A program made the translations under genes and the position numbers. From an uncultured Bacteroidales bacterium (lineage in GTDB: Bacteria; Bacteroidota; Bacteroidia; Bacteroidales; P3): 64,000 bases of DNA. The stretch is from the NCBI GenBank assembly GCA_900315335.1, contig OMYR01000020.1, positions 1 through 64,000 of the forward strand, given 5' to 3'. This document shows, piece by piece, positions 1 through 64,000 of the stretch; position 1 is the stretch's first letter, and each line of letters begins with the position of its first letter. The notes beneath the pieces were generated by a model. It saw nothing but the letters and a program-made list of their open reading frames with translations. It was not told where the DNA came from and did not search any database.

Positions 1-3
1 AAC

Positions 4-121
4 GTGATTGTATATTGCGATATATAGAGGTCGTATATATCGCAATATACAATCACTATATATCGCAATATACGTTCTCGTTTCTGTGTGATTTAGACGA
101 GAACTTGCGTGATTTAGACGA
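4..121. repeat. Perfect 23-bp inverted repeat plus direct repeats
   Basis: Arms at 4-26 and 34-56 are perfect reverse complements with a 7-base loop. A further direct copy of the inner 17 bases of the right arm lies at 57-73. It is followed by a second inverted pair, GTTCTCG (74-80) and CGAGAAC (98-104), and by a direct repeat GTGATTTAGACGA at 88-100 and 109-121. There is no T-run after the hairpin, so it does not look like a simple terminator. It may be the end of a longer repeat block that begins outside the window. Confidence 0.8.
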
Positions 122-473
122 AAAGTAAAGCAATTTTAGGCACAAACTCGTGTATTTGGAACATAATCTTCAAACAAATAAACTAAATTATCAAATTAAC
201 CTGCCTTAAATAGACCAATATGATATCGCTGATTTCGTCCATTGCCAAAACCGTTTCGGCACTTGAAAGGGTGCAACCGACTTCAACTTCTTTGCATATT
301 GTCTCATGTTTTGGTCATTGTTTCTCTTTGTTAAGCGGTTGCAGAAGTATAAAATGTTTTTGATATGACAAAATTTGGGACGGAACAATATATTGTCGAG
401 ATAAAGCAGAAGTATATGAGTAGGACTAAGTACAAATGGGAGAAGTGTCGGCATACAAATGAAATTTTTGTAT

Positions 474-481
474 TACCTTTG
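474..481 (+). promoter_or_regulatory. Probable -7 element (TACCTTTG)
   Basis: This matches the Bacteroidota -7 consensus TAnnTTTG and ends 17 bases before the start at 499. No TTTG is seen at the expected -33 distance, so support rests on the -7 element and its position. Confidence 0.45.
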
Positions 482-498
482 CCGTTCAAATAATCAAT

Positions 499-2742
499 AT
501 GGGATTTAGCAAAAGATATATTACAATGAAAGATGTGGCAAAAAGAATAGTGCTGATTGCATTTATGTTGTTAGGCTCAATAAGTGCTTTTTCGCAGACG
601 CTGAGCGATGTTCAGAAAAAAGACCTTATAAAAAACTTTGATAAACATATCAAAACAATATCTTCCATATCGGCAGACAAGATAGATATGATTGCGGTGT
701 ATTCATATCAAATAGAAAAGGCATCGCAGTTTTTAGAGGAAAATCAACGTTACAGCGGAGACAAAGAGATTTATAACAAAATTATCGAATTAAAAGCCAT
801 TGTTAAAAACAATAAAGAAGTTGTGGATTTCATTACTCCGAGGGCGTCGGGCATATATTATACCAAGGCTGTCAGTCTTTTGGCGGATAACAAGAAATCG
901 CAGGCGTACGAATATTTGCAAAAAGCCATTGCGTTGAAAAACGATAATATTATGGCACAATATGAATTGAGCAAGATGAGTTTGGATAGCGGTAAAATCA
1001 TAAAGACGACAGACCGTCTTACGGATATTATCGCCAATATGAAGCCGACGGAAGAGGAGCGTATGCTTTGTCAAAATTTGTTGGCGTACGCGTATGATAA
1101 GAACTTATTGCAATCGCTTTCGTTGATAAAGCAAGGCAAGTATGCGTATGCTTATGATATTTTGAACGAATTGGATACTTGGTGCAAGAAAGATAATTTG
1201 GGTATTTGCAGGGGAAATATCGTTAAGAAGAACTTGGAAATTTGTCAAAAAGGAATTTACGATAATCATATCGATATTACAAAAAAGGCTATCTCAAAAG
1301 GAGAGTTGAAGGTGGCAGGCGATTTTGTGGAGAACACATATGATTATTTTCAAAGGAACAGAGATGCCATTGACGATAATGCTTCGTTTGAACAGGTGGT
1401 GCATATAGTGGTTGATGGTTACTTGAAACAAGCCAAATCGATGCCCGAAGCGAAGAATAAAGAGGCTCGAACGGATTTGTTGTTCAAAGCCAAAGAACTT
1501 TCGGCAATGGTAGGAGGGGAGTATGAGAACTCGGTTTTGAAACAAATAGCGTTGTTGAACGGGAGCAGCACACCGAGTGATGCGAAATTGGATTCGTTAG
1601 AAAATGTTGCTCAAAACACGGGATATAGTATAGAGTACAACAATTATATTAAGGATACTGTATCTTCGCCTGAGCAAGAGGTGGCACAGATTGAGAAAGA
1701 TTATATAGAAAGTTCGGATAACAAACAGCCGTCGCAAAGTGTGGCTGTGGCTGCAACCAAGACCAAGGCAATAGATAAGCAGGTCGATGAAAAGTTTTTT
1801 GAAACGCGCCAGTTTATGCAAGTCAATAACTATGAGAAAGCCTTAGAGGTTTTGGAAAAAGCCAACCGTTTGGCTAAAATGGAAGGAGACAAGCAAGCCG
1901 TTTCTGATATGTATGTAAGGGCAATAAGAGAGATAACGGCAAAACGTATGTCCAAGGCAGAGTATTGTATATTCCAAGGCAACACAGAGCAAGCGGATTC
2001 TTTGGTGGCACTTACCAATGATTTGATAGAAGCCTACAATATGCAGCAGGATACGGCTATTGTACGCATTATGAACTCTTATTTACGTGCGATAGACAAC
2101 AAAGTCTGCCAAAAGAAACAAGAAGAGATAAACGTGTTGGTTTATGATATTTTGGAGTGTATTCGTAAAAACGATTTCTACACGGCGGAGACGTATATCA
2201 ACACAGCGATGCAGATTAAGGGTAATAATGAGTGTCGTTTGGATAAAACAAAAATCCGTTCTTTGAAACGTCAAATAGAAGAGCCGCTTGAATATGTTAA
2301 ACAAAAAGAAGAAATAGATAAATTGTTGGCAGAAGGCGACACAACCAAGTACTTTATTGAGTATGCGAAGTTGGAATTGTTTTATAATAAGAATAAATTG
2401 GGTGAGATGAGTGTTTATCATACGCCATTGCGTGAAATTATGACGCAATTCGGTAGCGATAAATTGGCAATCAAGACAACTGATGATTTGATTAAATACA
2501 AGCAATACGAAGGGGCGATAGAGTCTTTGGGTGCGTTGAAAGAAATGGGCTATAAGGCAAAGCATGCCAAAAAAGCACAGAAACGTATTGGTAATCTTAT
2601 GGCATTTGAGAATATGAAGCGACAGGACAAGATTGAACAGTCGTATCGTATCACGGACAAATACAATAATGATAAGTGGTTTAAGTATTTTTTGAAAGAA
2701 TACAAGAAAAAACTAATCAAATTCCAAAAGATGAATAAGTAA
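499..2742 (+). CDS. Exported helical-repeat protein of unknown function
   Basis: A 747-residue protein with an N-terminal signal peptide ending at ISAFSQ. The first Met gives a long n-region; Met10 (position 526) would give a more typical signal peptide, so the start could be either. The mature part is Lys/Glu/Ala-rich and reads as alpha-helical hairpins resembling TPR-like repeats, for example around residues 115-180 (YLQKAIALK, AQYELSKMSLDSGK) and 435-465 (NNYEKALEVLEKANRLAKMEGD). No catalytic motif is visible and I do not recognise a named family. It stands alone: its own probable promoter lies at 474-481 and a strong terminator follows at 2794. A periplasmic scaffold or assembly role is only inference from the repeat architecture. 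Confidence 0.8.
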   Translation: MGFSKRYITMKDVAKRIVLIAFMLLGSISAFSQTLSDVQKKDLIKNFDKHIKTISSISADKIDMIAVYSYQIEKASQFLEENQRYSGDKEIYNKIIELKAIVKNNKEVVDFITPRASGIYYTKAVSLLADNKKSQAYEYLQKAIALKNDNIMAQYELSKMSLDSGKIIKTTDRLTDIIANMKPTEEERMLCQNLLAYAYDKNLLQSLSLIKQGKYAYAYDILNELDTWCKKDNLGICRGNIVKKNLEICQKGIYDNHIDITKKAISKGELKVAGDFVENTYDYFQRNRDAIDDNASFEQVVHIVVDGYLKQAKSMPEAKNKEARTDLLFKAKELSAMVGGEYENSVLKQIALLNGSSTPSDAKLDSLENVAQNTGYSIEYNNYIKDTVSSPEQEVAQIEKDYIESSDNKQPSQSVAVAATKTKAIDKQVDEKFFETRQFMQVNNYEKALEVLEKANRLAKMEGDKQAVSDMYVRAIREITAKRMSKAEYCIFQGNTEQADSLVALTNDLIEAYNMQQDTAIVRIMNSYLRAIDNKVCQKKQEEINVLVYDILECIRKNDFYTAETYINTAMQIKGNNECRLDKTKIRSLKRQIEEPLEYVKQKEEIDKLLAEGDTTKYFIEYAKLELFYNKNKLGEMSVYHTPLREIMTQFGSDKLAIKTTDDLIKYKQYEGAIESLGALKEMGYKAKHAKKAQKRIGNLMAFENMKRQDKIEQSYRITDKYNNDKWFKYFLKEYKKKLIKFQKMNK

Positions 2743-2793
2743 CAAAGACATAATTATTTTGTTCGGTGGAAACGAAGTAATTATGTAAATAGC

Positions 2794-2840
2794 AAAGGTG
2801 CGTAACAATGATTTTAGGATTTGTTACGCACCTTTTGTTT
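2794..2840. terminator. Strong rho-independent terminator, probably bidirectional
   Basis: Perfect 15-bp stem (2794-2808 with 2821-2835) and a 12-base loop, followed by TTTTGTTTT on the plus strand. It sits between the convergent ends of the gene at 499-2742 and the cupin gene, so it can serve both. Confidence 0.85.
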
Positions 2841-2863
2841 TGTGGAATTATGTTTTAGATGTT

Positions 2864-3199
2864 TTATTGAGCCAATTCGGGAACGACGGCAAAGAACATA
2901 ATTTCGTCTTCGGTGTCATTGACCAAATCGTGTGAGTGTCCCATAGGGCAGTAAAAGGCTTGGCCGTTGTTTAATCTGAGTGTTTCGTTGTCGTAATTAA
3001 CCATAGCGTTGCCTTTTATCATAAATATTATTTCGCAATTGTTTTCGTGTTTGTGGTAACCGATAGAAGCACCGGGTTTCAACACGGAAAGCATTATTTT
3101 GTTTTTATCATCGGCAAACATTTTAACAAACATTTCTTTTGCACCGCCTTTGAAATTTTTAAGAACGGTAACCTCCATTTTTGAAAAGTCTAAAATCAT
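2864..3199 (-). CDS. Small cupin-domain protein
   Basis: A single-domain cupin of 111 residues. Motif 1 is visible as GYHKHENNCEIIFMIKG (two His and a Glu that normally bind a metal) and motif 2 as GQAFYCPMGHSHDLVN. Such small cupins bind or isomerise small metabolites; the substrate cannot be read from the sequence. An upstream GTG at 3232 would add 11 residues, but that extension lies in a 21-bp repeat unit, so the ATG at 3199 is preferred. A probable -7 element lies at 3355-3362, which leaves a long leader carrying repeat array R1. Confidence 0.8.
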   Translation of the reverse strand: MILDFSKMEVTVLKNFKGGAKEMFVKMFADDKNKIMLSVLKPGASIGYHKHENNCEIIFMIKGNAMVNYDNETLRLNNGQAFYCPMGHSHDLVNDTEDEIMFFAVVPELAQ

Positions 3200-3220
3200 T
3201 TCTTTTATGTTTTTATTTAT

Positions 3221-3325
3221 TCGTTTTCTCACGTTTATTTATTAGTTACTCACACTAATAAAATAATCACTCATATTAATTTATTAATCACTCACACTAT
3301 TTTGATAGTGTTAATAAACAAAATT
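3221..3325. repeat. 21-bp degenerate tandem repeat, array R1 (5 units)
   Basis: Units start at 3221, 3242, 3263, 3284 and 3305, each exactly 21 bases. The best three share the pattern TTAATCACTC followed by ACACTAATTTA-like sequence. The array lies between the cupin start and its probable promoter, so it would be transcribed as an untranslated leader. Confidence 0.75.
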
Positions 3326-3354
3326 GTGATAATACATATTGAAATTTTGTTTTG

Positions 3355-3362
3355 CAAAATTA
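3355..3362 (-). promoter_or_regulatory. Probable -7 element of the cupin gene (TAATTTTG)
   Basis: The plus strand reads CAAAATTA, which is TAATTTTG on the gene's strand. No well-spaced -33 TTTG is evident. If used, the leader would be about 150 bases and contain array R1. Confidence 0.4.
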
Positions 3363-3447
3363 GTAAAAATAATGCAAACATTGAAAAAGGCATTACTATA
3401 TATGATATCGGGAATGGCTATATGTAAATTCTCGCTTCCATAATCCA

Positions 3448-3481
3448 ATAAAAAAGCCCCTATTCAGGACGAATAGGAGCC
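3448..3481 (-). terminator. Terminator downstream of tRNA-Lys
   Basis: Read on the minus strand this is a GCTCCTATTC stem, a 5-base loop and GAATAGGGGC (one G-T pair), followed by TTTTTT. It lies about 40 bases beyond the tRNA 3' end. Confidence 0.8.
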
Positions 3482-3517
3482 AAAACCCAATTATTATGAA
3501 ACTTTTAAAATTATGTG

Positions 3518-3590
3518 TGACTAATCTGGGATTCGAACCCAGGACCCCATCCTTAAAAGGGATGTGCTCTACCTGCTGAGCTAATTAGTC
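3518..3590 (-). tRNA. tRNA-Lys (anticodon UUU)
   Basis: A complete 73-nt cloverleaf: acceptor GACTAAT/ATTAGTC with discriminator A, D-arm AGCTCAGCAGGTAGAGC, anticodon stem CATCC/GGATG around loop CTTTTAA giving anticodon UUU, and T-arm CTGGG TTCGAAT CCCAG. The 3' CCA is not encoded and must be added after transcription. The gene has its own promoter and terminator and is monocistronic. Confidence 0.97.
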
Positions 3591-3609
3591 TCCGTTGAAT
3601 TTGACTTTG

Positions 3610-3641
3610 CAAAAGTACTATCTTTTTTGATACTGACCAAA
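3610..3641 (-). promoter_or_regulatory. Promoter of tRNA-Lys (TTTG, 20 bp, TACTTTTG)
   Basis: On the minus strand a -33 TTTG (3638-3641) and a -7 TACTTTTG (3610-3617) are separated by 20 bases. This is an exact match to the Bacteroidota sigma-ABfr promoter pattern and ends about 20 bases before the tRNA 5' end. Confidence 0.85.
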
Positions 3642-3721
3642 TATCTTTTAGACTTTTTTTTATAGTGTTATGAATATAATTGAATATCAGTAAGAAAAAA
3701 TTTACCTGGTAAGTGATTATT

Positions 3722-6700
3722 TTATTTGAAAATAGTGAAATTTACTGTTCTTTTATTACTTTTTGCGTCGGTTACGACGACTTTTAATTCGTTTTTGCCT
3801 TCTTTTAACTTTTCATCGATAGTAAAGGTAAGTATTGCACGCTTGCCGTCAAATTCCATTAATACCCATTCGCCGTTAAGATAACCGTTGTAAGTGCTTA
3901 CTCCAGATAAATTATCGGAAATATGTACTTTCAAAGTCTTTTGATGTTTCGATAGTTTTTTGTTATTCTTGAAATTTACGGCTTTAATTGTAGGCGCTAT
4001 GGTATCAATCCACACTGCAAAAGTTCCGAAATCTCCTGTTGTCGTTTCAATAAAGCCATTTTTCAATACACCTCCGACGCTACTTTTTCCGCCTTTGGAA
4101 TTTATTTTAACTATAAGGTATTTATCCTTTAATTTATTGTCAATTGCGTAAGGTTTTATCCTTATTCTGAATTTCTTTTTTACAGGTTCGTATATAGTGT
4201 GCAGTTTGTGAATGTTTGAATATTTTCCCTTTGAACTTGAATAAATGAACTCAATATCTTCATACAACGAATTTTTTGGAAAAATAAATGTACTGCCGTC
4301 ATTGGCCGTGTAAGTGTTTTCTTTGTTGAAAGCAAAATGTTTTGAATTGCGTGCAGCGATATTGTTTTCTGTTTTGATAGGAACATTAATGCCATTGATA
4401 TAAAATGAATATGAAGTGCTGTTACCTTTTAAGTCGGTTAAACGCCAAGTGATTAAATAGGTGCTATCAGTTTTTACATCTAATATTCCTTTATTCTTGT
4501 ATTTATTGAATGGCAACACGCCGTTATCCAATTTCCTTGAACAAAGCATACGTTTATTGGTTTTGATATACAGAGGATAATTTATTGTGGCATCTACATA
4601 TCCGTAATCTGAAAATGAAAACGTTTCAATGTGATGAGAGAAAATCATAGTATCATCAACAAACAATTCGCTTTTCCATACACCATTTCTTGTAGATGAG
4701 TTTTCCGATGCATCGTATGCCAATATCGAAAAATATATAGACCCATAACAATTTATTGTATCCAATTGATGAAAAGATGTATCGTTATTAAGATGTATTA
4801 CCTTGCTTTGCGAAGAACTATCAACAAGTGAATTTTTCATCGGTGTAACGGCTAAACTTACAATATTCGGTGCTATCGTGTCTGCTATGTCTAAACCGAA
4901 AAGTAAAGGGTTTATCGGTTGTTCTGTTTTACTGTTTCGGATTTCGTAATGTAAGTGCGGACCTTCTACCATACCACTTTCGCCACTTAAAGCAATTGTG
5001 TCGCCTTTTTTGACATAGATTTTAGGTGTTTCAAAAGAGTAATCAAAAGTATAACATTTATGATTGTATTGATAATCTTTAACAAAATTTTCAATTTCGC
5101 CTGCATATCCTTGCAGGTGCATATAAACGGTGGTGTAACCGTTGGGGTGAGCGATATAAAGATTCTTACCGCCGCCGTATGCTTGGACTTTGATTCTTGA
5201 AACATAGCCATCGGCAGGGGCGATAACCGCATAACCACATCTACCATTAGTCCTAATATCCAAACCGGAATGAAAATGTGAGCCACGCAACTCGGCAAAA
5301 CTTCCTGTTGAAGAAAGCGGAATTGTTAAAGGCGAAATAAAATAGTCTTGTGGATATTGGTCGTAGTATGGTTGAATTTCAATCATATTATTTTCGCAAT
5401 CTTTTTCTTGTTGAGCCTTAGAATTACAAGAAATCAAACAAAAAGTAATCACTAAAATACATGGTATTGTTTTGACAATACTTTTCATTTTTAAGATATT
5501 TGACTTGAAAAATATTAAATATATTATCACTCCTGCAATCCACGCTATCGGTGCTCCGAGCCAAATACCCAATGTCTGGTATTTTAGACTTAATAAATAG
5601 GAAGCAGGGTAGCGGATAATCCATAATGAAAAAATACTTATAATCATAGTTATTGACGCTTTGCCTGCACCTCTGAAAAAGGCGGTGTATACCATCTGCC
5701 AACAGAATAAAAACCAAAATATACCCGAAACTATTAAGTATTGATTGCCGATAAGTATTACTTCATCTTCGGAGGTAAAGAGTTTCATCAACTGTGTATT
5801 GAAAACACAAAATACAATCATCGTTGCCAATGATACTATTGCCATTATTTTCAAAGATGAATACAATCCTTTTTTTGCTCTTTGCTGCAAGTTCGCCCCC
5901 ATATTCATACCAACGAATGATGTCAAGGCTTGACAGATATTAAGAACGAACAACAAGGCTATGGATTCTATACGCATAGCAGCCGAATATGCTGCCGTAG
6001 CATTAGTTCCGAATTTTACCACAAGCCAAAGAATAAGAATTTGTGTTAAAGAAACAACGCTTTGTTGCACTCCTGTCGGCACGCCTATCGAAACAATTTG
6101 TTGCAGGTATTTACGATTGAAAGTTAAATGCTTAAAAGGCAATCGTACATACTCATGTGTTTTGTGCAAATACACAAACAAAGTTATAAAAGCCAAGAAC
6201 TGAGAAATCAACGATGCCAATGCCGATGCTTCAACGCCCCAATGCAAAACGCCTAAGAATATATACGATAATATAATATTGATGATATTTGCGGGAATAA
6301 GGAAGTACAATTGCGTTGAAGAGTCGCCCAAACCTCTTAATATGCTTATAGCGGAATGAAACAAGACAGAAAAAAACATACCTACCATATAGATTTGAAA
6401 ATATCTAACGGCAAGATGTTTAACACCCTCTTCCATGCTGAGAAGTGAGAACAACGGATCGGCAAAGATGATACTCACCGCACATATCACGATGCCCAAA
6501 ATCATAAAGAAGATATAAAAAGTGCTTATTATGTCGTGAATTTCTTTATGCTGCTTTGCACCATAGTAATGAGAGACAACAACCGAGCCTCCACTGCCAA
6601 TACCCAACACCATAGAGGTTATGAAAAACACAACAGGGTAACAACTACCCACAGCAGCCAAGGCATCAACACCAAGATAATTGCCTACAAAAGCACTATT

Positions 6701-6796
6701 TACCAAAGTATATAACTGTTGGAATAAATTGCCGAGAATTAACGGAATGCTGAAAATAAAAATCTGTTTGCCTATTTTTCCTTTCGTGAAATCCAC
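3722..6796 (-). CDS. Single ORF joining a MATE-family transporter and an M23 metallopeptidase lipoprotein
   Basis: A 1024-residue reading frame in two parts. Residues 1-436 are a full-length MATE multidrug exporter of the NorM/DinF type (FSIPLILGNLFQQLYTLVNS near the N-terminus, about 12 membrane segments), starting at a GTG that fits the family N-terminus; no ATG lies upstream before a stop. Residues 437-1024 are a complete 588-residue exported peptidase: its own Met437 (position 5488), a Lys-containing n-region, a hydrophobic stretch and a lipobox-like LISC ending at Cys457. A LytM/M23 domain follows with HFHSGLD and HLHYE zinc ligands (about residues 505-640), then beta-rich modules. The peptidase motifs are intact, so it should cleave peptidoglycan cross-links. 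The two parts may be translated as one protein, may restart at Met437, or the fusion may come from a lost stop or a sequencing error. Co-directional with the two genes upstream (gap 71 bp to the hydrolase). Confidence 0.8.
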   Translation of the reverse strand: MDFTKGKIGKQIFIFSIPLILGNLFQQLYTLVNSAFVGNYLGVDALAAVGSCYPVVFFITSMVLGIGSGGSVVVSHYYGAKQHKEIHDIISTFYIFFMILGIVICAVSIIFADPLFSLLSMEEGVKHLAVRYFQIYMVGMFFSVLFHSAISILRGLGDSSTQLYFLIPANIINIILSYIFLGVLHWGVEASALASLISQFLAFITLFVYLHKTHEYVRLPFKHLTFNRKYLQQIVSIGVPTGVQQSVVSLTQILILWLVVKFGTNATAAYSAAMRIESIALLFVLNICQALTSFVGMNMGANLQQRAKKGLYSSLKIMAIVSLATMIVFCVFNTQLMKLFTSEDEVILIGNQYLIVSGIFWFLFCWQMVYTAFFRGAGKASITMIISIFSLWIIRYPASYLLSLKYQTLGIWLGAPIAWIAGVIIYLIFFKSNILKMKSIVKTIPCILVITFCLISCNSKAQQEKDCENNMIEIQPYYDQYPQDYFISPLTIPLSSTGSFAELRGSHFHSGLDIRTNGRCGYAVIAPADGYVSRIKVQAYGGGKNLYIAHPNGYTTVYMHLQGYAGEIENFVKDYQYNHKCYTFDYSFETPKIYVKKGDTIALSGESGMVEGPHLHYEIRNSKTEQPINPLLFGLDIADTIAPNIVSLAVTPMKNSLVDSSSQSKVIHLNNDTSFHQLDTINCYGSIYFSILAYDASENSSTRNGVWKSELFVDDTMIFSHHIETFSFSDYGYVDATINYPLYIKTNKRMLCSRKLDNGVLPFNKYKNKGILDVKTDSTYLITWRLTDLKGNSTSYSFYINGINVPIKTENNIAARNSKHFAFNKENTYTANDGSTFIFPKNSLYEDIEFIYSSSKGKYSNIHKLHTIYEPVKKKFRIRIKPYAIDNKLKDKYLIVKINSKGGKSSVGGVLKNGFIETTTGDFGTFAVWIDTIAPTIKAVNFKNNKKLSKHQKTLKVHISDNLSGVSTYNGYLNGEWVLMEFDGKRAILTFTIDEKLKEGKNELKVVVTDAKSNKRTVNFTIFK

Positions 6797-6867
6797 TTCA
6801 ATGCTACCAAAAATTTTCGTTTGAGTGATTAACTTAGTACATTTCCATAATTAGGTAAATTAAAATC

Positions 6868-7674
6868 TTACAATAATTCAAAACACATATTTGTAAAATC
6901 TCTTAAACGCCTTTTGACTTTGAGTTCTTCTTCAATAAAAGCCATGTGTCCGCAAGGCAATATCATAACCTCACTATGCTGCGGTAAGCATGCTTGTGCC
7001 AAAAGAGTATCTAAGTCAATACGTATATCGTCTTTACCTGTAATGAATAGCACGGGGCAAGTTGCTTTGGACAAGACATCACATCTGTCTTTTCTTGCAA
7101 TCATACCTTTTTGAGCAGCGATGATGCCTTCTTTCGGAGTATTTACGGCAATCGTTTTCAGTTCTTCTATTTCGCTGGCATATTTTGGTTGATTGTTCTT
7201 TGCAAACAAATTAGGAATAAAATCAACAACAAATTTCAAACGGTCTTCATTGATTATCTCCACGGCACGCAAACGATTTTTTCTTCCATTTTCCGAATCG
7301 GCAAAAGCCTGAGAATCCATAAGGCAAAAACCATTCACCATATCAGGATATTTTTCTGCAAAAGCCAATGTAATCATACCGCCCATACTATGTCCGCACA
7401 TAACGCACTTCGTAATATTCAGTTCGTTCAATAGGGCTTTAATCATATCGGCTTGTAATTCCATTGTAGAGACTTCCGATATTGTTTCACTTTCGCCGTG
7501 TCCTATCAAATCCACGGCAATAACTCTGAAACTATTCATATATTCCAGCACAAAATACTTCCATACTTCCAAAGAGTTCATATAACCGTGAAGCAATACA
7601 AGTACTTTGTCTCCTTTGCCCTCGTCTTGATAATTTATTTTTTTGTTTTGAAATTCAAAGGTATGGTGTAACAT
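6868..7674 (-). CDS. Alpha/beta-fold hydrolase
   Basis: 268 residues, full length for a small alpha/beta hydrolase. The oxyanion motif LLHGYMNS is at about residue 27, the nucleophile elbow GHSMGG has Ser96, the acid is probably Asp215 or Asp216 in TGKDD, and the catalytic His243 lies in PCGHMAFIEE. No signal peptide, so cytoplasmic. The substrate is unknown: the family includes esterases, haloperoxidase-like proteins and C-C hydrolases. It lies 70 bp downstream of the nitroreductase on the same strand and probably shares its transcript. Confidence 0.85.
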   Translation of the reverse strand: MLHHTFEFQNKKINYQDEGKGDKVLVLLHGYMNSLEVWKYFVLEYMNSFRVIAVDLIGHGESETISEVSTMELQADMIKALLNELNITKCVMCGHSMGGMITLAFAEKYPDMVNGFCLMDSQAFADSENGRKNRLRAVEIINEDRLKFVVDFIPNLFAKNNQPKYASEIEELKTIAVNTPKEGIIAAQKGMIARKDRCDVLSKATCPVLFITGKDDIRIDLDTLLAQACLPQHSEVMILPCGHMAFIEEELKVKRRLRDFTNMCFELL

Positions 7675-7744
7675 ATTTCTATACTATAATATATAGGCGA
7701 ATTGTTTGAGAAGAAATTCGCCCATTGTGTTTATCCGATTATCT

Positions 7745-8296
7745 TTATTTTATAATCCTATAATAGTTTTCTTTTCTCGGCAAAGCCTTCGTAGGATTTT
7801 TTACGGGGTAACCCAAAGCCAATGCACCGATACCCATAACGTTTTCTGGTAATCCAAATTCTTTTATCAGTTCTTTACCTTCGGCTGTTTCAAACATCTC
7901 GGTCTCTCTATTTATCCAACAAGAACCCAAACCAACGGAGTATGCCGCATTCATCATATTACCAAGAATCAAACTGCCGTTTTTTATTGTGTTCGGATTT
8001 TCACTTAACGGAGAACCGAATACTAATACTATCGTCGGAGCATCATAATAAGGATTGCCGTTGGTTCCGAATTTTGCGGTATCGTTACCCAAGATTTTTG
8101 CATTCATAGCAATCAACTTATCCATAATATCTTTGTTTTGAACGGCAACTATCCACAAATCTTGCTTGTTATGTCCGGTTGGAGCGTAAGTACCTGCCTC
8201 TAAAACGGCGATTAATTCTTCGTCTTCTACTTGTTTGGGTAAAAACTTTCTTATACTCCTACGATTTTTCAGAGCATATAAAACTTGATTTTCCAT
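7745..8296 (-). CDS. Nitroreductase-family FMN-dependent oxidoreductase
   Basis: 183 residues. The N-terminal NRRSIRKFLPKQVEDEEL and APTGHNKQ motifs are the FMN-binding signature of the nitroreductase family, and the C-terminal GIGALALGYP is also typical. Such enzymes reduce nitro compounds, quinones or flavins with NAD(P)H; the natural substrate is not evident. It has a probable -7 element at 8313-8320 and leads a three-gene minus-strand set with the hydrolase and the MATE-M23 gene. Confidence 0.88.
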   Translation of the reverse strand: MENQVLYALKNRRSIRKFLPKQVEDEELIAVLEAGTYAPTGHNKQDLWIVAVQNKDIMDKLIAMNAKILGNDTAKFGTNGNPYYDAPTIVLVFGSPLSENPNTIKNGSLILGNMMNAAYSVGLGSCWINRETEMFETAEGKELIKEFGLPENVMGIGALALGYPVKNPTKALPRKENYYRIIK

Positions 8297-8312
8297 ATCT
8301 TATATTTTTTTG

Positions 8313-8320
8313 CAAAGTTA
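8313..8320 (-). promoter_or_regulatory. Probable -7 element of the nitroreductase gene (TAACTTTG)
   Basis: CAAAGTTA on the plus strand, 17 bases upstream of the start codon. No clear -33 element is seen at the usual spacing. Confidence 0.5.
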
Positions 8321-8393
8321 TCAAAAATATTGCATATTTATAAGTAAAATTGCCCGAAAACAAGAAAAAGATTTTTGAAGTGTTATTACAAAA

Positions 8394-8477
8394 ATAATGT
8401 TTAACACTAATTTATTAATGTTAAACATTAGTAAAATAATCTCACTAATCATTTTAATGATGTTTAATATTATTTTC
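8394..8477. repeat. 21-bp degenerate tandem repeat, array R2 (4 units)
   Basis: Units start at 8394, 8415, 8436 and 8457. A typical unit is ATAATGTTTAAC followed by ACTAATTTA with one base shared. A weaker fifth unit may lie at 8373. The array sits between the 3' end of the gene at 8594 and the nitroreductase promoter; nothing else is visible in this roughly 300-base gap. Confidence 0.8.
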
Positions 8478-8593
8478 TTTGTTCCACTTGAAAGAAAATG
8501 AATAATACACTTCTTCTTTTCGTTAAGACGAATAAACCTAATAAATCGTTTGGTGGAATTTGTTTTAAGAGATTATGTTTTTTGCAAACCTTA

Positions 8594-9019
8594 TTATCTT
8601 CCTGTGGAATAAGAAATCAAAATTGAGAGATGACGGAACAGAGCGTTTAAGTCATCTTCGTTTTTGGCAGGAAGATATGTGCGGGAATAGTTGAAATACA
8701 TTCCGTCGGTTGCACCTATTCTGCCTCGCTCTTCAATACACGAGTTTCCGTCGATACAATTAATCCAAACTTTCGGTTGGAAGGATGTGTAATCCTTTGA
8801 TATGGTTACATTGGAAAGATTTACCGTTATAACTGTGCTGTTATCATCGTCCTTTCCCCAATTATAGGACAGATGACCGTCTCCCGATATTGTGAAATTG
8901 TAATAAGTATTGTCTTTTATGGAACTTTCAATGATTTGTATGCTTTCGGATAATTCTTGTGCGTTTAATGACATAAAACTTGTCAAAAAAAACAGTATTG
9001 AAATAAAAACTCTTTTCAT
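8594..9019 (-). CDS. Small exported protein of unknown function
   Basis: 141 residues with a clear signal peptide (hydrophobic core ISILFFLTSF, cleavage after NAQ). The mature part of about 120 residues is Ser/Asn/Asp-rich with alternating hydrophobic residues and looks like a small beta-rich domain. Two Cys (in INCIDGNSCIEE) could form a disulfide. I do not recognise a family. It has its own promoter at 9047-9079. Confidence 0.75.
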   Translation of the reverse strand: MKRVFISILFFLTSFMSLNAQELSESIQIIESSIKDNTYYNFTISGDGHLSYNWGKDDDNSTVITVNLSNVTISKDYTSFQPKVWINCIDGNSCIEERGRIGATDGMYFNYSRTYLPAKNEDDLNALFRHLSILISYSTGR

Positions 9020-9046
9020 TGTCGTGATTTGTTAAAAATACGACTG

Positions 9047-9079
9047 CAAAAGTAAAGAATTTTTTTTGAATACACCAAT
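9047..9079 (-). promoter_or_regulatory. Promoter of the small exported gene (ATTG, 21 bp, TACTTTTG)
   Basis: On the minus strand ATTG (9076-9079) and TACTTTTG (9047-9054) are separated by 21 bases, matching the Bacteroidota promoter with one mismatch in the -33 box. Confidence 0.65.
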
Positions 9080-9253
9080 TGTGATGTTATTTTTAGTAAA
9101 TATTAGCGTTGTTTTTTGAAATTTTTAATTCAAATCAGTATTTTGTAATTGAAAATGGATATAAAAATTAAAAATTTTTCACGGAATAACTTACTTTTTT
9201 GCATTTGTTTTGTTATTAAAATGAGAAAATTTCATTTGTTTAAGAAAAATTTG

Positions 9254-9261
9254 TAAATTTG
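9254..9261 (+). promoter_or_regulatory. Probable -7 element of the giant protein gene (TAAATTTG)
   Basis: Matches TAnnTTTG and lies 68 bases upstream of the start codon. A TTTG at 9235 is only 15 bases away, closer than usual. Confidence 0.45.
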
Positions 9262-9329
9262 CAAATTGAAAATTGGAGAAGTGTGATTTTCAGTTTCGTA
9301 AGATTAGATAATAATAAAAAACACATACA

Positions 9330-12300
9330 ATGAAAAAAGTAACAGTATTCGCGCTTATGGTTACTCTGTTGGCTATGTTTTCGTTGAAAGCACAGATAAC
9401 CGTAAATTCATCTTGGGACTTTGAGAATGATATGCCAACCGGCTGGACAAGTTCTTCTGCGACAAATGTAACTGTTGAACAGAATGAGAATTTGGCTATC
9501 AACGGTGAGAAGTTCGCAAGGGTCAAAAAAGGTTCGGGTGATCAATACATTCAAACATCTCTCATAACTGTGCCGGCAGGTCAGCAGGTTCGTTTGGAGT
9601 TTAATCATTTGCCGATGACTAATTCCAGTTGTCGTATTCAGTTAGTTCCAATGACGGGAAACCCTATTTCCATTAACGGAGCCAATGTCTATGACAATAA
9701 ATTCCGTCCGGGAATTTCAGGTACGGGTAATAGTTTCAAATATACCACGTACTATTCGGAAGGTATGAATATCAGTTCGGTTTCAAATCTAAAACCATCA
9801 ATGTGGCGACACGAGATATTTTATTTAACGAACAAGATACCGAATGGAGAAACGCAATTTTATATCAAGTTTCTTATGCCTGCTTCGGCTGGCGACAATG
9901 GATATGGTTGGTTGATAGATGACGTGAAAATATATACAACAAACGCTTCTTCGGCAACCGTTCCGAGATTTAATAATGTAATATCGTGTCCGGATTTGTC
10001 GAATTATCCTTATTGTAGCGATGCAGAGATAGAGTTTCAGTTGTCTTCACAGACTTCAACTCTTACATCTTTTGCAGATTCATTGTGTATAGAATATTAT
10101 ACTCCGGGTAACACGGATATAACAAGAGTTCCATTGACTTTAAGTGATAATGGCAATTATGTTGCAACTATACCTTATACGGGTATTGATTCAACTGTAT
10201 TTTGGAGAGCGATAGTTAGTGATGTTTTAGGTAATCAGACTTTTTTCCCATACGTAGGTACATTCCAAGAATTTAAGTATGTCAGACCATATACAGGTAA
10301 CGCTCCAATAAAAACAAGTGGTACTTCATCGGCAGCATTGGTGTTTTCTACTAAATTTCCAAAAGTTTCGCACCAAATAAGATATTCCGCTCAGGAGTTA
10401 AAGGCTGCTGGTTATTCGGCAGGTATGATAGGAGGATTTTTTATCAACATAAAATCCCGACCTACTGGTACAGTCGTTTTGGATAATTTTAAGGTATATA
10501 TGGGTTCTATTGATCCAATGGATATGCTTGACGAGTCTTCTCAATACGAGAAAGTTTCTATGTATAAGAGTGCGGCATCATATACATTACCTGATCAAGG
10601 TTGGCAATATTTGGAGTTTGATGACGGTAATACATTTACGTGGGACGGTGTAACGGATATTGTTTTGAAAGTATGTTATGATGGAACGGCAACGTATGGA
10701 GAAACAAAAGTTGAGTCTTATTCTTCTGGCAACGATAATCAATACAAGACACATATATTTGAACAAGGAACGACAGTAACAACTATGGCTTGTACGGGTA
10801 TGTTCAATACAAGTGGTGGTTTGGTTGCTTCAAAACCAAATCTTAGATTTAATTTCATGAATAAATGTTATTTCCGTTTTGATCCAGGTATAAGACAAGA
10901 CTCACTTTTGTCTGTTGCTGCGGCAGAAGATTGCAATGATGCATTAAGCCATATGTACACCATTGAAGCAAATACCAATACAACATTAAAGGTTATGCTT
11001 AGAAATGATGGCTTGGATACACTTAGAATAGTTAGGGTAAAATGGATGTTAGATAATGATATATTGACAATAGATTCTTCTACATGGACAGGAATTATGA
11101 AGCCATTGGATCCTATAACGAAAATACCGCAAGATACGGCAATGCAGTATATTGCTACAACGACATTCCAAGCACCAAGAGGAGTCCATAATTTGAAAAT
11201 CTGGGTAGAACTTCCACCAGACCAAGACACAATTAATTACAATTATGATAATGATACAATAGAAGTTAAGTTGTTTGTTATAGACGGATCTATGAGTGGA
11301 ACGTATGCAATAGGAGGGGCTGTTGAAGGTGTTGATGGTTTGGATCAATTCGAAACCTTTGATGATGCTTTTATAATGATGATAAACTCAACAATAGGAG
11401 GACCGTGTGTATTCAAAATAGCAACGAATAACAAAGATAGTATTTATTATCAAGCAATAGATTTTCCAAAATGTATTCAAGGCATATCAGAAGAAAATAC
11501 TTTAACGTTCATAAACGATAGTCCGACTTATAAGGTTGTGTTCTCTCCGATTATAAAATATTCGGAGGATAAAAAAGCATTGAATTTACAAACTAATTAT
11601 ATTTTCAATTTGCATAATAACAAGTATATGAAGTTTGAAAATATTGCATTTTCTTTGCCTGATACAGCGAAAACAGTTATAAGTAATGCCTCATCATTTA
11701 ATATGATTACGTTAAATGATACTTCTGAATATATAAAATTTAGCAGATGTAAATTTTTATCTTATGGTAAGACTACCAAAAATTATGATAGAATTTCTTC
11801 GGCTATTAATATTTACAATTCAAAACATATAGAAATTGATAATTGTTTATTTGATACTCCTGCCAAGACAATTATTTCAATTCAGGGTGCAAATCCTTAT
11901 GATAAGATTTATGATATTAATATCGCAAATTGTATATTTAATATTGTAACAGATGGAATAGGTTTAATGACCGAGAATGCTATTAATGTTTCTTATGCAT
12001 GGGATTTGGATATTATTGGCAATAAATTTATTACTCCGAATGAGGAAATGTCTAATTACTCAAATTTGACGAGTGTTTATTATGCGTTGTCATTAAATGA
12101 TATTGCTACTATGAATTTGGTAAAGAATATATTTAACCTTTATTCGTTAAGTGGTATGTCCTTGAATTCTGTTGATAATTCCATATTTGCGAATAATATG
12201 TTGTCGTTGGACAATTTGAATACTAACGCAATTGCTTATAATCAATATGGTATTTATTTACAATCTGGTAGCAATAATAAGATTGTGTATAACAATGTTT

Positions 12301-15300
12301 ATTCAAGGTCTTTGAACCAATCAACAAAAAGAACACACGGATTTGCTTTGGGTACTCCAACATTGATAAGTGAAAGTAATATTGTTAAGAATAACATAAT
12401 AGTTAGTGAAGGTTATGGTTATGCAATATCGTATAGGCCAAGCACAGTTATTGAGACTAATAAATATGATTTTGATTTTTCCAATAACTTCTATTACAAG
12501 AAAAATACAGGTTCTAATCAAAATCTGCCATTGTTCTCATATAATGGCTCTAATACGACTGATACCTCAGATTGGAAAACTCAGACAAAAGACACTATAT
12601 CATCATTCAATGAAGATCCTTTATTTGATAGTTGGGGTGATGAATTATTTACAACTTGCATCAATTTGTGTGCAAAAGGTACAACGATAGAAGGAGTAAC
12701 TCATGACTATTACAATAAAGAAAGACCTTCTGAACCAGAGAAGAAACCTTGTATAGGAGCAAGAGAATTTGACCCACCATTGAATAATATATATGTATTT
12801 GAGACCGGTCTAAAAGATTTTTCTCCTGTAAGCGATAGAACTTATACCGATTGTGAATTTGCAGACGAAACTATTTATGTAAAATTCAAAAATCTTTCTA
12901 CTAATACAATACCTGAAAATACATTGCATTTGAATTATGCTATCAATGGAGATAGTCTCGTAGCTCCTGTAATATTTGCAGACTCAATAGAGCCTAATGT
13001 TGAAAAATATTTTGAATTTCCGGCTACACATAACTTTACTGCACTTAATGGTAATCAAACGTTTGAATTGGTAGCATATTCTGTTTTGGATATAGATTCG
13101 GTTAAAACAAATGATACGACCTCTGCGAAAATTATTTCTTATTATCGTTTGCCTGCTTTCCCAGACCAAAATATTAGTGTTAAATACGGAGAGACTGCAA
13201 CGATAGATGTTACCGAACTTTGTCCTAATGACTCAGTTTATTGGTTTTATACACCTGATGATACAGTAGCCTTTTACAAGGGTCATTCGTTTGAAACAGG
13301 CAATTTGTATTCAGATTCGATTATTTACTTTGCTCGTAGAGAGGAAACGCCACTTGTTAGAATAAGTGAAATACAATTTTATAAAGATCCTGCAAAACAA
13401 GGTAGCACGCAACAATTACCAAATTATATTTCAACAAACAATGCTTACGAAATTTCCAATTGTGGTAGCGAAGATATAGACCTTAGTGGCTTTAAGTTCT
13501 TATCATATACCGGTGCAAGCATAACCAAAGTGAATGGCACTTATACATTCCCGACAAATTATATCTTAAAAGGACATTCGTCTGTTGTTATGGTTGCAGT
13601 TAATAGTTTGACTGTGCCGAACGATGTGGCAATTGCTGTTGATGCGAATAAGTTCAAATTTTCAAACGCATCGGCAAAGGGAGGTTTGGCAATACAAAAT
13701 GCAGCTGGTACATACATTGATGCAGTAACATTCAACGGCGCAAAATTCGCTGCTGCAATGAACGTTCCTACATCTGTATGGGACGACACAGAAGGTACGG
13801 TTACGCCTTTGACAACTTCGGCTGGTGTGATAAGAAATGATGTTAAAGGAACAACTTTTGAAAGTTGGACAGTTGCCGATGAATTTTCACCTATGACAAT
13901 TGGGACGTATGACGATAATCTTTCCGATCCGACGGAGAATTTATGTTTGGGACATTTGACTACATATAAAATTACTATAACAGATATTCCTAATTTTGAT
14001 CCGGGTATATCCGAAATACGTATTAACGATATTTCTTCCGAAAATAACGACCAAGACAATCCATATAAATCTTGCGGTTTGGGAGAAAGTACAATATCTG
14101 TAACTATAAGCAACACAGGTTTGCAAAATTTGAATGCCATACCATTAGTTTGTGAGGTTTATGAAAACGGAACTTTGATAAATACCTTTAATGCAAATTA
14201 CAACGGAAATATAGAACAGTTCGGATCAACACAATATACCTTTACAGAAACTATTGATTTGACAGCAACGGAAACTACAAAAGATTATATATTCAAAATC
14301 TATACTGCACATGATCAAGATATAATACATAACAATGATACTATGTATATGTATATCACTTCTCTTCAAACCCCACCTGCACCTACGACAACACCTGTAA
14401 CTATTGATTATGCAACAAGTGCTATATTGACAGTAGATAGTGAATATCAAATACTTTGGTTTGAAGATGAGACTACTTCAAATGTACTTGCAGAAGGCGA
14501 TACATATGAAACACCTATCTTGTATGCAGCAGATACTTTCTATACGGAAGCATTTATAATGACACCGAAAACAACTCCTATTGGAGCAGACTCTGCGGCT
14601 GTTACATCATCTGCACCTGCACCCTCAATATTTAATGCCAAAACTAAGAATATTAAAGAGCAATATCTATTGAAGGCTGACACCTTGATATCATACGGTT
14701 ATGGAGAAGGATTGATAAATGCTATATCAAGTAAGATAACAACGATAACTACATCAAAAGCATCTATTGATTATAGTTCATATATAATAAGAATGGGTAC
14801 AACAGACCAACAAGAATTAAATACTTGGGAAAATGGTTTGACAACAGTATATGACGGAACATTATCAATATCCAAAACTGCTGATGCAAATAAATGGAAA
14901 ACAATTTCATTTGATGAACCATATTATTGGGACGGTGTAAGCGATTTGGTTGTGGAGGTTTGTTACAGTTTAACTAATACGGCAACGGTTACAACTTTGA
15001 CAACTACAACCGGCTACAATGGAACGATAGGTATAAAAGATGCTTCAAAGAGTGTCTGTGAATCAACGAATGCACCTACATCTTACACGAAGATGCCATA
15101 TTTAAGTCTCGATATGACATTGTATGGTTGCCATTCACAAAGAGTACCTGTGATTGTAAATGTTCAAAATGCACCTACTTGTGATGCCGGTGCTACTGCT
15201 ATCGTTTCTCCTGTTGATGAATCAATAACATCTGGCGAGACCTTGCCTGTTCAGGTGGAAATTAAAAATTATGGTTCAGACCCATTGACCTCTGTTATCA

Positions 15301-18300
15301 TTGAATGGAATGTTAATGGAGTCGCACAAACACCATATACATTCACTCCAACAACGCCTATCGTACAAAACGCAACTGCGGTGGCATCTGTTGGCAGTTA
15401 TACATTTACCTCAGGTGTGGTTATAATTGAAGCAAATGTTAAACTTGAATGTGATAACACCCTTGGTAATGACACTGTTAGCAGACAATTTGCTGCTTGT
15501 TTGGGTAAAGATGCACAGACAACAACTCTTACCATTAATCCTGATGATGGTGATTATGCTACAATCAACGAAGCAATTGAAGATTTGAAGGTTTCCGGTA
15601 TTTGTGGACCGATTGTATTTGAATTGACAAGTGATATTTATGATGAGAAAATTCAAATTCCTGCAATCAAAGGCGTAACAGAAACAAATACTATAACTTT
15701 CAAAGGTGAGAATGCGGTAATAACATATACCGGTTCTGAGGAAAAAGATTATTTGCTTTCGTTGGACTCTGCGGCAAATATTTCTTTTGAGGGTATCGTT
15801 TTTGAAGCAGGTGCAACGCATGATGTTGTTGTTGATTTGAAAAATACAGATGATGTTAGTTTTTATAAGACTACATTCAATGCTCCTGTTTTAACAAATC
15901 CGACGATGATTTTGGTTAATATGAGCGCAATGAATAATAATATTTCATTTGTTGCAGATACGTTCAATAATGGTAATACTTCTATCTATCTTGCTTCTCA
16001 AAAAGATAACTTAAAAGCTCAGAATATTCAAATAGATTCTTGTGTCTTTACGGATTTTAGAGCAAGTGCGGCAGTAGTTAATGATATTGAGAATATGATG
16101 TTTAGATTTAATAAACTGATGTCTCACGCTAATGATTTTATTGCTGATGCTACGCAGTTTTATAATATAAGTGGTGTAAGCGAAATCGGAGCGAACGAAA
16201 TTGTTCTTTCCAACTCAACTTCTAAGATAAGAAATGCTATTGTTGTTAGGAATGCCTCTTTTGAGGATATAAATCCTTTGAGTATCGTTAATAACTCAAT
16301 ATCTTTGACAGGAACAACGAAGGCAAGCAAGACTTATGGTATTGACGTAGATTCTTCAAACTTTGTAAATATCTATTACAATACTATTTTGATTAATATT
16401 GCTTCTTCCAACACAAGTTCAAGAAACTTATTTGTAGGTAAAGCTAATACCAATGTTGTTGTAAGAAATAACAATTTGGATAACCAGTGCGGAGGATATG
16501 CTTATTATGTTGAGGGCGATGGTAGTCAAGTATTGCTATCTGATAACAATAATTACACAACAAAAGCAAATAAATTCACATATTGGGGTAATAAAGATTG
16601 TGCGACAATCACTGCGTTACATACGGCTAATACATTTGAAGCAAATTCTGTTTCAGTTGAAAACAAGTTCCGTGCAGATACTTGCTTAGAGTTCTTGTAT
16701 CCTACGGATATAGTTTATAAGGCAGAACCATTAGATGCATATACAACTGATATTTATGGAAATGTTCGTCATGATGTTCCAAAACCTACGATAGGTGCAT
16801 ACGAATATCAATTTACACCAATAGATGCAGGTGTTGTTCGTATTATTTCACCTGTAAGTAATACTTCATATATTGAAGGAGACGATATTGTTGTTAATGT
16901 AGTAACTAAAAATTTCGGTAGCCAAACAATATCTTCTTTGAAAATGACTGCTGAATTGAAAGGACATAAAGAAGATGCGACACCATTCCAAACTATAACC
17001 GAAACATATACTGGTAGTATTGAATCATTAGATACTTTGGTATATAACTTTACTGATAAATTAGTAGCGGTGTTGAACACACCTTCTTCTGATTCGTTGT
17101 TTGTTCAGATTTACACGGAATTAGTAGGGGATACTAACACATATAATGATACAATGTCATTGAAGATAAAAGTTATTCCAGGTAAGGATTTAGCTGTAAC
17201 TTCAACCAAGAAACAAGATGCTAACAACAAATGTGGAGTAAATATGCGTCAGCAAAAGATAGAAGCTGTAATCAAGAATGTAGGTAACAAAGCTGTTGTA
17301 GCAGGAGATGTTATCAACATAACATACGAGATTAGAGGTTTAAGTGGTGGCTTGAAGGAAACTGCAACGGAACAAATTACTTTTCCTTACACATACACCA
17401 ATAGTTCGGGTAATTCTGTAACATTACAATCTCTGCAACCAAATGCAACTATTCAGTATTATACATTCGTTACGACAGCTAATTTGGAATCAACAAATGG
17501 AAGAGATACAAGTTGGACTATTAGGACTTTTGCGAAACTTAGCGACGATAATAACCCGTTGAATGATACTTCTGCTTCTGTTACATTCCAATCATTTGTA
17601 TCTCCTGTTCCAACCATAGCACATGATACATCGGTTTATTACGCTACGTATGCAAGTGTAAGATCTACACATGTTGATTCTTTATCAATACGTTGGTCCC
17701 ATGATTCTACAGATGCAACTCCATTTTACAAACCAACTGCTTATGCTGCTTCAACTACGTTAAAGATAGTCAAACCAATATATGCAGACACTTCGTTTTA
17801 TACCAACGTACTTTCTAAGAATGCAGGTGCTTGTCCAAGTTATTTTACAAAGGTTACTGTTCATGTTAAAGAAAGATGCCAATCTGATATAGCGGCGTTG
17901 GCAATTGTGGAACCTCCTGCACAACCTAAGAAGGCTTATACGTTTATGAGTGAAGATACTGTTAAGGTTAAACTTACCAACTATGGAACTCAAACTCAAA
18001 CTGGATTCAATATATCTTGCTCTATAAAACCTACTACACCTGCAAATGCGCAACCTGTCATTTATACAGAACAATGTGATGCAAACATAATGATGGACGA
18101 TACAGTTATCTATGCGTTTAAGAAAATGTTTGATTTCACAGAAAAGAAAACAACGTATGAGATAAAAGTTTGGATAGAAAACGCTGCTGATTGTGTTAAT
18201 ACTAATGATACGACACCTGCAATTAAGGTTATACCATTGAACGCTATGACAAATGATTCCAAGACTGTTGGGGATTCAAAGAGTTTGGATATAACGAGAG

Positions 18301-21221
18301 TTCAGTTGGCTGCTATGGATAATATGTCTTCAACAGGAGATGACGATTATTCGGACTTTACATCATCGGTTACACCACCTGAATTATTCAAGGGATTGAA
18401 AGACTCGTTATTGATTAGTACAGACTTTTCAAGCAATATGAAAATTGTTGAGGATAAAGAATATACTGGTTGGATTAAAGCATGGATAGATTGGAATAGA
18501 GATGGTGTATTTGATACTACGAAAGAACAGATTTATTCTGCTGCTGCACAAATCGGTGGTACAAATGCAACTATGATAGAGGTTCCAGACACTGCTTTGA
18601 ATGGTTATACACTTATGCGTGTAATTGTTTCTCAGGACGATACTGTTCATAATTTCGGACCAAATCCGGGAAACACTAAATACGAACCGATAGGTGCTGG
18701 CGAAATAGAAGATTACAAGATACATATTTCTCCTGCTCGTGACGTTAATGCGGAACTTACTCGTTTCGTTAATCCAGAACGTATAGATACCGTTGTTAAT
18801 ACGAAAGTCAAAGTGCGTTTGCGTAATGCAGGTAAGGCGGATTTGACTGCGGCAACCATTACCTGGATTTATGGTGAGGATACCAATGTCTATGATTGGA
18901 CTGGTTTGTTACATTCTTCGGAAATAGAAGACGTTGAGGTTGCCGAGGTGGAAATGAATTTGGGACACAACGAGTTCATAGCATACGTAGATGTTGAAGG
19001 AGAAGAGTATCGAAAGAATGATACGATAATCTTAAATAACTATGTACAACCTATATATACATTACCTTATCAAACATTCTTTGATGAGGAAGATTATGAA
19101 AATTATGACTTCTATGCTTACGAACCAGATCCTAAACGTAAGACAAATATTTGGCAGATGGGTACTCCGAGTGCAATAGAAAATGATATAATAAAATCTG
19201 CGTTCAGTAAACCTATTTGTTGGAAAACTAACTTAGAGGGTAAATATGATATAAACAACACCAGCATTTTGTATTCTCCTGTATTTGATATTTCAGAAAT
19301 TAAACCAGACACCTTGTCATTTATGATGAGAAGAGAGTTTGGTCCTGGTGCATCTGTAATTGTTGAATATATGAACTACAAAGGCGTATGGAAGACTTTG
19401 GGTGCGCAAGGTGATCCTTATGGAACTAATTGGTACGACAGCGAAGACGGATTTACGAAGAGTAATGTTGTTTGGGAAAAAGTTGTCTATTCAATGGAAG
19501 GCGTTAGTGGAGATTTAGGCAAGGTATTACAAATAAGATTTGTATTTAATTCTTTGGACGGACACACATCAGATGGCGTTGCTATCGATGATTTCAAACT
19601 TCAAAGAGCATTACGTGATTATGATGCCGGTGTTACAAAGATTGTTCTCACTCCTGATGATTTGCCTTCGTATGGTCAATACTTCTATCCGAAAGTAACT
19701 GTTCATAACTACGGTAAAAAGGAACTTACGTCGTTTAAGGTATGTTATTTGGCAGAAGATATGTTTATCACCCAATGTGAGAATGTTACTCAAACTATAC
19801 CTGTCGGAGGAGATTTGGACTATACATTCAATAATGGTAGATATTTGAATGTTTCAATGCCGGATCCATTCTCAGTAATGGCATACACTCAACTAAATCC
19901 TAACGACCTTTATACCGATAACGATACAGCATACGCTTACTTTGTAATAGGACCTTTGATGAAAGATGCTGGTATATTGGAAATAACTCAGCCATTGACA
20001 AAGGTTGCATCTAATGATCAGGTTCAAGTTGCAATCAAGATTAAGAACTATGGTATAGATCCTATTGAAGACTTACCTGTATATTATTCGGCAGGTAACT
20101 CCACAGTTTCGGAAACAATACATTTCGATCCTGCGTTGAACAATGGCGACGAATATGTATATACTTTCAAAACTTTATATACAACTCCGTTCGGAACGGT
20201 TAATTTGAAATCTTGGACTGCTCTTGATGGTGATACGTATAATGACAACGATACATTGTACAAACGTATCCAAACGGCGGTAGGTGCATTGGATTTAGAG
20301 GCTAAGTATATTGTTTTGGACGATGCTTCTCCTAACGATTACAAGATACAACTTGCGATAGCTAATCACTCTACACAACCTATCGATAGTATTCGAGTAC
20401 GTTATTATTTGAATGGAGATCCTAATGATTTTGTTGAAGAGTATTTCAGAGGTGGAGCTCCATTGAATGCTTCCGAAACGGGTTATCATATGTTCTCACG
20501 TACTATACCGCGAACGGTTTATCAAAGCATTTGTGCTCATATCGTGTTCGATGAAGACGAAAATCATAGCAATGATACCACTTGCACGCTTTATACGGGA
20601 TACAGAGATTTGCAGGCAGACACAATATTTGTGGAGCAAAACGTTAATCCGGATTGCAAAGTTCAGTTGGTAGCACACCATATAGGCACTTTGGCAGGTC
20701 ATGGTAAGGTAACGGCATACTATGTTGTCAATGGCGATTATTCAAATAAGGTAAAACAAGTATTTGATATTGCTTACGACGAGCCAACCAATAGACGATT
20801 GCAATTGACATTTGATAAACGCATACCACGTAATGAAAGCGGTCAGTACAATGTTACTGCTTGGGTTGAATATGCAAATGACATCAACTTGTCTAATGAT
20901 ACGACCAGCATAGTGAAGGTTCAGCAATTTGTCGGCATTGACGATGCTCAAACAACAAGTGAGAAGTTTATCGTTAAACAGAACATTCCGAATCCATTCA
21001 CTGATGAAACTGTTGTTGAAATAACAATTCCTGACAATGGAGAGATTAGTTTGATTGTTCAAGATATGAACGGACGTATGTTGTATTCCGATAAAGAAAA
21101 TTATTCGGCAGGTACGCATTACAAGACGCTTCCTCTTGCTCAATTACCGGCAGGTACGTATTATTACAGCGTTTATTACAATAAACAGAAGATTACTAAG
21201 AAGATGATTAAGATTAAATAA
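9330..21221 (+). CDS. Giant type IX-secreted surface protein with beta-helix, lamin-tail and GEVED domains
   Basis: 3963 residues. A signal peptide ends at LKAQ. Recognisable parts, with approximate residues: N-terminal jelly-roll-like region; a beta-sandwich module at 324-510, repeated in diverged form at 1761-1934 (both contain WDGV.D.V..VCY); right-handed parallel beta-helix regions at about 654-1150 and 2064-2495; a lamin-tail-like domain at 1344-1520 (RISEIQFYKD, SNCGSEDIDLSGF); a GEVED domain at about 2990-3130 (IDWNRDGVF, GEIEDYKI); a MAM-like domain at 3237-3430; and many CARDB-like modules (D.G...I..P, V.I.NYG) between and after these. Residues 3878-3963 form a type A sorting domain (NIPNPFTDET, LPAGTYYYSV, KMIKIK). 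The protein should pass the outer membrane by type IX secretion and be anchored or released at the surface. Adhesion is the likely role; no catalytic site is evident. It is monocistronic, ending at a perfect terminator. Confidence 0.92.
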   Translation: MKKVTVFALMVTLLAMFSLKAQITVNSSWDFENDMPTGWTSSSATNVTVEQNENLAINGEKFARVKKGSGDQYIQTSLITVPAGQQVRLEFNHLPMTNSSCRIQLVPMTGNPISINGANVYDNKFRPGISGTGNSFKYTTYYSEGMNISSVSNLKPSMWRHEIFYLTNKIPNGETQFYIKFLMPASAGDNGYGWLIDDVKIYTTNASSATVPRFNNVISCPDLSNYPYCSDAEIEFQLSSQTSTLTSFADSLCIEYYTPGNTDITRVPLTLSDNGNYVATIPYTGIDSTVFWRAIVSDVLGNQTFFPYVGTFQEFKYVRPYTGNAPIKTSGTSSAALVFSTKFPKVSHQIRYSAQELKAAGYSAGMIGGFFINIKSRPTGTVVLDNFKVYMGSIDPMDMLDESSQYEKVSMYKSAASYTLPDQGWQYLEFDDGNTFTWDGVTDIVLKVCYDGTATYGETKVESYSSGNDNQYKTHIFEQGTTVTTMACTGMFNTSGGLVASKPNLRFNFMNKCYFRFDPGIRQDSLLSVAAAEDCNDALSHMYTIEANTNTTLKVMLRNDGLDTLRIVRVKWMLDNDILTIDSSTWTGIMKPLDPITKIPQDTAMQYIATTTFQAPRGVHNLKIWVELPPDQDTINYNYDNDTIEVKLFVIDGSMSGTYAIGGAVEGVDGLDQFETFDDAFIMMINSTIGGPCVFKIATNNKDSIYYQAIDFPKCIQGISEENTLTFINDSPTYKVVFSPIIKYSEDKKALNLQTNYIFNLHNNKYMKFENIAFSLPDTAKTVISNASSFNMITLNDTSEYIKFSRCKFLSYGKTTKNYDRISSAINIYNSKHIEIDNCLFDTPAKTIISIQGANPYDKIYDINIANCIFNIVTDGIGLMTENAINVSYAWDLDIIGNKFITPNEEMSNYSNLTSVYYALSLNDIATMNLVKNIFNLYSLSGMSLNSVDNSIFANNMLSLDNLNTNAIAYNQYGIYLQSGSNNKIVYNNVYSRSLNQSTKRTHGFALGTPTLISESNIVKNNIIVSEGYGYAISYRPSTVIETNKYDFDFSNNFYYKKNTGSNQNLPLFSYNGSNTTDTSDWKTQTKDTISSFNEDPLFDSWGDELFTTCINLCAKGTTIEGVTHDYYNKERPSEPEKKPCIGAREFDPPLNNIYVFETGLKDFSPVSDRTYTDCEFADETIYVKFKNLSTNTIPENTLHLNYAINGDSLVAPVIFADSIEPNVEKYFEFPATHNFTALNGNQTFELVAYSVLDIDSVKTNDTTSAKIISYYRLPAFPDQNISVKYGETATIDVTELCPNDSVYWFYTPDDTVAFYKGHSFETGNLYSDSIIYFARREETPLVRISEIQFYKDPAKQGSTQQLPNYISTNNAYEISNCGSEDIDLSGFKFLSYTGASITKVNGTYTFPTNYILKGHSSVVMVAVNSLTVPNDVAIAVDANKFKFSNASAKGGLAIQNAAGTYIDAVTFNGAKFAAAMNVPTSVWDDTEGTVTPLTTSAGVIRNDVKGTTFESWTVADEFSPMTIGTYDDNLSDPTENLCLGHLTTYKITITDIPNFDPGISEIRINDISSENNDQDNPYKSCGLGESTISVTISNTGLQNLNAIPLVCEVYENGTLINTFNANYNGNIEQFGSTQYTFTETIDLTATETTKDYIFKIYTAHDQDIIHNNDTMYMYITSLQTPPAPTTTPVTIDYATSAILTVDSEYQILWFEDETTSNVLAEGDTYETPILYAADTFYTEAFIMTPKTTPIGADSAAVTSSAPAPSIFNAKTKNIKEQYLLKADTLISYGYGEGLINAISSKITTITTSKASIDYSSYIIRMGTTDQQELNTWENGLTTVYDGTLSISKTADANKWKTISFDEPYYWDGVSDLVVEVCYSLTNTATVTTLTTTTGYNGTIGIKDASKSVCESTNAPTSYTKMPYLSLDMTLYGCHSQRVPVIVNVQNAPTCDAGATAIVSPVDESITSGETLPVQVEIKNYGSDPLTSVIIEWNVNGVAQTPYTFTPTTPIVQNATAVASVGSYTFTSGVVIIEANVKLECDNTLGNDTVSRQFAACLGKDAQTTTLTINPDDGDYATINEAIEDLKVSGICGPIVFELTSDIYDEKIQIPAIKGVTETNTITFKGENAVITYTGSEEKDYLLSLDSAANISFEGIVFEAGATHDVVVDLKNTDDVSFYKTTFNAPVLTNPTMILVNMSAMNNNISFVADTFNNGNTSIYLASQKDNLKAQNIQIDSCVFTDFRASAAVVNDIENMMFRFNKLMSHANDFIADATQFYNISGVSEIGANEIVLSNSTSKIRNAIVVRNASFEDINPLSIVNNSISLTGTTKASKTYGIDVDSSNFVNIYYNTILINIASSNTSSRNLFVGKANTNVVVRNNNLDNQCGGYAYYVEGDGSQVLLSDNNNYTTKANKFTYWGNKDCATITALHTANTFEANSVSVENKFRADTCLEFLYPTDIVYKAEPLDAYTTDIYGNVRHDVPKPTIGAYEYQFTPIDAGVVRIISPVSNTSYIEGDDIVVNVVTKNFGSQTISSLKMTAELKGHKEDATPFQTITETYTGSIESLDTLVYNFTDKLVAVLNTPSSDSLFVQIYTELVGDTNTYNDTMSLKIKVIPGKDLAVTSTKKQDANNKCGVNMRQQKIEAVIKNVGNKAVVAGDVINITYEIRGLSGGLKETATEQITFPYTYTNSSGNSVTLQSLQPNATIQYYTFVTTANLESTNGRDTSWTIRTFAKLSDDNNPLNDTSASVTFQSFVSPVPTIAHDTSVYYATYASVRSTHVDSLSIRWSHDSTDATPFYKPTAYAASTTLKIVKPIYADTSFYTNVLSKNAGACPSYFTKVTVHVKERCQSDIAALAIVEPPAQPKKAYTFMSEDTVKVKLTNYGTQTQTGFNISCSIKPTTPANAQPVIYTEQCDANIMMDDTVIYAFKKMFDFTEKKTTYEIKVWIENAADCVNTNDTTPAIKVIPLNAMTNDSKTVGDSKSLDITRVQLAAMDNMSSTGDDDYSDFTSSVTPPELFKGLKDSLLISTDFSSNMKIVEDKEYTGWIKAWIDWNRDGVFDTTKEQIYSAAAQIGGTNATMIEVPDTALNGYTLMRVIVSQDDTVHNFGPNPGNTKYEPIGAGEIEDYKIHISPARDVNAELTRFVNPERIDTVVNTKVKVRLRNAGKADLTAATITWIYGEDTNVYDWTGLLHSSEIEDVEVAEVEMNLGHNEFIAYVDVEGEEYRKNDTIILNNYVQPIYTLPYQTFFDEEDYENYDFYAYEPDPKRKTNIWQMGTPSAIENDIIKSAFSKPICWKTNLEGKYDINNTSILYSPVFDISEIKPDTLSFMMRREFGPGASVIVEYMNYKGVWKTLGAQGDPYGTNWYDSEDGFTKSNVVWEKVVYSMEGVSGDLGKVLQIRFVFNSLDGHTSDGVAIDDFKLQRALRDYDAGVTKIVLTPDDLPSYGQYFYPKVTVHNYGKKELTSFKVCYLAEDMFITQCENVTQTIPVGGDLDYTFNNGRYLNVSMPDPFSVMAYTQLNPNDLYTDNDTAYAYFVIGPLMKDAGILEITQPLTKVASNDQVQVAIKIKNYGIDPIEDLPVYYSAGNSTVSETIHFDPALNNGDEYVYTFKTLYTTPFGTVNLKSWTALDGDTYNDNDTLYKRIQTAVGALDLEAKYIVLDDASPNDYKIQLAIANHSTQPIDSIRVRYYLNGDPNDFVEEYFRGGAPLNASETGYHMFSRTIPRTVYQSICAHIVFDEDENHSNDTTCTLYTGYRDLQADTIFVEQNVNPDCKVQLVAHHIGTLAGHGKVTAYYVVNGDYSNKVKQVFDIAYDEPTNRRLQLTFDKRIPRNESGQYNVTAWVEYANDINLSNDTTSIVKVQQFVGIDDAQTTSEKFIVKQNIPNPFTDETVVEITIPDNGEISLIVQDMNGRMLYSDKENYSAGTHYKTLPLAQLPAGTYYYSVYYNKQKITKKMIKIK

Positions 21222-21263
21222 AACAATCGTAATCGAAATTGGTAAAACAATAAATGATTTGAC

Positions 21264-21305
21264 AACGACAAGACATCTGAAAAGCGATGTCTTGTCGTTT
21301 TGTTT
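21264..21305 (+). terminator. Terminator of the giant protein gene
   Basis: Perfect 14-bp stem (21264-21277 with 21286-21299), 8-base loop and a T-rich tail (TTTTGTTTT). Confidence 0.88.
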
Positions 21306-21350
21306 TAAGTTATATATAATGTTATAAAAATAAATAGTGATAAGGAAAAT

Positions 21351-21434
21351 TTAATATTTAATATTATGAAATTAGTGTTAAACATCAGCAAAATAATATT
21401 AAACATCAGTAGAATAGTATTAAACACTAATTTT
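21351..21434. repeat. 21-bp degenerate tandem repeat, array R3 (4 units)
   Basis: Units start at 21351, 21372, 21393 and 21414; typical content is ATTAAACATCAGTA and TTAAACACTAATTTT. It lies between the terminator of the giant gene and the dinB promoter. In the minus-strand reading it spells hydrophobic heptads such as VFNTILL and MFNIILL. Together with the terminator it accounts for most of the roughly 310-base gap. Confidence 0.8.
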
Positions 21435-21498
21435 ACGAATAGTGTTAATATTGAATTTTGATGATATAGGGTTATTTCTTCAACTGAATGAAAAGTAT

Positions 21499-21506
21499 TA
21501 ATTTTG
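21499..21506 (+). promoter_or_regulatory. Probable -7 element of dinB (TAATTTTG)
   Basis: It lies 27 bases upstream of the ATG at 21534 and overlaps the more upstream in-frame ATG at 21504, which is why the later start is chosen. Confidence 0.55.
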
Positions 21507-21533
21507 CAAATCAAATTCAATTTTCGGGTTTTT

Positions 21534-22589
21534 ATGCGAAAGATTATACATTTGGATATGGACGCTTTCTATGCTTCGGTTGAGCAACGAGATAACAAAT
21601 CGTTGCGAGGAAAACCTATTGCCGTTGGGAGAGATATGCAACGAGGTGTTGTTGCAACGGCTTCTTATGAAGCAAGAAAATTCGGCGTCCATTCTGCAAT
21701 GTCTATCGCAAAAGCCAAACAACTTTGCAAGGAGCTTATAATCGTTCCGCCCCGATTTGAGGTCTATAAAGAAGTATCGCAACAGATACATTCGCTTATG
21801 CACAAATATACCGATATAATAGAACCTATTTCTTTGGACGAGGCTTTTATGGACGTAACCGATAACAAGGTGGGCGAGGAATTGGCTGTCAATATTGCGC
21901 GGCAATTGAAAAAGGAAATATTGTATGAAACTCTTTTGACTTCTTCGGCAGGTGTTTCGTACAATAAGTTTTTAGCAAAAATCGCTTCCGATTGGAAAAA
22001 GCCGAATGGATTGAAAGTTATTCACCCTTCACAAGCCCAAAAATTTATTGATGAATTAAAGGTTGAGAAAATATGGGGAATAGGGCCGAAAACTCTTCAA
22101 AAGATGCACTCCTTAGGTATCTATAACGGCAAACAACTAAGAGAAAAAAGTTTGTTTGATTTGGCGAAATATTTTGGTAAAATGGGAGGTGTTTTCTATG
22201 ACTACGCACATGGGATTGATAATAGGGAAGTGGTGAGTTCGTGGAAAAGAAAATCGGTTAGTTGTGAGCATACGTTGGAAGAGGATATTAGTGATAAGAC
22301 GTCAATCATTGTTGCCTTGTATAATGTTGTCTTGGATTTGGTAACACGTATTGAAAAATCGGAATTTAAGGGCAAGCGTTTGACATTAAAGATAAAATAC
22401 CACGATTTCACTATCCAAACCCGCTCTTTGTCACAAAACCAAATTCTTGATACGAAAGAAAAAATTCTTCCGCTTGCAAAAGAACTTATTGCCTCCATTC
22501 CTTATCAGCAAAAGGCTGTTCGTTTGATTGGTTTGGGAGTATCGGAAGAGGATAAGCCCAAAAGCATAGAGGCAACCTTATTCAATTAA
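21534..22589 (+). CDS. dinB: DNA polymerase IV (Y family)
   Basis: 351 residues from the chosen start, the usual length for DinB. The first catalytic motif is LDMDAFYASVEQRD near the N-terminus, and the second acidic pair is in SLDEAFMDVT (about residue 103). The palm, fingers and thumb are followed by the little-finger domain with KIKYHDFTIQTRS. It performs error-prone translesion synthesis. An upstream ATG at 21504 would add ten residues not typical of the family and overlaps the probable promoter. I see no LexA-type operator in the short upstream region. Confidence 0.93.
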   Translation: MRKIIHLDMDAFYASVEQRDNKSLRGKPIAVGRDMQRGVVATASYEARKFGVHSAMSIAKAKQLCKELIIVPPRFEVYKEVSQQIHSLMHKYTDIIEPISLDEAFMDVTDNKVGEELAVNIARQLKKEILYETLLTSSAGVSYNKFLAKIASDWKKPNGLKVIHPSQAQKFIDELKVEKIWGIGPKTLQKMHSLGIYNGKQLREKSLFDLAKYFGKMGGVFYDYAHGIDNREVVSSWKRKSVSCEHTLEEDISDKTSIIVALYNVVLDLVTRIEKSEFKGKRLTLKIKYHDFTIQTRSLSQNQILDTKEKILPLAKELIASIPYQQKAVRLIGLGVSEEDKPKSIEATLFN

Positions 22590-22679
22590 TATCTTTATAG
22601 GTGATGTAACTTTCGGTTGAGTGCTTTAAGCGAAATTGTAAAAAACTATTTATACGATATAAGTAATCAATAATTTTTG

Positions 22680-22687
22680 TATCTTTG
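22680..22687 (+). promoter_or_regulatory. Probable -7 element of the EamA-aguB-aguA set (TATCTTTG)
   Basis: Matches TAnnTTTG and lies 38 bases upstream of the ATG at 22726. The alternative ATG at 22696 is only 8 bases downstream, too close to a transcription start, which favours 22726. A second TAATTTTG lies at 22709-22716. Confidence 0.55.
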
Positions 22688-22725
22688 CACATCGAATGAT
22701 TGGGCATATAATTTTGCTAAGTACA

Positions 22726-23616
22726 ATGGAGAAAAGAAAGTTATACGGATACATATCGATAATTTTATCGGCTATACTTTGGGGAGCAAGTTTTGTTTGG
22801 TCTAAGGGTCTGCTCAACGACGGTTTTCCTGTTTTTACAATTGTAACTATTAGAATTATCATAGCGTCTGTTATACTTCTTTTGATTTTTGCTACAACGA
22901 AGAAATTGGAAAAGATACGCAAAAAAGATTTGGGTGTATTTTTTTTATTGGCATTCCTTGAACCTTTTCTGTATTTTATAGGTGAAAACGGGGGATTGAA
23001 GTATGTTTCTTCGTCTTTCGCATCTATGATGATAGCATTAATACCGATTTTTGTGGCATTTACAATGTACTTTGTCTTTAAGGAAAAACTTAGAAAGGAA
23101 TTACTTTTTGGAGTTATAGCAAGTATTTTGGGTGTTGTGATGATGTCGTATGGCGAAGAAGAAACTCTTGTCAGTTTCAAGGGAATTATGTTGCTGATGT
23201 TGGCAGTACTGACGGCTGCTGCATATAGTGTAACTCTTCAAGTGTTGATTAAACGCGGTTATGGACCTGTAACTATCACAACTTGGCAGAATATACTCGC
23301 TTTGGTGTTTTTTGTACCTTGTTTTTTTATTTTTGATTTCAAAACATCATTGGAACTACATTGGACAGCGAAAAATATAATTGATTTGATTTGTTTGGGA
23401 GTCTTATGTTCGGCAGGAGCATACGGATTTTATTCCAATGCAGCCAAGATGCTATCGGTATCAAAGATAGCGATTTTTACAAATTTGATTCCTGTTGTAA
23501 CGATAATCATCGCTGTGAGTGTAGGACAGGAAAGCGTAACATTATTAAAGGCTTTGGGAATACTAATTGCCGTTAGTGGAGTTATATTTTCGCAAAGCAA
23601 TATTTTTAAGAAATAA
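22726..23616 (+). CDS. EamA/DMT-family transporter
   Basis: 296 residues from the chosen start, the usual length for a ten-helix EamA transporter, with the two repeated halves each beginning with a typical segment (SAILWGASFVWSKG and TAAAYSVTLQVLIKRG). It is an inner-membrane carrier of small metabolites; the substrate cannot be read from the sequence. It lies 18 bp upstream of the N-carbamoylputrescine amidase gene and probably shares its transcript. A link to polyamine, agmatine or arginine transport is only suggested by position. Confidence 0.88.
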   Translation: MEKRKLYGYISIILSAILWGASFVWSKGLLNDGFPVFTIVTIRIIIASVILLLIFATTKKLEKIRKKDLGVFFLLAFLEPFLYFIGENGGLKYVSSSFASMMIALIPIFVAFTMYFVFKEKLRKELLFGVIASILGVVMMSYGEEETLVSFKGIMLLMLAVLTAAAYSVTLQVLIKRGYGPVTITTWQNILALVFFVPCFFIFDFKTSLELHWTAKNIIDLICLGVLCSAGAYGFYSNAAKMLSVSKIAIFTNLIPVVTIIIAVSVGQESVTLLKALGILIAVSGVIFSQSNIFKK

Positions 23617-23634
23617 TTTAAGGTTATTAACGGT

Positions 23635-24501
23635 ATGAATGTTAAAGTAGGATTGATGCAAATGTCTTGTACAAAAAACAAGGCGGACAATATAGAAAAA
23701 ACCATAAATAATATAAGGGATTTGGCAAATAAAGGTGCGAACATAATATGTATGCAAGAGTTGTTTGCGTCTTTATATTTCTGCGATGTGGAAGATTATG
23801 ATAATTTTTCTCTCGCAGAGAGTGTGCCGGGCGATACGACAGAAAAATTATGTGCGTTAGCAAAAGAATTGAATGTTGTCATTGTCGCTTCTTTGTTTGA
23901 GAAATGTATGGCGGGGCTTTATTATAATACAACTGCCGTTATTGATGCAGACGGAACGTATCTTGGTAAATATCGTAAGAGTCATATACCTGACGATCCG
24001 GGATATTACGAAAAATTTTATTTTACCCCGGGCGATTTGGGATACAAAGTATTTAAGACCAAGTTCGCCACTATCGGAGTTTTGATTTGTTGGGATCAGT
24101 GGTATCCGGAGGCTTCCCGCTTGACGGCTATGAAAGGCGCTCAAATTATATTTTATCCAACGGCTATCGGTTGGGCATCTTCGCAAGACGAAGCAACCAA
24201 CAAAGAACAGTATTATGCTTGGCAAACCATTCAACGCTCACACGCAATAGCCAACGGCATTCATACTGTTTCTGTCAATCGTACAGGAAAAGAAGGTGAT
24301 ATGATTTTCTGGGGTGGTAGCTTTGTTAGTAATCCTTTCGGTACATTGCTTTATGAGGGTTCGCACGATAAGGAAGAGAACGCCGTAGTTGAATTGAATT
24401 TGGACGAAACAGATTCCTATAAAGTGCATTGGCCGTTTTATAGAGATAGAAGAATAGATACTTATTCCAATATAACAAAACGCAGCGACTTGGAAGAATA
24501 G
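23635..24501 (+). CDS. aguB: N-carbamoylputrescine amidase
   Basis: 288 residues, a nitrilase-superfamily carbon-nitrogen hydrolase with the full catalytic set: Glu42 (CMQELF), Lys115 (KYRKSHIPDD) and Cys152 (LICWDQWYPE). The C-terminal FYRDRRIDTY is typical of the AguB group. It hydrolyses N-carbamoylputrescine to putrescine, CO2 and ammonia in the cytoplasm. The next gene encodes agmatine deiminase, which makes its substrate, and this pairing supports the specific name. Confidence 0.93.
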   Translation: MNVKVGLMQMSCTKNKADNIEKTINNIRDLANKGANIICMQELFASLYFCDVEDYDNFSLAESVPGDTTEKLCALAKELNVVIVASLFEKCMAGLYYNTTAVIDADGTYLGKYRKSHIPDDPGYYEKFYFTPGDLGYKVFKTKFATIGVLICWDQWYPEASRLTAMKGAQIIFYPTAIGWASSQDEATNKEQYYAWQTIQRSHAIANGIHTVSVNRTGKEGDMIFWGGSFVSNPFGTLLYEGSHDKEENAVVELNLDETDSYKVHWPFYRDRRIDTYSNITKRSDLEE

Positions 24502-24562
24502 CTTTTTTAATTACAAAAACATTTCAGCGTTTATATTCGCTCAAATAGAAATACGATAAAAG

Positions 24563-25633
24563 ATGACGGATAATATAAAAAACAATATATTGCCATTAAG
24601 CGAAAGAGATTTACCAATAAAGCATGGATTTTATTTTCCTGCCGAGTGGCACAAACATACAAGTACATGGCTATCGTATCCACACAATGAAAATTCGTGG
24701 CCGGGAAAAATATCGGCGATATTCCCTTACTACAACGAATTTATAAAACATTTGTCCAAAGATGAGATTGTAAATATCAATGTATTGGACGAAGCGATGC
24801 AACAACGTGTGCAAAAGCAGTTGCAAGACAATGGAACAAATATGGGTAATGTGAGATTTCATTTGTTTGCAACCAATGACGCTTGGATAAGAGACCATGG
24901 CCCTGCGTTTGTAATCAATGATAATTCAAAGGCTGTTGTCAATTGGAAATATAATGCTTGGGGCGACAAATATCCTTACGATAAAGACAATTTAATACCC
25001 GAAAAAATTGCGTCTTATTTGAATTTGATGCGATTTGATAGCGATATAGTTATGGAGGGTGGCAGCGTTGATTTTAATGGTAAGAAAGATGTTTTGACTA
25101 CCGAAAGTTGTCTTTTGAATGAAAACCGTAATCCCGATTATTCGCAAAAAGAAATAGAAGAATATTTGCATTCTTATTATAATGTAGATAATATTATTTG
25201 GTTAAAAGACGGAGTTGAGGGTGATGATACCGACGGACATGTTGATGATTTGACTCGTTTTGTTAATGAAGACACCATTCTGACAATGGTAAGCGAGGAC
25301 AAGCATAGCGAGGATTACAAAGCCTTGAATGAGAATTTGAAGATTTTGAAGTCCTGCCGCTTGAATAATGGCAAACAGCCGACAATTATCGAGATGCTTA
25401 TGCCAAAAGAAGTCATATACGAAGACCAAAAGCTGCCTGCTTCTTACGCTAATTTCTATATTGCCAACAACAAGGTTATTGTTCCGTTATACAAAAACAC
25501 AAATGACGATAAGGCTATGCAGATTTTTGAGCAGGTATTCAAAGATAGGCAGGTTATAGGCATTGATTCAACCGATATTGTGTGGGGATTGGGAAGTTTT
25601 CATTGTTTAAGCCAGCAAGAACCCGATATTTAG
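24563..25633 (+). CDS. aguA: Agmatine deiminase
   Basis: 356 residues, a full-length member of the PPAD guanidino-modifying family. Visible motifs are NDAWIRDHGPAF, MEGGSVDFNG, DTDGHVDD and the C-terminal GSFHCLSQQEP with the nucleophile at Cys348. It converts agmatine to N-carbamoylputrescine and ammonia. It lies 61 bp after aguB. An arginine decarboxylase is not in the window, so agmatine may come from elsewhere on the chromosome or from outside the cell. Confidence 0.94.
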   Translation: MTDNIKNNILPLSERDLPIKHGFYFPAEWHKHTSTWLSYPHNENSWPGKISAIFPYYNEFIKHLSKDEIVNINVLDEAMQQRVQKQLQDNGTNMGNVRFHLFATNDAWIRDHGPAFVINDNSKAVVNWKYNAWGDKYPYDKDNLIPEKIASYLNLMRFDSDIVMEGGSVDFNGKKDVLTTESCLLNENRNPDYSQKEIEEYLHSYYNVDNIIWLKDGVEGDDTDGHVDDLTRFVNEDTILTMVSEDKHSEDYKALNENLKILKSCRLNNGKQPTIIEMLMPKEVIYEDQKLPASYANFYIANNKVIVPLYKNTNDDKAMQIFEQVFKDRQVIGIDSTDIVWGLGSFHCLSQQEPDI

Positions 25634-25637
25634 AAAA

Positions 25638-25742
25638 TTAATGTGTGAGATTATTTTACCGGTGTTTAACACTAATTTATTAATGTGTGAGATTATTTCA
25701 ATGATGTTTAACACTGATAAAATAATAAGTGGGAAGAAATAA
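25638..25742. repeat. 21-bp degenerate tandem repeat, array R4 (5 units)
   Basis: Units start at 25638, 25659, 25680, 25701 and 25722 with no indel. Units 1 and 3 differ at one base, and units 2 and 4 are close to each other, so the array looks like an alternating two-unit (42-bp) pattern. It fills the space between aguA and the WG-repeat gene. Confidence 0.85.
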
Positions 25743-25766
25743 ATGATAAGACTAAAAAATATAAAG

Positions 25767-27494
25767 ATGAAAAAGATTGTTTTTGCCTTGATAGTTTTTG
25801 CAAGTGTGGTTAATGTGTTTGCACAGCCGACATTTGAAAAATTATATAGTAATAGTGAGGCTATTTCTCCGTTGTCGGGAGATTTTTTTGCCGTTAAACA
25901 AAACGGTAAGTGGGGTGTTATGAAAAATTCCACGCAGATACTCGACTTTTATTACGATTCCATAGATATTTTAAGCGATGGTATCATAACGTTTATCAAA
26001 AATAACCAAGCAGGTTTTGCAGATACTATCGGTAATGTGATAACATTGGCTACGTATCCATTGGAGACACCTTACAATAGGGCTGATGAATCGCTTTTGA
26101 ACGTTTATCAAAGCGGAAGTGCGTTGGTTTATAACGGAGCAAACCTTGTACTATTGTCAAAAGAGGGTAAGCAGATAAATGACAGCGATGTTGAAATAGT
26201 TTCAAAGGCTGATAATTGTGTTGTTTTCAAAAGTAAAGGGGCTTACGGCATTATGGACGCACAAGGAAATGTTTTGGCTCAAAACAAGTACAGACAAATA
26301 CAGACAATTATCGCAGGAGAACTTTATGCTTACACATCTCAAAAAAACGGTATGGATTATATAGGCTTGATTGACGCAAAAGGCGAAGTGAAATCCCCAG
26401 CACAATATAACGATATGATTATTATCAACTCAAATGATAAATTCTATATCAAGGCTTTTACCGAGACAGGCAAGCAATCTTTGTTCGATGCTAAGGGAAA
26501 CCAATTGTTTAGTCCGTTGTATCAAAATATTGAACCGTTAAATTCCGATAAGTATTATATTTTTACCGATAATTCACGTAAAGGTGTTATCAGCAGCGAT
26601 TATAAGGAATGTATTCCTGCGGCATACGATGATATAAAAATGGCAACGATAAATAAAGATACTTTGTTTTTGGCTAAAAACGACAACACGATATATATCC
26701 TTACGAACGATAACAAGCCGATAGATATTCTAAATGGTAATATAAAGGATTTTGTTTCTTATAAGAAAAACAGCGGCGAACTTATCTATATTGCCGATAG
26801 TATGTTGAATTATGGTATTCGTTCATCTAAAAAAGGCTGGTTGATTGAGCCGCAATATTTAGATGTATTTGCTCAGAGCAAAGGAGCATTTATTGTAAGA
26901 AAGAAAGACAAATGGGGTGCGGTTGATATTAATAACAATGAGGTTATACCTTTTGAGTATGAAAAAGTACGTGCCTCAAAAGCGAAAACATGTATTGTTT
27001 TTTACGAAGGAAAGAAAAAATCCATAGTCTTACTTGATAATGGCAAGAAAATGGAGTTTCCGAAGACGGATAATGTATTGCCTATGGCGAATTATGTCGA
27101 ATATAAAGTGAAAAAGGAAAGAGTGCGTTTGTATTTTGACGGCAATGAATTGAAAGATAAATTCACTCTTATCGGCTCTAATCGTAACGGCGTGTTAGTT
27201 GCAAAGACAAAAAAAGGTTGGTCATACTACAATAGCAATACATACGACCAATTGACCGAACAATATTTTGATTACGCTACAAGTTTTGAAAACGGAGCGG
27301 CATATGTTGTCAAAAACAAGAAACTATTGCAAATTGATACGGATTATAATATCAGTGCAACGATATTGGACGATAATTACAAAAACTTAACAAATACTGC
27401 TGCTTTGTTGGCAATGTCAAGTAAGATGAATAAGAATTTTATAATAGTTGAAGATAAACAAGGAAAGAAAACCCTTGTAAAGATAAACAGATAA
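25767..27494 (+). CDS. Exported WG-repeat protein
   Basis: 575 residues from Met at 25767, which begins a standard signal peptide (MKKIVFALIV to FAQ); an upstream ATG at 25743 touches the last repeat unit of R4 and is not preferred. The mature protein contains WG repeats, for example NGKWGVMKNSTQILDFYYDSI near the N-terminus, GAYGIMDAQGNVLAQNKYRQI, IGLIDAKGEVKSPAQYNDM and KDKWGAVDINNNEVIPFEYE. WG repeats form beta-propeller-like binding surfaces and have no enzymatic motif. It is followed after 16 bp by the DUF4831-like gene, so the two are probably co-expressed in the periplasm or outer envelope. Confidence 0.88.
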   Translation: MKKIVFALIVFASVVNVFAQPTFEKLYSNSEAISPLSGDFFAVKQNGKWGVMKNSTQILDFYYDSIDILSDGIITFIKNNQAGFADTIGNVITLATYPLETPYNRADESLLNVYQSGSALVYNGANLVLLSKEGKQINDSDVEIVSKADNCVVFKSKGAYGIMDAQGNVLAQNKYRQIQTIIAGELYAYTSQKNGMDYIGLIDAKGEVKSPAQYNDMIIINSNDKFYIKAFTETGKQSLFDAKGNQLFSPLYQNIEPLNSDKYYIFTDNSRKGVISSDYKECIPAAYDDIKMATINKDTLFLAKNDNTIYILTNDNKPIDILNGNIKDFVSYKKNSGELIYIADSMLNYGIRSSKKGWLIEPQYLDVFAQSKGAFIVRKKDKWGAVDINNNEVIPFEYEKVRASKAKTCIVFYEGKKKSIVLLDNGKKMEFPKTDNVLPMANYVEYKVKKERVRLYFDGNELKDKFTLIGSNRNGVLVAKTKKGWSYYNSNTYDQLTEQYFDYATSFENGAAYVVKNKKLLQIDTDYNISATILDDNYKNLTNTAALLAMSSKMNKNFIIVEDKQGKKTLVKINR

Positions 27495-27510
27495 TAAAAA
27501 ACAAACGGAT

Positions 27511-28620
27511 ATGAAGAAAATAAATGTAGCCATTTGCTTGATGATGTTATTACCTGTGTCATTGGTAGCACAGACGTATAGATCATTCAAATCTTTGACA
27601 AAAGACAATGTCAATACAGAGGTTTATTATTTGCCGAAAACTGATTTGGTCGTAACGTTCAAAGTAGAGAAAACAACGAGAACGAAAGGTATTTATTCCG
27701 ATAATGCTTATTTGCTTGGAATTGATAATACCGCCCTTAAAAACTTAACATCTTATCGTGTGATTAGTGCAAATATCAAAGAGAAGTTATCTGCCGATAC
27801 CGAGCAGCGTTATTTCTTGGAAACGGACGGTAAGGTCAATGTTGAGAAAACAAGTTACGGGACATTGAAAACTGTTTCGACAAAAGCGATAGATAAACAG
27901 CAAAAAAACACTGATAGAAACAATCGTCATTCCAAGCCTATGCCACAAACGATGATTGAAAACAGTGCTTCTTTACCTGTTCGCCCTACATACGAGAAAC
28001 GTCTTATGGAGTCGAATTTACTTATAAAATATCCGCAACTTACTCCCGAAAAAGCGGTAAGTGAAATCAAACGTTTAAGAGATAAACAAATCGAATTGCT
28101 TTCAGGTGCTTGGGAAGGAACATATATGAACACGACTGTGGATTATATGTACAAGCAATTAGATGAGATTATTTCTTCTTACGTCGCCTTATTTACGGGA
28201 ATAGAGACTGTAACGGAGGAAGAATACACATTTGTTGTTTCGTTCGATAAGCCTATTATTTTGGAAGAAGATTTGCTTGTGCCGATATGTAAATTTTCCG
28301 AGACAAACGGATTAATGGATTTGAACGAGAAAGGTGAGGGCGTGAAAATCAATGCTCGGATTCATTCTTATTTGACAACGCAGGATAACTCCAAACTTGC
28401 TTCCGACCAACAATTGACAGCAAAACAAAAAGCAAAGATAGATAAAGAAGGTGTGGGTATATATTATATCACGCCGCAAATGGCAAAGGTTACTTTGCAG
28501 GGTGTTGATATGCAATCGTGTTCAAAACTTGTTAAACTTATGCAATATGGCACGGTTAATTTCACCACTTCGCATAATCAAACTATTATTTTTGATGAAC
28601 GTACGGGCGAAATGCGTTAA
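27511..28620 (+). CDS. Exported DUF4831-like protein
   Basis: 369 residues with a signal peptide ending at LVAQ. The sequence YYLPKTDLVVTFKVEKTTRTKG near the mature N-terminus and the stretch IELLSGAWEG in the middle resemble the DUF4831 family, which is common in Bacteroidota and has no known function. It probably forms an operon with the WG-repeat gene (gap 16 bp) and ends at a clear terminator. The family call is from memory of the family, not a search. Confidence 0.75.
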   Translation: MKKINVAICLMMLLPVSLVAQTYRSFKSLTKDNVNTEVYYLPKTDLVVTFKVEKTTRTKGIYSDNAYLLGIDNTALKNLTSYRVISANIKEKLSADTEQRYFLETDGKVNVEKTSYGTLKTVSTKAIDKQQKNTDRNNRHSKPMPQTMIENSASLPVRPTYEKRLMESNLLIKYPQLTPEKAVSEIKRLRDKQIELLSGAWEGTYMNTTVDYMYKQLDEIISSYVALFTGIETVTEEEYTFVVSFDKPIILEEDLLVPICKFSETNGLMDLNEKGEGVKINARIHSYLTTQDNSKLASDQQLTAKQKAKIDKEGVGIYYITPQMAKVTLQGVDMQSCSKLVKLMQYGTVNFTTSHNQTIIFDERTGEMR

Positions 28621-28653
28621 TCTTTTTAAGATAAACGAAAATTGAATATATAA

Positions 28654-28686
28654 AGGGGCGTAATTATGAGTTACGCTCCTTTTTTT
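28654..28686 (+). terminator. Terminator of the WG-repeat/DUF4831 pair
   Basis: A 10-bp stem AGGGGCGTAA/TTACGCTCCT with one G-T pair, a 7-base loop and a run of seven T. Confidence 0.85.
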
Positions 28687-28725
28687 GTTTGTGATATTAG
28701 AAAAATATATAGTCAAATAGATTTT

Positions 28726-28851
28726 TTAGTGTCAAATATAATTTTGCTGATGTTTAACACTAATTTAATAGTGTTAAACATTATTTTGTTGGTGTTAAAT
28801 ACCATTTTGCCGATTGCTGATGTGAATTTTCCAACTTCTGATGTCGGAGAA
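28726..28851. repeat. 21-bp degenerate tandem repeat, array R5 (6 units)
   Basis: Units start at 28726, 28747, 28768, 28789, 28810 and 28831. The first four are close to each other (T.GTGTTAAA and CATTTTG-like ends) and the last two are more diverged. The array lies between two terminators in a convergent region, so it is not expected to be part of a main transcript. With the terminators it explains most of the 378-base gap. Confidence 0.8.
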
Positions 28852-28935
28852 ACGTAATCACTAAAATAGGAATGTGGGTGTGATATACTTATGATATTTT
28901 GACGTTTTACTTTTCTATTGTCTTACATGTAAAAC

Positions 28936-28974
28936 AAAAATATCGTTATAGTTTTTTGCTATAACGATATTTTT
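28936..28974. terminator. Strong bidirectional terminator
   Basis: Perfect 16-bp stem (28936-28951 with 28959-28974) including A- and T-runs at its ends, and a 7-base loop. The symmetry allows termination from both strands; it most directly serves PBP1A on the minus strand. Confidence 0.85.
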
Positions 28975-28998
28975 TATTTGTTTGCTCTATCAGTGAAA

Positions 28999-31290
28999 TT
29001 ACCAACCTTGATTGTATTCGTTGGAAGACACAACAATAGTGTCCGTAGTGGTACTGTCGGATTCAGGCGACCATGCACTGCAATCGTCATACGCTTCCAT
29101 ATCGCTCGGACGGGCAAACCCTCCTTGATAGAAGCCTAAATGAGGATTTTGTTCGCAGCGTTTCATAAAGTATCCGTAGATAGGCAACGCCATAGCTGCA
29201 CCTTGTCCCCAAGCCATAGTGTTGAAGTGAATACTTCTGTATTCGCCACCGACCCATATAGCGGTTGAAAGTTTTGGATTAAGTCCGATAAACCAACCGT
29301 CGGAATTGTTATCCGTTGTTCCTGTCTTACCGGCGATTGCCGAACGTACGCCGTATTTATATCTTAATCGCGAACCCGTTCCGCCATCGACAACGCCTTT
29401 CATTAAATCCACAACCAAGTAAGAAGTCTTTTCGTCTAATGCGGTGTTGGACTTTGAGGTAAAGGTTTCCAATACCATTCCTTTGTTGTCGGTTATCTTT
29501 GTTATAAATATAGGTTCTTTATGAACGCCTTGATTGACGAATGTCGCCATAGCGGCTGCCATTTCCCAAACAGTTAAATCCGGAGTTCCAAGACATATAC
29601 TCGGCACAGGCTGTATAGGGTTTTTTATGCCCATTGCACGAACAAGATTGATAACGCTTTGAGGTGTGGTGTAGTCTTTCATCAAGGCTGCCGAGATGTA
29701 ATTGACTGAGTTTGCCAATGCCCATTTCAAATTCACGGATTCATTCTCCCTTGCGTGGTTGGAGTTCTTTGGTGTCCAATTGTCAAACTCAGGAAAAGTA
29801 ACAGGTATATTCTCTATTTCAAAACACGGCTTCAAATCTGAATCACGCATAGCGGCAGCATAGACAAATGGTTTGAAAGTAGAGCCTATCTGTCTGCGTC
29901 CGAGTTGTGCGTAATCGAATTTGAAATACTTGTAATTTATGCCGCCAACATATACTTTGACGTGTCCGGTTTGCGGCTCAATCGATACCATTCCAGTATT
30001 AAGGAAGTATTTGTAATACTTTATCGAATCCATTGGGGACATTGTAGTATCAATATCACCATTCCAAGAAAAAACAGTCATTTCGGTCGGAGTATTAAAA
30101 TCTTCCTTGATTTGTTTTTCACTTGCGCCGTCCTCACGCAGTTTGCGATAACGCTCGGAAGTAAGCATGGATTGGTTGTAATACTTGTCGATATTGTCTT
30201 GTGAGATGCCGGTAAATGGACCTGCCTTTCTGCCCTTGGTTTGAGCGAAGAAGGCTTTCTGCAATTCGGTGAAATGCTCTTTTACCGCATCTTCGGCATT
30301 CTTTTGCATATCGTAATTAACAGTGGTATATATTCTAAGGCCGTCTTTATAAACATCGTAAGGCTCACCATTTTGTTTGTAATGTTCCTTGCACCATTTA
30401 TTCATAAATTGACGAACTTTCTCACGAAAATAAGTTGCAATACCTTCGTCTTGTGAAGGCGGATTGTAATGAGTAACAATCGGAGTGCTTATTGCTTTTT
30501 GATATGTGTCTTCGTCAATGAAGTCGTATTTTTTCATTTGTGCAAGAACAGTGTTTCTTCTTTCGGTGCTACGCTCCTTTCTTCTGACAGGGTTGTAAGT
30601 AGTGGGAGCCTTTAACAAACCTACAAGTACAGCCGATTCCGGAAGGGTAAGTTCCTGCGGAGTCTTGCCAAAGAAAGTGAAACTTGCGGTTTTGATGCCA
30701 AAAGAATTGGAACCGAAATCAACCGTATTGAGGTAGAGTGCCATTATCTCTTGTTTGGAATAATGACGTTCAAGTTTGACGGCAACAACCCATTCTTTCA
30801 ATTTGTAATACGCAACGGCAAATTTGTTTTTGCTTTCTCTCGGGAAAAGATTTTTGGCTAACTGTTGCGTTATTGTACTACCGCCGCCAGAGTGTCTGCC
30901 ACCTAAAACTGTTTTGAATAATACACGAAACAAACTTCGGGAATCTATGCCGCTGTGTTTCTCAAAACGTACATCTTCCGTTGCTTTCAAAGCGTTTATC
31001 AACGATTCGGGTAAATCTTTGTAATCAACATTGGTTCGGTTTTGAATACCTATGTATCCAAGTAATTGTCCGTCGTCCGCAAGAACTTCGCTTGCAAGAT
31101 TGCTTTCGGGATTTTCTAATTGTTCAAACGACGGCATAAAGCCCAACCAACCTGCTGATAAAAAAACAAAAAACAATGCTATAACCCCGAGTGTTGCCCC
31201 GTAGCCAATCCACATACGTTTTATGTATTTGCTAAAATCGGCTTTGTTTTGTTTTGTTTTCGGCTTTTGTGTTTCTCTATATTGTGCCAT
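28999..31290 (-). CDS. Class A penicillin-binding protein 1A
   Basis: 763 residues. A short cytoplasmic tail and one membrane segment (about residues 27-52) are followed by a GT51 glycosyltransferase domain (catalytic Glu105 in ATEDVRFEKHSGID, then GGSTITQQLAKN) and a transpeptidase domain with the Ser in GSTFKPF (about 471) and the KTGT motif (about 654). It polymerises and cross-links peptidoglycan on the periplasmic side of the inner membrane. It is the last gene of a minus-strand group with gldH (gap 46 bp) and the ricT-like gene, an arrangement known in Bacteroidota. Confidence 0.94.
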   Translation of the reverse strand: MAQYRETQKPKTKQNKADFSKYIKRMWIGYGATLGVIALFFVFLSAGWLGFMPSFEQLENPESNLASEVLADDGQLLGYIGIQNRTNVDYKDLPESLINALKATEDVRFEKHSGIDSRSLFRVLFKTVLGGRHSGGGSTITQQLAKNLFPRESKNKFAVAYYKLKEWVVAVKLERHYSKQEIMALYLNTVDFGSNSFGIKTASFTFFGKTPQELTLPESAVLVGLLKAPTTYNPVRRKERSTERRNTVLAQMKKYDFIDEDTYQKAISTPIVTHYNPPSQDEGIATYFREKVRQFMNKWCKEHYKQNGEPYDVYKDGLRIYTTVNYDMQKNAEDAVKEHFTELQKAFFAQTKGRKAGPFTGISQDNIDKYYNQSMLTSERYRKLREDGASEKQIKEDFNTPTEMTVFSWNGDIDTTMSPMDSIKYYKYFLNTGMVSIEPQTGHVKVYVGGINYKYFKFDYAQLGRRQIGSTFKPFVYAAAMRDSDLKPCFEIENIPVTFPEFDNWTPKNSNHARENESVNLKWALANSVNYISAALMKDYTTPQSVINLVRAMGIKNPIQPVPSICLGTPDLTVWEMAAAMATFVNQGVHKEPIFITKITDNKGMVLETFTSKSNTALDEKTSYLVVDLMKGVVDGGTGSRLRYKYGVRSAIAGKTGTTDNNSDGWFIGLNPKLSTAIWVGGEYRSIHFNTMAWGQGAAMALPIYGYFMKRCEQNPHLGFYQGGFARPSDMEAYDDCSAWSPESDSTTTDTIVVSSNEYNQGW

Positions 31291-31336
31291 AATTATTGAC
31301 GTTTAATAATTATTACAATTCTGAATAAAATTTTTA

Positions 31337-31819
31337 TTAAAGCGGCTGCTTTTCAATATGCAATCCAACATCTTTAATACCGCTCAAAATGGTATCTTTG
31401 GTCGCTTGCGTTATCTTGAAAGTATATTTGCCTTTTTGTGGAAACTTAACGTTTTTGGCGAACCAAAATCTGTTGTCTTTTACATTGGAATTGCCTTTCC
31501 CTTTCCACGTGCCATCGACGTTCATAAGGATACATTCAACCGTATCTTGCTTGGTTATGCTGCCGTCTGGGTAGATAGTTGTTACGAAAAAGAAAATATT
31601 GTTGTATTTATAGTCGGTGGTATTGCGTAAATTGATTGCAAAACGATAAGAATACAAGGCATCACTTTGAGAAACTTCCAAGTCAAATTCCTTTTTATCA
31701 TTCATATTCCACCCCTTACTATCGACTTTTCGGCTTTTATCAAAAAGAACATCACTATTGCAAGAAGATAAACTAAAAGCAATGGTAATTGTCAATAATA
31801 TTTTAGTCAAAAATTTCAT
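31337..31819 (-). CDS. gldH: GldH-type lipoprotein
   Basis: 160 residues with a lipoprotein signal peptide (FSLSSC, Cys20 as the acylated residue). The body matches GldH: VLFDKSRKVDSKGWN at the start, YRFAINLRNTTDYKYNNIFFF in the middle and a conserved GKGNSNVKDNRFWF. GldH was found as a gliding-motility lipoprotein in Flavobacterium, but it is conserved in non-gliding Bacteroidales next to PBP1A, as here. Its exact role in non-gliders is not settled. It is separated from the upstream ricT-like gene by 155 bp holding array R6. Confidence 0.88.
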   Translation of the reverse strand: MKFLTKILLTITIAFSLSSCNSDVLFDKSRKVDSKGWNMNDKKEFDLEVSQSDALYSYRFAINLRNTTDYKYNNIFFFVTTIYPDGSITKQDTVECILMNVDGTWKGKGNSNVKDNRFWFAKNVKFPQKGKYTFKITQATKDTILSGIKDVGLHIEKQPL

Positions 31820-31839
31820 ATCTTATATCACGTTTTTAA

Positions 31840-31944
31840 TTCCACATATCAGAAAAATAGTTTCACACATCAAAAAATTAATTACTCACACTAATATTTT
31901 AATCACTCACATTAAAATATTGGTTTCACACATCAATATTTTTA
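31840..31944. repeat. 21-bp degenerate tandem repeat, array R6 (5 units)
   Basis: Units start at 31840, 31861, 31882, 31903 and 31924, each exactly 21 bases, with the core TTCACACATCA or CACTCACATTA. It lies inside the apparent ricT-gldH-PBP1A operon, between the stop of the ricT-like gene and the start of gldH. Confidence 0.82.
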
Positions 31945-31974
31945 AGACATTTATCGGTGCAGCGGTTAAACATA

Positions 31975-33279
31975 TTACATTTCGGCTTTGAATGATTCCA
32001 AGTCTTCTATGTATTTTTTGTTTTTGTTCATAGCAAGAATTTTTTTCACATTGTCCGCAGTTATCGGGATAAACTCAGAAGAATCCTTGTAGGAATACCA
32101 TAAAATTTTTTTCAATATATCGCTCTTTCGGTATATCGCTTTACCTTTTTTTGTCTCAATATCAACGCCGATAGGAGGGAAGTCTTTTAATGCGTCTTGA
32201 TATACATCGTATTCGTAATTCAAACAACATTTAAGTTTTCCGCATTGACCTGCCAATTTCAGCGGATTTGGGAATAATTGTTGGGCTTTTGCAACCGATG
32301 TTCCTACGGATGTGAAATTGTTTAACCAGGTCGAACAACATATTTCCCTACCGCAAGTACCTATACCGCCCAATCTTCCTGCTTCTTGGCGAGCACCTAT
32401 TTGTTTCATCTCGATTTTGATATGGAAAGCGGCTGCCAATTGTTTTATAAGCAAACGAAAATCCACTCTATCATCGGCAGTATAATAGAATATTGCCTTT
32501 GTGCCGTCTCCTTGGAACTCAACATCGTTGATTTTCATGCTAAGATTGTCTTCCATTACGAATTTTCGTGTGTCGAACAATGTTTGGTCTTCTTTTGCCA
32601 TAACTTCAAGCCATTTTTCAATGTCAGACGCATTGGCTCTTCGGTAAAGTTTTTTCACATTGTCAATATTGAATCCTTTTTTCTTTTTCATTTGGATTCT
32701 ACATAGCTCACCTGTTTGCGAAACAATGCCTATATCATGTCCGGGCGTACCTTCAACGGCTACAACATCGCCTTCGGTAATCTCCAAACCTTCGGGAATT
32801 TGGTAGAAGTCTTTGTGAGAGTTCTTGAATCGGACTTCCACATAATCGAAATAACCTTGCGACGAAGGAGGTTTAACATTTTCCATCCAATTGGTAACAT
32901 GAAGTTTTTCGCTTGAATTAAGGTCTTGCTTCGATATGGTTTGGTAGGATTTAGGAGTCTTGGAAGTCCCGTGCATCAAGGTTAGCGGCTCTTTGTAAAT
33001 TTTTTTGCAAAGGCCAAGTGTGGGGTCATCTTCAAAGTATGGGTGAATATATTGCTCATTGACAAAGAAAGTTTGATCTTCCAAGAGATTTTTATGCGAA
33101 TCTTTCTTTTTAAGAGGAGCGAATATAGGTTCTTTTTTTGCTTGTTGCTCTTCTGTATTGTTAAAATTATCTTGAAATTCTTCGTTGGTCGGATTGAAAT
33201 TATCGTTATCGGATTTGTTCAAATCCTGTGATGTTTTTTCGATTTGGTCGGCAGTAAGATTATTTTCTTTATTATTCAT
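31975..33279 (-). CDS. ricT: PSP1-domain protein (RicT/YaaT-like)
   Basis: 434 residues. The N-terminal 130 residues are acidic and low-complexity. The PSP1 core follows with the typical GGIGTCGREICCSTWL and CGKLKCCLNYEYDVY cysteine motifs (about residues 300-355), which in Bacillus RicT bind iron-sulfur clusters and act in a complex that affects RNA processing. Genes for this family sit near holB, gldH and PBP1A in many Bacteroidota, as here. The function in this phylum is inferred from the Bacillus homologue. A probable -7 element lies at 33351-33358. Confidence 0.85.
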   Translation of the reverse strand: MNNKENNLTADQIEKTSQDLNKSDNDNFNPTNEEFQDNFNNTEEQQAKKEPIFAPLKKKDSHKNLLEDQTFFVNEQYIHPYFEDDPTLGLCKKIYKEPLTLMHGTSKTPKSYQTISKQDLNSSEKLHVTNWMENVKPPSSQGYFDYVEVRFKNSHKDFYQIPEGLEITEGDVVAVEGTPGHDIGIVSQTGELCRIQMKKKKGFNIDNVKKLYRRANASDIEKWLEVMAKEDQTLFDTRKFVMEDNLSMKINDVEFQGDGTKAIFYYTADDRVDFRLLIKQLAAAFHIKIEMKQIGARQEAGRLGGIGTCGREICCSTWLNNFTSVGTSVAKAQQLFPNPLKLAGQCGKLKCCLNYEYDVYQDALKDFPPIGVDIETKKGKAIYRKSDILKKILWYSYKDSSEFIPITADNVKKILAMNKNKKYIEDLESFKAEM

Positions 33280-33350
33280 TATGTATTCTTATTTAGAATG
33301 GCTGCATTGTTCAAAGACAAGACAACCGTCAATTACCAATTATATTTTTG

Positions 33351-33358
33351 CAAAAGTA
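33351..33358 (-). promoter_or_regulatory. Probable -7 element of the ricT-gldH-PBP1A group (TACTTTTG)
   Basis: CAAAAGTA on the plus strand, 71 bases upstream of the ricT-like start. No well-spaced -33 box is seen. Confidence 0.45.
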
Positions 33359-33407
33359 CAATATTTTTTTGATTTTCGCTATTTGTGTTATTAAAATAAA
33401 GTAAAAA

Positions 33408-33441
33408 CAAAAAAGAGTTGTCAATTTTTCAGACAACTCTC
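33408..33441 (-). terminator. Terminator of the TPR protein gene
   Basis: Stem AGAGTTGTC/GACAACTCT (33414-33422 with 33432-33440), 9-base loop, and on the minus strand a T-rich tail. It separates the TPR gene from the ricT promoter. Confidence 0.8.
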
Positions 33442-33484
33442 AAAACATATAGAAAGGAAAAAACAATTCATTTATATATAGTCT

Positions 33485-34213
33485 TTATTTACTTAAAAGA
33501 CCTTCCATTCTTGAAATATACTTTTCAATTTCTCTGTATTCAGGTGAGGTAGGAAAATCTTTTTTGATTTGATTGTAACAATCAAGAGCCTTTTTGAAAT
33601 CCTTTTTAACTTCGTAAGCAGCACCAAGTTTCATCAAAATAACAGGAGTAGTGAAGTTATTCGATTTTTCTTTAACAGCATCGTTGTAGTATGAGATAGC
33701 CTTATCCACATTATTCAATTCCCAATAGCAATCACCAATCAAGGCTTTTACTTGTGAAGGTAAAAATTCATCTTGTGGCTTAACGCCTTCAAATTCATCT
33801 ATTGCTTGTTGGTATTTGCCTTGTTCCAAATAAATAATACCAAGATAGTATTTTGCCAATTTACCATGTCTTGTTGAAGAATAATCTTCACTTATAGTGA
33901 TAAGACCAGGGTGCTTGCCATCACCTTTCAAGGCTTTTGTATAATCATTCTGTAAGAAATATTGTTCTGCTGTGAACATTTCGTTTTCAGCCTTTTTTTC
34001 CTGAGAAGGCATATACCAAAATCTATATAAACAAAAAGCAGCGACCACAACTACTATGGCAGCAACTATTATTATAAGAGTTTTCTTGTTTTTTTCGATA
34101 AAAAGTTCGGTTTTAGAAATAATATCACCTATTTGAAGATTTTTTTCTTCTTTTTCCGCATTTGTATTGACTTTTTCGGTATTCGTAACAATTTCCTTAT
34201 TATTGTTCTTCAT
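33485..34213 (-). CDS. Membrane-anchored tetratricopeptide-repeat protein
   Basis: 242 residues. A charged N-terminal segment of about 45 residues precedes one membrane segment (about 48-68, TLIIIVAAIVVVVAAF); the C-terminal 170 residues are TPRs, including YLGIIYLEQGKYQQAIDEFEG and GDCYWELNNVDKAISYYNDA. The layout (short cytoplasmic tail, one helix, periplasmic TPRs) is like YfgM, the ancillary SecYEG subunit, but that is a similarity of architecture only. It has its own terminator and a -7 element at 34268-34275 and is divergent from the next gene. Confidence 0.85.
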   Translation of the reverse strand: MKNNNKEIVTNTEKVNTNAEKEEKNLQIGDIISKTELFIEKNKKTLIIIVAAIVVVVAAFCLYRFWYMPSQEKKAENEMFTAEQYFLQNDYTKALKGDGKHPGLITISEDYSSTRHGKLAKYYLGIIYLEQGKYQQAIDEFEGVKPQDEFLPSQVKALIGDCYWELNNVDKAISYYNDAVKEKSNNFTTPVILMKLGAAYEVKKDFKKALDCYNQIKKDFPTSPEYREIEKYISRMEGLLSK

Positions 34214-34267
34214 TGTTGTAAGTTTTGCTATTAATTAATTCTTATTTTGCTTAAAAATTTCAGTTTG

Positions 34268-34275
34268 CAAAAATA
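34268..34275 (-). promoter_or_regulatory. Probable -7 element of the TPR gene (TATTTTTG)
   Basis: CAAAAATA on the plus strand, 54 bases upstream of the start; a fair match to TAnnTTTG. Confidence 0.45.
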
Positions 34276-34344
34276 TAATAATTAATTAAAACCAACTAAT
34301 TTTTTGATAAATTTTTCAATAAAATAAATTTTTTTCAAAAAAAC

Positions 34345-34376
34345 ATTGCACACAATAAAATATTTATATAACTTTG
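34345..34376 (+). promoter_or_regulatory. Promoter of the DHOD-like gene (ATTG, 20 bp, TAACTTTG)
   Basis: ATTG (34345-34348) and TAACTTTG (34369-34376) are separated by 20 bases, and the -7 box ends 25 bases before the ATG. Confidence 0.65.
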
Positions 34377-34401
34377 CGGAGTGATTTAACACCTAAAAAG
34401 T

Positions 34402-35385
34402 ATGGATATAAGTACTAATTTCATGGGCTGTACTGTAAGTAGTCCCATAATCGCAGGAAGTTGTGGTAAAACAGCAGAACTAAGTAACATTAAGTTATTT
34501 GAAGATAGTGGTGTAGGTGCCGTTATATTGAAATCATTGTTTGAAGAACAGATTTCACGAGAAGTTAGCAACAATATGCGTTTGATGCAAAACGCCGGTG
34601 AAATGATGGAAGTATATACATATATCGCCGAACACACTAAACACGATAATGTAGAAAAGTATTTGAATTTAATTCGCCAGGCCAAAGAATCGGTCAAAAT
34701 TCCAATAATTGCAAGTATTAACTGTGTTTCCTCAAACGAATGGTTACAATTTGCTTCAAGCATTCAACAAGCTGGAGCAGACGGATTGGAATTGAATATG
34801 TTTATTCTTCCCACTAACATAAATACCTCTTCTGAGGATATTGAGCAGATATATGAAGATATAATCCAAACAACAAAGCGTGCCGTAAGCATTCCTCTTT
34901 CAATAAAGATTAGTTTTTATTCGGCAGCCTTGTCAAAACTTTGTCAAAGGTTGTCTTGGATGGGTATTTCAAATCTATCGATATTCAATCGTTTTATTGA
35001 ACACGATATAGATATTATGGAAGAGACGACAAAGCCTGTTAATATCCTTTCATCGCCTGATGAATTGTATCACACTATACGTTGGACGGCTATTTTATCA
35101 AAACTTATCCGTTGCCCATTGACAGCAGGCGGAGGAGTACATAAGCCGGAAGATGTAATAAAACTAATTCTTTCGGGAGCCAATACTGTTCAAGTTGCAT
35201 CTGTTTTATATGATAAAGGTGCTGATTTCATTCAACAAGCAAATGCTTTCTTGAAACAATGGATGGAAGAGAAAGGTTACAATAAACTTAAAGATTTTCG
35301 TGGTCGTTTGGCGATAGATAAAAACGATAAAGCATCGACATTCTATCGTGTTCAGTATATGAAATATATTGCAGGTATTGAATAA
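34402..35385 (+). CDS. Dihydroorotate dehydrogenase-like flavoprotein
   Basis: 327 residues with a TIM-barrel of the dihydroorotate dehydrogenase superfamily: SPIIAGSCGKTAE at the N-terminus, VGAVILKSLFEEQI, IIASINCVSSNEW, ADGLELNMF, and the phosphate-binding end TAGGGVHKPEDVIKLILSGANTVQ. It resembles the dihydroorotate-dehydrogenase-like paralogue present in many Bacteroidota rather than PyrD itself; the active-site region carries NMFILPTN instead of the usual NxSCPN. The substrate is therefore uncertain. It has its own promoter. Confidence 0.82.
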   Translation: MDISTNFMGCTVSSPIIAGSCGKTAELSNIKLFEDSGVGAVILKSLFEEQISREVSNNMRLMQNAGEMMEVYTYIAEHTKHDNVEKYLNLIRQAKESVKIPIIASINCVSSNEWLQFASSIQQAGADGLELNMFILPTNINTSSEDIEQIYEDIIQTTKRAVSIPLSIKISFYSAALSKLCQRLSWMGISNLSIFNRFIEHDIDIMEETTKPVNILSSPDELYHTIRWTAILSKLIRCPLTAGGGVHKPEDVIKLILSGANTVQVASVLYDKGADFIQQANAFLKQWMEEKGYNKLKDFRGRLAIDKNDKASTFYRVQYMKYIAGIE

Positions 35386-35536
35386 TGATTGCAAAGAAGA
35401 TTTAAGAAAAACGGCATCTTGATTTCTCATAGTCTTTTGTGGATTTATTTGGTAAGTATTTCGTAGAAATATAGGGAGTAGTCGTTTTTTGAATGGATTT
35501 ATTGAGATTGGAAAAAAATGAAGTGTTTTTGAATTA

Positions 35537-35599
35537 TTGATTAGTGATATTGGATTTTTAGTGTTTAACACTAATCGAATAATTATTAACACTGTTTGA
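35537..35599. repeat. 21-bp degenerate tandem repeat, array R7 (3 units)
   Basis: Units start at 35537, 35558 and 35579; the middle one is the clearest (TTAGTGTTTAACACTAATCG). It lies between the DHOD-like gene and the four-helix-bundle gene; the rest of that 280-base gap shows nothing. Confidence 0.7.
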
Positions 35600-35668
35600 G
35601 CGACAGTTGAGATGCATATTATATGACAGTTATAAAATAAAATATGAACTAATAACAGATTAAAACAA

Positions 35669-36148
35669 ATGGAAGAGCAGAGAACTACCAGTTTTTTCAG
35701 ATTTGAAGATTTAAGAATCTATGACAAATCATTGGAATATTACAATTGGCTTACAACTCAGGTAAAACAAGCAGACGACTTTGCTAAAAAAGCATTGTTT
35801 ATGCCATTGTTGGATTCGGCAGCAAAGATTTCAATCAATATCGCCGAAGGAACGTCGTATCATAAGATACAATTTATCAACTTTTTGAAGAATGCTAAAA
35901 GCAACGTTAGAGAATGCGTTGTATTCACCACAATGGCGCAACAAAATGGCTTTTTTGACGCTTCACAAGCAGAAACATCAAGAACAATTTTGATTGAAAT
36001 GACCAAGATGTTGGGTGCTATGATTGTTTCTTTGCAAAAAAGATATGCAAGAAAACAAAATGACGAGATTGGCGGTATAACAACCGAACAGGAAGAGGTT
36101 GCTTCACAACCAAACAATGTTGATTTCGATATGGATTTTAATTATTAA
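35669..36148 (+). CDS. Four-helix-bundle protein
   Basis: 159 residues. The sequence FRFEDLRIYDKSLEYYNWL, then AAKISINIAEGTSYH and KNAKSNVRECVVFTTMA, matches the four-helix-bundle family (related to the 23S rRNA intervening-sequence protein and to Avd). Members are about 115-130 residues; here there is an acidic C-terminal tail of about 30 residues. Function is unknown in most genomes. No reverse transcriptase or variable repeat is nearby, so a diversity-generating retroelement is not supported. holB follows after 78 bp. Confidence 0.8.
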   Translation: MEEQRTTSFFRFEDLRIYDKSLEYYNWLTTQVKQADDFAKKALFMPLLDSAAKISINIAEGTSYHKIQFINFLKNAKSNVRECVVFTTMAQQNGFFDASQAETSRTILIEMTKMLGAMIVSLQKRYARKQNDEIGGITTEQEEVASQPNNVDFDMDFNY

Positions 36149-36226
36149 AATCGTGTATTGAGATGAAGTTTTTGACCTTTACCTGCGATTTGAGCATTGT
36201 AGAACAATAAATTTTTAGGATTTGAT

Positions 36227-37369
36227 ATGTTATTTTCACAGGTAAAGGGACAAGAACAATTAAAACAAAAAATAAAATCTCTAATCGACGGGAACAGATT
36301 TCCTCACGCAATATTATTTGACGGTAAGGACGGCTATGGAACATTGGCTGTGGCGTTGGCTACAGCTCAATATTTGTCTTGTACCGATAGGCAAGAAGGT
36401 ATTGATGCTTGCAATAAATGTATGTCTTGCAAAAAATACAGCAAGTTAATCCACCCCGATTTGCATCTGATATTTCCCACAACGACAACAAAACGCATAG
36501 ACAAAAATAATGAATCGTCGTTGTTTATTGCAGAATTTAGAGATTTTGTTCAAAAATACAATGGCTACCCATCATTAGAAGATTGGTACATTGAAATAGG
36601 TAGCGAAAACAAACAAGGTGTGATAAATGTAAGAGATGCCGACAAGATAATTTCTACACTGACCTTGAAATCGTATGAATCTCCTTACAAAATAATGGTT
36701 ATTTGGAATGCCGACAAAATGAATACTGAGGCAGCCAATAAATTATTGAAAATAATAGAAGAACCTTACGAAAAAACATTCTTTATCCTAACCACTCAGC
36801 ATAAGGATATGATTTTGCCGACAATACTTTCCCGTGTTCAGACTATTATTGTCCCGCCTTTGGATAATGAAACCATGTACGCAGCCATTAAAGAATACGA
36901 TTCAAATTTAAGTGAGCAGGAAATAAATATTAAAATAGCGTTGTGCGAAGGCGATTACAATCGCATAAGACAAATAGACAGCGATGTGGAAGCTGAAAAG
37001 GTTGCCAACTTTGTTGAGATTAATCGTTTGGCAATGATGTACAAAAAAAGTGCGAAAGATATATCCGATTTCGTTGATGTATTCAGCAAAACCACACGTA
37101 ACCAACAGAAAGATTTTTTGGATTATTTTCTTGTTACGATTGAAAAGATTTGGCGGTATAATAATGGGGTGCAATTGCCTTGTCATCCTTTGGAACAGAT
37201 GGGGGATAAGTTCAAAACCAATTATCCTAAATTTATAACGAAAAATAATATTGAGCCAATCGTTAAAGTTATTGAGCAAGCACAGAATAATATCGACCAT
37301 AATGCCAATGCTAAAATCAATTTCTTTGATATGATTCTTAAACTTGGCTATCAATTGGAAAAACGCTAA
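36227..37369 (+). CDS. holB: DNA polymerase III subunit delta'
   Basis: 380 residues, a clamp-loader AAA+ subunit. It starts MLFSQVKGQEQLKQK, has a degenerate P-loop (FDGKDGYGTLAVALA, without GKT, as usual for delta'), a zinc module with four Cys between about residues 51 and 66 (CTDRQ..CNKCMSCKK), HPDLHLIFP, and the AAA+ segments NADKMNTEAANKLLKIIEEP and TILSRVQ. It helps load the sliding clamp. Its closeness to the ricT-gldH group is common in this phylum, although here the two groups are on opposite strands. Confidence 0.92.
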   Translation: MLFSQVKGQEQLKQKIKSLIDGNRFPHAILFDGKDGYGTLAVALATAQYLSCTDRQEGIDACNKCMSCKKYSKLIHPDLHLIFPTTTTKRIDKNNESSLFIAEFRDFVQKYNGYPSLEDWYIEIGSENKQGVINVRDADKIISTLTLKSYESPYKIMVIWNADKMNTEAANKLLKIIEEPYEKTFFILTTQHKDMILPTILSRVQTIIVPPLDNETMYAAIKEYDSNLSEQEINIKIALCEGDYNRIRQIDSDVEAEKVANFVEINRLAMMYKKSAKDISDFVDVFSKTTRNQQKDFLDYFLVTIEKIWRYNNGVQLPCHPLEQMGDKFKTNYPKFITKNNIEPIVKVIEQAQNNIDHNANAKINFFDMILKLGYQLEKR

Positions 37370-37797
37370 GTTACCGATATTCGGATTTATTGAAAGTTAT
37401 TGATTTTATCAAATCGGTAATATGTTAAATTTTACTTGACAAACAAAAACCTGACATTTCAGGACAAACTTGATATCGTGTCAGGATTATTATTCTAATT
37501 ATTTTAATGATAAGTATAATTAATTGTTATGTAGGTTGTTAATAGTTGTTAAATTTCTTGACTGACTGACATACTATATGAATGTCAGTCAGTCAAGAAA
37601 TCTAACATAACAGAAGAGGAGTACTATATATTGAATGTATATATAGTACCTCCTCTTCTTTCGGTGATATGTTAATTTTGATGTATTTTTTAGTGTAAAA
37701 TCAATTTCTGATGAATAAAAAATAATCACTGATATTGTTAAATTAGTTTCACTGATTAGTGAAATAGTGTTAAACACTAATTTAGTGGTGTGAGATA
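37370..37797. other. Convergent intergenic region with hairpins and repeat array
   Basis: 428 bases between the convergent ends of holB and the porin gene. It holds a weak hairpin (CCTGACA 37450-37456 with TGTCAGG 37479-37485), two strong hairpins (37553-37659) and array R8. No gene is visible. Confidence 0.7.
37553..37659. repeat. Two adjacent long perfect or near-perfect hairpins
   Basis: Hairpin 1: arms 37553-37572 and 37582-37601, 20 bp, perfect, 9-base loop, built from TGAC-rich sequence. Hairpin 2: arms 37612-37631 and 37639-37659, 20 bp with one bulged C, 7-base loop. The spacing between them is 10 bases. Neither has a good T-run on either strand. Termination of the two convergent transcripts is possible, but a small mobile or structured RNA element is also possible. 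Confidence 0.8.
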
Positions 37798-37805
37798 CTA
37801 ATCTA
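37690..37805. repeat. 21-bp degenerate tandem repeat, array R8 (about 5 units)
   Basis: A first unit at 37690-37710 is followed, after an 11-base phase shift, by four exact 21-base units at 37722, 37743, 37764 and 37785. The last unit covers the stop codon and final residues of the porin gene on the minus strand. Confidence 0.78.
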
Positions 37806-39690
37806 ACAGTTTCCAAATAACGCCATATCTAAACGTAAATCCTTGCGACGGATATAGTGGAGAATTGAAGTAATTGTGATTAAACAAACCCGAATATGGG
37901 TGCTGCACCATTGCAAATACACAAAAACGATCTATATTTATGTTCAAATACACGTCCGTGAATAGGTAGTTGCCTATCTTGTCGGAATTTTGATAGCAAT
38001 AAATACCAAGCAATGGGTTGTATATATCCGCTTTGTATGACGTGAAGTAATTGAAATCCAAACCCACATCGGTATTCAGTTTTCCCCTTATCCATGAAAA
38101 CGAATAAGCCACACCTTGTTTTATGGTCAGCAACGGCAAATGTAAAATATCTTCATTATCCGCTTTTTGCAATGTCAAAACTCCTTTGAAGCGAAAAGAC
38201 TTTATCGAAAAATCGTTTTGCAATTGCAATTGATACAAATAACTGTCTCCGCTCACGATATTTGCATCGGAATTTATGGTATAAAAGTTTTTCAATTCAA
38301 AAACATTCGCTTTTATTATGAATTTGTTTGCTAACGCCACACCAAGCGACAAGCACTTGCTATTTGTCTTTTGCACATCGTAGTCCCACGCAAAGTTTTC
38401 GGTCAGGTAGTGCGAGAAAATATAGTCAGGCTGTTTGTTTTGCAATTTTATTTCTGCAAAAACAAATGAATTGTTTTGAGGATTTGTGTGATTGCCACCG
38501 CTTTTGCCTATGAAGAAAAAGTATTTGGGGACAATGGCAAATTGATAATCGTTTTTGTATTCGTTATCGCTGACAATGGTTGATAGATTGGCATCGATAC
38601 GAAAGTTTTTATAGTGTAGCCCAAATTTTATTTCGGGAGAAATAAGATGAAAAGTCTCACTGTAAAGCGAATCATTGAAGTTAAGCAAATCGTAATTGAT
38701 ACCAATTGCCAATGGAATGAAAAAATCGCCTTTATTTGTGTAAATATTGTTCGTCCAAAACAAACTGTTTCGCCATATATTAGTGCCGAGAGAATCTTTA
38801 ATGGTTTTGTTTCTGTCGTCATACAAATGGGCATAGCGAGAATAAGAAATGCTATGCACCAATGCACCGAGATTAAAGATTTTGGGCGAGTTGTTGTCGC
38901 TTTTGTCTATACGAAAAGTTTGAGTAAAGGCGTAATCCGATGTTTTCCACTTACTCCACCCCGAAGAATTATTGACAAGATAAGTTCCGTCCTTGCTATA
39001 TTCTTGGTTGATGAAAATACTATCGTTTAATATGCCGCCGTTTTCTTGGATATAAGCACGGTTATGGGCAAAAGCCAAATTGTTTCGGTAGCGTCCCGAA
39101 GGAGTGATATAGTTTAACGAAAAATTAAAAAATTGATTCATAACCTGAGAATTTGCAAAGGTTTCGTCGGCATAATTGACAAAATAATTAAGCTGTAAAT
39201 TCAATCCTTTGTACAAATTCTTGGCAAATTCAACGTTAAAAAACTGATTGCCGTTGATACTGTTGGAATAAGCGAGAGAAGTATAGGCTTTGCGATTTTG
39301 AAAATACTTAACGTTATCAATAGTGAAATTATAAGGTTCAAAACCATTGCTATTGCGTTTGTACGAAAACATATCGTCCAAATGAAAAATCATATCCTTG
39401 GTTGCAGAACCTTCATTGTTTAGTTGTAAATAATAATGGTCGTTTGGAATATTGGCTTTATTGTAGTAGTGAGTAGAGAAAACATCAAGATGAGTATCAA
39501 AAGTGCGTTCGATTAAGTAATCCGTTTTAGAGTTATAGTAATAGATTATATTATCGAGTGATGTGTCGGCTTTGGTATTGGTGGAAGGAAAAGAGAAATC
39601 ACTTTTGAAATCGGCGTTTTGGGCAGATATTTTTCCCAAAGCACCGATAAAAAAAAGGAAAACGAAAATCTTAAAAAAAGTATCTTTCAT
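37798..39690 (-). CDS. Putative outer-membrane porin (PF14121-like)
   Basis: 630 residues from ATG at 39690 (an upstream TTG at 39711 would lengthen the signal peptide and is not preferred). The signal peptide has the core IFVFLFFIGALG and ends at SAQ. The body is rich in aromatic and Asn/Ser residues with alternating strands, and FFNVEFAKNLYKGLNLQLNY and FTFRYGVIWKLLD at the very end are typical of a Bacteroidota putative porin, which forms an outer-membrane beta-barrel. It lies 73 bp downstream of trxB on the same strand. Its 3' end overlaps repeat array R8. Confidence 0.85.
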   Translation of the reverse strand: MKDTFFKIFVFLFFIGALGKISAQNADFKSDFSFPSTNTKADTSLDNIIYYYNSKTDYLIERTFDTHLDVFSTHYYNKANIPNDHYYLQLNNEGSATKDMIFHLDDMFSYKRNSNGFEPYNFTIDNVKYFQNRKAYTSLAYSNSINGNQFFNVEFAKNLYKGLNLQLNYFVNYADETFANSQVMNQFFNFSLNYITPSGRYRNNLAFAHNRAYIQENGGILNDSIFINQEYSKDGTYLVNNSSGWSKWKTSDYAFTQTFRIDKSDNNSPKIFNLGALVHSISYSRYAHLYDDRNKTIKDSLGTNIWRNSLFWTNNIYTNKGDFFIPLAIGINYDLLNFNDSLYSETFHLISPEIKFGLHYKNFRIDANLSTIVSDNEYKNDYQFAIVPKYFFFIGKSGGNHTNPQNNSFVFAEIKLQNKQPDYIFSHYLTENFAWDYDVQKTNSKCLSLGVALANKFIIKANVFELKNFYTINSDANIVSGDSYLYQLQLQNDFSIKSFRFKGVLTLQKADNEDILHLPLLTIKQGVAYSFSWIRGKLNTDVGLDFNYFTSYKADIYNPLLGIYCYQNSDKIGNYLFTDVYLNINIDRFCVFAMVQHPYSGLFNHNYFNSPLYPSQGFTFRYGVIWKLLD

Positions 39691-39763
39691 TGTCGCATTA
39701 AAGTATCGCAAGCAGATTGTAGCAACAGATATCGCTACAATTACTATTGAAAAAATATTATTT

Positions 39764-40702
39764 TTACTTCAATGGATTTTCCAAAAGCCACCTTTCGCAA
39801 TCTATTGCAGCCGCAGCACCTGTTCCGGCAGCGACAATAGCCTGACGATAGCGTTTGTCTTGAACATCTCCGCAGGCAAAAACGCCTTCGACAGAAGTGT
39901 AAGAACAATGAGGTTTGGTGATAATATAGCCTTCATCGTCTAACTCCAATTGACCTTTGAACAATTCTGTTTTTGGTTCGTTGCCCACTGCAACAAATAA
40001 GCCCATAACATCAATATCTGTGGTTGTTGTATTGTCCTTTGTAGATATTAATCTTACGCCTGTTACTCCGCTGTCATCGCCAAGTACTTCCAATGGTTTT
40101 TGCTGCCAAAGTATTTCGATGTTTTCTTTTTCCTTAACCATTTTTTGAACAATGGCAGTAGCGCGCAATACATCGCGACGAACAATCATATACACCTTAT
40201 TACATATACCTGCCAAATACAAAGCCTCAGCACAAGCGGTATCGCCACCACCTACAACGGCAACATCTTTTTTGCGATAGAAAAATCCGTCGCAAGTTGC
40301 ACATGTGCTGACACCTTGACCTCTGAATTTAGTTTCTGATTCCAGACCCAACCAACGTGCCGTTGCTCCTGTGGATATTATGATGCTTTGAGCCATATAT
40401 TCATTGCCGTCTTCGTCTTGTAAATAAAAAGGACGTTTTGATAAATCCACTTTGCTGATAACCTTGCTGCGAATGTCGGCATTAAATCTCTCGGCTTGTT
40501 TTCTAATATCCTGCATTAGCCCAAAGCCACTTATTCCTTCGGGATAACCGGGGAAATTATCTATTTGTTCAGTCATCGTTATTTGACCACCCGGTGCGGC
40601 TCCTTCAAATACAACCGGATTAAGGGCAGCACGAGAAGCATATATGGCAGCCGTATAGCCGGCAGGACCTGAACCGATTATTGCACATTTTATATTTTCC
40701 AT
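39764..40702 (-). CDS. trxB: Thioredoxin-disulfide reductase
   Basis: 312 residues, full length. The FAD-binding GSGPAGYTAAIYASRA is at the N-terminus, the redox pair is Cys134 and Cys137 in STCATCDGFFYR, the NADPH site is VVGGGDTACAEALYLA, and the C-terminal FAD motif is GVFACGDVQDKRYRQ. It reduces thioredoxin with NADPH in the cytoplasm. A probable -7 element (TAGTTTTG on the minus strand) lies at 40769-40776. Confidence 0.96.
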   Translation of the reverse strand: MENIKCAIIGSGPAGYTAAIYASRAALNPVVFEGAAPGGQITMTEQIDNFPGYPEGISGFGLMQDIRKQAERFNADIRSKVISKVDLSKRPFYLQDEDGNEYMAQSIIISTGATARWLGLESETKFRGQGVSTCATCDGFFYRKKDVAVVGGGDTACAEALYLAGICNKVYMIVRRDVLRATAIVQKMVKEKENIEILWQQKPLEVLGDDSGVTGVRLISTKDNTTTTDIDVMGLFVAVGNEPKTELFKGQLELDDEGYIITKPHCSYTSVEGVFACGDVQDKRYRQAIVAAGTGAAAAIDCERWLLENPLK

Positions 40703-40768
40703 GATATTTATGTCTTATTTGTCAAAAAGTAATACTCGAAAAAATAATGTCCCTTGTGTAAGGGGTTG

Positions 40769-40776
40769 CAAAACTA
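40769..40776 (-). promoter_or_regulatory. Probable -7 element of trxB (TAGTTTTG)
   Basis: CAAAACTA on the plus strand, 66 bases upstream of the trxB start. Confidence 0.4.
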
Positions 40777-40818
40777 CAAAAAAAATATCAAAAACATATT
40801 ATTTTCACAAAAAAATCT

Positions 40819-40826
40819 TAATTTTG
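40819..40826 (+). promoter_or_regulatory. Probable -7 element of the TPM-lemA-parC group (TAATTTTG)
   Basis: Matches TAnnTTTG and ends 16 bases before the start at 40843; the -33 region is not recognisable. Confidence 0.5.
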
Positions 40827-40842
40827 CGAGTTAGTTTGAAAT

Positions 40843-42135
40843 ATGAAAAAAATAAAGATTAAGAAAATATTGTTTGCGGTGCTGTTCGGTGTTTTGTTGT
40901 CGGGTAGTTTATTTGTGCAAGCACAGGTATCGGCTGAAAGTATAGAGAATCCAAAATCCAAAGGTTTGACAAACTGGGTTAGCAATCAGGATAAAATACT
41001 TTCTTCAAAGACTGTGGAAGAGTTGAACAATATGATAAACGCATTATATGACTCAACTTCTTGTCAGATAAGTGTAGTGGTTATCAAGGGAGATAAACAG
41101 ACAAACGCAAGAGATTTATCTATGGAACTTTTTGAACGTTGGCAAGTGGGAATGAAAGGAAAGGACAATGGGTTGATACTATTGGTCGTAACCGAAGCAC
41201 ATCAATGTTTTTTTAGGACAGGTTACGGATTGGAAGATATTATAACCGATGCCAAATCCACTCGAATCTTTACAGAAAAAATGAAGCCTTATTTCTTGGA
41301 AAACAATTGGGACGAAGGCGTATTGCAAGGAACAAAAGAGGCGGCAAGTCAAATATACAAGTTTTACTTAAATCCAAAAGGTGCAAGCAGCGAAGATGAT
41401 TCCGATGCCACATCGGCACTTTACGGCTTTATTTTTGTTTATTTTTTATTGGGTTGCGGCGTGTTTATTTTCGCTGTTCGCGATTTGAATAAATGTATCG
41501 CCAACATTGAACACACGTTTAGAACCAAAAGAGTTAATACCTTGAAAAAGTCTTTCAACAGATATATTGCGGTAGAGACCATTTTTTCTATTTTTACCTT
41601 GCCTGTGTATTTGATAATGTATAAAAACAAAGTCAATAGCATAAGAAACGAAAAGGTTTATTGCAGTTGCGGAAATGAGATGATACTTCTGAGCGAGAAA
41701 GAGGAAGATGAGTTTTTGAATAATGTTCAACAATTGGAGGAAGAGTTGAAATCCCGAAACTATGACGTATGGCTTTGTCCTAAATGTGGAGAAACGGAGA
41801 TTTTTTGTTATGAAGAAAATTCGCAGTACGAAATCTGTCCTCGTTGCCACGCAAAAGCATATAAACGCATATCGCAAAAAGTAACTTATTCGGGAACTGT
41901 CAAACGTTATAAGACCACAACGGAAGAATATTTTTGTGAAAACTGTCATCATAGAGGTACTAAGACAACTACCGTTGAAGATAACAACGATTCTGCATTT
42001 ATTGCCGGTGCTGCGGCGGGAAGTGTGTTAGGTTCTATGGGTAGAGGTCATTCGGGTGGCTTTTCAGGAGGTTTCTCGGGTGGAAGTTTTGGTGGCGGCT
42101 TCTCAGGTGGCGGAGGCGGCGGCGGCTCTTGGTAA
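40843..42135 (+). CDS. TPM-domain membrane protein with zinc-ribbon-like cysteine motifs
   Basis: 430 residues. A signal peptide (ends VQAQ) is followed by a TPM domain at about 45-175 (WVSNQDKILSSKTVEELN, KDNGLILLVV, FFRTGYGLEDIITDAKSTRI). One clear membrane segment lies at about 188-208 (GFIFVYFLLGCGVFIFAV) and a possible second one at about 245-265. The cytoplasmic-type tail carries Cys pairs CSCG, CPKCGE, CPRCHA and CENCHH, which look like two or more zinc ribbons, and ends in a Gly/Ser-rich stretch with GGGGGGGSW, typical of TPM proteins. Such proteins are often encoded next to lemA, as here (gap 133 bp, array R9). Function is not established; a role in membrane protein quality control has been proposed for the family. 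Confidence 0.87.
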   Translation: MKKIKIKKILFAVLFGVLLSGSLFVQAQVSAESIENPKSKGLTNWVSNQDKILSSKTVEELNNMINALYDSTSCQISVVVIKGDKQTNARDLSMELFERWQVGMKGKDNGLILLVVTEAHQCFFRTGYGLEDIITDAKSTRIFTEKMKPYFLENNWDEGVLQGTKEAASQIYKFYLNPKGASSEDDSDATSALYGFIFVYFLLGCGVFIFAVRDLNKCIANIEHTFRTKRVNTLKKSFNRYIAVETIFSIFTLPVYLIMYKNKVNSIRNEKVYCSCGNEMILLSEKEEDEFLNNVQQLEEELKSRNYDVWLCPKCGETEIFCYEENSQYEICPRCHAKAYKRISQKVTYSGTVKRYKTTTEEYFCENCHHRGTKTTTVEDNNDSAFIAGAAAGSVLGSMGRGHSGGFSGGFSGGSFGGGFSGGGGGGGSW

Positions 42136-42157
42136 AAGACATAAGTATGTTGAAAAA

Positions 42158-42241
42158 ATAATCATTGAGATTAGAAAAATAATGTGAGTGATTAGAAAAA
42201 TAATCATTGAGATTAATAAAATAGTTATTGAGATTAGAAAA
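42158..42241. repeat. 21-bp degenerate tandem repeat, array R9 (4 units, most regular)
   Basis: Units start at 42158, 42179, 42200 and 42221, sharing ATAATCATTGAGATTAGAAA with few changes; a decayed fifth unit may reach 42262. It separates the TPM gene from lemA inside an apparent operon. In the plus frame it reads as heptads such as EIRKIIT, which makes a false upstream extension of lemA possible. Confidence 0.88.
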
Positions 42242-42268
42242 ATAATAACAAATAAAAAATATATAGAG

Positions 42269-42847
42269 ATGAATTTAAGCAAAAAAACAACGACAATTTT
42301 AGTAATTGTAGCAGTAGTACTTGTACTTGGAGGCTTTTTAATTTCCAAATACAACGGCTTGGTAAGAATGAATGAATCGTGCAATTCCCAGTGGAGTGTT
42401 GTGCAAAGTCAATATCAAAGACGTATGGATTTGATTCCTAATTTGGTTTCAACTGTCAAAGGCTATGCGGCTCACGAACAAGAGACTCTTACCAAAGTTA
42501 TTGAAGCAAGAAACAGTGCTTCAAAAGCCATTGAATCCAAAGATGCCAAACAAATCGAGCAAACACAATCGGCTTTGAACACAGCAATGAGAAATTTTAA
42601 TATTCTTGTTGAGAGATATCCGGATTTGAAAGCCAATCAAAATTTCTTGGAATTGCAATCTCAGTTGGAAGGAACTGAAAATCGTATTGCAGTAGAAAGA
42701 AAAAAATATGCAGAAGCCGTTCAGGTGTATAATCAAAAACGAAATACGTTTCCAACAAATATAGTTGCCGGAATGTTCGGCTTTAATGCAAAAGAATACT
42801 ATAATGCGGATGCAGGTAGCGAAAATGCTCCCAAAGTTAGTTTCTAA
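42269..42847 (+). CDS. lemA: LemA family protein
   Basis: 192 residues from ATG at 42269. A short cytoplasmic start is followed by a membrane segment (TTTILVIVAVVLVLGGFLI) and the conserved LemA body: NGLVRMNESCNSQWSVVQSQ, QRRMDLIPNLVSTVKGYAAHE, LTKVIEARNSA, and AERKKY-like AVERKKYAEAVQVYN. An in-frame ATG at 42188 exists, but the sequence between is repeat array R9, so the later start is chosen. LemA is a helical membrane protein of unclear role that often pairs with TPM-domain proteins. Confidence 0.92.
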   Translation: MNLSKKTTTILVIVAVVLVLGGFLISKYNGLVRMNESCNSQWSVVQSQYQRRMDLIPNLVSTVKGYAAHEQETLTKVIEARNSASKAIESKDAKQIEQTQSALNTAMRNFNILVERYPDLKANQNFLELQSQLEGTENRIAVERKKYAEAVQVYNQKRNTFPTNIVAGMFGFNAKEYYNADAGSENAPKVSF

Positions 42848-42894
42848 AAAAACAAATCTATTAATAAAACACACATAACACCATAACATAATAA

Positions 42895-45450
42895 ATGCAG
42901 CAAGACAACAACACTCAACAGAACCAATACCGACAGATGGCGTCCATAAAAGGAATGTATCAGGATTGGTTTTTGGATTATGCTTCGTATGTGATTTTGG
43001 AACGTGCAATTCCGCATGTCAATGACGGATTAAAACCTGTTCAAAGACGTATATTGCATTCTATGCACGAATTGGACGACGGTCGTTATAATAAAGTAGC
43101 CAACATTGTGGGTAATACGATGAAGTATCACCCTCATGGCGATGCTTCCATTGGTGATGCCATCACTGGTTTGGGTCAAAAAGAACTTATGATTGACACA
43201 CAAGGTAACTGGGGTAATATCTTGACTGGCGATTCGGCTGCCGCACCACGTTATATAGAGGCAAGGTTGAGTAAGTTTGCATTGGAAGTTGCGTTTAATT
43301 ACAGGACGACAACGTTTCACCCTTCTTACGACGGCAGAAGTCAGGAACCGGATACATTACCGATAAAGTTCCCATTGCTGTTGGCACAAGGGGCTATGGG
43401 TATTGCTGTCGGTTTGGCTTGCGAGATACTTCCTCATAATTTCAATGAACTATTGGACGCAAGCATTGCCATATTGAAAAACGAACCTTTCGTACTTTAT
43501 CCCGATTTTCTTACAGGAGGACTAATGGACGTGAGCGAATACAACGACGGAGTAAGAGGTGGTCGTCTTTTAATCCGCGCCCGTATTCAAAGAGAGGACG
43601 CAAAAACTTTGGTCATTACCGAAATACCATATTCCACCACAGCCGATTCTTTGATAGACTCAATAGCAAAGGCGAGTGAAGCAGGTAAATTAAAATTAAA
43701 GAAGATTGAAAACACCACAGCCCAAAACGTGGAAATTCGTTTGCAACTGCCGTCCGATGTTTCGATAGATCAGACCATAGATGCTTTGTATGCTTTTACG
43801 GATTGCCAAAAAAGTATTTCTCCTAACTCTTGTGTGATTGACGGACAGAAACCTGTGTTTATGCCGGTAAGTGATATTTTGAGGCGTAATACCCAAACAA
43901 CCGTCGATTTGTTGAAAAAAGAGTTGGAATTGGATTTACAAGATTTGAAAGAGCGTTGGCAGTGGATTTCTTTGGAAAGAATTTTTATTGAAAACGAGAT
44001 TTACGAAGACATTAAGCCTTGTACTACCGATGAAGCCATAAACTCCACAATCCGCAAGGGTTTAGAGCCTTTTATCAAGACTCTTATAAGAGAGGTTACA
44101 TTAGATGATATTCAAAAACTAAGAAAAATTCCTATTGACAGAATTTCCAAATATAACAGTGATAAAGTTGATAATGATTTAAGGGCTATCAATGCCGATA
44201 TAGACGAAGTTCAAAACAATTTAGAGCATTTAACGGATTACGCCATTCGTTGGTTTAAGCATCTTAAAGACAAATACGGTAAGGGTAGGGAAAGAAAAAC
44301 CGAGATACGCTCATTCCATAGAATAGAAGTTACACAAGCCGCTGCCGCAACCGAGAAACTTTATTGCAATTTCAAAGAAGGTTTTGCGGGTTATAAACTT
44401 AAAGGCGATGATGTCGAATATATCTGCGATTGTTCCACATTGGACGATATTATAGTCATTCGTCAGGACGGTACATACGTAATCAAAAAAGTCAGCGAGA
44501 AAGATTTTGTCGGCAAAAACATTGTTCATATCGCCGTATTCAAACGTAACGACGAAAGAACCATATATAACATAATGTATAACAATGGTCCTTACGGCAG
44601 ATGCTTTGCAAAACGTTGTGCTATCACCGGTGTTATACGTGATAAGCAATATGATTTTACGCAAGGCGTCAAAGGTTCGACTTTACTTTATTTTTCTGCC
44701 AATCCTAACGGAGAAGCCGAAAAAGTTACCGTATTTCTGAAAGCCAAACCGAGAATGAGACGTTTAAGTTTCGTATATGATTTTGCCGAATTGGCGATAA
44801 AGGGTAGGGGAGCGCATGGTAATGTTGTTGATCCTAATCCTGTGAGAAGAGTTAGCAAGAAAACGGGCGGCGTTTCCACTCTTCAAGCCCAGAAAATATG
44901 GTTGGATACTTCTATTATGCAGCTTAACACTGTTGAACACGGCAATCTTCTTGGCGAATTTAAGGGCGGAGACAAGATTCTTATCATAACACAAAAAGGA
45001 ACATACAGAATAACCGACCCGGATTTGAATCTGCATTTCGATGACGACACGTTGATAGTCGAGAAATACAAACCCGAAAAGCCGATAACGATTATATATT
45101 GGGACAACGAAGCATCGGCATATTATATCAAGAGATTTGTTCCCGAGATTATATCAAACGATAGAATTTCTTTCTTGGACGCAAACACTTGTGAGTTGAA
45201 ACATTGTCTGACGGATTGGTTGCCTGTTGTAAGTGTGGATAACGAACAAAAAGAAGTTACCGAACTGACCGATATAATGAAATACAAAGCAAAGGGTAAG
45301 AAGATAAGTAAAGACAAAAAGACAAAGATAAAGATTTTAGACCCATTGCCATACGAAGAACCCGTTGAAGAATCACAGCAAGAGGATAACGATGAGTTTT
45401 TCAATGAAGATATATCGGAAGACGACGGAGTACAAGCGTCGTTGTTTTAG
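42895..45450 (+). CDS. parC: DNA topoisomerase IV subunit A
   Basis: 851 residues. The N-terminal breakage-reunion domain has LKPVQRRILHSMHE, the quinolone-region motif HPHGDASIGDAI and the catalytic Tyr120 in AAPRYIEARLS. It is followed by the tower and coiled-coil, then a C-terminal beta-pinwheel and an acidic tail. The lack of a GyrA-box (QRRGGKG) and the divergent C-terminal domain favour ParC over GyrA. With ParE (not in the window) it unlinks replicated chromosomes. It lies 47 bp after lemA. Confidence 0.9.
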   Translation: MQQDNNTQQNQYRQMASIKGMYQDWFLDYASYVILERAIPHVNDGLKPVQRRILHSMHELDDGRYNKVANIVGNTMKYHPHGDASIGDAITGLGQKELMIDTQGNWGNILTGDSAAAPRYIEARLSKFALEVAFNYRTTTFHPSYDGRSQEPDTLPIKFPLLLAQGAMGIAVGLACEILPHNFNELLDASIAILKNEPFVLYPDFLTGGLMDVSEYNDGVRGGRLLIRARIQREDAKTLVITEIPYSTTADSLIDSIAKASEAGKLKLKKIENTTAQNVEIRLQLPSDVSIDQTIDALYAFTDCQKSISPNSCVIDGQKPVFMPVSDILRRNTQTTVDLLKKELELDLQDLKERWQWISLERIFIENEIYEDIKPCTTDEAINSTIRKGLEPFIKTLIREVTLDDIQKLRKIPIDRISKYNSDKVDNDLRAINADIDEVQNNLEHLTDYAIRWFKHLKDKYGKGRERKTEIRSFHRIEVTQAAAATEKLYCNFKEGFAGYKLKGDDVEYICDCSTLDDIIVIRQDGTYVIKKVSEKDFVGKNIVHIAVFKRNDERTIYNIMYNNGPYGRCFAKRCAITGVIRDKQYDFTQGVKGSTLLYFSANPNGEAEKVTVFLKAKPRMRRLSFVYDFAELAIKGRGAHGNVVDPNPVRRVSKKTGGVSTLQAQKIWLDTSIMQLNTVEHGNLLGEFKGGDKILIITQKGTYRITDPDLNLHFDDDTLIVEKYKPEKPITIIYWDNEASAYYIKRFVPEIISNDRISFLDANTCELKHCLTDWLPVVSVDNEQKEVTELTDIMKYKAKGKKISKDKKTKIKILDPLPYEEPVEESQQEDNDEFFNEDISEDDGVQASLF

Positions 45451-45531
45451 AAAATAAAAGCGATACACAAGACGTTTCGGTTATACAACAATGAAATTTA
45501 TATGTTATTTGTAAAGTAAAAAGGAGTATAT

Positions 45532-46281
45532 ATGAAAAAAGTCAAATGTTTAATTCTTATGGCCTGTGTGATGCTTTCGTGCAATACGTATGCCCAACGA
45601 TTTGCCAATGAGTTTATGTCAAATCAGCGAGATATGAAAAAACGTGATGTTATATACTTCACGCCGGCGTCGTCTTTGATAAGAACTTCGTTGGACAACA
45701 CAAAGGAAATCCAAGATACGATAGTGTTAAAACTTATCAACGAAAAAATTGTCAGCGAGTTGAAATTCTATGGCTTTGATGTAAAACAAACGCCTGCTCC
45801 CGATAGTTTGAAAAACAATGAGCATACTTTGGCTGTTTCGCAAGTGGAGATAGAAGAATATCAATACTACGATTCAATTAATGGCGAGATAAACAAAAAA
45901 CTTGTGTTTTACAAAAAACTTCCTGCCGTCAATGTAAATATATGGCTTACCTATAACGCAAATAGAAGCGATGAATTGATTTTCTATAATGATGCCACAC
46001 GCCTATCTTATATTGACGGATATTTTGAAGATGAGACAAAAGCAAATACATACGTGGATTACGAAATCGTTGAAATCAATCCGAATGATGTTTATGAGAT
46101 TGCGACCGATAATGCACGCTTATGCGGAAAATATTTCTTTAACTTCCTTTTGAACCAATATGTTTTCTATAAATCTAATGGTGAGGATAAAAATTATTAT
46201 GGTGTATCCTATACGAGAAGCCTTATCACGCAAAAACAACCATTTGAGAATTTTGATATTTTACAAATTGAAAACGAATAA
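45532..46281 (+). CDS. Exported protein of unknown function
   Basis: 249 residues. The N-terminus is hydrophobic with LSCNTYAQ, which could be a lipobox (Cys17) or a type I site after TYAQ; the choice is not clear. The mature part has alternating charged and hydrophobic residues (VIYFTPASSLIRTSLDN, FYKKLPAVNVNIWLTYN) and no catalytic motif. I do not recognise the family. Unusually for this genome, a Shine-Dalgarno-like AAGGAG lies five bases upstream of the ATG. A terminator follows at 46314. Confidence 0.78.
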   Translation: MKKVKCLILMACVMLSCNTYAQRFANEFMSNQRDMKKRDVIYFTPASSLIRTSLDNTKEIQDTIVLKLINEKIVSELKFYGFDVKQTPAPDSLKNNEHTLAVSQVEIEEYQYYDSINGEINKKLVFYKKLPAVNVNIWLTYNANRSDELIFYNDATRLSYIDGYFEDETKANTYVDYEIVEINPNDVYEIATDNARLCGKYFFNFLLNQYVFYKSNGEDKNYYGVSYTRSLITQKQPFENFDILQIENE

Positions 46282-46313
46282 ACTGTAAGCAAACATAAAT
46301 CGACAATATTTTT

Positions 46314-46350
46314 AACGCAAGTTTTATATAAATATGCTTGCGTTTTTTAT
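46314..46350 (+). terminator. Terminator after the exported protein gene
   Basis: Stem AACGCAAG/CTTGCGTT (46314-46321 with 46337-46344), 15-base AT-rich loop and a run of T. Confidence 0.8.
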
Positions 46351-46425
46351 TATGTTTTTATTGTGTTTTTGCTTAAAAATTTTGCGATAATTATTGTTGT
46401 TATTTCGTAAATGAAAATCGTAAAA

Positions 46426-46530
46426 ATAGTGTGGGAGACTGATTTACTGATTACTCAAACCAATTGATTAATCATTAACACTGATTTACCGATTGGTGAT
46501 ATTAGAAAAATGATTTGTGAAAAGGTGATA
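46426..46530. repeat. 21-bp degenerate tandem repeat, array R10 (5 units)
   Basis: Units start at 46426, 46447, 46468, 46489 and 46510; the central one is TTAATCATTAACACTGATTT. It lies between the terminator at 46314 and the uvrB promoter, and with them fills the 320-base gap. Confidence 0.78.
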
Positions 46531-46571
46531 ACGAACAATGCGTAATTAAAATCTAATACCAAAAATAGTCG

Positions 46572-46579
46572 TATCTTTG
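46572..46579 (+). promoter_or_regulatory. Probable -7 element of uvrB (TATCTTTG)
   Basis: An exact TAnnTTTG match 23 bases upstream of the uvrB start. No LexA-type palindrome was noticed. Confidence 0.55.
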
Positions 46580-46602
46580 CAGATAGAGACACAAAACAAG
46601 CA

Positions 46603-48600
46603 ATGGAATTTAAGTTACACAGTGATTTTGCTCCAACGGGAGACCAACCCAAGGCAATAGACCAACTGACGCAAGGCATTAAAGACGGCGACAAAGCACA
46701 GGTTTTGCTTGGTATAACAGGTAGTGGTAAGACTTTTACGATAGCCAATGTTATCGCCAATGTGGGCAAACCTACCATAATAATGAGTCATAACAAGACT
46801 TTGGCGGCTCAACTGTATGGAGAATTTAAGAGATTTTTCCCTGAAAACGCGGTGGAGTATTATGTTTCATATTATGATTACTATCAACCCGAAGCATATA
46901 TCCCTCAAACAAATACTTATATTGAAAAAGATTTGTCAATCAACGATGATTTGGATAAACTGCGTTTGTCTGCCACAAGTGCATTGCTTTCAGGTAGAAA
47001 AGATGTAATTGTTGTGGCAAGTGTATCGTGCATATACGGTATAGGTAATCCGACGGATTTTGAAGCGGGGACAATTCATTTGAAGGTTAATCAAAGGGTG
47101 GATATGAATGCTTTTTTATTGACTTTGGTGGATTCGTTGTATTCGAGAAACGAGATAGAATTTTCTCGTGGAAAGTTTAGGATAAAAGGAGATACGGTGG
47201 ATATTTTTCCTGCATACGCCGATTACGCTTATAGGGTCGTTTTCTTCGATGATGAGATTGAAGAACTTTTGAAGTTTGATCCTTTGACGAATAAAACAAT
47301 CGAGCGTTTGAATGATATAATCATTTATCCGGCTGCTAACTTTTTAACCAACAGAGAAACATTGGCAACAGCGTTAAGGGAAATCCAGCAGGATATGTTC
47401 GTTTGTTGTGAAGAGTTTAGAGCAAACGGACAATTGTTGAAAGCAAAGCGTTTGGAGGAAAGGGTCAATAACGATATGGAGATGTTGCAGGAGTTGGGCT
47501 ATTGTAGTGGTATAGAAAATTATTCACGTTATTTTGATAGGAGAAAGCCAGGCGAAAGACCGTTCTGTTTATTGGATTATTTTCCGAAAGATTTTCTGAT
47601 GGTTATAGATGAGAGCCATGTAACCGTTCCGCAACTGCACGCTATGTATGGTGGTGATAGGTCAAGAAAACAAAACCTTGTTCAATACGGATTTCGTTTG
47701 CCTGCCGCTTTTGATAACAGGCCGCTGAGGTTTGAAGAGTTTAAGGACTTGCAACCTCAAACGATATATATGTCTGCCACTCCGTCAAACTACGAGATAG
47801 ATGAGGCGGCGGGTGTTATTGTAGAACAGGTGATAAGACCTACCGGCTTGTTAGACCCACCGATAGAGGTTCATCCGGCAAGTAATCAGGTCGATGATTT
47901 GTTGGAAGAAATATCTAAGGTTGTAGATAAGGGCGAAAGGGTTTTGGTTACCACTCTTACAAAACGTATGGCTGAGGAATTGACACAATATTTGTCGCGG
48001 TTGGATATAAGAACGAAGTATATACATTCGGATATAGATACTTTTGAAAGGGTAGAGATTATGAATGATTTACGTGCGGGTTGTTTTGATGTATTGGTTG
48101 GTGTCAATTTGTTAAGAGAGGGTTTGGATTTGCCGGAAGTGGCGTTGGTGGCAATACTTGATGCCGACAAGGAAGGTTTTTTGCGTAACGACAAATCATT
48201 GATACAGACCATAGGACGTGCTGCCCGTAATGTGAATAGCAAAGCCATATTGTATGGAGATAAGATAACGGATTCCATGCGTAGAACGATAGAAATGAAT
48301 CTTCATAACAGAGAAAAACAGATAGCATACAACAAAGAACATCATATAACCCCTACGCAGGTTAAAAGAGATATAGACAACATATTGCCTCAAAGCGAAA
48401 AGAAAGAAGTAGAAAAAACGGTAAAGGCAGGTCAGAACAAGGCGAAGAAAGAAGCCGAGAAAATAGTTTCACAAGAAAAGAACAAAGAGATACTAATTCA
48501 TCAATTGGAAAAGAAGATGAACGATGCCGTCAAGACTTTGGATTTCTTGCAAGCCGCAGTTTATAGAGACGAAATCAAACGTCTGAAAGCCGAAAAGTGA
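46603..48600 (+). CDS. uvrB: Excinuclease ABC subunit B
   Basis: 665 residues, full length. Walker A GITGSGKT (37-44), the beta-hairpin region YYDYYQPEAYIP, the DESH box (about 336-339), helicase motifs TIYMSATPSNYE, GVNLLREGLDLPEV and QTIGRAARN, and a C-terminal UVR domain (QLEKKMNDAVKTLDFLQAA). It binds damaged DNA delivered by UvrA and recruits UvrC in nucleotide excision repair. A linker of about 40 charged residues precedes the UVR domain. It is followed by a perfect hairpin at 48728. Confidence 0.97.
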   Translation: MEFKLHSDFAPTGDQPKAIDQLTQGIKDGDKAQVLLGITGSGKTFTIANVIANVGKPTIIMSHNKTLAAQLYGEFKRFFPENAVEYYVSYYDYYQPEAYIPQTNTYIEKDLSINDDLDKLRLSATSALLSGRKDVIVVASVSCIYGIGNPTDFEAGTIHLKVNQRVDMNAFLLTLVDSLYSRNEIEFSRGKFRIKGDTVDIFPAYADYAYRVVFFDDEIEELLKFDPLTNKTIERLNDIIIYPAANFLTNRETLATALREIQQDMFVCCEEFRANGQLLKAKRLEERVNNDMEMLQELGYCSGIENYSRYFDRRKPGERPFCLLDYFPKDFLMVIDESHVTVPQLHAMYGGDRSRKQNLVQYGFRLPAAFDNRPLRFEEFKDLQPQTIYMSATPSNYEIDEAAGVIVEQVIRPTGLLDPPIEVHPASNQVDDLLEEISKVVDKGERVLVTTLTKRMAEELTQYLSRLDIRTKYIHSDIDTFERVEIMNDLRAGCFDVLVGVNLLREGLDLPEVALVAILDADKEGFLRNDKSLIQTIGRAARNVNSKAILYGDKITDSMRRTIEMNLHNREKQIAYNKEHHITPTQVKRDIDNILPQSEKKEVEKTVKAGQNKAKKEAEKIVSQEKNKEILIHQLEKKMNDAVKTLDFLQAAVYRDEIKRLKAEK

Positions 48601-48727
48601 TAAGGACAAAATATAAACACAAAAGCAAAAAATCTTTTCGCAAACTATTACAGCGATTATAAACAAGAGTAAAACAGTATTAAAGACTATTTTTGCGGTT
48701 TTAATGATTGATAAAATGTTTTAAGCA

Positions 48728-48764
48728 AACTGCACACCCTTTTGATGAGGGTGTGCAGTTGTTT
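48728..48764. terminator. Hairpin between convergent genes, probable terminator
   Basis: Perfect 13-bp stem (48728-48740 with 48748-48760) with a 7-base loop. The downstream T content is modest on either strand, but its position between the convergent uvrB and lipoprotein genes supports termination. Confidence 0.75.
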
Positions 48765-48785
48765 ATGTGTAATCGTTATTTTGAA

Positions 48786-49655
48786 TTATTTAACCATAAT
48801 AACCAAGCAGCGGCTGAGTTTCCAGAAATCATCAACGGAAGTTATCATTAATGAAGACGGTTTGGATTGAGAGCCTTGCAAAACATATGAGTTAGCAGGG
48901 TGATTTGTTAATATCTGAACTTTTTGCCCGGTCAAAGGAATTTCGTTAAGGTTACGGGTATCCACTTTTTTCATTGCGGAAATATCGCCGTTATTTGCCA
49001 TTGTAATCGTTTTTCCAATGCCGATGAAACCGCCTTTGGTGTCAATTAAACCTGCTTGTTTCAATTCCTTTTTCGTTCCAACGAAGAAATAACCGGTATA
49101 TCTCTCGTCTTCAAGTTTGCTTAATTCGGCTTTATTCTTTTTGCTGTCTTGTTGAAGTTTTGCTACCTGTTCGTTCAAATTATTCAACTGAATGTTTTTG
49201 TCTTTAAGGTCGTTGGTTAAAGTTGCAATCTGATTTTCGCTTTCACTAATCTTGTTGTTTAACTCATTAACCTTTGCCTGCAATTCTTCGGCTTTCTTGG
49301 AGTCGTTTTTCTGTTTGGACAATTGAGCCTGAATACTTGCTATGCGGCTTTTGTCTTTTGCAAGCAAATCGGTAATGGCATTTATTTGAATTTTTATATG
49401 CTCTGCCACATTGTCTGATATTTCTCCGTCCTTTGTTGCAATACTCCTTAAAGCGGCATATTGTGAAGTAATCTTCATTAGATTATCGTCAATATCTTTC
49501 ATTTGTGCTTCAAGCGTCTCTTTTTGATCCGTTGCAGCGGATAATAATGTGTTGAACGAATCTTTTAGATGTTGTTCTCTAAGTCGTTGCTCTTCTTTAT
49601 TGGAACACGAAACAAACAAAGCTACGAGTGCTAAGGCTAAAATTACTCTTTTCAT
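48786..49655 (-). CDS. Coiled-coil lipoprotein
   Basis: 289 residues. The lipoprotein signal peptide ends in LFVSC (Cys17). Residues about 25-185 are heptad-rich coiled coil (ELQAKVNELNNKISESENQIATL), and the C-terminal 100 residues are a small globular domain (GYFFVGTKKELKQAGLIDTKGGFIGIGK, then PANSYVLQG). It probably stays in the periplasm attached to a membrane. The family is seen in Bacteroidota, but I know no function. It lies 34 bp downstream of the YfhO-family gene on the same strand and is probably co-transcribed. Confidence 0.82.
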   Translation of the reverse strand: MKRVILALALVALFVSCSNKEEQRLREQHLKDSFNTLLSAATDQKETLEAQMKDIDDNLMKITSQYAALRSIATKDGEISDNVAEHIKIQINAITDLLAKDKSRIASIQAQLSKQKNDSKKAEELQAKVNELNNKISESENQIATLTNDLKDKNIQLNNLNEQVAKLQQDSKKNKAELSKLEDERYTGYFFVGTKKELKQAGLIDTKGGFIGIGKTITMANNGDISAMKKVDTRNLNEIPLTGQKVQILTNHPANSYVLQGSQSKPSSLMITSVDDFWKLSRCLVIMVK

Positions 49656-49689
49656 AATTGTTGTCTTTATTTAATTATTACTTTTTATT

Positions 49690-52323
49690 CTATTTATCGG
49701 ATATTGTTTTCTTGTCGTTGGTGTTGTCGGTTGAGGTTTTGTTTTTATCGTTTTTATTATTTTTTCTTTTTCTATAATAAACGAATATCGCACCGGCGAA
49801 GCAAAGAATGATAACAACAGAACCGATGTAGGCAATAATATTACCGGTTTTCAAAGTGTTGCTATAACATTTGAATTCTATGGTATGGCTGCCCGCAGGA
49901 ACTTTCAAACCTCTTAGAACATAATCCGCACAGAAATAATCAACCTCTTTGCCGTCAATGAATGCGTGCCAAGAATCCTTGTAAAAGATTTCAGAAAAGA
50001 CAGCGATTTGTTCTGTTTTGGAATTGGTTTTATAAGTCAAATGACCAACGTCATTGCCTTTTATCAATTGTATTGTGGCAGTGGTATCTATATTGGTCGT
50101 TACACCGTTAGCAAGATTTTTATATTGCTTGTTTATTATCGCAGTTTGTTTAGGGTCGAAATTATCCAAAGCAAGTATTTCCTCATCGGCGTTATTTACA
50201 AACTTTGTCTGATTGACAAACCACGCTGCACCGCAAGCCTCAGTGTTTTCAAGTACTGCATCATCGGAAAGAATAATATAACGAGTATCCAACATATTCA
50301 ATACTCCGAAATTAGGCATTGGGAAATTCGGACTGTCTTTGTATTGGAAGAACAATTGTCTCATTTGATTTGTTCTAAGCAAGGCCGTATCTTCAATATC
50401 TTTTTGTTTATACGATGAATTGGTTAGATAAAAATCAATTAAATCTTGATATCTCTGCAATTTGACAGCCGAATAACCGCCGATAGAAGGCATAAAATAA
50501 GAAGTGGAAGCATCATTGAAAACATTGGTGGCAAGATTATACACCCTGTAATGAGGAATGTTTTGTTTTTCGGTAGTCTCCATTATGTTGTTCATTGCAT
50601 TGGTCGCAACTATTTCAGTTTCGTATTTGGAGCGGAATGAATCCTTATTGATAAATCGTTTTGCTACTCCCCATAAATCAATAACGGACAACAGACCTAT
50701 TGCAATAATAACAACAACTTGATTTTTCAGTTTGCCGATATGATAAAGCAATAATGTTACAAATGAAAACGCAATAAACAAGAATGAACGCATAGCATCG
50801 GCTTTGAACATCGCAATTCTGTCGTCTTGCAAGGCTGCAATGAAATCATTACCTAAGTTTTTGGCGAATATATCGTCTTTTGGCGAAGTGAAATCCGAAA
50901 ACATAGTTGGTACAATCCAAGCCAATAAACATATACCGCCGACAACGATTGCACTAACATAAAGACTTATTTTACGTTTCTTTTCATTTTCGCATTCCAA
51001 GAAATATTTCAATCCCATAACGCCTGCGATACACAATGTTACGTTTGCAATAATCAACGCCATTGAAGGAGTACGGAACTTATTGTAAAGCGGCAGATGA
51101 TTGAACAACCAAGCGTTGAAACTCATAAAATTGCTACCCCATGATAAAATAATAGAGATAATAGTTGCTGCAAGAAGCCACCAACGCCATTTGTTATCCA
51201 ATACAAAGAAGCCCATAAAAGCCAAGAACATCACTATCGCACCGAAATAAACTTCTCCTGCCGTGAATGGTTGTGTGCCGTAGTATGTTGAATTTAAGTA
51301 AGAGTTTGCTAATTGCTGAACTTTCTGCGGGTCTTTCTCTATCGGCTGAGTGGATTGTAATGCCTGCATACGATTTTGCAGTTGTTTGGAATCTTGTGAG
51401 TGCAAACGAGTATCTGCAGCGCCGCCACCCATATAATCAGGTATCAAAAGCGTCATTGTCTCCCCTTTACCGTATGACCAATTGAATGCGTAGTTTATAT
51501 CCAAGCCGTCTTTATTTACATCTTGTTTTGCTCCCTGCGGGTGAATGGTCAGTTCGCTACCACCTCTCATCGTGTGTTTGACATAATTGTTGTTGACAAG
51601 AAAATGTCCGCACAAAGGCATTACGGCCAATATTGCACCGATAGCCAACACGCCTATACTTTTACCGAATATCGCAAATTCCTTGTCTTTAACTGAGAAA
51701 ATGAATTGAGACACTGCTAAAATAATTGCAGTAATCAGTGTGTAATATGTAATCTGTATGTGATTGAACGTTAATTGCAGTCCGAGAGAAATGGTAAATA
51801 CCAAAAAACCTGCTAAATATTTCTTTTTGAAAGTAAGTATCATACCTGCCAAAATAGGAGCAATCATTGCCATTGCCCAAGCCTTTGTGATATGACCGAC
51901 ATTTATTATAATGATATTATAAGACCCAAGAGCGTACATCAATCCTGCAAACAGACTTAGCCACGGATTTACTCCCATACATATCATAAACACATAAAAA
52001 CCTAACGCCAAAAGAAAGAATACTCCCAAAGAATGTGTCTTGTCGCCAAGGTTGAGAACGTTTGTCAGACTATCGAAAATGTTTCCGTTTCTGTCGTACT
52101 CTATTTGGTATGACGGCATACCCGAAAACAGATTTGGCGACCATTCGCCTTTATGTCCCGTTATTTTTTCATTGTCTTGGATTGCTTTTGCCATACCGGG
52201 AAATTGCACCATATCACTTTGCGGTAATACTTTGCCTCCCAAAATAGGTGAGAAATAAACCAAACTTGTTATTATCAATATAACTAAGGCTGATACGTGA
52301 GGTAAATACTTTTTGTAGTTCAT
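49690..52323 (-). CDS. YfhO-family polytopic membrane protein
   Basis: 877 residues with about a dozen membrane segments. The N-terminal part has QSDMVQFPGMAKAI and LFSGMPSYQIEY, and the mid-part GLMYALGSYNIIIINVGHITKA; the large C-terminal soluble loop is rich in Asn/Tyr, followed by a last membrane segment and a Lys-rich tail. This matches the YfhO family, thought to be GT-C type glycosyltransferases acting on the outer side of the inner membrane. The substrate is unknown. Its promoter is at 52425-52455. Confidence 0.85.
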   Translation of the reverse strand: MNYKKYLPHVSALVILIITSLVYFSPILGGKVLPQSDMVQFPGMAKAIQDNEKITGHKGEWSPNLFSGMPSYQIEYDRNGNIFDSLTNVLNLGDKTHSLGVFFLLALGFYVFMICMGVNPWLSLFAGLMYALGSYNIIIINVGHITKAWAMAMIAPILAGMILTFKKKYLAGFLVFTISLGLQLTFNHIQITYYTLITAIILAVSQFIFSVKDKEFAIFGKSIGVLAIGAILAVMPLCGHFLVNNNYVKHTMRGGSELTIHPQGAKQDVNKDGLDINYAFNWSYGKGETMTLLIPDYMGGGAADTRLHSQDSKQLQNRMQALQSTQPIEKDPQKVQQLANSYLNSTYYGTQPFTAGEVYFGAIVMFLAFMGFFVLDNKWRWWLLAATIISIILSWGSNFMSFNAWLFNHLPLYNKFRTPSMALIIANVTLCIAGVMGLKYFLECENEKKRKISLYVSAIVVGGICLLAWIVPTMFSDFTSPKDDIFAKNLGNDFIAALQDDRIAMFKADAMRSFLFIAFSFVTLLLYHIGKLKNQVVVIIAIGLLSVIDLWGVAKRFINKDSFRSKYETEIVATNAMNNIMETTEKQNIPHYRVYNLATNVFNDASTSYFMPSIGGYSAVKLQRYQDLIDFYLTNSSYKQKDIEDTALLRTNQMRQLFFQYKDSPNFPMPNFGVLNMLDTRYIILSDDAVLENTEACGAAWFVNQTKFVNNADEEILALDNFDPKQTAIINKQYKNLANGVTTNIDTTATIQLIKGNDVGHLTYKTNSKTEQIAVFSEIFYKDSWHAFIDGKEVDYFCADYVLRGLKVPAGSHTIEFKCYSNTLKTGNIIAYIGSVVIILCFAGAIFVYYRKRKNNKNDKNKTSTDNTNDKKTISDK

Positions 52324-52424
52324 TTTATTGTTTATAATCTTATTTCTATGTTTTCTTTATTATGCTTGCAAAAATCAATCTTATTACGAATTTCTTCTTG
52401 CCACATATCCGTAAAAAGTGATTG

Positions 52425-52455
52425 CAAAATTACAAATAAACATCAAAATAACAAA
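52425..52455 (-). promoter_or_regulatory. Promoter of the YfhO gene (TTTG, 19 bp, TAATTTTG)
   Basis: On the minus strand TTTG (52452-52455) and TAATTTTG (52425-52432) are 19 bases apart, an exact match to the Bacteroidota consensus. Confidence 0.8.
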
Positions 52456-52474
52456 GAATAACTTCTCTTTTTTG

Positions 52475-52936
52475 TTAAAACTCAAAGCCAAACGGCAATA
52501 AATCGTTAAGATTGTCTATTTTTAGTACCCTTTTGTCTTTGTCAAGAAGTAGGAGTTTTATAGGTTTTTCTTGTCTTTTTTGGCTCTCTGCCATAACCTG
52601 TCTGCAAGCACCACAAGGGTATGCCGTTGCAGGATTATTTTTTTCGTCAAAAGCAGCAATCGCCATACATTCAATACTATTGTCTTTCATACCTGCCGAA
52701 AATAATGCCGTCCTTTCGGCACATAATCCGCTCGGATAAGCAATGTTTTCTTGGTTTGCACCCAAAACAATTTCTCCGTTATCCAATCTTACAGCACAAC
52801 CTACTTTGAAATTAGAATAAGGCGAATAAGATTTTTCGGTTGCTTTTACGGCGTTATCGATAAGTTCTTTTTCTTTTTCGGACAGTTCATCTAAATCGAA
52901 GATTTCGTAATTGATGTTTAATGAGTCTTGTCGCAT
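52475..52936 (-). CDS. cdd: Cytidine deaminase
   Basis: 153 residues, the homotetrameric type. Zinc ligands and catalytic Glu are visible as Cys72-Ala-Glu74 in GLCAERTALFSAG and Cys108/Cys111 in YPCGACRQVMAE. It deaminates cytidine and deoxycytidine in pyrimidine salvage. It is transcribed divergently from dus, with a -7 element at 52968-52975. Confidence 0.95.
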   Translation of the reverse strand: MRQDSLNINYEIFDLDELSEKEKELIDNAVKATEKSYSPYSNFKVGCAVRLDNGEIVLGANQENIAYPSGLCAERTALFSAGMKDNSIECMAIAAFDEKNNPATAYPCGACRQVMAESQKRQEKPIKLLLLDKDKRVLKIDNLNDLLPFGFEF

Positions 52937-52967
52937 TTTGTTTTTTGTAATTATTATTAATGTTTTG

Positions 52968-52975
52968 CAAAGATA
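52968..52975 (-). promoter_or_regulatory. Probable -7 element of cdd (TATCTTTG)
   Basis: CAAAGATA on the plus strand, 31 bases upstream of the cdd start; an exact TAnnTTTG match. Confidence 0.55.
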
Positions 52976-52996
52976 GAGAAATACTTCAAAATGTTA

Positions 52997-53004
52997 TAAT
53001 TTTG
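52997..53004 (+). promoter_or_regulatory. Probable -7 element of dus (TAATTTTG)
   Basis: It lies 20 bases upstream of the dus start; divergent from the cdd element 22 bases away, so the two promoters overlap back to back. Confidence 0.55.
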
Positions 53005-53024
53005 CAGCACAAAAAAACAAAAAT

Positions 53025-53984
53025 ATGTTGAAAGATATTTTGCCGCAGTTTTCACTTGGGCTTTCTCCAATGGACGATATTACAACGGTTGAGTATAGAG
53101 AAATTTGTAAGAAATATGGTGCAGATGTTTTATTTACGGAGTTTGTTTCTTCCGATGCACTGATACGTGATGTCGAAAAGTCGTATCAAAAGATTGCTTT
53201 CTCAAAGGAGCAGCGTCCCATCGGTATTCAGATTTTTGGTAATACAAAAGAAACTTTGGTAGAGGCAGCCCAAAGAGTTGAAGCGTTAAATCCCGATTTT
53301 ATTGATATTAATTGGGGGTGTCCGGTACGTAAAATAGCAGGCAAAGGGTCGGGGAGCGGTATTTTGGCGGATATTGACAAGATGCTTGACATTACAAAAG
53401 CCGTCGTTAAGTCTGTAAAATTACCAGTCAGCGTTAAAACTCGTATTGCTTACGATGAAAACTCAACTCCTATAACGGATTTTGCAGAGGCTCTCCAAGA
53501 TTGCGGCATTCAACTGTTGAGTATTCATGGTAGAACCAAAAAACAAATGTATCTTGGCTCTGCCGACTGGACTATGATAGGACAAGTGAAAAACAATCCG
53601 AGAATAAAAATTCCAATCTTTGGCAACGGCGATATAGACAGTGCGCAAAAAATGTTGGACTACAAAAAACGTTATGGTGTCGATGGCATTCTGATAGGCA
53701 GAGCCGCAATAGGCAAGCCTTATCTGTTCAAGCAATGTAAGCAAATCTTGAATAACGCTCCTATAACCGAACCAACCTTAAAGGAAAAGGTCGATGTTTG
53801 CAAGTGGCACTTGAATGCGTTGGCGGATAACTTTGGAGAATTTAGGGCAATCGTTGTAATGAAAAAGTTTTACAGCAAATATTTTTCCTCCATAAGTCAT
53901 TTCAAACCTTACAAGATGCGTCTTATGGACGCCAAATCCAAAGACGAAATTTTATCTGTTTTAGACGAAATTTCCGTTATGTAA
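53025..53984 (+). CDS. tRNA-dihydrouridine synthase
   Basis: 319 residues, a full-length Dus. Visible motifs: LGLSPMDDITTVEYR at the N-terminus, DINWGCPVRKI with the catalytic Cys99, GKGSGSGIL, VKTRIAYDE, LLSIHGRTKKQMYLGSADW, and FGNGDIDSA with GVDGILIGRAAIGKPYLF. It reduces uridines in the D-loop of tRNA with FMN and NADPH. Which position it modifies cannot be read from the sequence, so no letter is assigned. Confidence 0.93.
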   Translation: MLKDILPQFSLGLSPMDDITTVEYREICKKYGADVLFTEFVSSDALIRDVEKSYQKIAFSKEQRPIGIQIFGNTKETLVEAAQRVEALNPDFIDINWGCPVRKIAGKGSGSGILADIDKMLDITKAVVKSVKLPVSVKTRIAYDENSTPITDFAEALQDCGIQLLSIHGRTKKQMYLGSADWTMIGQVKNNPRIKIPIFGNGDIDSAQKMLDYKKRYGVDGILIGRAAIGKPYLFKQCKQILNNAPITEPTLKEKVDVCKWHLNALADNFGEFRAIVVMKKFYSKYFSSISHFKPYKMRLMDAKSKDEILSVLDEISVM

Positions 53985-53990
53985 TAAAAT

Positions 53991-54038
53991 AAACAAACGA
54001 CACGATTTTTAAGTTTTATCTCGTGTCGTTTGTTTTAT
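53991..54038 (+). terminator. Terminator of dus
   Basis: Perfect 15-bp stem (53991-54005 with 54021-54035), 15-base loop and T-rich tail. Its right arm abuts array R11. Confidence 0.85.
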
Positions 54039-54118
54039 GTGTGAAAAGGAAAAAATAATTACACCGATTATTTTCTTGGTTTTTACCGATTATTTTCCGT
54101 TTTCACTGACTATTATTT
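54035..54118. repeat. 21-bp degenerate tandem repeat, array R11 (4 units)
   Basis: Units start at 54035, 54056, 54077 and 54098 with a CCGATTATTTTC-type second half. It lies between the dus terminator and the 3' end of the convergent gene at 54150. Confidence 0.7.
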
Positions 54119-54149
54119 TTATTACCCTAATTAAACTAACCAAATATGA

Positions 54150-55223
54150 TTAGTAGCCCAAGTCTTGAAGTCTTGAAGAAATGGCATCTCTTTCCTTGCT
54201 TAGTTTTATTACTTTGTCGGAAAGTTTCGTTTGTTTTGCTTGGATTTTCTCCATTTTCTTGACTTCGTTCTTTAATTGCAATTCTCCATATTCATTTTGC
54301 AATTTCAATTGTTCGCTTGCAAGACTTGTCAATTCTTTTTCTAAGGATTTTTTGGTACTTTGCAGTTTTTGAACGTTATTTTCTTTTTCAAATTTCTTTT
54401 TTGCTGCAATCTCCGCTTTTGCTAATTTCTTTTGCTGAGCAAGTTCTTTTTTAATGGCTTTACGTTCTGCTTTGGCGGAAAGTTTATCGGCTTTCATCTG
54501 GGCTTTCATCGCTTTTTGGGCGTCTTTTTCTGCCTGAGCCTCTGCTTTTGCCGCTTCTTTTTCTGCCTTTTCTCTTGCTTTCAATGCTTCTTTTTCGGCT
54601 TGTGCCTGTGCTTTGGCTGCCTCTTGTGCTGCAATCTCTGCACTGCGGTCTATTTCCTGATTTGCCCAACGTTTTTGTGTGTAATTTTTCTGTTCAAGCG
54701 TTGGCATATTCTCTTTTTTGTCTGCCGAATTGATATTGATTGTTGAAGCGATTTGTTTCAAAAATTTCTGCGTTGCAGGATTGTTTTCGCCGTAGTATTC
54801 AACCGTGTAAGTGTAGCCTTCTTTGACAAAAGAGTAAATACTTCCGCAATAAACATCGTTCAAATACGTGTTGGTGTAGTTAAGTTCTTGGGCTTCGTGT
54901 CCATTGAATTTCGATGCTTGTATTTTATCTATTTGCATATAGTCGAAATTCTTTTGTTGAGAACGCATGGTTGCAATGTCGTTTGCTCTGACTTTCAAAT
55001 TTATCTTAACTCTCTCGGCTCTGATTTCCACAAACTGTGCCGAGTTCGGGTCAAAAATCTTTACGCACATAGCACCCATAGGCTTGGAAGTGTTAATCAT
55101 TTTCCAATTTTCGGGCATCTTGAATGCTATATTCTCTTTGCTGATATATTGCCAGGTATCTTGACAATATGCACCCACTGCCATAAACAAGGCAACTACC
55201 GTTAAAATTACTCTCTTTATCAT
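54150..55223 (-). CDS. Exported protein with a C-terminal Ala/Lys/Glu coiled coil
   Basis: 357 residues. A signal peptide (VALFMAVGAYCQ) precedes a globular domain at about 22-175 (WQYISKENIAFKMPENWKMI, FVEIRAERVKINLK, YSFVKEGYTYTVEYYG), which looks like the PsbP/DcrB-type fold. Residues about 195-300 are a TolA-like coiled coil made of AEKEAAKAEAQAEKDAQK-type repeats, followed by a second heptad region to the C-terminus. The coiled coil is too charged to be membrane inserted, so the protein is probably periplasmic. Function unknown. It has a consensus promoter. Confidence 0.82.
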   Translation of the reverse strand: MIKRVILTVVALFMAVGAYCQDTWQYISKENIAFKMPENWKMINTSKPMGAMCVKIFDPNSAQFVEIRAERVKINLKVRANDIATMRSQQKNFDYMQIDKIQASKFNGHEAQELNYTNTYLNDVYCGSIYSFVKEGYTYTVEYYGENNPATQKFLKQIASTININSADKKENMPTLEQKNYTQKRWANQEIDRSAEIAAQEAAKAQAQAEKEALKAREKAEKEAAKAEAQAEKDAQKAMKAQMKADKLSAKAERKAIKKELAQQKKLAKAEIAAKKKFEKENNVQKLQSTKKSLEKELTSLASEQLKLQNEYGELQLKNEVKKMEKIQAKQTKLSDKVIKLSKERDAISSRLQDLGY

Positions 55224-55339
55224 TTGATTTTTATGTTTTTCGTTCTGTGTTTATAATTCTTAAATTTCTTGAAGCATTCGGTGAAACTTGTTTCTTGTCG
55301 TCATTAAAGCAATATCCACAAGTACTTCAAAAGATTTTG

Positions 55340-55370
55340 CAAAGTTATATAATAAATTTGTAAAAGCAAA
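55340..55370 (-). promoter_or_regulatory. Promoter of the exported coiled-coil gene (TTTG, 19 bp, TAACTTTG)
   Basis: On the minus strand TTTG (55367-55370) and TAACTTTG (55340-55347) are 19 bases apart, an exact consensus match. The leader would be about 110 bases. Confidence 0.8.
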
Positions 55371-55378
55371 TAAATAAA

Positions 55379-56203
55379 TTACTTTTTCTTAATATCTTTG
55401 ACCAAACGGAATCCCGTACCCGTACCTCTGACATTGGCATCAAGACATCTTCTGTGATGAGTATTCATAAGCGCATAATCGAAAGCAAAACACCCTCCGC
55501 GATTGACTTTACCCAAGCCTTGCTCAGGACCTTTGGGATTGTTTGACGGGGAGTTTTCATAATAAAATACTTCGTAATTATCGCTGCACCATTCCCACGC
55601 ATTGCCACTCATATCATATATTCCCAATTCGTTAGGAGCCTTGACGCCTACGGCATTGGGCTGACGCACTGAATTTTCGTAGCACCAGCCGACTTCGTCC
55701 CAATTGTCGCTGCCTGCATATTTGAAACCTTTGGATTTTTTACCGCCTTTGGCTGCATATTCCCATTCGGCTTCGGTAGGAAGTCTGCAACCCATATATT
55801 TCGCATAGTCGTAGGCTTCCTGCCAAGTGAGATAAACGATAGGGTAGTTGTCGTGCCAACCATACGGTGGTTCTTGCGGCATCGTTTTGCCCGTTTTGTT
55901 ACAATAATCTCTGTATTCTTGGACGGTTACTTCGTATTTGGCAATATAAAAACTATTCACGGTTACTTTATGTGCAGGTCTTTCGTCGGGATAACAGTCT
56001 TCACCCTCGCCGTTACAGCCCATAATAAAACTGCCCCCTTCAACCCTTATCCAATAATCCTCAGTGAATTGAGCAAATAATGAAGAAGCAAAAACAATAT
56101 TAAACATCAATAAAATAATTACTGACACTGATTTATTAATCATTAACACTGATTTTTTGTTTTGATTTCTTTTTATTTTTTGTTTATCGACCATATTTTC
56201 CAT
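55379..56203 (-). CDS. Exported SUMF1/formylglycine-generating-enzyme-like protein with a repeat-derived signal peptide
   Basis: 274 residues. The C-terminal 225 residues are an FGE-sulfatase (SUMF1) domain: GGSFIMGCNGEGEDCYPDERPAHKV, YIAKYEVTVQEYRDYC, YPIVYLTWQEAYDYAKYMG, CRLPTEAEWEYAAKGG, GIYDMSGNAWEWCSD, VNRGGCFAF and GTGFRLVKD. The Cys pattern near the C-terminus (GGCF and HRRCLD) differs from the usual FGE pair, so catalysis is not assured. The N-terminus has a signal peptide ending SLFAQ. Its hydrophobic core, residues 17-37, is encoded by three 21-bp repeat units and reads KSVLMIN, KSVSVII, LLMFNIV. Start at 56203 or at Met21 (56143). It lies 9 bp after the amidohydrolase gene and is probably co-transcribed. 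Confidence 0.85.
   Translation of the reverse strand: MENMVDKQKIKRNQNKKSVLMINKSVSVIILLMFNIVFASSLFAQFTEDYWIRVEGGSFIMGCNGEGEDCYPDERPAHKVTVNSFYIAKYEVTVQEYRDYCNKTGKTMPQEPPYGWHDNYPIVYLTWQEAYDYAKYMGCRLPTEAEWEYAAKGGKKSKGFKYAGSDNWDEVGWCYENSVRQPNAVGVKAPNELGIYDMSGNAWEWCSDNYEVFYYENSPSNNPKGPEQGLGKVNRGGCFAFDYALMNTHHRRCLDANVRGTGTGFRLVKDIKKK
56094..56156. repeat. 21-bp degenerate tandem repeat, array R12, inside a coding region (3 units)
   Basis: Units start at 56094, 56115 and 56136 and have the family pattern (ATAATTACTGACACTGATTT, TTAATCATTAACACTGATTT). The array lies in frame within the signal-peptide region of the SUMF1-domain gene. Confidence 0.85.
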
Positions 56204-56212
56204 AACACAAGG

Positions 56213-57451
56213 CTAATTGTTTTTTACGAATTTCCGTGCTTTGGCAATTATTTCCTCTTCGTTCGGAATATATTTGTTTTCCATAAGAATATTGCCGTTG
56301 CAAATAACGTCGGTAATGCAACTGCTATCGCCGCTATATACCATATTATATATAAGATTCCAACAAGGAACAAGACGTTCGTTATTCATATCCACCAATA
56401 TGCAATCGGCTTTTTTACCTTCTTCAATCTTGCCTGCATTGATGTGATAAGCCTTTGCACCATTGATTGTAGCCATATCGAAGACTTCTTTTGCCGTCAA
56501 AGCATCTGCCGAATTATGACTGACTTTCGCCAAAAGAGAAGCGAACTTCATCTCCTCAATCATACTTAAATTATTGTTGGAAGAACATCCGTCAGTGCCG
56601 AGAGTTATGGAAATATTATGCTTTTTAATAAGTGGAATGTTTATCGCACCCGAAGATAATTTCATATTACTGCAAGGATTATGCACTATCGTAACGCCTT
56701 TGTTCTTAATAATCTTGGCATCGTTGTCGGTTAGATGCACGCAATGGGCTGCTATGGTCTTGGAGTTCAAAACACCTATGGAATTTAAGTATTCGGCAGG
56801 GGTCATATTGTGAGCCTTTTTGCAGTCATTGACTTCTGTAAGCGTTTCGGACAAATGAGTTTGGACAAACATATTATTATCATTTGCAAAATCAAAACAA
56901 CGTTTGTATAATTCGCCGCTGCAAGTGTATATTGCGTGAGGTGCAGGAGCAAAACTTATTAAATCATTGTTGTAAGCAGAATATTCTTTCAAAAAAGCAA
57001 AATTATCATCTATCTTCGCCTTTCCAAGATTGTCCATAAAGCAGACACCTATGTTGGCACGAATATTCATCTGCTCCACGGCACGAAGTATATCGCTATG
57101 AAACCAATACATATCGGCGAAAAACACTGTACCGCTGCGTATCATCTCAACTATTGCCAATCGAGTGCCGTCGTAGATGTCTTCACCGGTAAGTGTATCT
57201 TCTTTTGCCCAAATTTCATTAAGCCACGGCATCAATGGTTTGTCTTCGCTGTAACCACGTAAAAGACACATGGCGGCATGAGTGTGAAGATTATAAAATG
57301 CAGGCAAAATGGCTTTGTTTGTTGCGTCAATGGTTTTGTCGATGTGAATTGTTTTGGTATCGATACTTCCGATTTTTTTGAATGTATCGTTTTCGATTAA
57401 TACATCTGTCATTACATTATTCAGAAGTACGTTTTTGATAAGTATATTCAT
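56213..57451 (-). CDS. Amidohydrolase, probable S-adenosylhomocysteine/methylthioadenosine deaminase
   Basis: 412 residues, an ATZ/TRZ-family amidohydrolase. Metal ligands are visible in NLHTHAAM (first HxH), QTHLSETLTE (third His), AHCVHLTDND (fourth His) and LGTDGCSSNNNLSMIEEM (Asp). The Ser-Asn-rich end of that last motif and the ML-RGYSED-like LLRGYSEDKPLMPWL fit the MtaD group that deaminates S-adenosylhomocysteine and methylthioadenosine. Guanine or cytosine deaminase is less likely but possible. Cytoplasmic. Upstream -7 candidates lie at 57508 and 57571. Confidence 0.85.
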   Translation of the reverse strand: MNILIKNVLLNNVMTDVLIENDTFKKIGSIDTKTIHIDKTIDATNKAILPAFYNLHTHAAMCLLRGYSEDKPLMPWLNEIWAKEDTLTGEDIYDGTRLAIVEMIRSGTVFFADMYWFHSDILRAVEQMNIRANIGVCFMDNLGKAKIDDNFAFLKEYSAYNNDLISFAPAPHAIYTCSGELYKRCFDFANDNNMFVQTHLSETLTEVNDCKKAHNMTPAEYLNSIGVLNSKTIAAHCVHLTDNDAKIIKNKGVTIVHNPCSNMKLSSGAINIPLIKKHNISITLGTDGCSSNNNLSMIEEMKFASLLAKVSHNSADALTAKEVFDMATINGAKAYHINAGKIEEGKKADCILVDMNNERLVPCWNLIYNMVYSGDSSCITDVICNGNILMENKYIPNEEEIIAKARKFVKNN

Positions 57452-57507
57452 CGTTTGCAGTGTTTTATATATAAAAATTGTCTTTTAAGATAAGACTTAC
57501 ACGAGTG

Positions 57508-57515
57508 CAAAGTTA
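57508..57515 (-). promoter_or_regulatory. Probable -7 element of the amidohydrolase-SUMF1 pair (TAACTTTG)
   Basis: CAAAGTTA on the plus strand, 56 bases upstream of the amidohydrolase start. An identical box lies at 57571-57578. Neither has a clear -33 box. Confidence 0.45.
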
Positions 57516-57692
57516 AAGAAAAATTTTCTTCCGATTAAACTTCTTGCATCTTTTATTGTCAAAATTATAGCAAAGTTAAAAAAAGCAGATACAGAAATTA
57601 TAACTTTTTATTTGTATTGATATTTGTTTTTTAGAACTGATTATCAAATAAAAAAAAGAGATTGTTTTGTCGTGCCTTAAAGAAAACTTAAA

Positions 57693-57708
57693 AAACTCTT
57701 TGGAGTTT
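57693..57708. promoter_or_regulatory. Candidate TetR operator palindrome
   Basis: AAACTC-TTTG-GAGTTT, a perfect 6-bp inverted repeat centred on the -33 box of the tetR promoter. A repressor bound here would block the promoter of the whole efflux operon, so autoregulation is plausible. Confidence 0.4.
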
Positions 57709-57729
57709 CCTTAGTTTTGTGTAATTTTG
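57699..57729 (+). promoter_or_regulatory. Promoter of the tetR-efflux operon (TTTG, 19 bp, TAATTTTG)
   Basis: TTTG (57699-57702) and TAATTTTG (57722-57729) are 19 bases apart, an exact consensus match. The leader to the tetR start is about 85 bases. Confidence 0.85.
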
Positions 57730-57822
57730 CAACCCGAAATAGAGGTAGAACTAAAATTTAGATGATGAAGAATAGTTAGGTTTGAGGAAAAAACAATTAA
57801 TAACAAGCAAAAAACGATAGTA

Positions 57823-58488
57823 ATGAATGATGTACAAAAGAAAATAATGGATGAATGCGTGAAGCAATTTATAGAAAATGATTTTAGAGACGTTACCATG
57901 GATTCGATAGCGAAGCAATTGGGTGTTTCCAAAAAAACAGTCTATGAAAATTTTACAAGCAAAGAGGATTTGTTTGTAAAGTCGCTTAAAGCATATACAG
58001 AAAAGACTGCGGGCATTGTAGAAAAAGCAGTCGACGGTTGTACAAATCCATATATGCAATTATTGTGGGCTATGTTCATTATGTTTTTCCAGGTAAGGGT
58101 CGGTCATTCCAAAATTATGTCATTGAAAATCGCTTATCCGCAAATTATGGAAAAACTTCTTAAACATAGAGAATCTTTTATCAGACATTATTTATTGGAT
58201 AAATTGGAAAAATCTCAAAAGCAAGGATATGTGGTCGATGATATGGATGCGGAATTTATAGTAAGTATGCTTTTCGTCGGCGATGAATATTCAAAAACCA
58301 TGGAGAACTCTTTCGGAGTATTGGATAAAAAGTTTGAACGTTTTCAATTAAAGGCTGCGAGATTTTTTTGCTTGTTAAGAGGAATCGCTACCGACAAAGG
58401 CTTGATTGAATGTCATAAGTTTGATTCAGAAATAAAGGAAAAAGGTTTTGTGGAATTACAATACACAAAATCGTTAAAAACAAATTAA
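57823..58488 (+). CDS. TetR/AcrR-family transcriptional regulator
   Basis: 221 residues. The N-terminal helix-turn-helix is DVTMDSIAKQLGVSKKTVYENFTSKEDLF (written here in two parts: DVTMDSIAKQLGVSKK and TVYENFTSKEDLF), followed by an all-helical ligand-binding and dimer domain. It lies 25 bp upstream of the TolC-like gene and heads the efflux operon, so it most likely represses its own operon until a ligand binds. Confidence 0.9.
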   Translation: MNDVQKKIMDECVKQFIENDFRDVTMDSIAKQLGVSKKTVYENFTSKEDLFVKSLKAYTEKTAGIVEKAVDGCTNPYMQLLWAMFIMFFQVRVGHSKIMSLKIAYPQIMEKLLKHRESFIRHYLLDKLEKSQKQGYVVDDMDAEFIVSMLFVGDEYSKTMENSFGVLDKKFERFQLKAARFFCLLRGIATDKGLIECHKFDSEIKEKGFVELQYTKSLKTN

Positions 58489-58513
58489 TAAAAAAACAAA
58501 AAACAAATATAAA

Positions 58514-59881
58514 ATGAGACTACTGAAAAAAATGCTTAAATGTTTTCTGTTTGCATTGGCATTATGCTCGTTGAATGGTTTGAATGCACAAAACACGCAG
58601 GATGATAACTCATCAAAAGTTTTGCGTTTGGATTTGAAAACGGCGCTTGCCATAGCACACGACAACAACCCTACAATCAAAATCGCAGATTTGGAAGTCC
58701 AAAGAGTCGATTATTCAAAGAAAGAAACTATGGGTAGCCTTCTTCCTTCGGTTTCAGCATCGGGACAATACACCAATAACATAATGAAAAGTGTTATGTT
58801 TATGCCTGCATCGATGAGCGCAATGATGGGCGGTGCTTCATATATGGAGATAGGTTACAAGAACTCCTTTACAGGAACTGTATCAGCACAAATGCCTATC
58901 GTTAATTTCTCTTTGTGGGAATCCATAAAGGCTAAACAAACGGAGATTGATTTGATTTTGGAACAGGCTCGTTCTTCAAGTCTTGATATGTCAAAACAAG
59001 TCAAAGATGCTTATTACAGTGTTCTTTTGGCACAGGCATCGTTGAAAGTATTGGAACAAAGTATTACCAATGCAAAAGAGACTTTGAAAACAACCAAGGC
59101 TTCATACGAACAAGGTGTTTCGAGCGAGTATGATTATTTAAGAGCACAGGTTCAGGTCAATAATTTGAATCCGACATATATAAGTGCAAAAAATGGTGTG
59201 GATTTGGCAATTTTGCAATTGAAGATGTTGCTTTCTTTACCGGAAACACAAGAAGTGGAAATCACAGAGACATTGCAAGACTACGAAAACAATGTGTCTT
59301 TATTGGACGAAAGCCAACCACAAACGAGTTTGGAAAACAATACGGAGTTAAGACAATTGGATTTGAATATAGCATCGTTGCAACATTCGTTGAAAATGGT
59401 TAAAAGTCAGCATTTGCCAACTCTTTCTGCAATGGGACAATACACCTATCAAACGCAGGCGGAAGATTTCAAATTCGGCGATTACAATTGGGTTTCTTCG
59501 GCTCTTGTAGGTCTTTCATTGAATATTCCTATATTTAACGGAAACACAGTTATCAACAAAACAAAACAAGTGGAATTGTCTTTGAAAGAATTGCAGATGC
59601 AAAGAGAATACGCAAAAGACGGAATGAATCTTCAATTGCAAAGTGCAATAAAAAGTATGAACGCAGCAAAGGAACAATTGGTGGTGAATAGAGAATCAAT
59701 TGCACAAGCAGAAAAAGGATACGAGATTGCAAAAGTGCGTTACAACACAGGCAGCGGAACGATATTGGAATTGAACGATAGCGAATTGTCTTTGACGCAG
59801 GCACGATTGAATTACCAACAAGCACTTTATGATTATTTGTCTGCAAAGGCAAGTTACGAAAAAGTTTTGGGTAAAGAATAG
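58514..59881 (+). CDS. TolC-family outer-membrane efflux protein
   Basis: 455 residues. A signal peptide (core FLFALALCSLNG, ends NAQ) precedes the two outer-membrane efflux repeats: LRLDLKTALAIAHDNNPTIK, SLLPSVSASGQYTNN, AYYSVLLAQASLKVLEQ, YEQGVSSEYDYLRAQVQV, then LPTLSAMGQYTYQ, VGLSLNIPIFNG and KVRYNTGSGTILELNDSEL. It should form the trimeric outer-membrane and periplasmic channel of the RND pump encoded downstream. Gap to the adaptor gene is 47 bp. Confidence 0.93.
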   Translation: MRLLKKMLKCFLFALALCSLNGLNAQNTQDDNSSKVLRLDLKTALAIAHDNNPTIKIADLEVQRVDYSKKETMGSLLPSVSASGQYTNNIMKSVMFMPASMSAMMGGASYMEIGYKNSFTGTVSAQMPIVNFSLWESIKAKQTEIDLILEQARSSSLDMSKQVKDAYYSVLLAQASLKVLEQSITNAKETLKTTKASYEQGVSSEYDYLRAQVQVNNLNPTYISAKNGVDLAILQLKMLLSLPETQEVEITETLQDYENNVSLLDESQPQTSLENNTELRQLDLNIASLQHSLKMVKSQHLPTLSAMGQYTYQTQAEDFKFGDYNWVSSALVGLSLNIPIFNGNTVINKTKQVELSLKELQMQREYAKDGMNLQLQSAIKSMNAAKEQLVVNRESIAQAEKGYEIAKVRYNTGSGTILELNDSELSLTQARLNYQQALYDYLSAKASYEKVLGKE

Positions 59882-59928
59882 TAAATGGATATAATCATAG
59901 TATAATAACGAGATAAACGATAAATAAA

Positions 59929-60948
59929 ATGAGTAAAAAGTTTTCAAAAATATTATTGGCAGCAGGTTTGATTGCAATGTTTGTTACTTCCTGCTCAAAG
60001 AAAAACAAAACAGAAGAAAAACAAGACGAGGCTGTTAAAGTTCAAGTAGAACAAGTTTCTCAACAAGAAATAGACCAAATATATGAATTTACTTCAACCA
60101 TAGAACCAAAGGTAAAAAACTATATTTCTTCTGCCGGTGGTACCCGTATCGAAAAAATATATGTTGAAGTCGGCGACAGAGTTTCAAAAGGACAAACTTT
60201 GGTTCGTATGGAAAATACCACAGTTGCAACAGCTCAGGCACAATTGGATAATTTAGGCGTTGAGTTGGCTCGTATCAAAGCCTTGTACCAATCGGGCGGA
60301 GCAAGCAAACAACAACTTGACCAAATGCAGACACAATACGATGTTGCAAAGAAAAATATCAATAATTTGAAAGAGAACATCACACTGACATCTCCTATAA
60401 GCGGTGTTGTAACATTAAGAAACTTTGATAACGGCGATGTTGCAGGTACATCTCCAATACTTCAAGTTATGCAGATTTCTCCTGTTAAATTGAAATTTGC
60501 CGTTAATGAAAGTTTTTATTCAAAGATTAAAGTCGGAATGCCTGTAAGTGCCAAAGTTGAAGTATTCGGCGATGAAGTGTTTAATGGAAAGGTTACGCTA
60601 ATCTCCCCAACTATTGACGCAACTTCAAGAACTTTTTATGTAGAAGCACAATTCGTTAATGCAAATCAAAAACTTCGTCCGGGAATGTTCGGTCGTGCCG
60701 AATTGAATCTTGGTCGTGCAAACACTATACTTATTTCAGATAAAGCAGTTGTTAAACAAAACGGAACAAACGATAAATATGTTTATGTTTTAATGGATAA
60801 AGGAACTGTGGATTATCGCAAGATTACTCTTGGAAGAAGATTGAACGATAAATATGCTGTATTGGACGGTTTGAATGCAGGCGAAAAAGTTGTTGTTTCT
60901 GACAATAGCAGATTGAAGAAAGGTGCAAAAGTAACCGTTGTTAAATAA
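59929..60948 (+). CDS. RND efflux periplasmic adaptor lipoprotein (AcrA/MdtA type)
   Basis: 339 residues. Lipoprotein signal peptide ending FVTSC (Cys22). The adaptor has a lipoyl-like domain split by a short helical hairpin (IEKIYVEVGDRVSKGQTLVRM, then LYQSGGASKQQLDQMQTQYD and ITLTSPISGVVTLRNFDNGD), a beta-barrel domain (ISPVKLKFAVNESFYSKI, SRTFYVEAQFVN, LRPGMFGRAEL) and a membrane-proximal domain. It links the inner-membrane pump to the TolC-like channel. Confidence 0.94.
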   Translation: MSKKFSKILLAAGLIAMFVTSCSKKNKTEEKQDEAVKVQVEQVSQQEIDQIYEFTSTIEPKVKNYISSAGGTRIEKIYVEVGDRVSKGQTLVRMENTTVATAQAQLDNLGVELARIKALYQSGGASKQQLDQMQTQYDVAKKNINNLKENITLTSPISGVVTLRNFDNGDVAGTSPILQVMQISPVKLKFAVNESFYSKIKVGMPVSAKVEVFGDEVFNGKVTLISPTIDATSRTFYVEAQFVNANQKLRPGMFGRAELNLGRANTILISDKAVVKQNGTNDKYVYVLMDKGTVDYRKITLGRRLNDKYAVLDGLNAGEKVVVSDNSRLKKGAKVTVVK

Positions 60949-60987
60949 TTTCTTATACATTAACAAAATAAAAAACATAAGAAAGTT

Positions 60988-63900
60988 ATGAGTATTTATG
61001 AATCATCGGTAAAACGACCCGTATTGGTGTCTATCGCTTTTATAGCGGTGATGATAATGGGTTTGTTTTCGTATAGCAAATTAAGTATAGATTTGTTGCC
61101 GGACTTCGATATGAATATGGCAATGGTGTTTGTAACTTATCCCAACGCAAGTGCGGAGGACGTTGAAAACAATGTAACCAAATTATTGGAATCTGCACTA
61201 TCCACCGTAGATGATTTGAAACAAGTTACTTCTACTTCAAAGGATAACGTGTCTATTGTTAGTGTAGAATTTAACTGGGGAACGGATTTGGATGTTGGAG
61301 TAAATAATATTCGAGATAAACTTGAACTTATTAAGATGAGTTTGCCTGACGGAGCATCTTCTCCTATGATTTTCAAGTTATCAACAAGTATGATGCCGGT
61401 TGTTATATATTCCGTCGATGCACAAGAATCTTTTTCGGCGTTGTATAAAATTTTGGACGACAATGTATCCAATCCATTACAGCGTATAAAAGGTGTTGGT
61501 AGTGTAACTATCGCCGGCGCTCCCGAAAGAGAAATCGTTGCATTGGTAGATCCTCAAAAAATGGAGGCTTACAATCTTACCGTAGAGTCCATAGGCGGTC
61601 GTATTGCAGCAGAAAACTTGAATATGCCGTCAGGTAAATACTATATGGGTAATGAAAGTTATACTCTTCGTATAGAAGGTGAGTACAAAGAGAGTGAGCC
61701 TTTGAATGATATTGTTGTTGCCAATGTAAATGGCGGACCTATATATATGCGTGATATAGCAACCGTTCGAGATTCATTGCAAGAACATGTACAACAGAGT
61801 TTTATCAACGGCAAACAAGGTGCAACAATCGTTGTGTCTAAACAAAATGGTGCAAACTCAGTAGAGGTAATGGAAAATATCAATAAGGCATTGCCTTCAA
61901 TTACGAAGAATTTACCGCCTGATATTAAAATTACCGAAGTTATGAACTCAACGGATAATATTATAAACTCTATTAATTCGTTGAAAGAAACAATCTTGCT
62001 TGCATTCTTGTTCGTTATCATGGTCATTATGTTCTTCTTGGGCGAATGGCGTTCGGCATTGATTGTAATCATTACAATACCTATATCCTTGATTGGAGCG
62101 TTCATATATCTGTTTGCAACAGGTAATACTTTGAATATGATAACCATGTCGGCTTTGACAATATCCATTGGTATGGTGGTCGATGATGCTATCGTGGTTA
62201 TGGAAAACATCACAAAACATATAGAAAGGGGTGCTAAGCCGAGAGAAGCCGCAATCTATGGTACCAATGAGGTCGCATCGGCTGTTGTGGCTACTACACT
62301 GACTCTGATTGCGGTATTCTTCCCATTCACATTGCTTGGCGGTATGGCAGGTATAATGTTCAAACAATTAGGTTGGATGATGTGTATCATTATGGTTGTT
62401 TCCATTATATGTGCATTGACTTTAACCCCTATGCTTTGTTCTTTGCTATACAAACGTCGTGTTTTGAATAATAAACAAATTGAGCAAAAACCACAGAAAG
62501 TTAGCTTTATCAATAAAGTTGGTAATTCTATCAAACATGCTTTGGATAAATTGGATAATGCTTACGAAAAACTTTTGTCTTGGTGCGTAAATCATAGACC
62601 TACGACTATTATTATATCTGTTGTGATATTTGTTGTTTCGATAGGTTTAGTAAAATTTATTGGTACAGACTTTATCCCTGCAAGTGATAACGCTCAAATT
62701 TCAGGAAGCATAGAGTTGCCGGCAGGTGCAAGTGTTGAAAGGAGTAAAGTTATTGCTGAGCGTTTCTATAAATATGCAAGAGAGAATTTCCCTGAATTGA
62801 AGAATATGACCTACACCGTAGGTACGCCTTCTGATGATGAGAGCAGTTCTTTTGCGTTGATGCAAACTTCGGGTGATAACTATATATCTTTCCGTATGAA
62901 ATTTGTTGATATTGCAGACCGTGATAGAGATATTTACGAAATGTCTGATTTGCTTCGTAAGGAATTGGCTTCGTATCCTGAAATAACTCGTTCATCGGTT
63001 ATTGCCAGCGGAAACCAAGGTGGTATGTCAGGCGGTTCAACAATAGAGGTTCAGATTTTGGGTTATGATTTTGAAACGACGACAAGACTTGCCAACCAGT
63101 TTAAGGAAAGAATGGAAAAAGTCAAAGGTTTAAGAGACGTAACCATTTCACGTAAAGACTATGTTCCTCAAATCAATATCGATTTCGATAGAGAAAAACT
63201 TGCCGCTAATGGATTGAGTGTATCTTCTGCTTCTTCGTTTGTTCGTAATCGTATGAATGGTATGACGGCATCTCTGTTCCGTGAAGACGGAGATGAGTAT
63301 AAAATCAAGGTACGTTACGCAGAAGAGTTCAGAAACAGTGTTGAGGATTTGGAGAATATTACCTTGTATGGTTCAAATGGAAAGCCTATCAAGTTGGCAG
63401 AAGTTGCAACTGTTGTAGAAACATTTGCTCCACCTGAGATTGAGCGTCAAGACCGTGAGCGTATAGTTAAAGTTACAGCAACTTTGTTTGGAACAACGGT
63501 TGATATTGCTAAGGCAGAAATTGAGAAAATACAAAATGATTTGAGTATACCTTCCAATATCGCCATTGAATTAGGTGGTACGGTTGAAGACCAAGGCGAC
63601 ACCTTTGGAGATTTGGGATTGTTGGGACTTATTATCATAATCTTGGTATATTCTGTTATGGCAGGTCAGTTTGAGAGTTTCCGTTCGCCGTTTATCATTA
63701 TGTTCTCTGTACCATTTGCTTTGACGGGTATGTTATTGGGCTTGTTTATAACAGGTGGAACTATAAATATGATGTCATTGATTGGTGCGATAATGTTAAT
63801 TGGTATTGTTGTGAAGAATGGTATTGTGCTTGTGGATTATATCAATTTGAATAGAGAGAGGGGTATGAGTACTATTCGTGCAATAGTTTCGGGTGGTAAA

Positions 63901-64000
63901 TCACGTTTGCGTCCGGTACTTATGACAACTGCAACAACCGTTTTGGGTATGTTACCGATGGCGTTAGGTATTGGAGAAGGTAGTGAGATGTGGCAGCCGA
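60988..64000 (+). CDS. RND efflux permease (AcrB/HAE1 type), cut by the window end
   Basis: 1004 codons are present without a stop; family members are about 1020-1060 residues, so little is missing. The start MSIYESSVKRPVLVS is at 60988, 39 bp after the adaptor. Typical segments: LPDFDMNMAMVFVTYPNASAEDVE, GVGSVTIAG, the TM4 proton-relay GMVVDDAIVVMENI with two Asp, LTPMLCSLLYKRR, IPASDNAQISG, and GIVVKNGIVLVDYIN with MALGIGEGSEMWQP at the end. It uses the proton gradient to expel substrates; which ones is not readable here. Confidence 0.94.
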   Translation, partial: MSIYESSVKRPVLVSIAFIAVMIMGLFSYSKLSIDLLPDFDMNMAMVFVTYPNASAEDVENNVTKLLESALSTVDDLKQVTSTSKDNVSIVSVEFNWGTDLDVGVNNIRDKLELIKMSLPDGASSPMIFKLSTSMMPVVIYSVDAQESFSALYKILDDNVSNPLQRIKGVGSVTIAGAPEREIVALVDPQKMEAYNLTVESIGGRIAAENLNMPSGKYYMGNESYTLRIEGEYKESEPLNDIVVANVNGGPIYMRDIATVRDSLQEHVQQSFINGKQGATIVVSKQNGANSVEVMENINKALPSITKNLPPDIKITEVMNSTDNIINSINSLKETILLAFLFVIMVIMFFLGEWRSALIVIITIPISLIGAFIYLFATGNTLNMITMSALTISIGMVVDDAIVVMENITKHIERGAKPREAAIYGTNEVASAVVATTLTLIAVFFPFTLLGGMAGIMFKQLGWMMCIIMVVSIICALTLTPMLCSLLYKRRVLNNKQIEQKPQKVSFINKVGNSIKHALDKLDNAYEKLLSWCVNHRPTTIIISVVIFVVSIGLVKFIGTDFIPASDNAQISGSIELPAGASVERSKVIAERFYKYARENFPELKNMTYTVGTPSDDESSSFALMQTSGDNYISFRMKFVDIADRDRDIYEMSDLLRKELASYPEITRSSVIASGNQGGMSGGSTIEVQILGYDFETTTRLANQFKERMEKVKGLRDVTISRKDYVPQINIDFDREKLAANGLSVSSASSFVRNRMNGMTASLFREDGDEYKIKVRYAEEFRNSVEDLENITLYGSNGKPIKLAEVATVVETFAPPEIERQDRERIVKVTATLFGTTVDIAKAEIEKIQNDLSIPSNIAIELGGTVEDQGDTFGDLGLLGLIIIILVYSVMAGQFESFRSPFIIMFSVPFALTGMLLGLFITGGTINMMSLIGAIMLIGIVVKNGIVLVDYINLNRERGMSTIRAIVSGGKSRLRPVLMTTATTVLGMLPMALGIGEGSEMWQP

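Follow-up and report, generated by a model that had tools for sequence, protein, structure and literature searches.

The window analyzed here is the whole 64-kb stretch of DNA from an uncultured Bacteroidales bacterium (the present genome, G000), which was compared with its sister genome (G002) and the rest of a genus set of 14 genomes, G000 included. Two adjacent genes on the reverse strand of the window are separated by a gap of 9 bases, and the features considered at this locus are the following.

56213–57451, reverse strand: amidohydrolase gene (PF01979, E=3e-72), directly upstream of the SUMF1-type gene
55379–56203, reverse strand: gene of a SUMF1/FGE-sulfatase-domain protein, 274 aa as the longest ORF, with the likely start M21 at 56143
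56094–56156, reverse strand: array of three 21-bp units, in frame in the SUMF1-type gene, encoding residues 17–37
56144–56203, reverse strand: upstream extension of the ORF (codons 1–20), probably an untranslated leader, with 6 nonsynonymous and 1 synonymous differences in 20 codons
56069–56143, reverse strand: probable real signal peptide MINKSVSVIILLMFNIVFASSLFAQ (codons 21–45), as indicated by pN/pS, with cleavage predicted near FA/Q

The SUMF1-type protein matches the FGE-sulfatase domain PF03781 over residues 49–269 (E=7e-50, 170 bits, profile positions 3–255 of 255, that is, near full length), and its relatives in PDB are formylglycine-generating enzymes and similar proteins (E 1e-26). 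Its predicted membership in the FGE family is a domain match, and no enzyme activity is claimed. The C-terminal coding sequence of the amidohydrolase is conserved upstream of SUMF1-type orthologues, the gap being short in most relatives read.

The units of the array encode the heptads KSVLMIN, KSVSVII and LLMFNIV, so that three in-frame units at residues 17–37, as described in the initial annotation, are confirmed by the ORF and the array scan. A sequence-only model of the repeat (R1), whose training set excluded this array, gives it a score of 36.4 bits, with E=4.7e-10 in a search of 88 kb. Moreover, among 365 gene starts (first 150 nt) the SUMF1-type gene has the top array score, 40.8, the median being -26, and synonymous recoding of its peptide with the genome's own codons reached this score in 0 of 2000 trials.

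Comparison of G000 with G002 points to a start codon inside the array. In codons 1–20, pN is 0.118 and pS 0.107 (six nonsynonymous differences and one synonymous), in codons 21–45 pN is 0.017 and pS 0.245 (1 and 4 differences, respectively), and in the mature part of the protein pN is 0.020 and pS 0.201. By this codon test, which uses as few as 12 differences in codons 1–45, the pattern is that of neutral evolution in codons 1–20 and of purifying selection from codon 21 on; hence, translation probably begins from the ATG within unit 1, M21 (56143). Such a start suggests that unit 1 is mostly 5' leader providing the ATG, while units 2 and 3 make up the n- and h-regions, and the array would then be the source of the start codon and n-region of the predicted signal peptide as well as of most of its h-region. 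This signal peptide, MINKSVSVIILLMFNIVFASSLFA followed by Q, has the expected Sec features, that is, a charged n-region, a hydrophobic h-region and a small-residue c-region, and is positive by a simple rule; the repeat-coded peptide likely works as an export signal, cleaved between FA and Q or close by.

The 21-bp repeat family and its turnover

The consensus of aligned units is TTARTGTTWAACAYTAA followed by TWWA, the former being an odd palindrome of 17 bp and the latter an AT spacer of 4 bp, and the usual array consists of 3–6 units at exactly 21 bp. Only a limited number of half-sites make up the variable center of the unit (AGTGTT, GATGTT, AATGTT, AATCAC, AATGTG and others). The genome was sampled as stretches of 481 kb in total, containing 86 arrays, or one per 5.6 kb, which extrapolates to about 380 per genome; two order-3 Markov null sequences, each 481 kb long, contained no arrays. 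Most arrays are intergenic, and they fold as imperfect hairpins, much better than their dinucleotide shuffles do (mean z of -3.4 versus -0.7 for flanks, p=1e-15). Placement tied to gene 3' ends was rejected, as in co-directional gaps the tendency is weak, with 26 of 46 arrays closer to the upstream stop.

The window contains about 11–12 other arrays. Those listed below are given without strand.

3228–3311: intergenic array, of one family with the SUMF1 array
8381–8473: intergenic array
21346–21447: intergenic array
25638–25728: intergenic array occupying the gap that separates two co-directional genes
28721–28815: intergenic array
31837–31943: intergenic array
35532–35597: weaker intergenic array
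37743–37801: array at a gene 3' end
42154–42254: intergenic array
46426–46482: intergenic array

Eleven other genus genomes have no array in the gap corresponding to 25638, and five have none in that corresponding to 42154; thus, at the two intergenic loci compared, array position is not conserved across the genus, and new sites do gain arrays. Between G000 and G002, each of these two arrays shows an identical substitution in two of its units, a likely sign of concerted change within arrays. The array at 28721 lacks one whole unit in G002. At 31837 the flanks are conserved and the total length is identical between the sisters, with almost all units different, and this difference reads as whole-unit exchange between the sister genomes. 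Our preferred explanation is that new sites receive units by copying or conversion, no enzyme being known for either.

Among 101 genomes of the family, the G000 dialect of the repeat occurs only in G000, G002 and G001, and marginally in G008; scanning the genus with greater sensitivity yielded two further, weak matches in G011. Arrays phased at 21 or 22 bp occur in other species of the genus too, there with cores that are entirely different, such as AATCACGCAGATTA in G001 (L186–L191), TTCTTTTCWGAAAAGAA and GACCGTCCAAAAT in G008 (L192–L206), AAAACAAAG in G007 (L200/L221) and AAAACATATGTTTT in G013 (L201/L207–L209); phased arrays with a different core are likewise present in G012 (L198–L199).

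Arrays in other coding sequences

A coding array had been considered unique to the SUMF1 locus. This is not the case, as in the sampled contigs three more genes of exported proteins have an in-frame array in the signal-peptide region, and an array is also present in one protein of the ATP-binding type and in one linker.

C66:47354–48316: binding-protein-like lipoprotein gene (periplasmic-binding-protein-like), in-frame array in the signal-peptide region
C43:17108–17857: TPR lipoprotein gene, in-frame array in the signal-peptide region
C16:47654–48115: SPOR-like protein gene, in-frame array in the signal-peptide region
L106:1546–1608 (contig C56 of G000): array KLVSHTNKLVLNISEIVSHTNF, in frame, midway through an ATP-pyrophosphatase-like (ATP-binding-type) protein
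C48:61743–63005: LysM/peptidase-like protein with an array in a linker

The lipoprotein, TPR and SPOR-like names are assigned by sequence reading, not by family search. Array-free relatives of the binding-protein-like lipoprotein and of the SPOR-like protein have unrelated signal peptides (the N-terminus of the SPOR-like orthologue in G005 is unreadable). The array of the TPR gene is common to G002, with unit differences, and the gene has a strong 21-bp periodicity in another sequence dialect in G001 and a weaker one in G004 and G008; its N-terminal extension appears to be repeat-coded in G000, G002 and G001, and less strongly in G004 and G008, in each case in the genome's own dialect. All four signal-peptide genes, the SUMF1-type gene included, exceed 2000 synonymous recodings each. 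Signal peptides, as delimited by a crude rule on gene calls that are simple longest ORFs, account for 2.2% of coding DNA but contain 4 of the roughly five to nine arrays located in coding sequence (P about 1e-6 to 3e-5), the TPR leader, which failed the crude rule, being counted as a signal peptide by its lipobox and hydrophobic stretch.

Two more genes were seen in passing. A pantothenate-kinase-like gene of G008 (L193:17377–18147), named from its N-terminal motif, has an in-frame array in the G008 dialect, and a membrane protein of G000 starting with MMFNKNLAMFNKNSSVFNKNYTFSHIALNILL (C43:76302–78323, reverse strand) has degenerate 21-bp heptads immediately ahead of the first of its hydrophobic segments.

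The location of most arrays in intergenic regions, about one per 5.6 kb, their strict phasing and their folding well beyond that of the flanks would be expected if the array were primarily a nucleic-acid element, either a hairpin in the mRNA where genes meet or a binding site for a protein, phased at two helical turns per unit. Selection would then act on DNA or RNA rather than on the peptide, and the overlap with signal peptides would be a by-product of tight gene spacing. We give this explanation somewhat less than an even chance. Against it, codons 21–45 of the SUMF1-type gene, with four synonymous differences and one nonsynonymous, look as under protein-level selection, and the coding overlaps strongly favor signal-peptide genes. 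A nucleic-acid role is also compatible with replacement of the signal peptide, and the two explanations are not exclusive.

It is unlikely that the array is a classical MITE or REP element moved by a transposase in trans, so that its entry into the SUMF1-type gene would be a transposition. The lineage-specific positions and the hairpin folding are in line with such an origin, but around the units neither a leader or tail nor terminal inverted repeats are conserved, and no conserved ends flank the arrays, in which the phasing just fades with the units; a MITE with defined ends was rejected on this ground. Similarly, the REP/RAYT variant was rejected, as the Y1/RAYT-type transposase (PF01797) was found in 0 of 14 genus genomes with a positive control search, and the units change through whole-unit loss, swapping and concerted substitution.

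Orthologues and the proposed history

SUMF1-type orthologues are present in 12 of the 14 genus genomes (G000 counted), and other genera of the family have them too. In 10 of the 13 other genus genomes, as well as in other genera, the gene is array-free and encodes an ordinary, unrelated signal peptide, for instance MRFSNVKFKLCIFALICFGVFFNPLYAQ in G004, MQKFNIATFCLIILLSGTIFGQ in G010 and MLKNKLIILLFCFSLSLHAQ in G005. These signal peptides end in AQ, GQ or SQ, followed by the same conserved domain. The array score at the N-terminus is 40.8 in G000 and 38.0 in G002, and about -7 to -27 in the array-free orthologues of the genus; G001 has arrays elsewhere in its genome and none at the SUMF1-type gene. 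The repeat-coded N-terminus is thus confined to G000 and G002, which form one clade with support of 100/100 in a tree whose remaining part is poorly resolved for the genus.

Given the unrelated signal peptides of the array-free orthologues, the SUMF1 signal peptide predates the repeat and was overwritten: the predicted export signal is ancestral, and the repeat replaced a part of it but did not create it. Orthologues with an unrelated signal peptide had been named initially as a check of origin from the repeat, and those found, in ten genus genomes and in other genera, indicate replacement instead. Accordingly, of the initial proposal it stands that a mostly intergenic repeat is now coding and provides most of the SUMF1 hydrophobic core, while the origin of the signal peptide from the repeat does not.

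That proposal, in which the capture of non-coding repeat sequence lying upstream of an older start gave a signal peptide to a formerly unexported protein, does account for the repeat-encoded hydrophobic core, but every array-free orthologue, in or outside the genus, has a signal peptide of its own, and capture, which we consider very improbable, could be revived only if all of these were independent gains. A chance resemblance of an AT-rich signal peptide to an AT-rich repeat, conceivable given that hydrophobic codons are T-rich, is ruled out by the 36.4 bits from an independent model, the zero arrays in the Markov null, the recodings, the median gene-start score and the scores well under zero of the orthologous array-free signal peptides, and its probability is practically negligible.

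The composition of the unit offers a possible reason for the preference for signal peptides. Because the unit is near-palindromic, each strand normally has a single open frame, TTA GTG TTW AAC ACT AAT, the other two reading TAG or TAA. The open frame encodes largely hydrophobic heptads, so that signal peptides would tolerate an array; judging from sequence and placement statistics, a repeat insert would usually be harmful in a folded domain and acceptable as, or beside, an h-region.

We consider the following history probable. In the ancestor of the genus the SUMF1-type protein would already have been exported. In the G000/G002 lineage, a palindromic 21-bp-phased array would have come over the junction of the amidohydrolase and SUMF1-type genes, displacing the old start and signal-peptide sequence of the latter. 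From the ATG in unit 1, units 2 and 3 would have formed workable n- and h-regions, joined to the older c-region (FASSLFA before Q). Selection would have retained only arrays with a tolerated peptide, and this would be why coding arrays are located at signal peptides, linkers and gene ends. The SUMF1 array presumably arrived by insertion or conversion; as no intact array-free version of the locus is near enough for base-by-base alignment, insertion and gradual conversion are not told apart, and the stretch between the amidohydrolase stop and the mature domain does not clearly exceed that of G004, G011 or G001 in length. More tentatively, and with a probability well short of that of the history above, there may exist a genus-wide repeat system of one architecture (palindromic arrays phased at 21 or 22 bp and located largely between genes) with lineage dialects, turning over by whole-unit exchange, probably with a co-evolving binding or copying factor, and repeatedly rewriting signal peptides.

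In general, as far as sequence comparison can tell, in this rumen Bacteroidales lineage a hairpin-forming 21-base repeat has replaced or lengthened parts of existing predicted export signals in several genes. Thus, as orthologues with and without the array indicate, a dispersed repeat can provide the material from which an existing export signal is rebuilt, and this has happened several times in one genome; signal peptides would be a soft landing site for repeats entering proteins. An old function can have been taken over recently by an N-terminus that is unique to one species, which calls for caution in claiming new signals from a single genome.

Comparison with known systems

Rickettsia palindromic elements (RPE) are dispersed palindromes found in frame in many unrelated genes and apparently tolerated in the protein (PMC10969869). 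The G000 arrays are also palindromic, dispersed and in frame within unrelated genes, but RPE are, by description, single palindromes of about 150 bp from Rickettsia, whereas the elements studied here are tandem arrays of 3–6 21-bp units from Bacteroidales, a different phylum, which are mostly intergenic and whose coding copies favor signal peptides. The BrickBuilt MITE/minisatellite of Porphyromonas gingivalis consists of tandem 23-nt units without spacers, dispersed and intergenic (PMC4596501). The similarity includes the order Bacteroidales and the dispersed, intergenic tandem arrays of short units, but the G000 unit is 21 bp long with a 17-bp odd palindrome, and the number of loci is about 380 per genome (by extrapolation) versus 19. 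Moreover, BrickBuilt has a leader and a tail with inverted-repeat ends, which the G000 arrays lack, and is reported to be always intergenic, unlike some G000 copies, which are coding. Palindromic amphipathic repeat coding elements (PARCEL) are tandem coding repeats with DNA dyad symmetry, often in membrane-targeted proteins (PMC2996958); they are 25-residue coding domain repeats, whereas the G000 repeat is mainly an intergenic 21-bp array.

The G000 repeat thus lacks defining features of both RPE and BrickBuilt, and literature searches for 21-bp arrays in Bacteroidetes/Bacteroidales retrieved nothing. REP and BIME elements are extragenic hairpin-forming repeats present in hundreds of copies; the G000 repeat differs from them in the unit and the phasing, and in that no Y1 transposase was found in the 14 genomes of the genus. 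Finally, in the classic yeast invertase work, random sequences reportedly act as signal peptides, which explains how a hydrophobic repeat frame could replace one; the case described here is a natural and recurrent genomic one, not a library.
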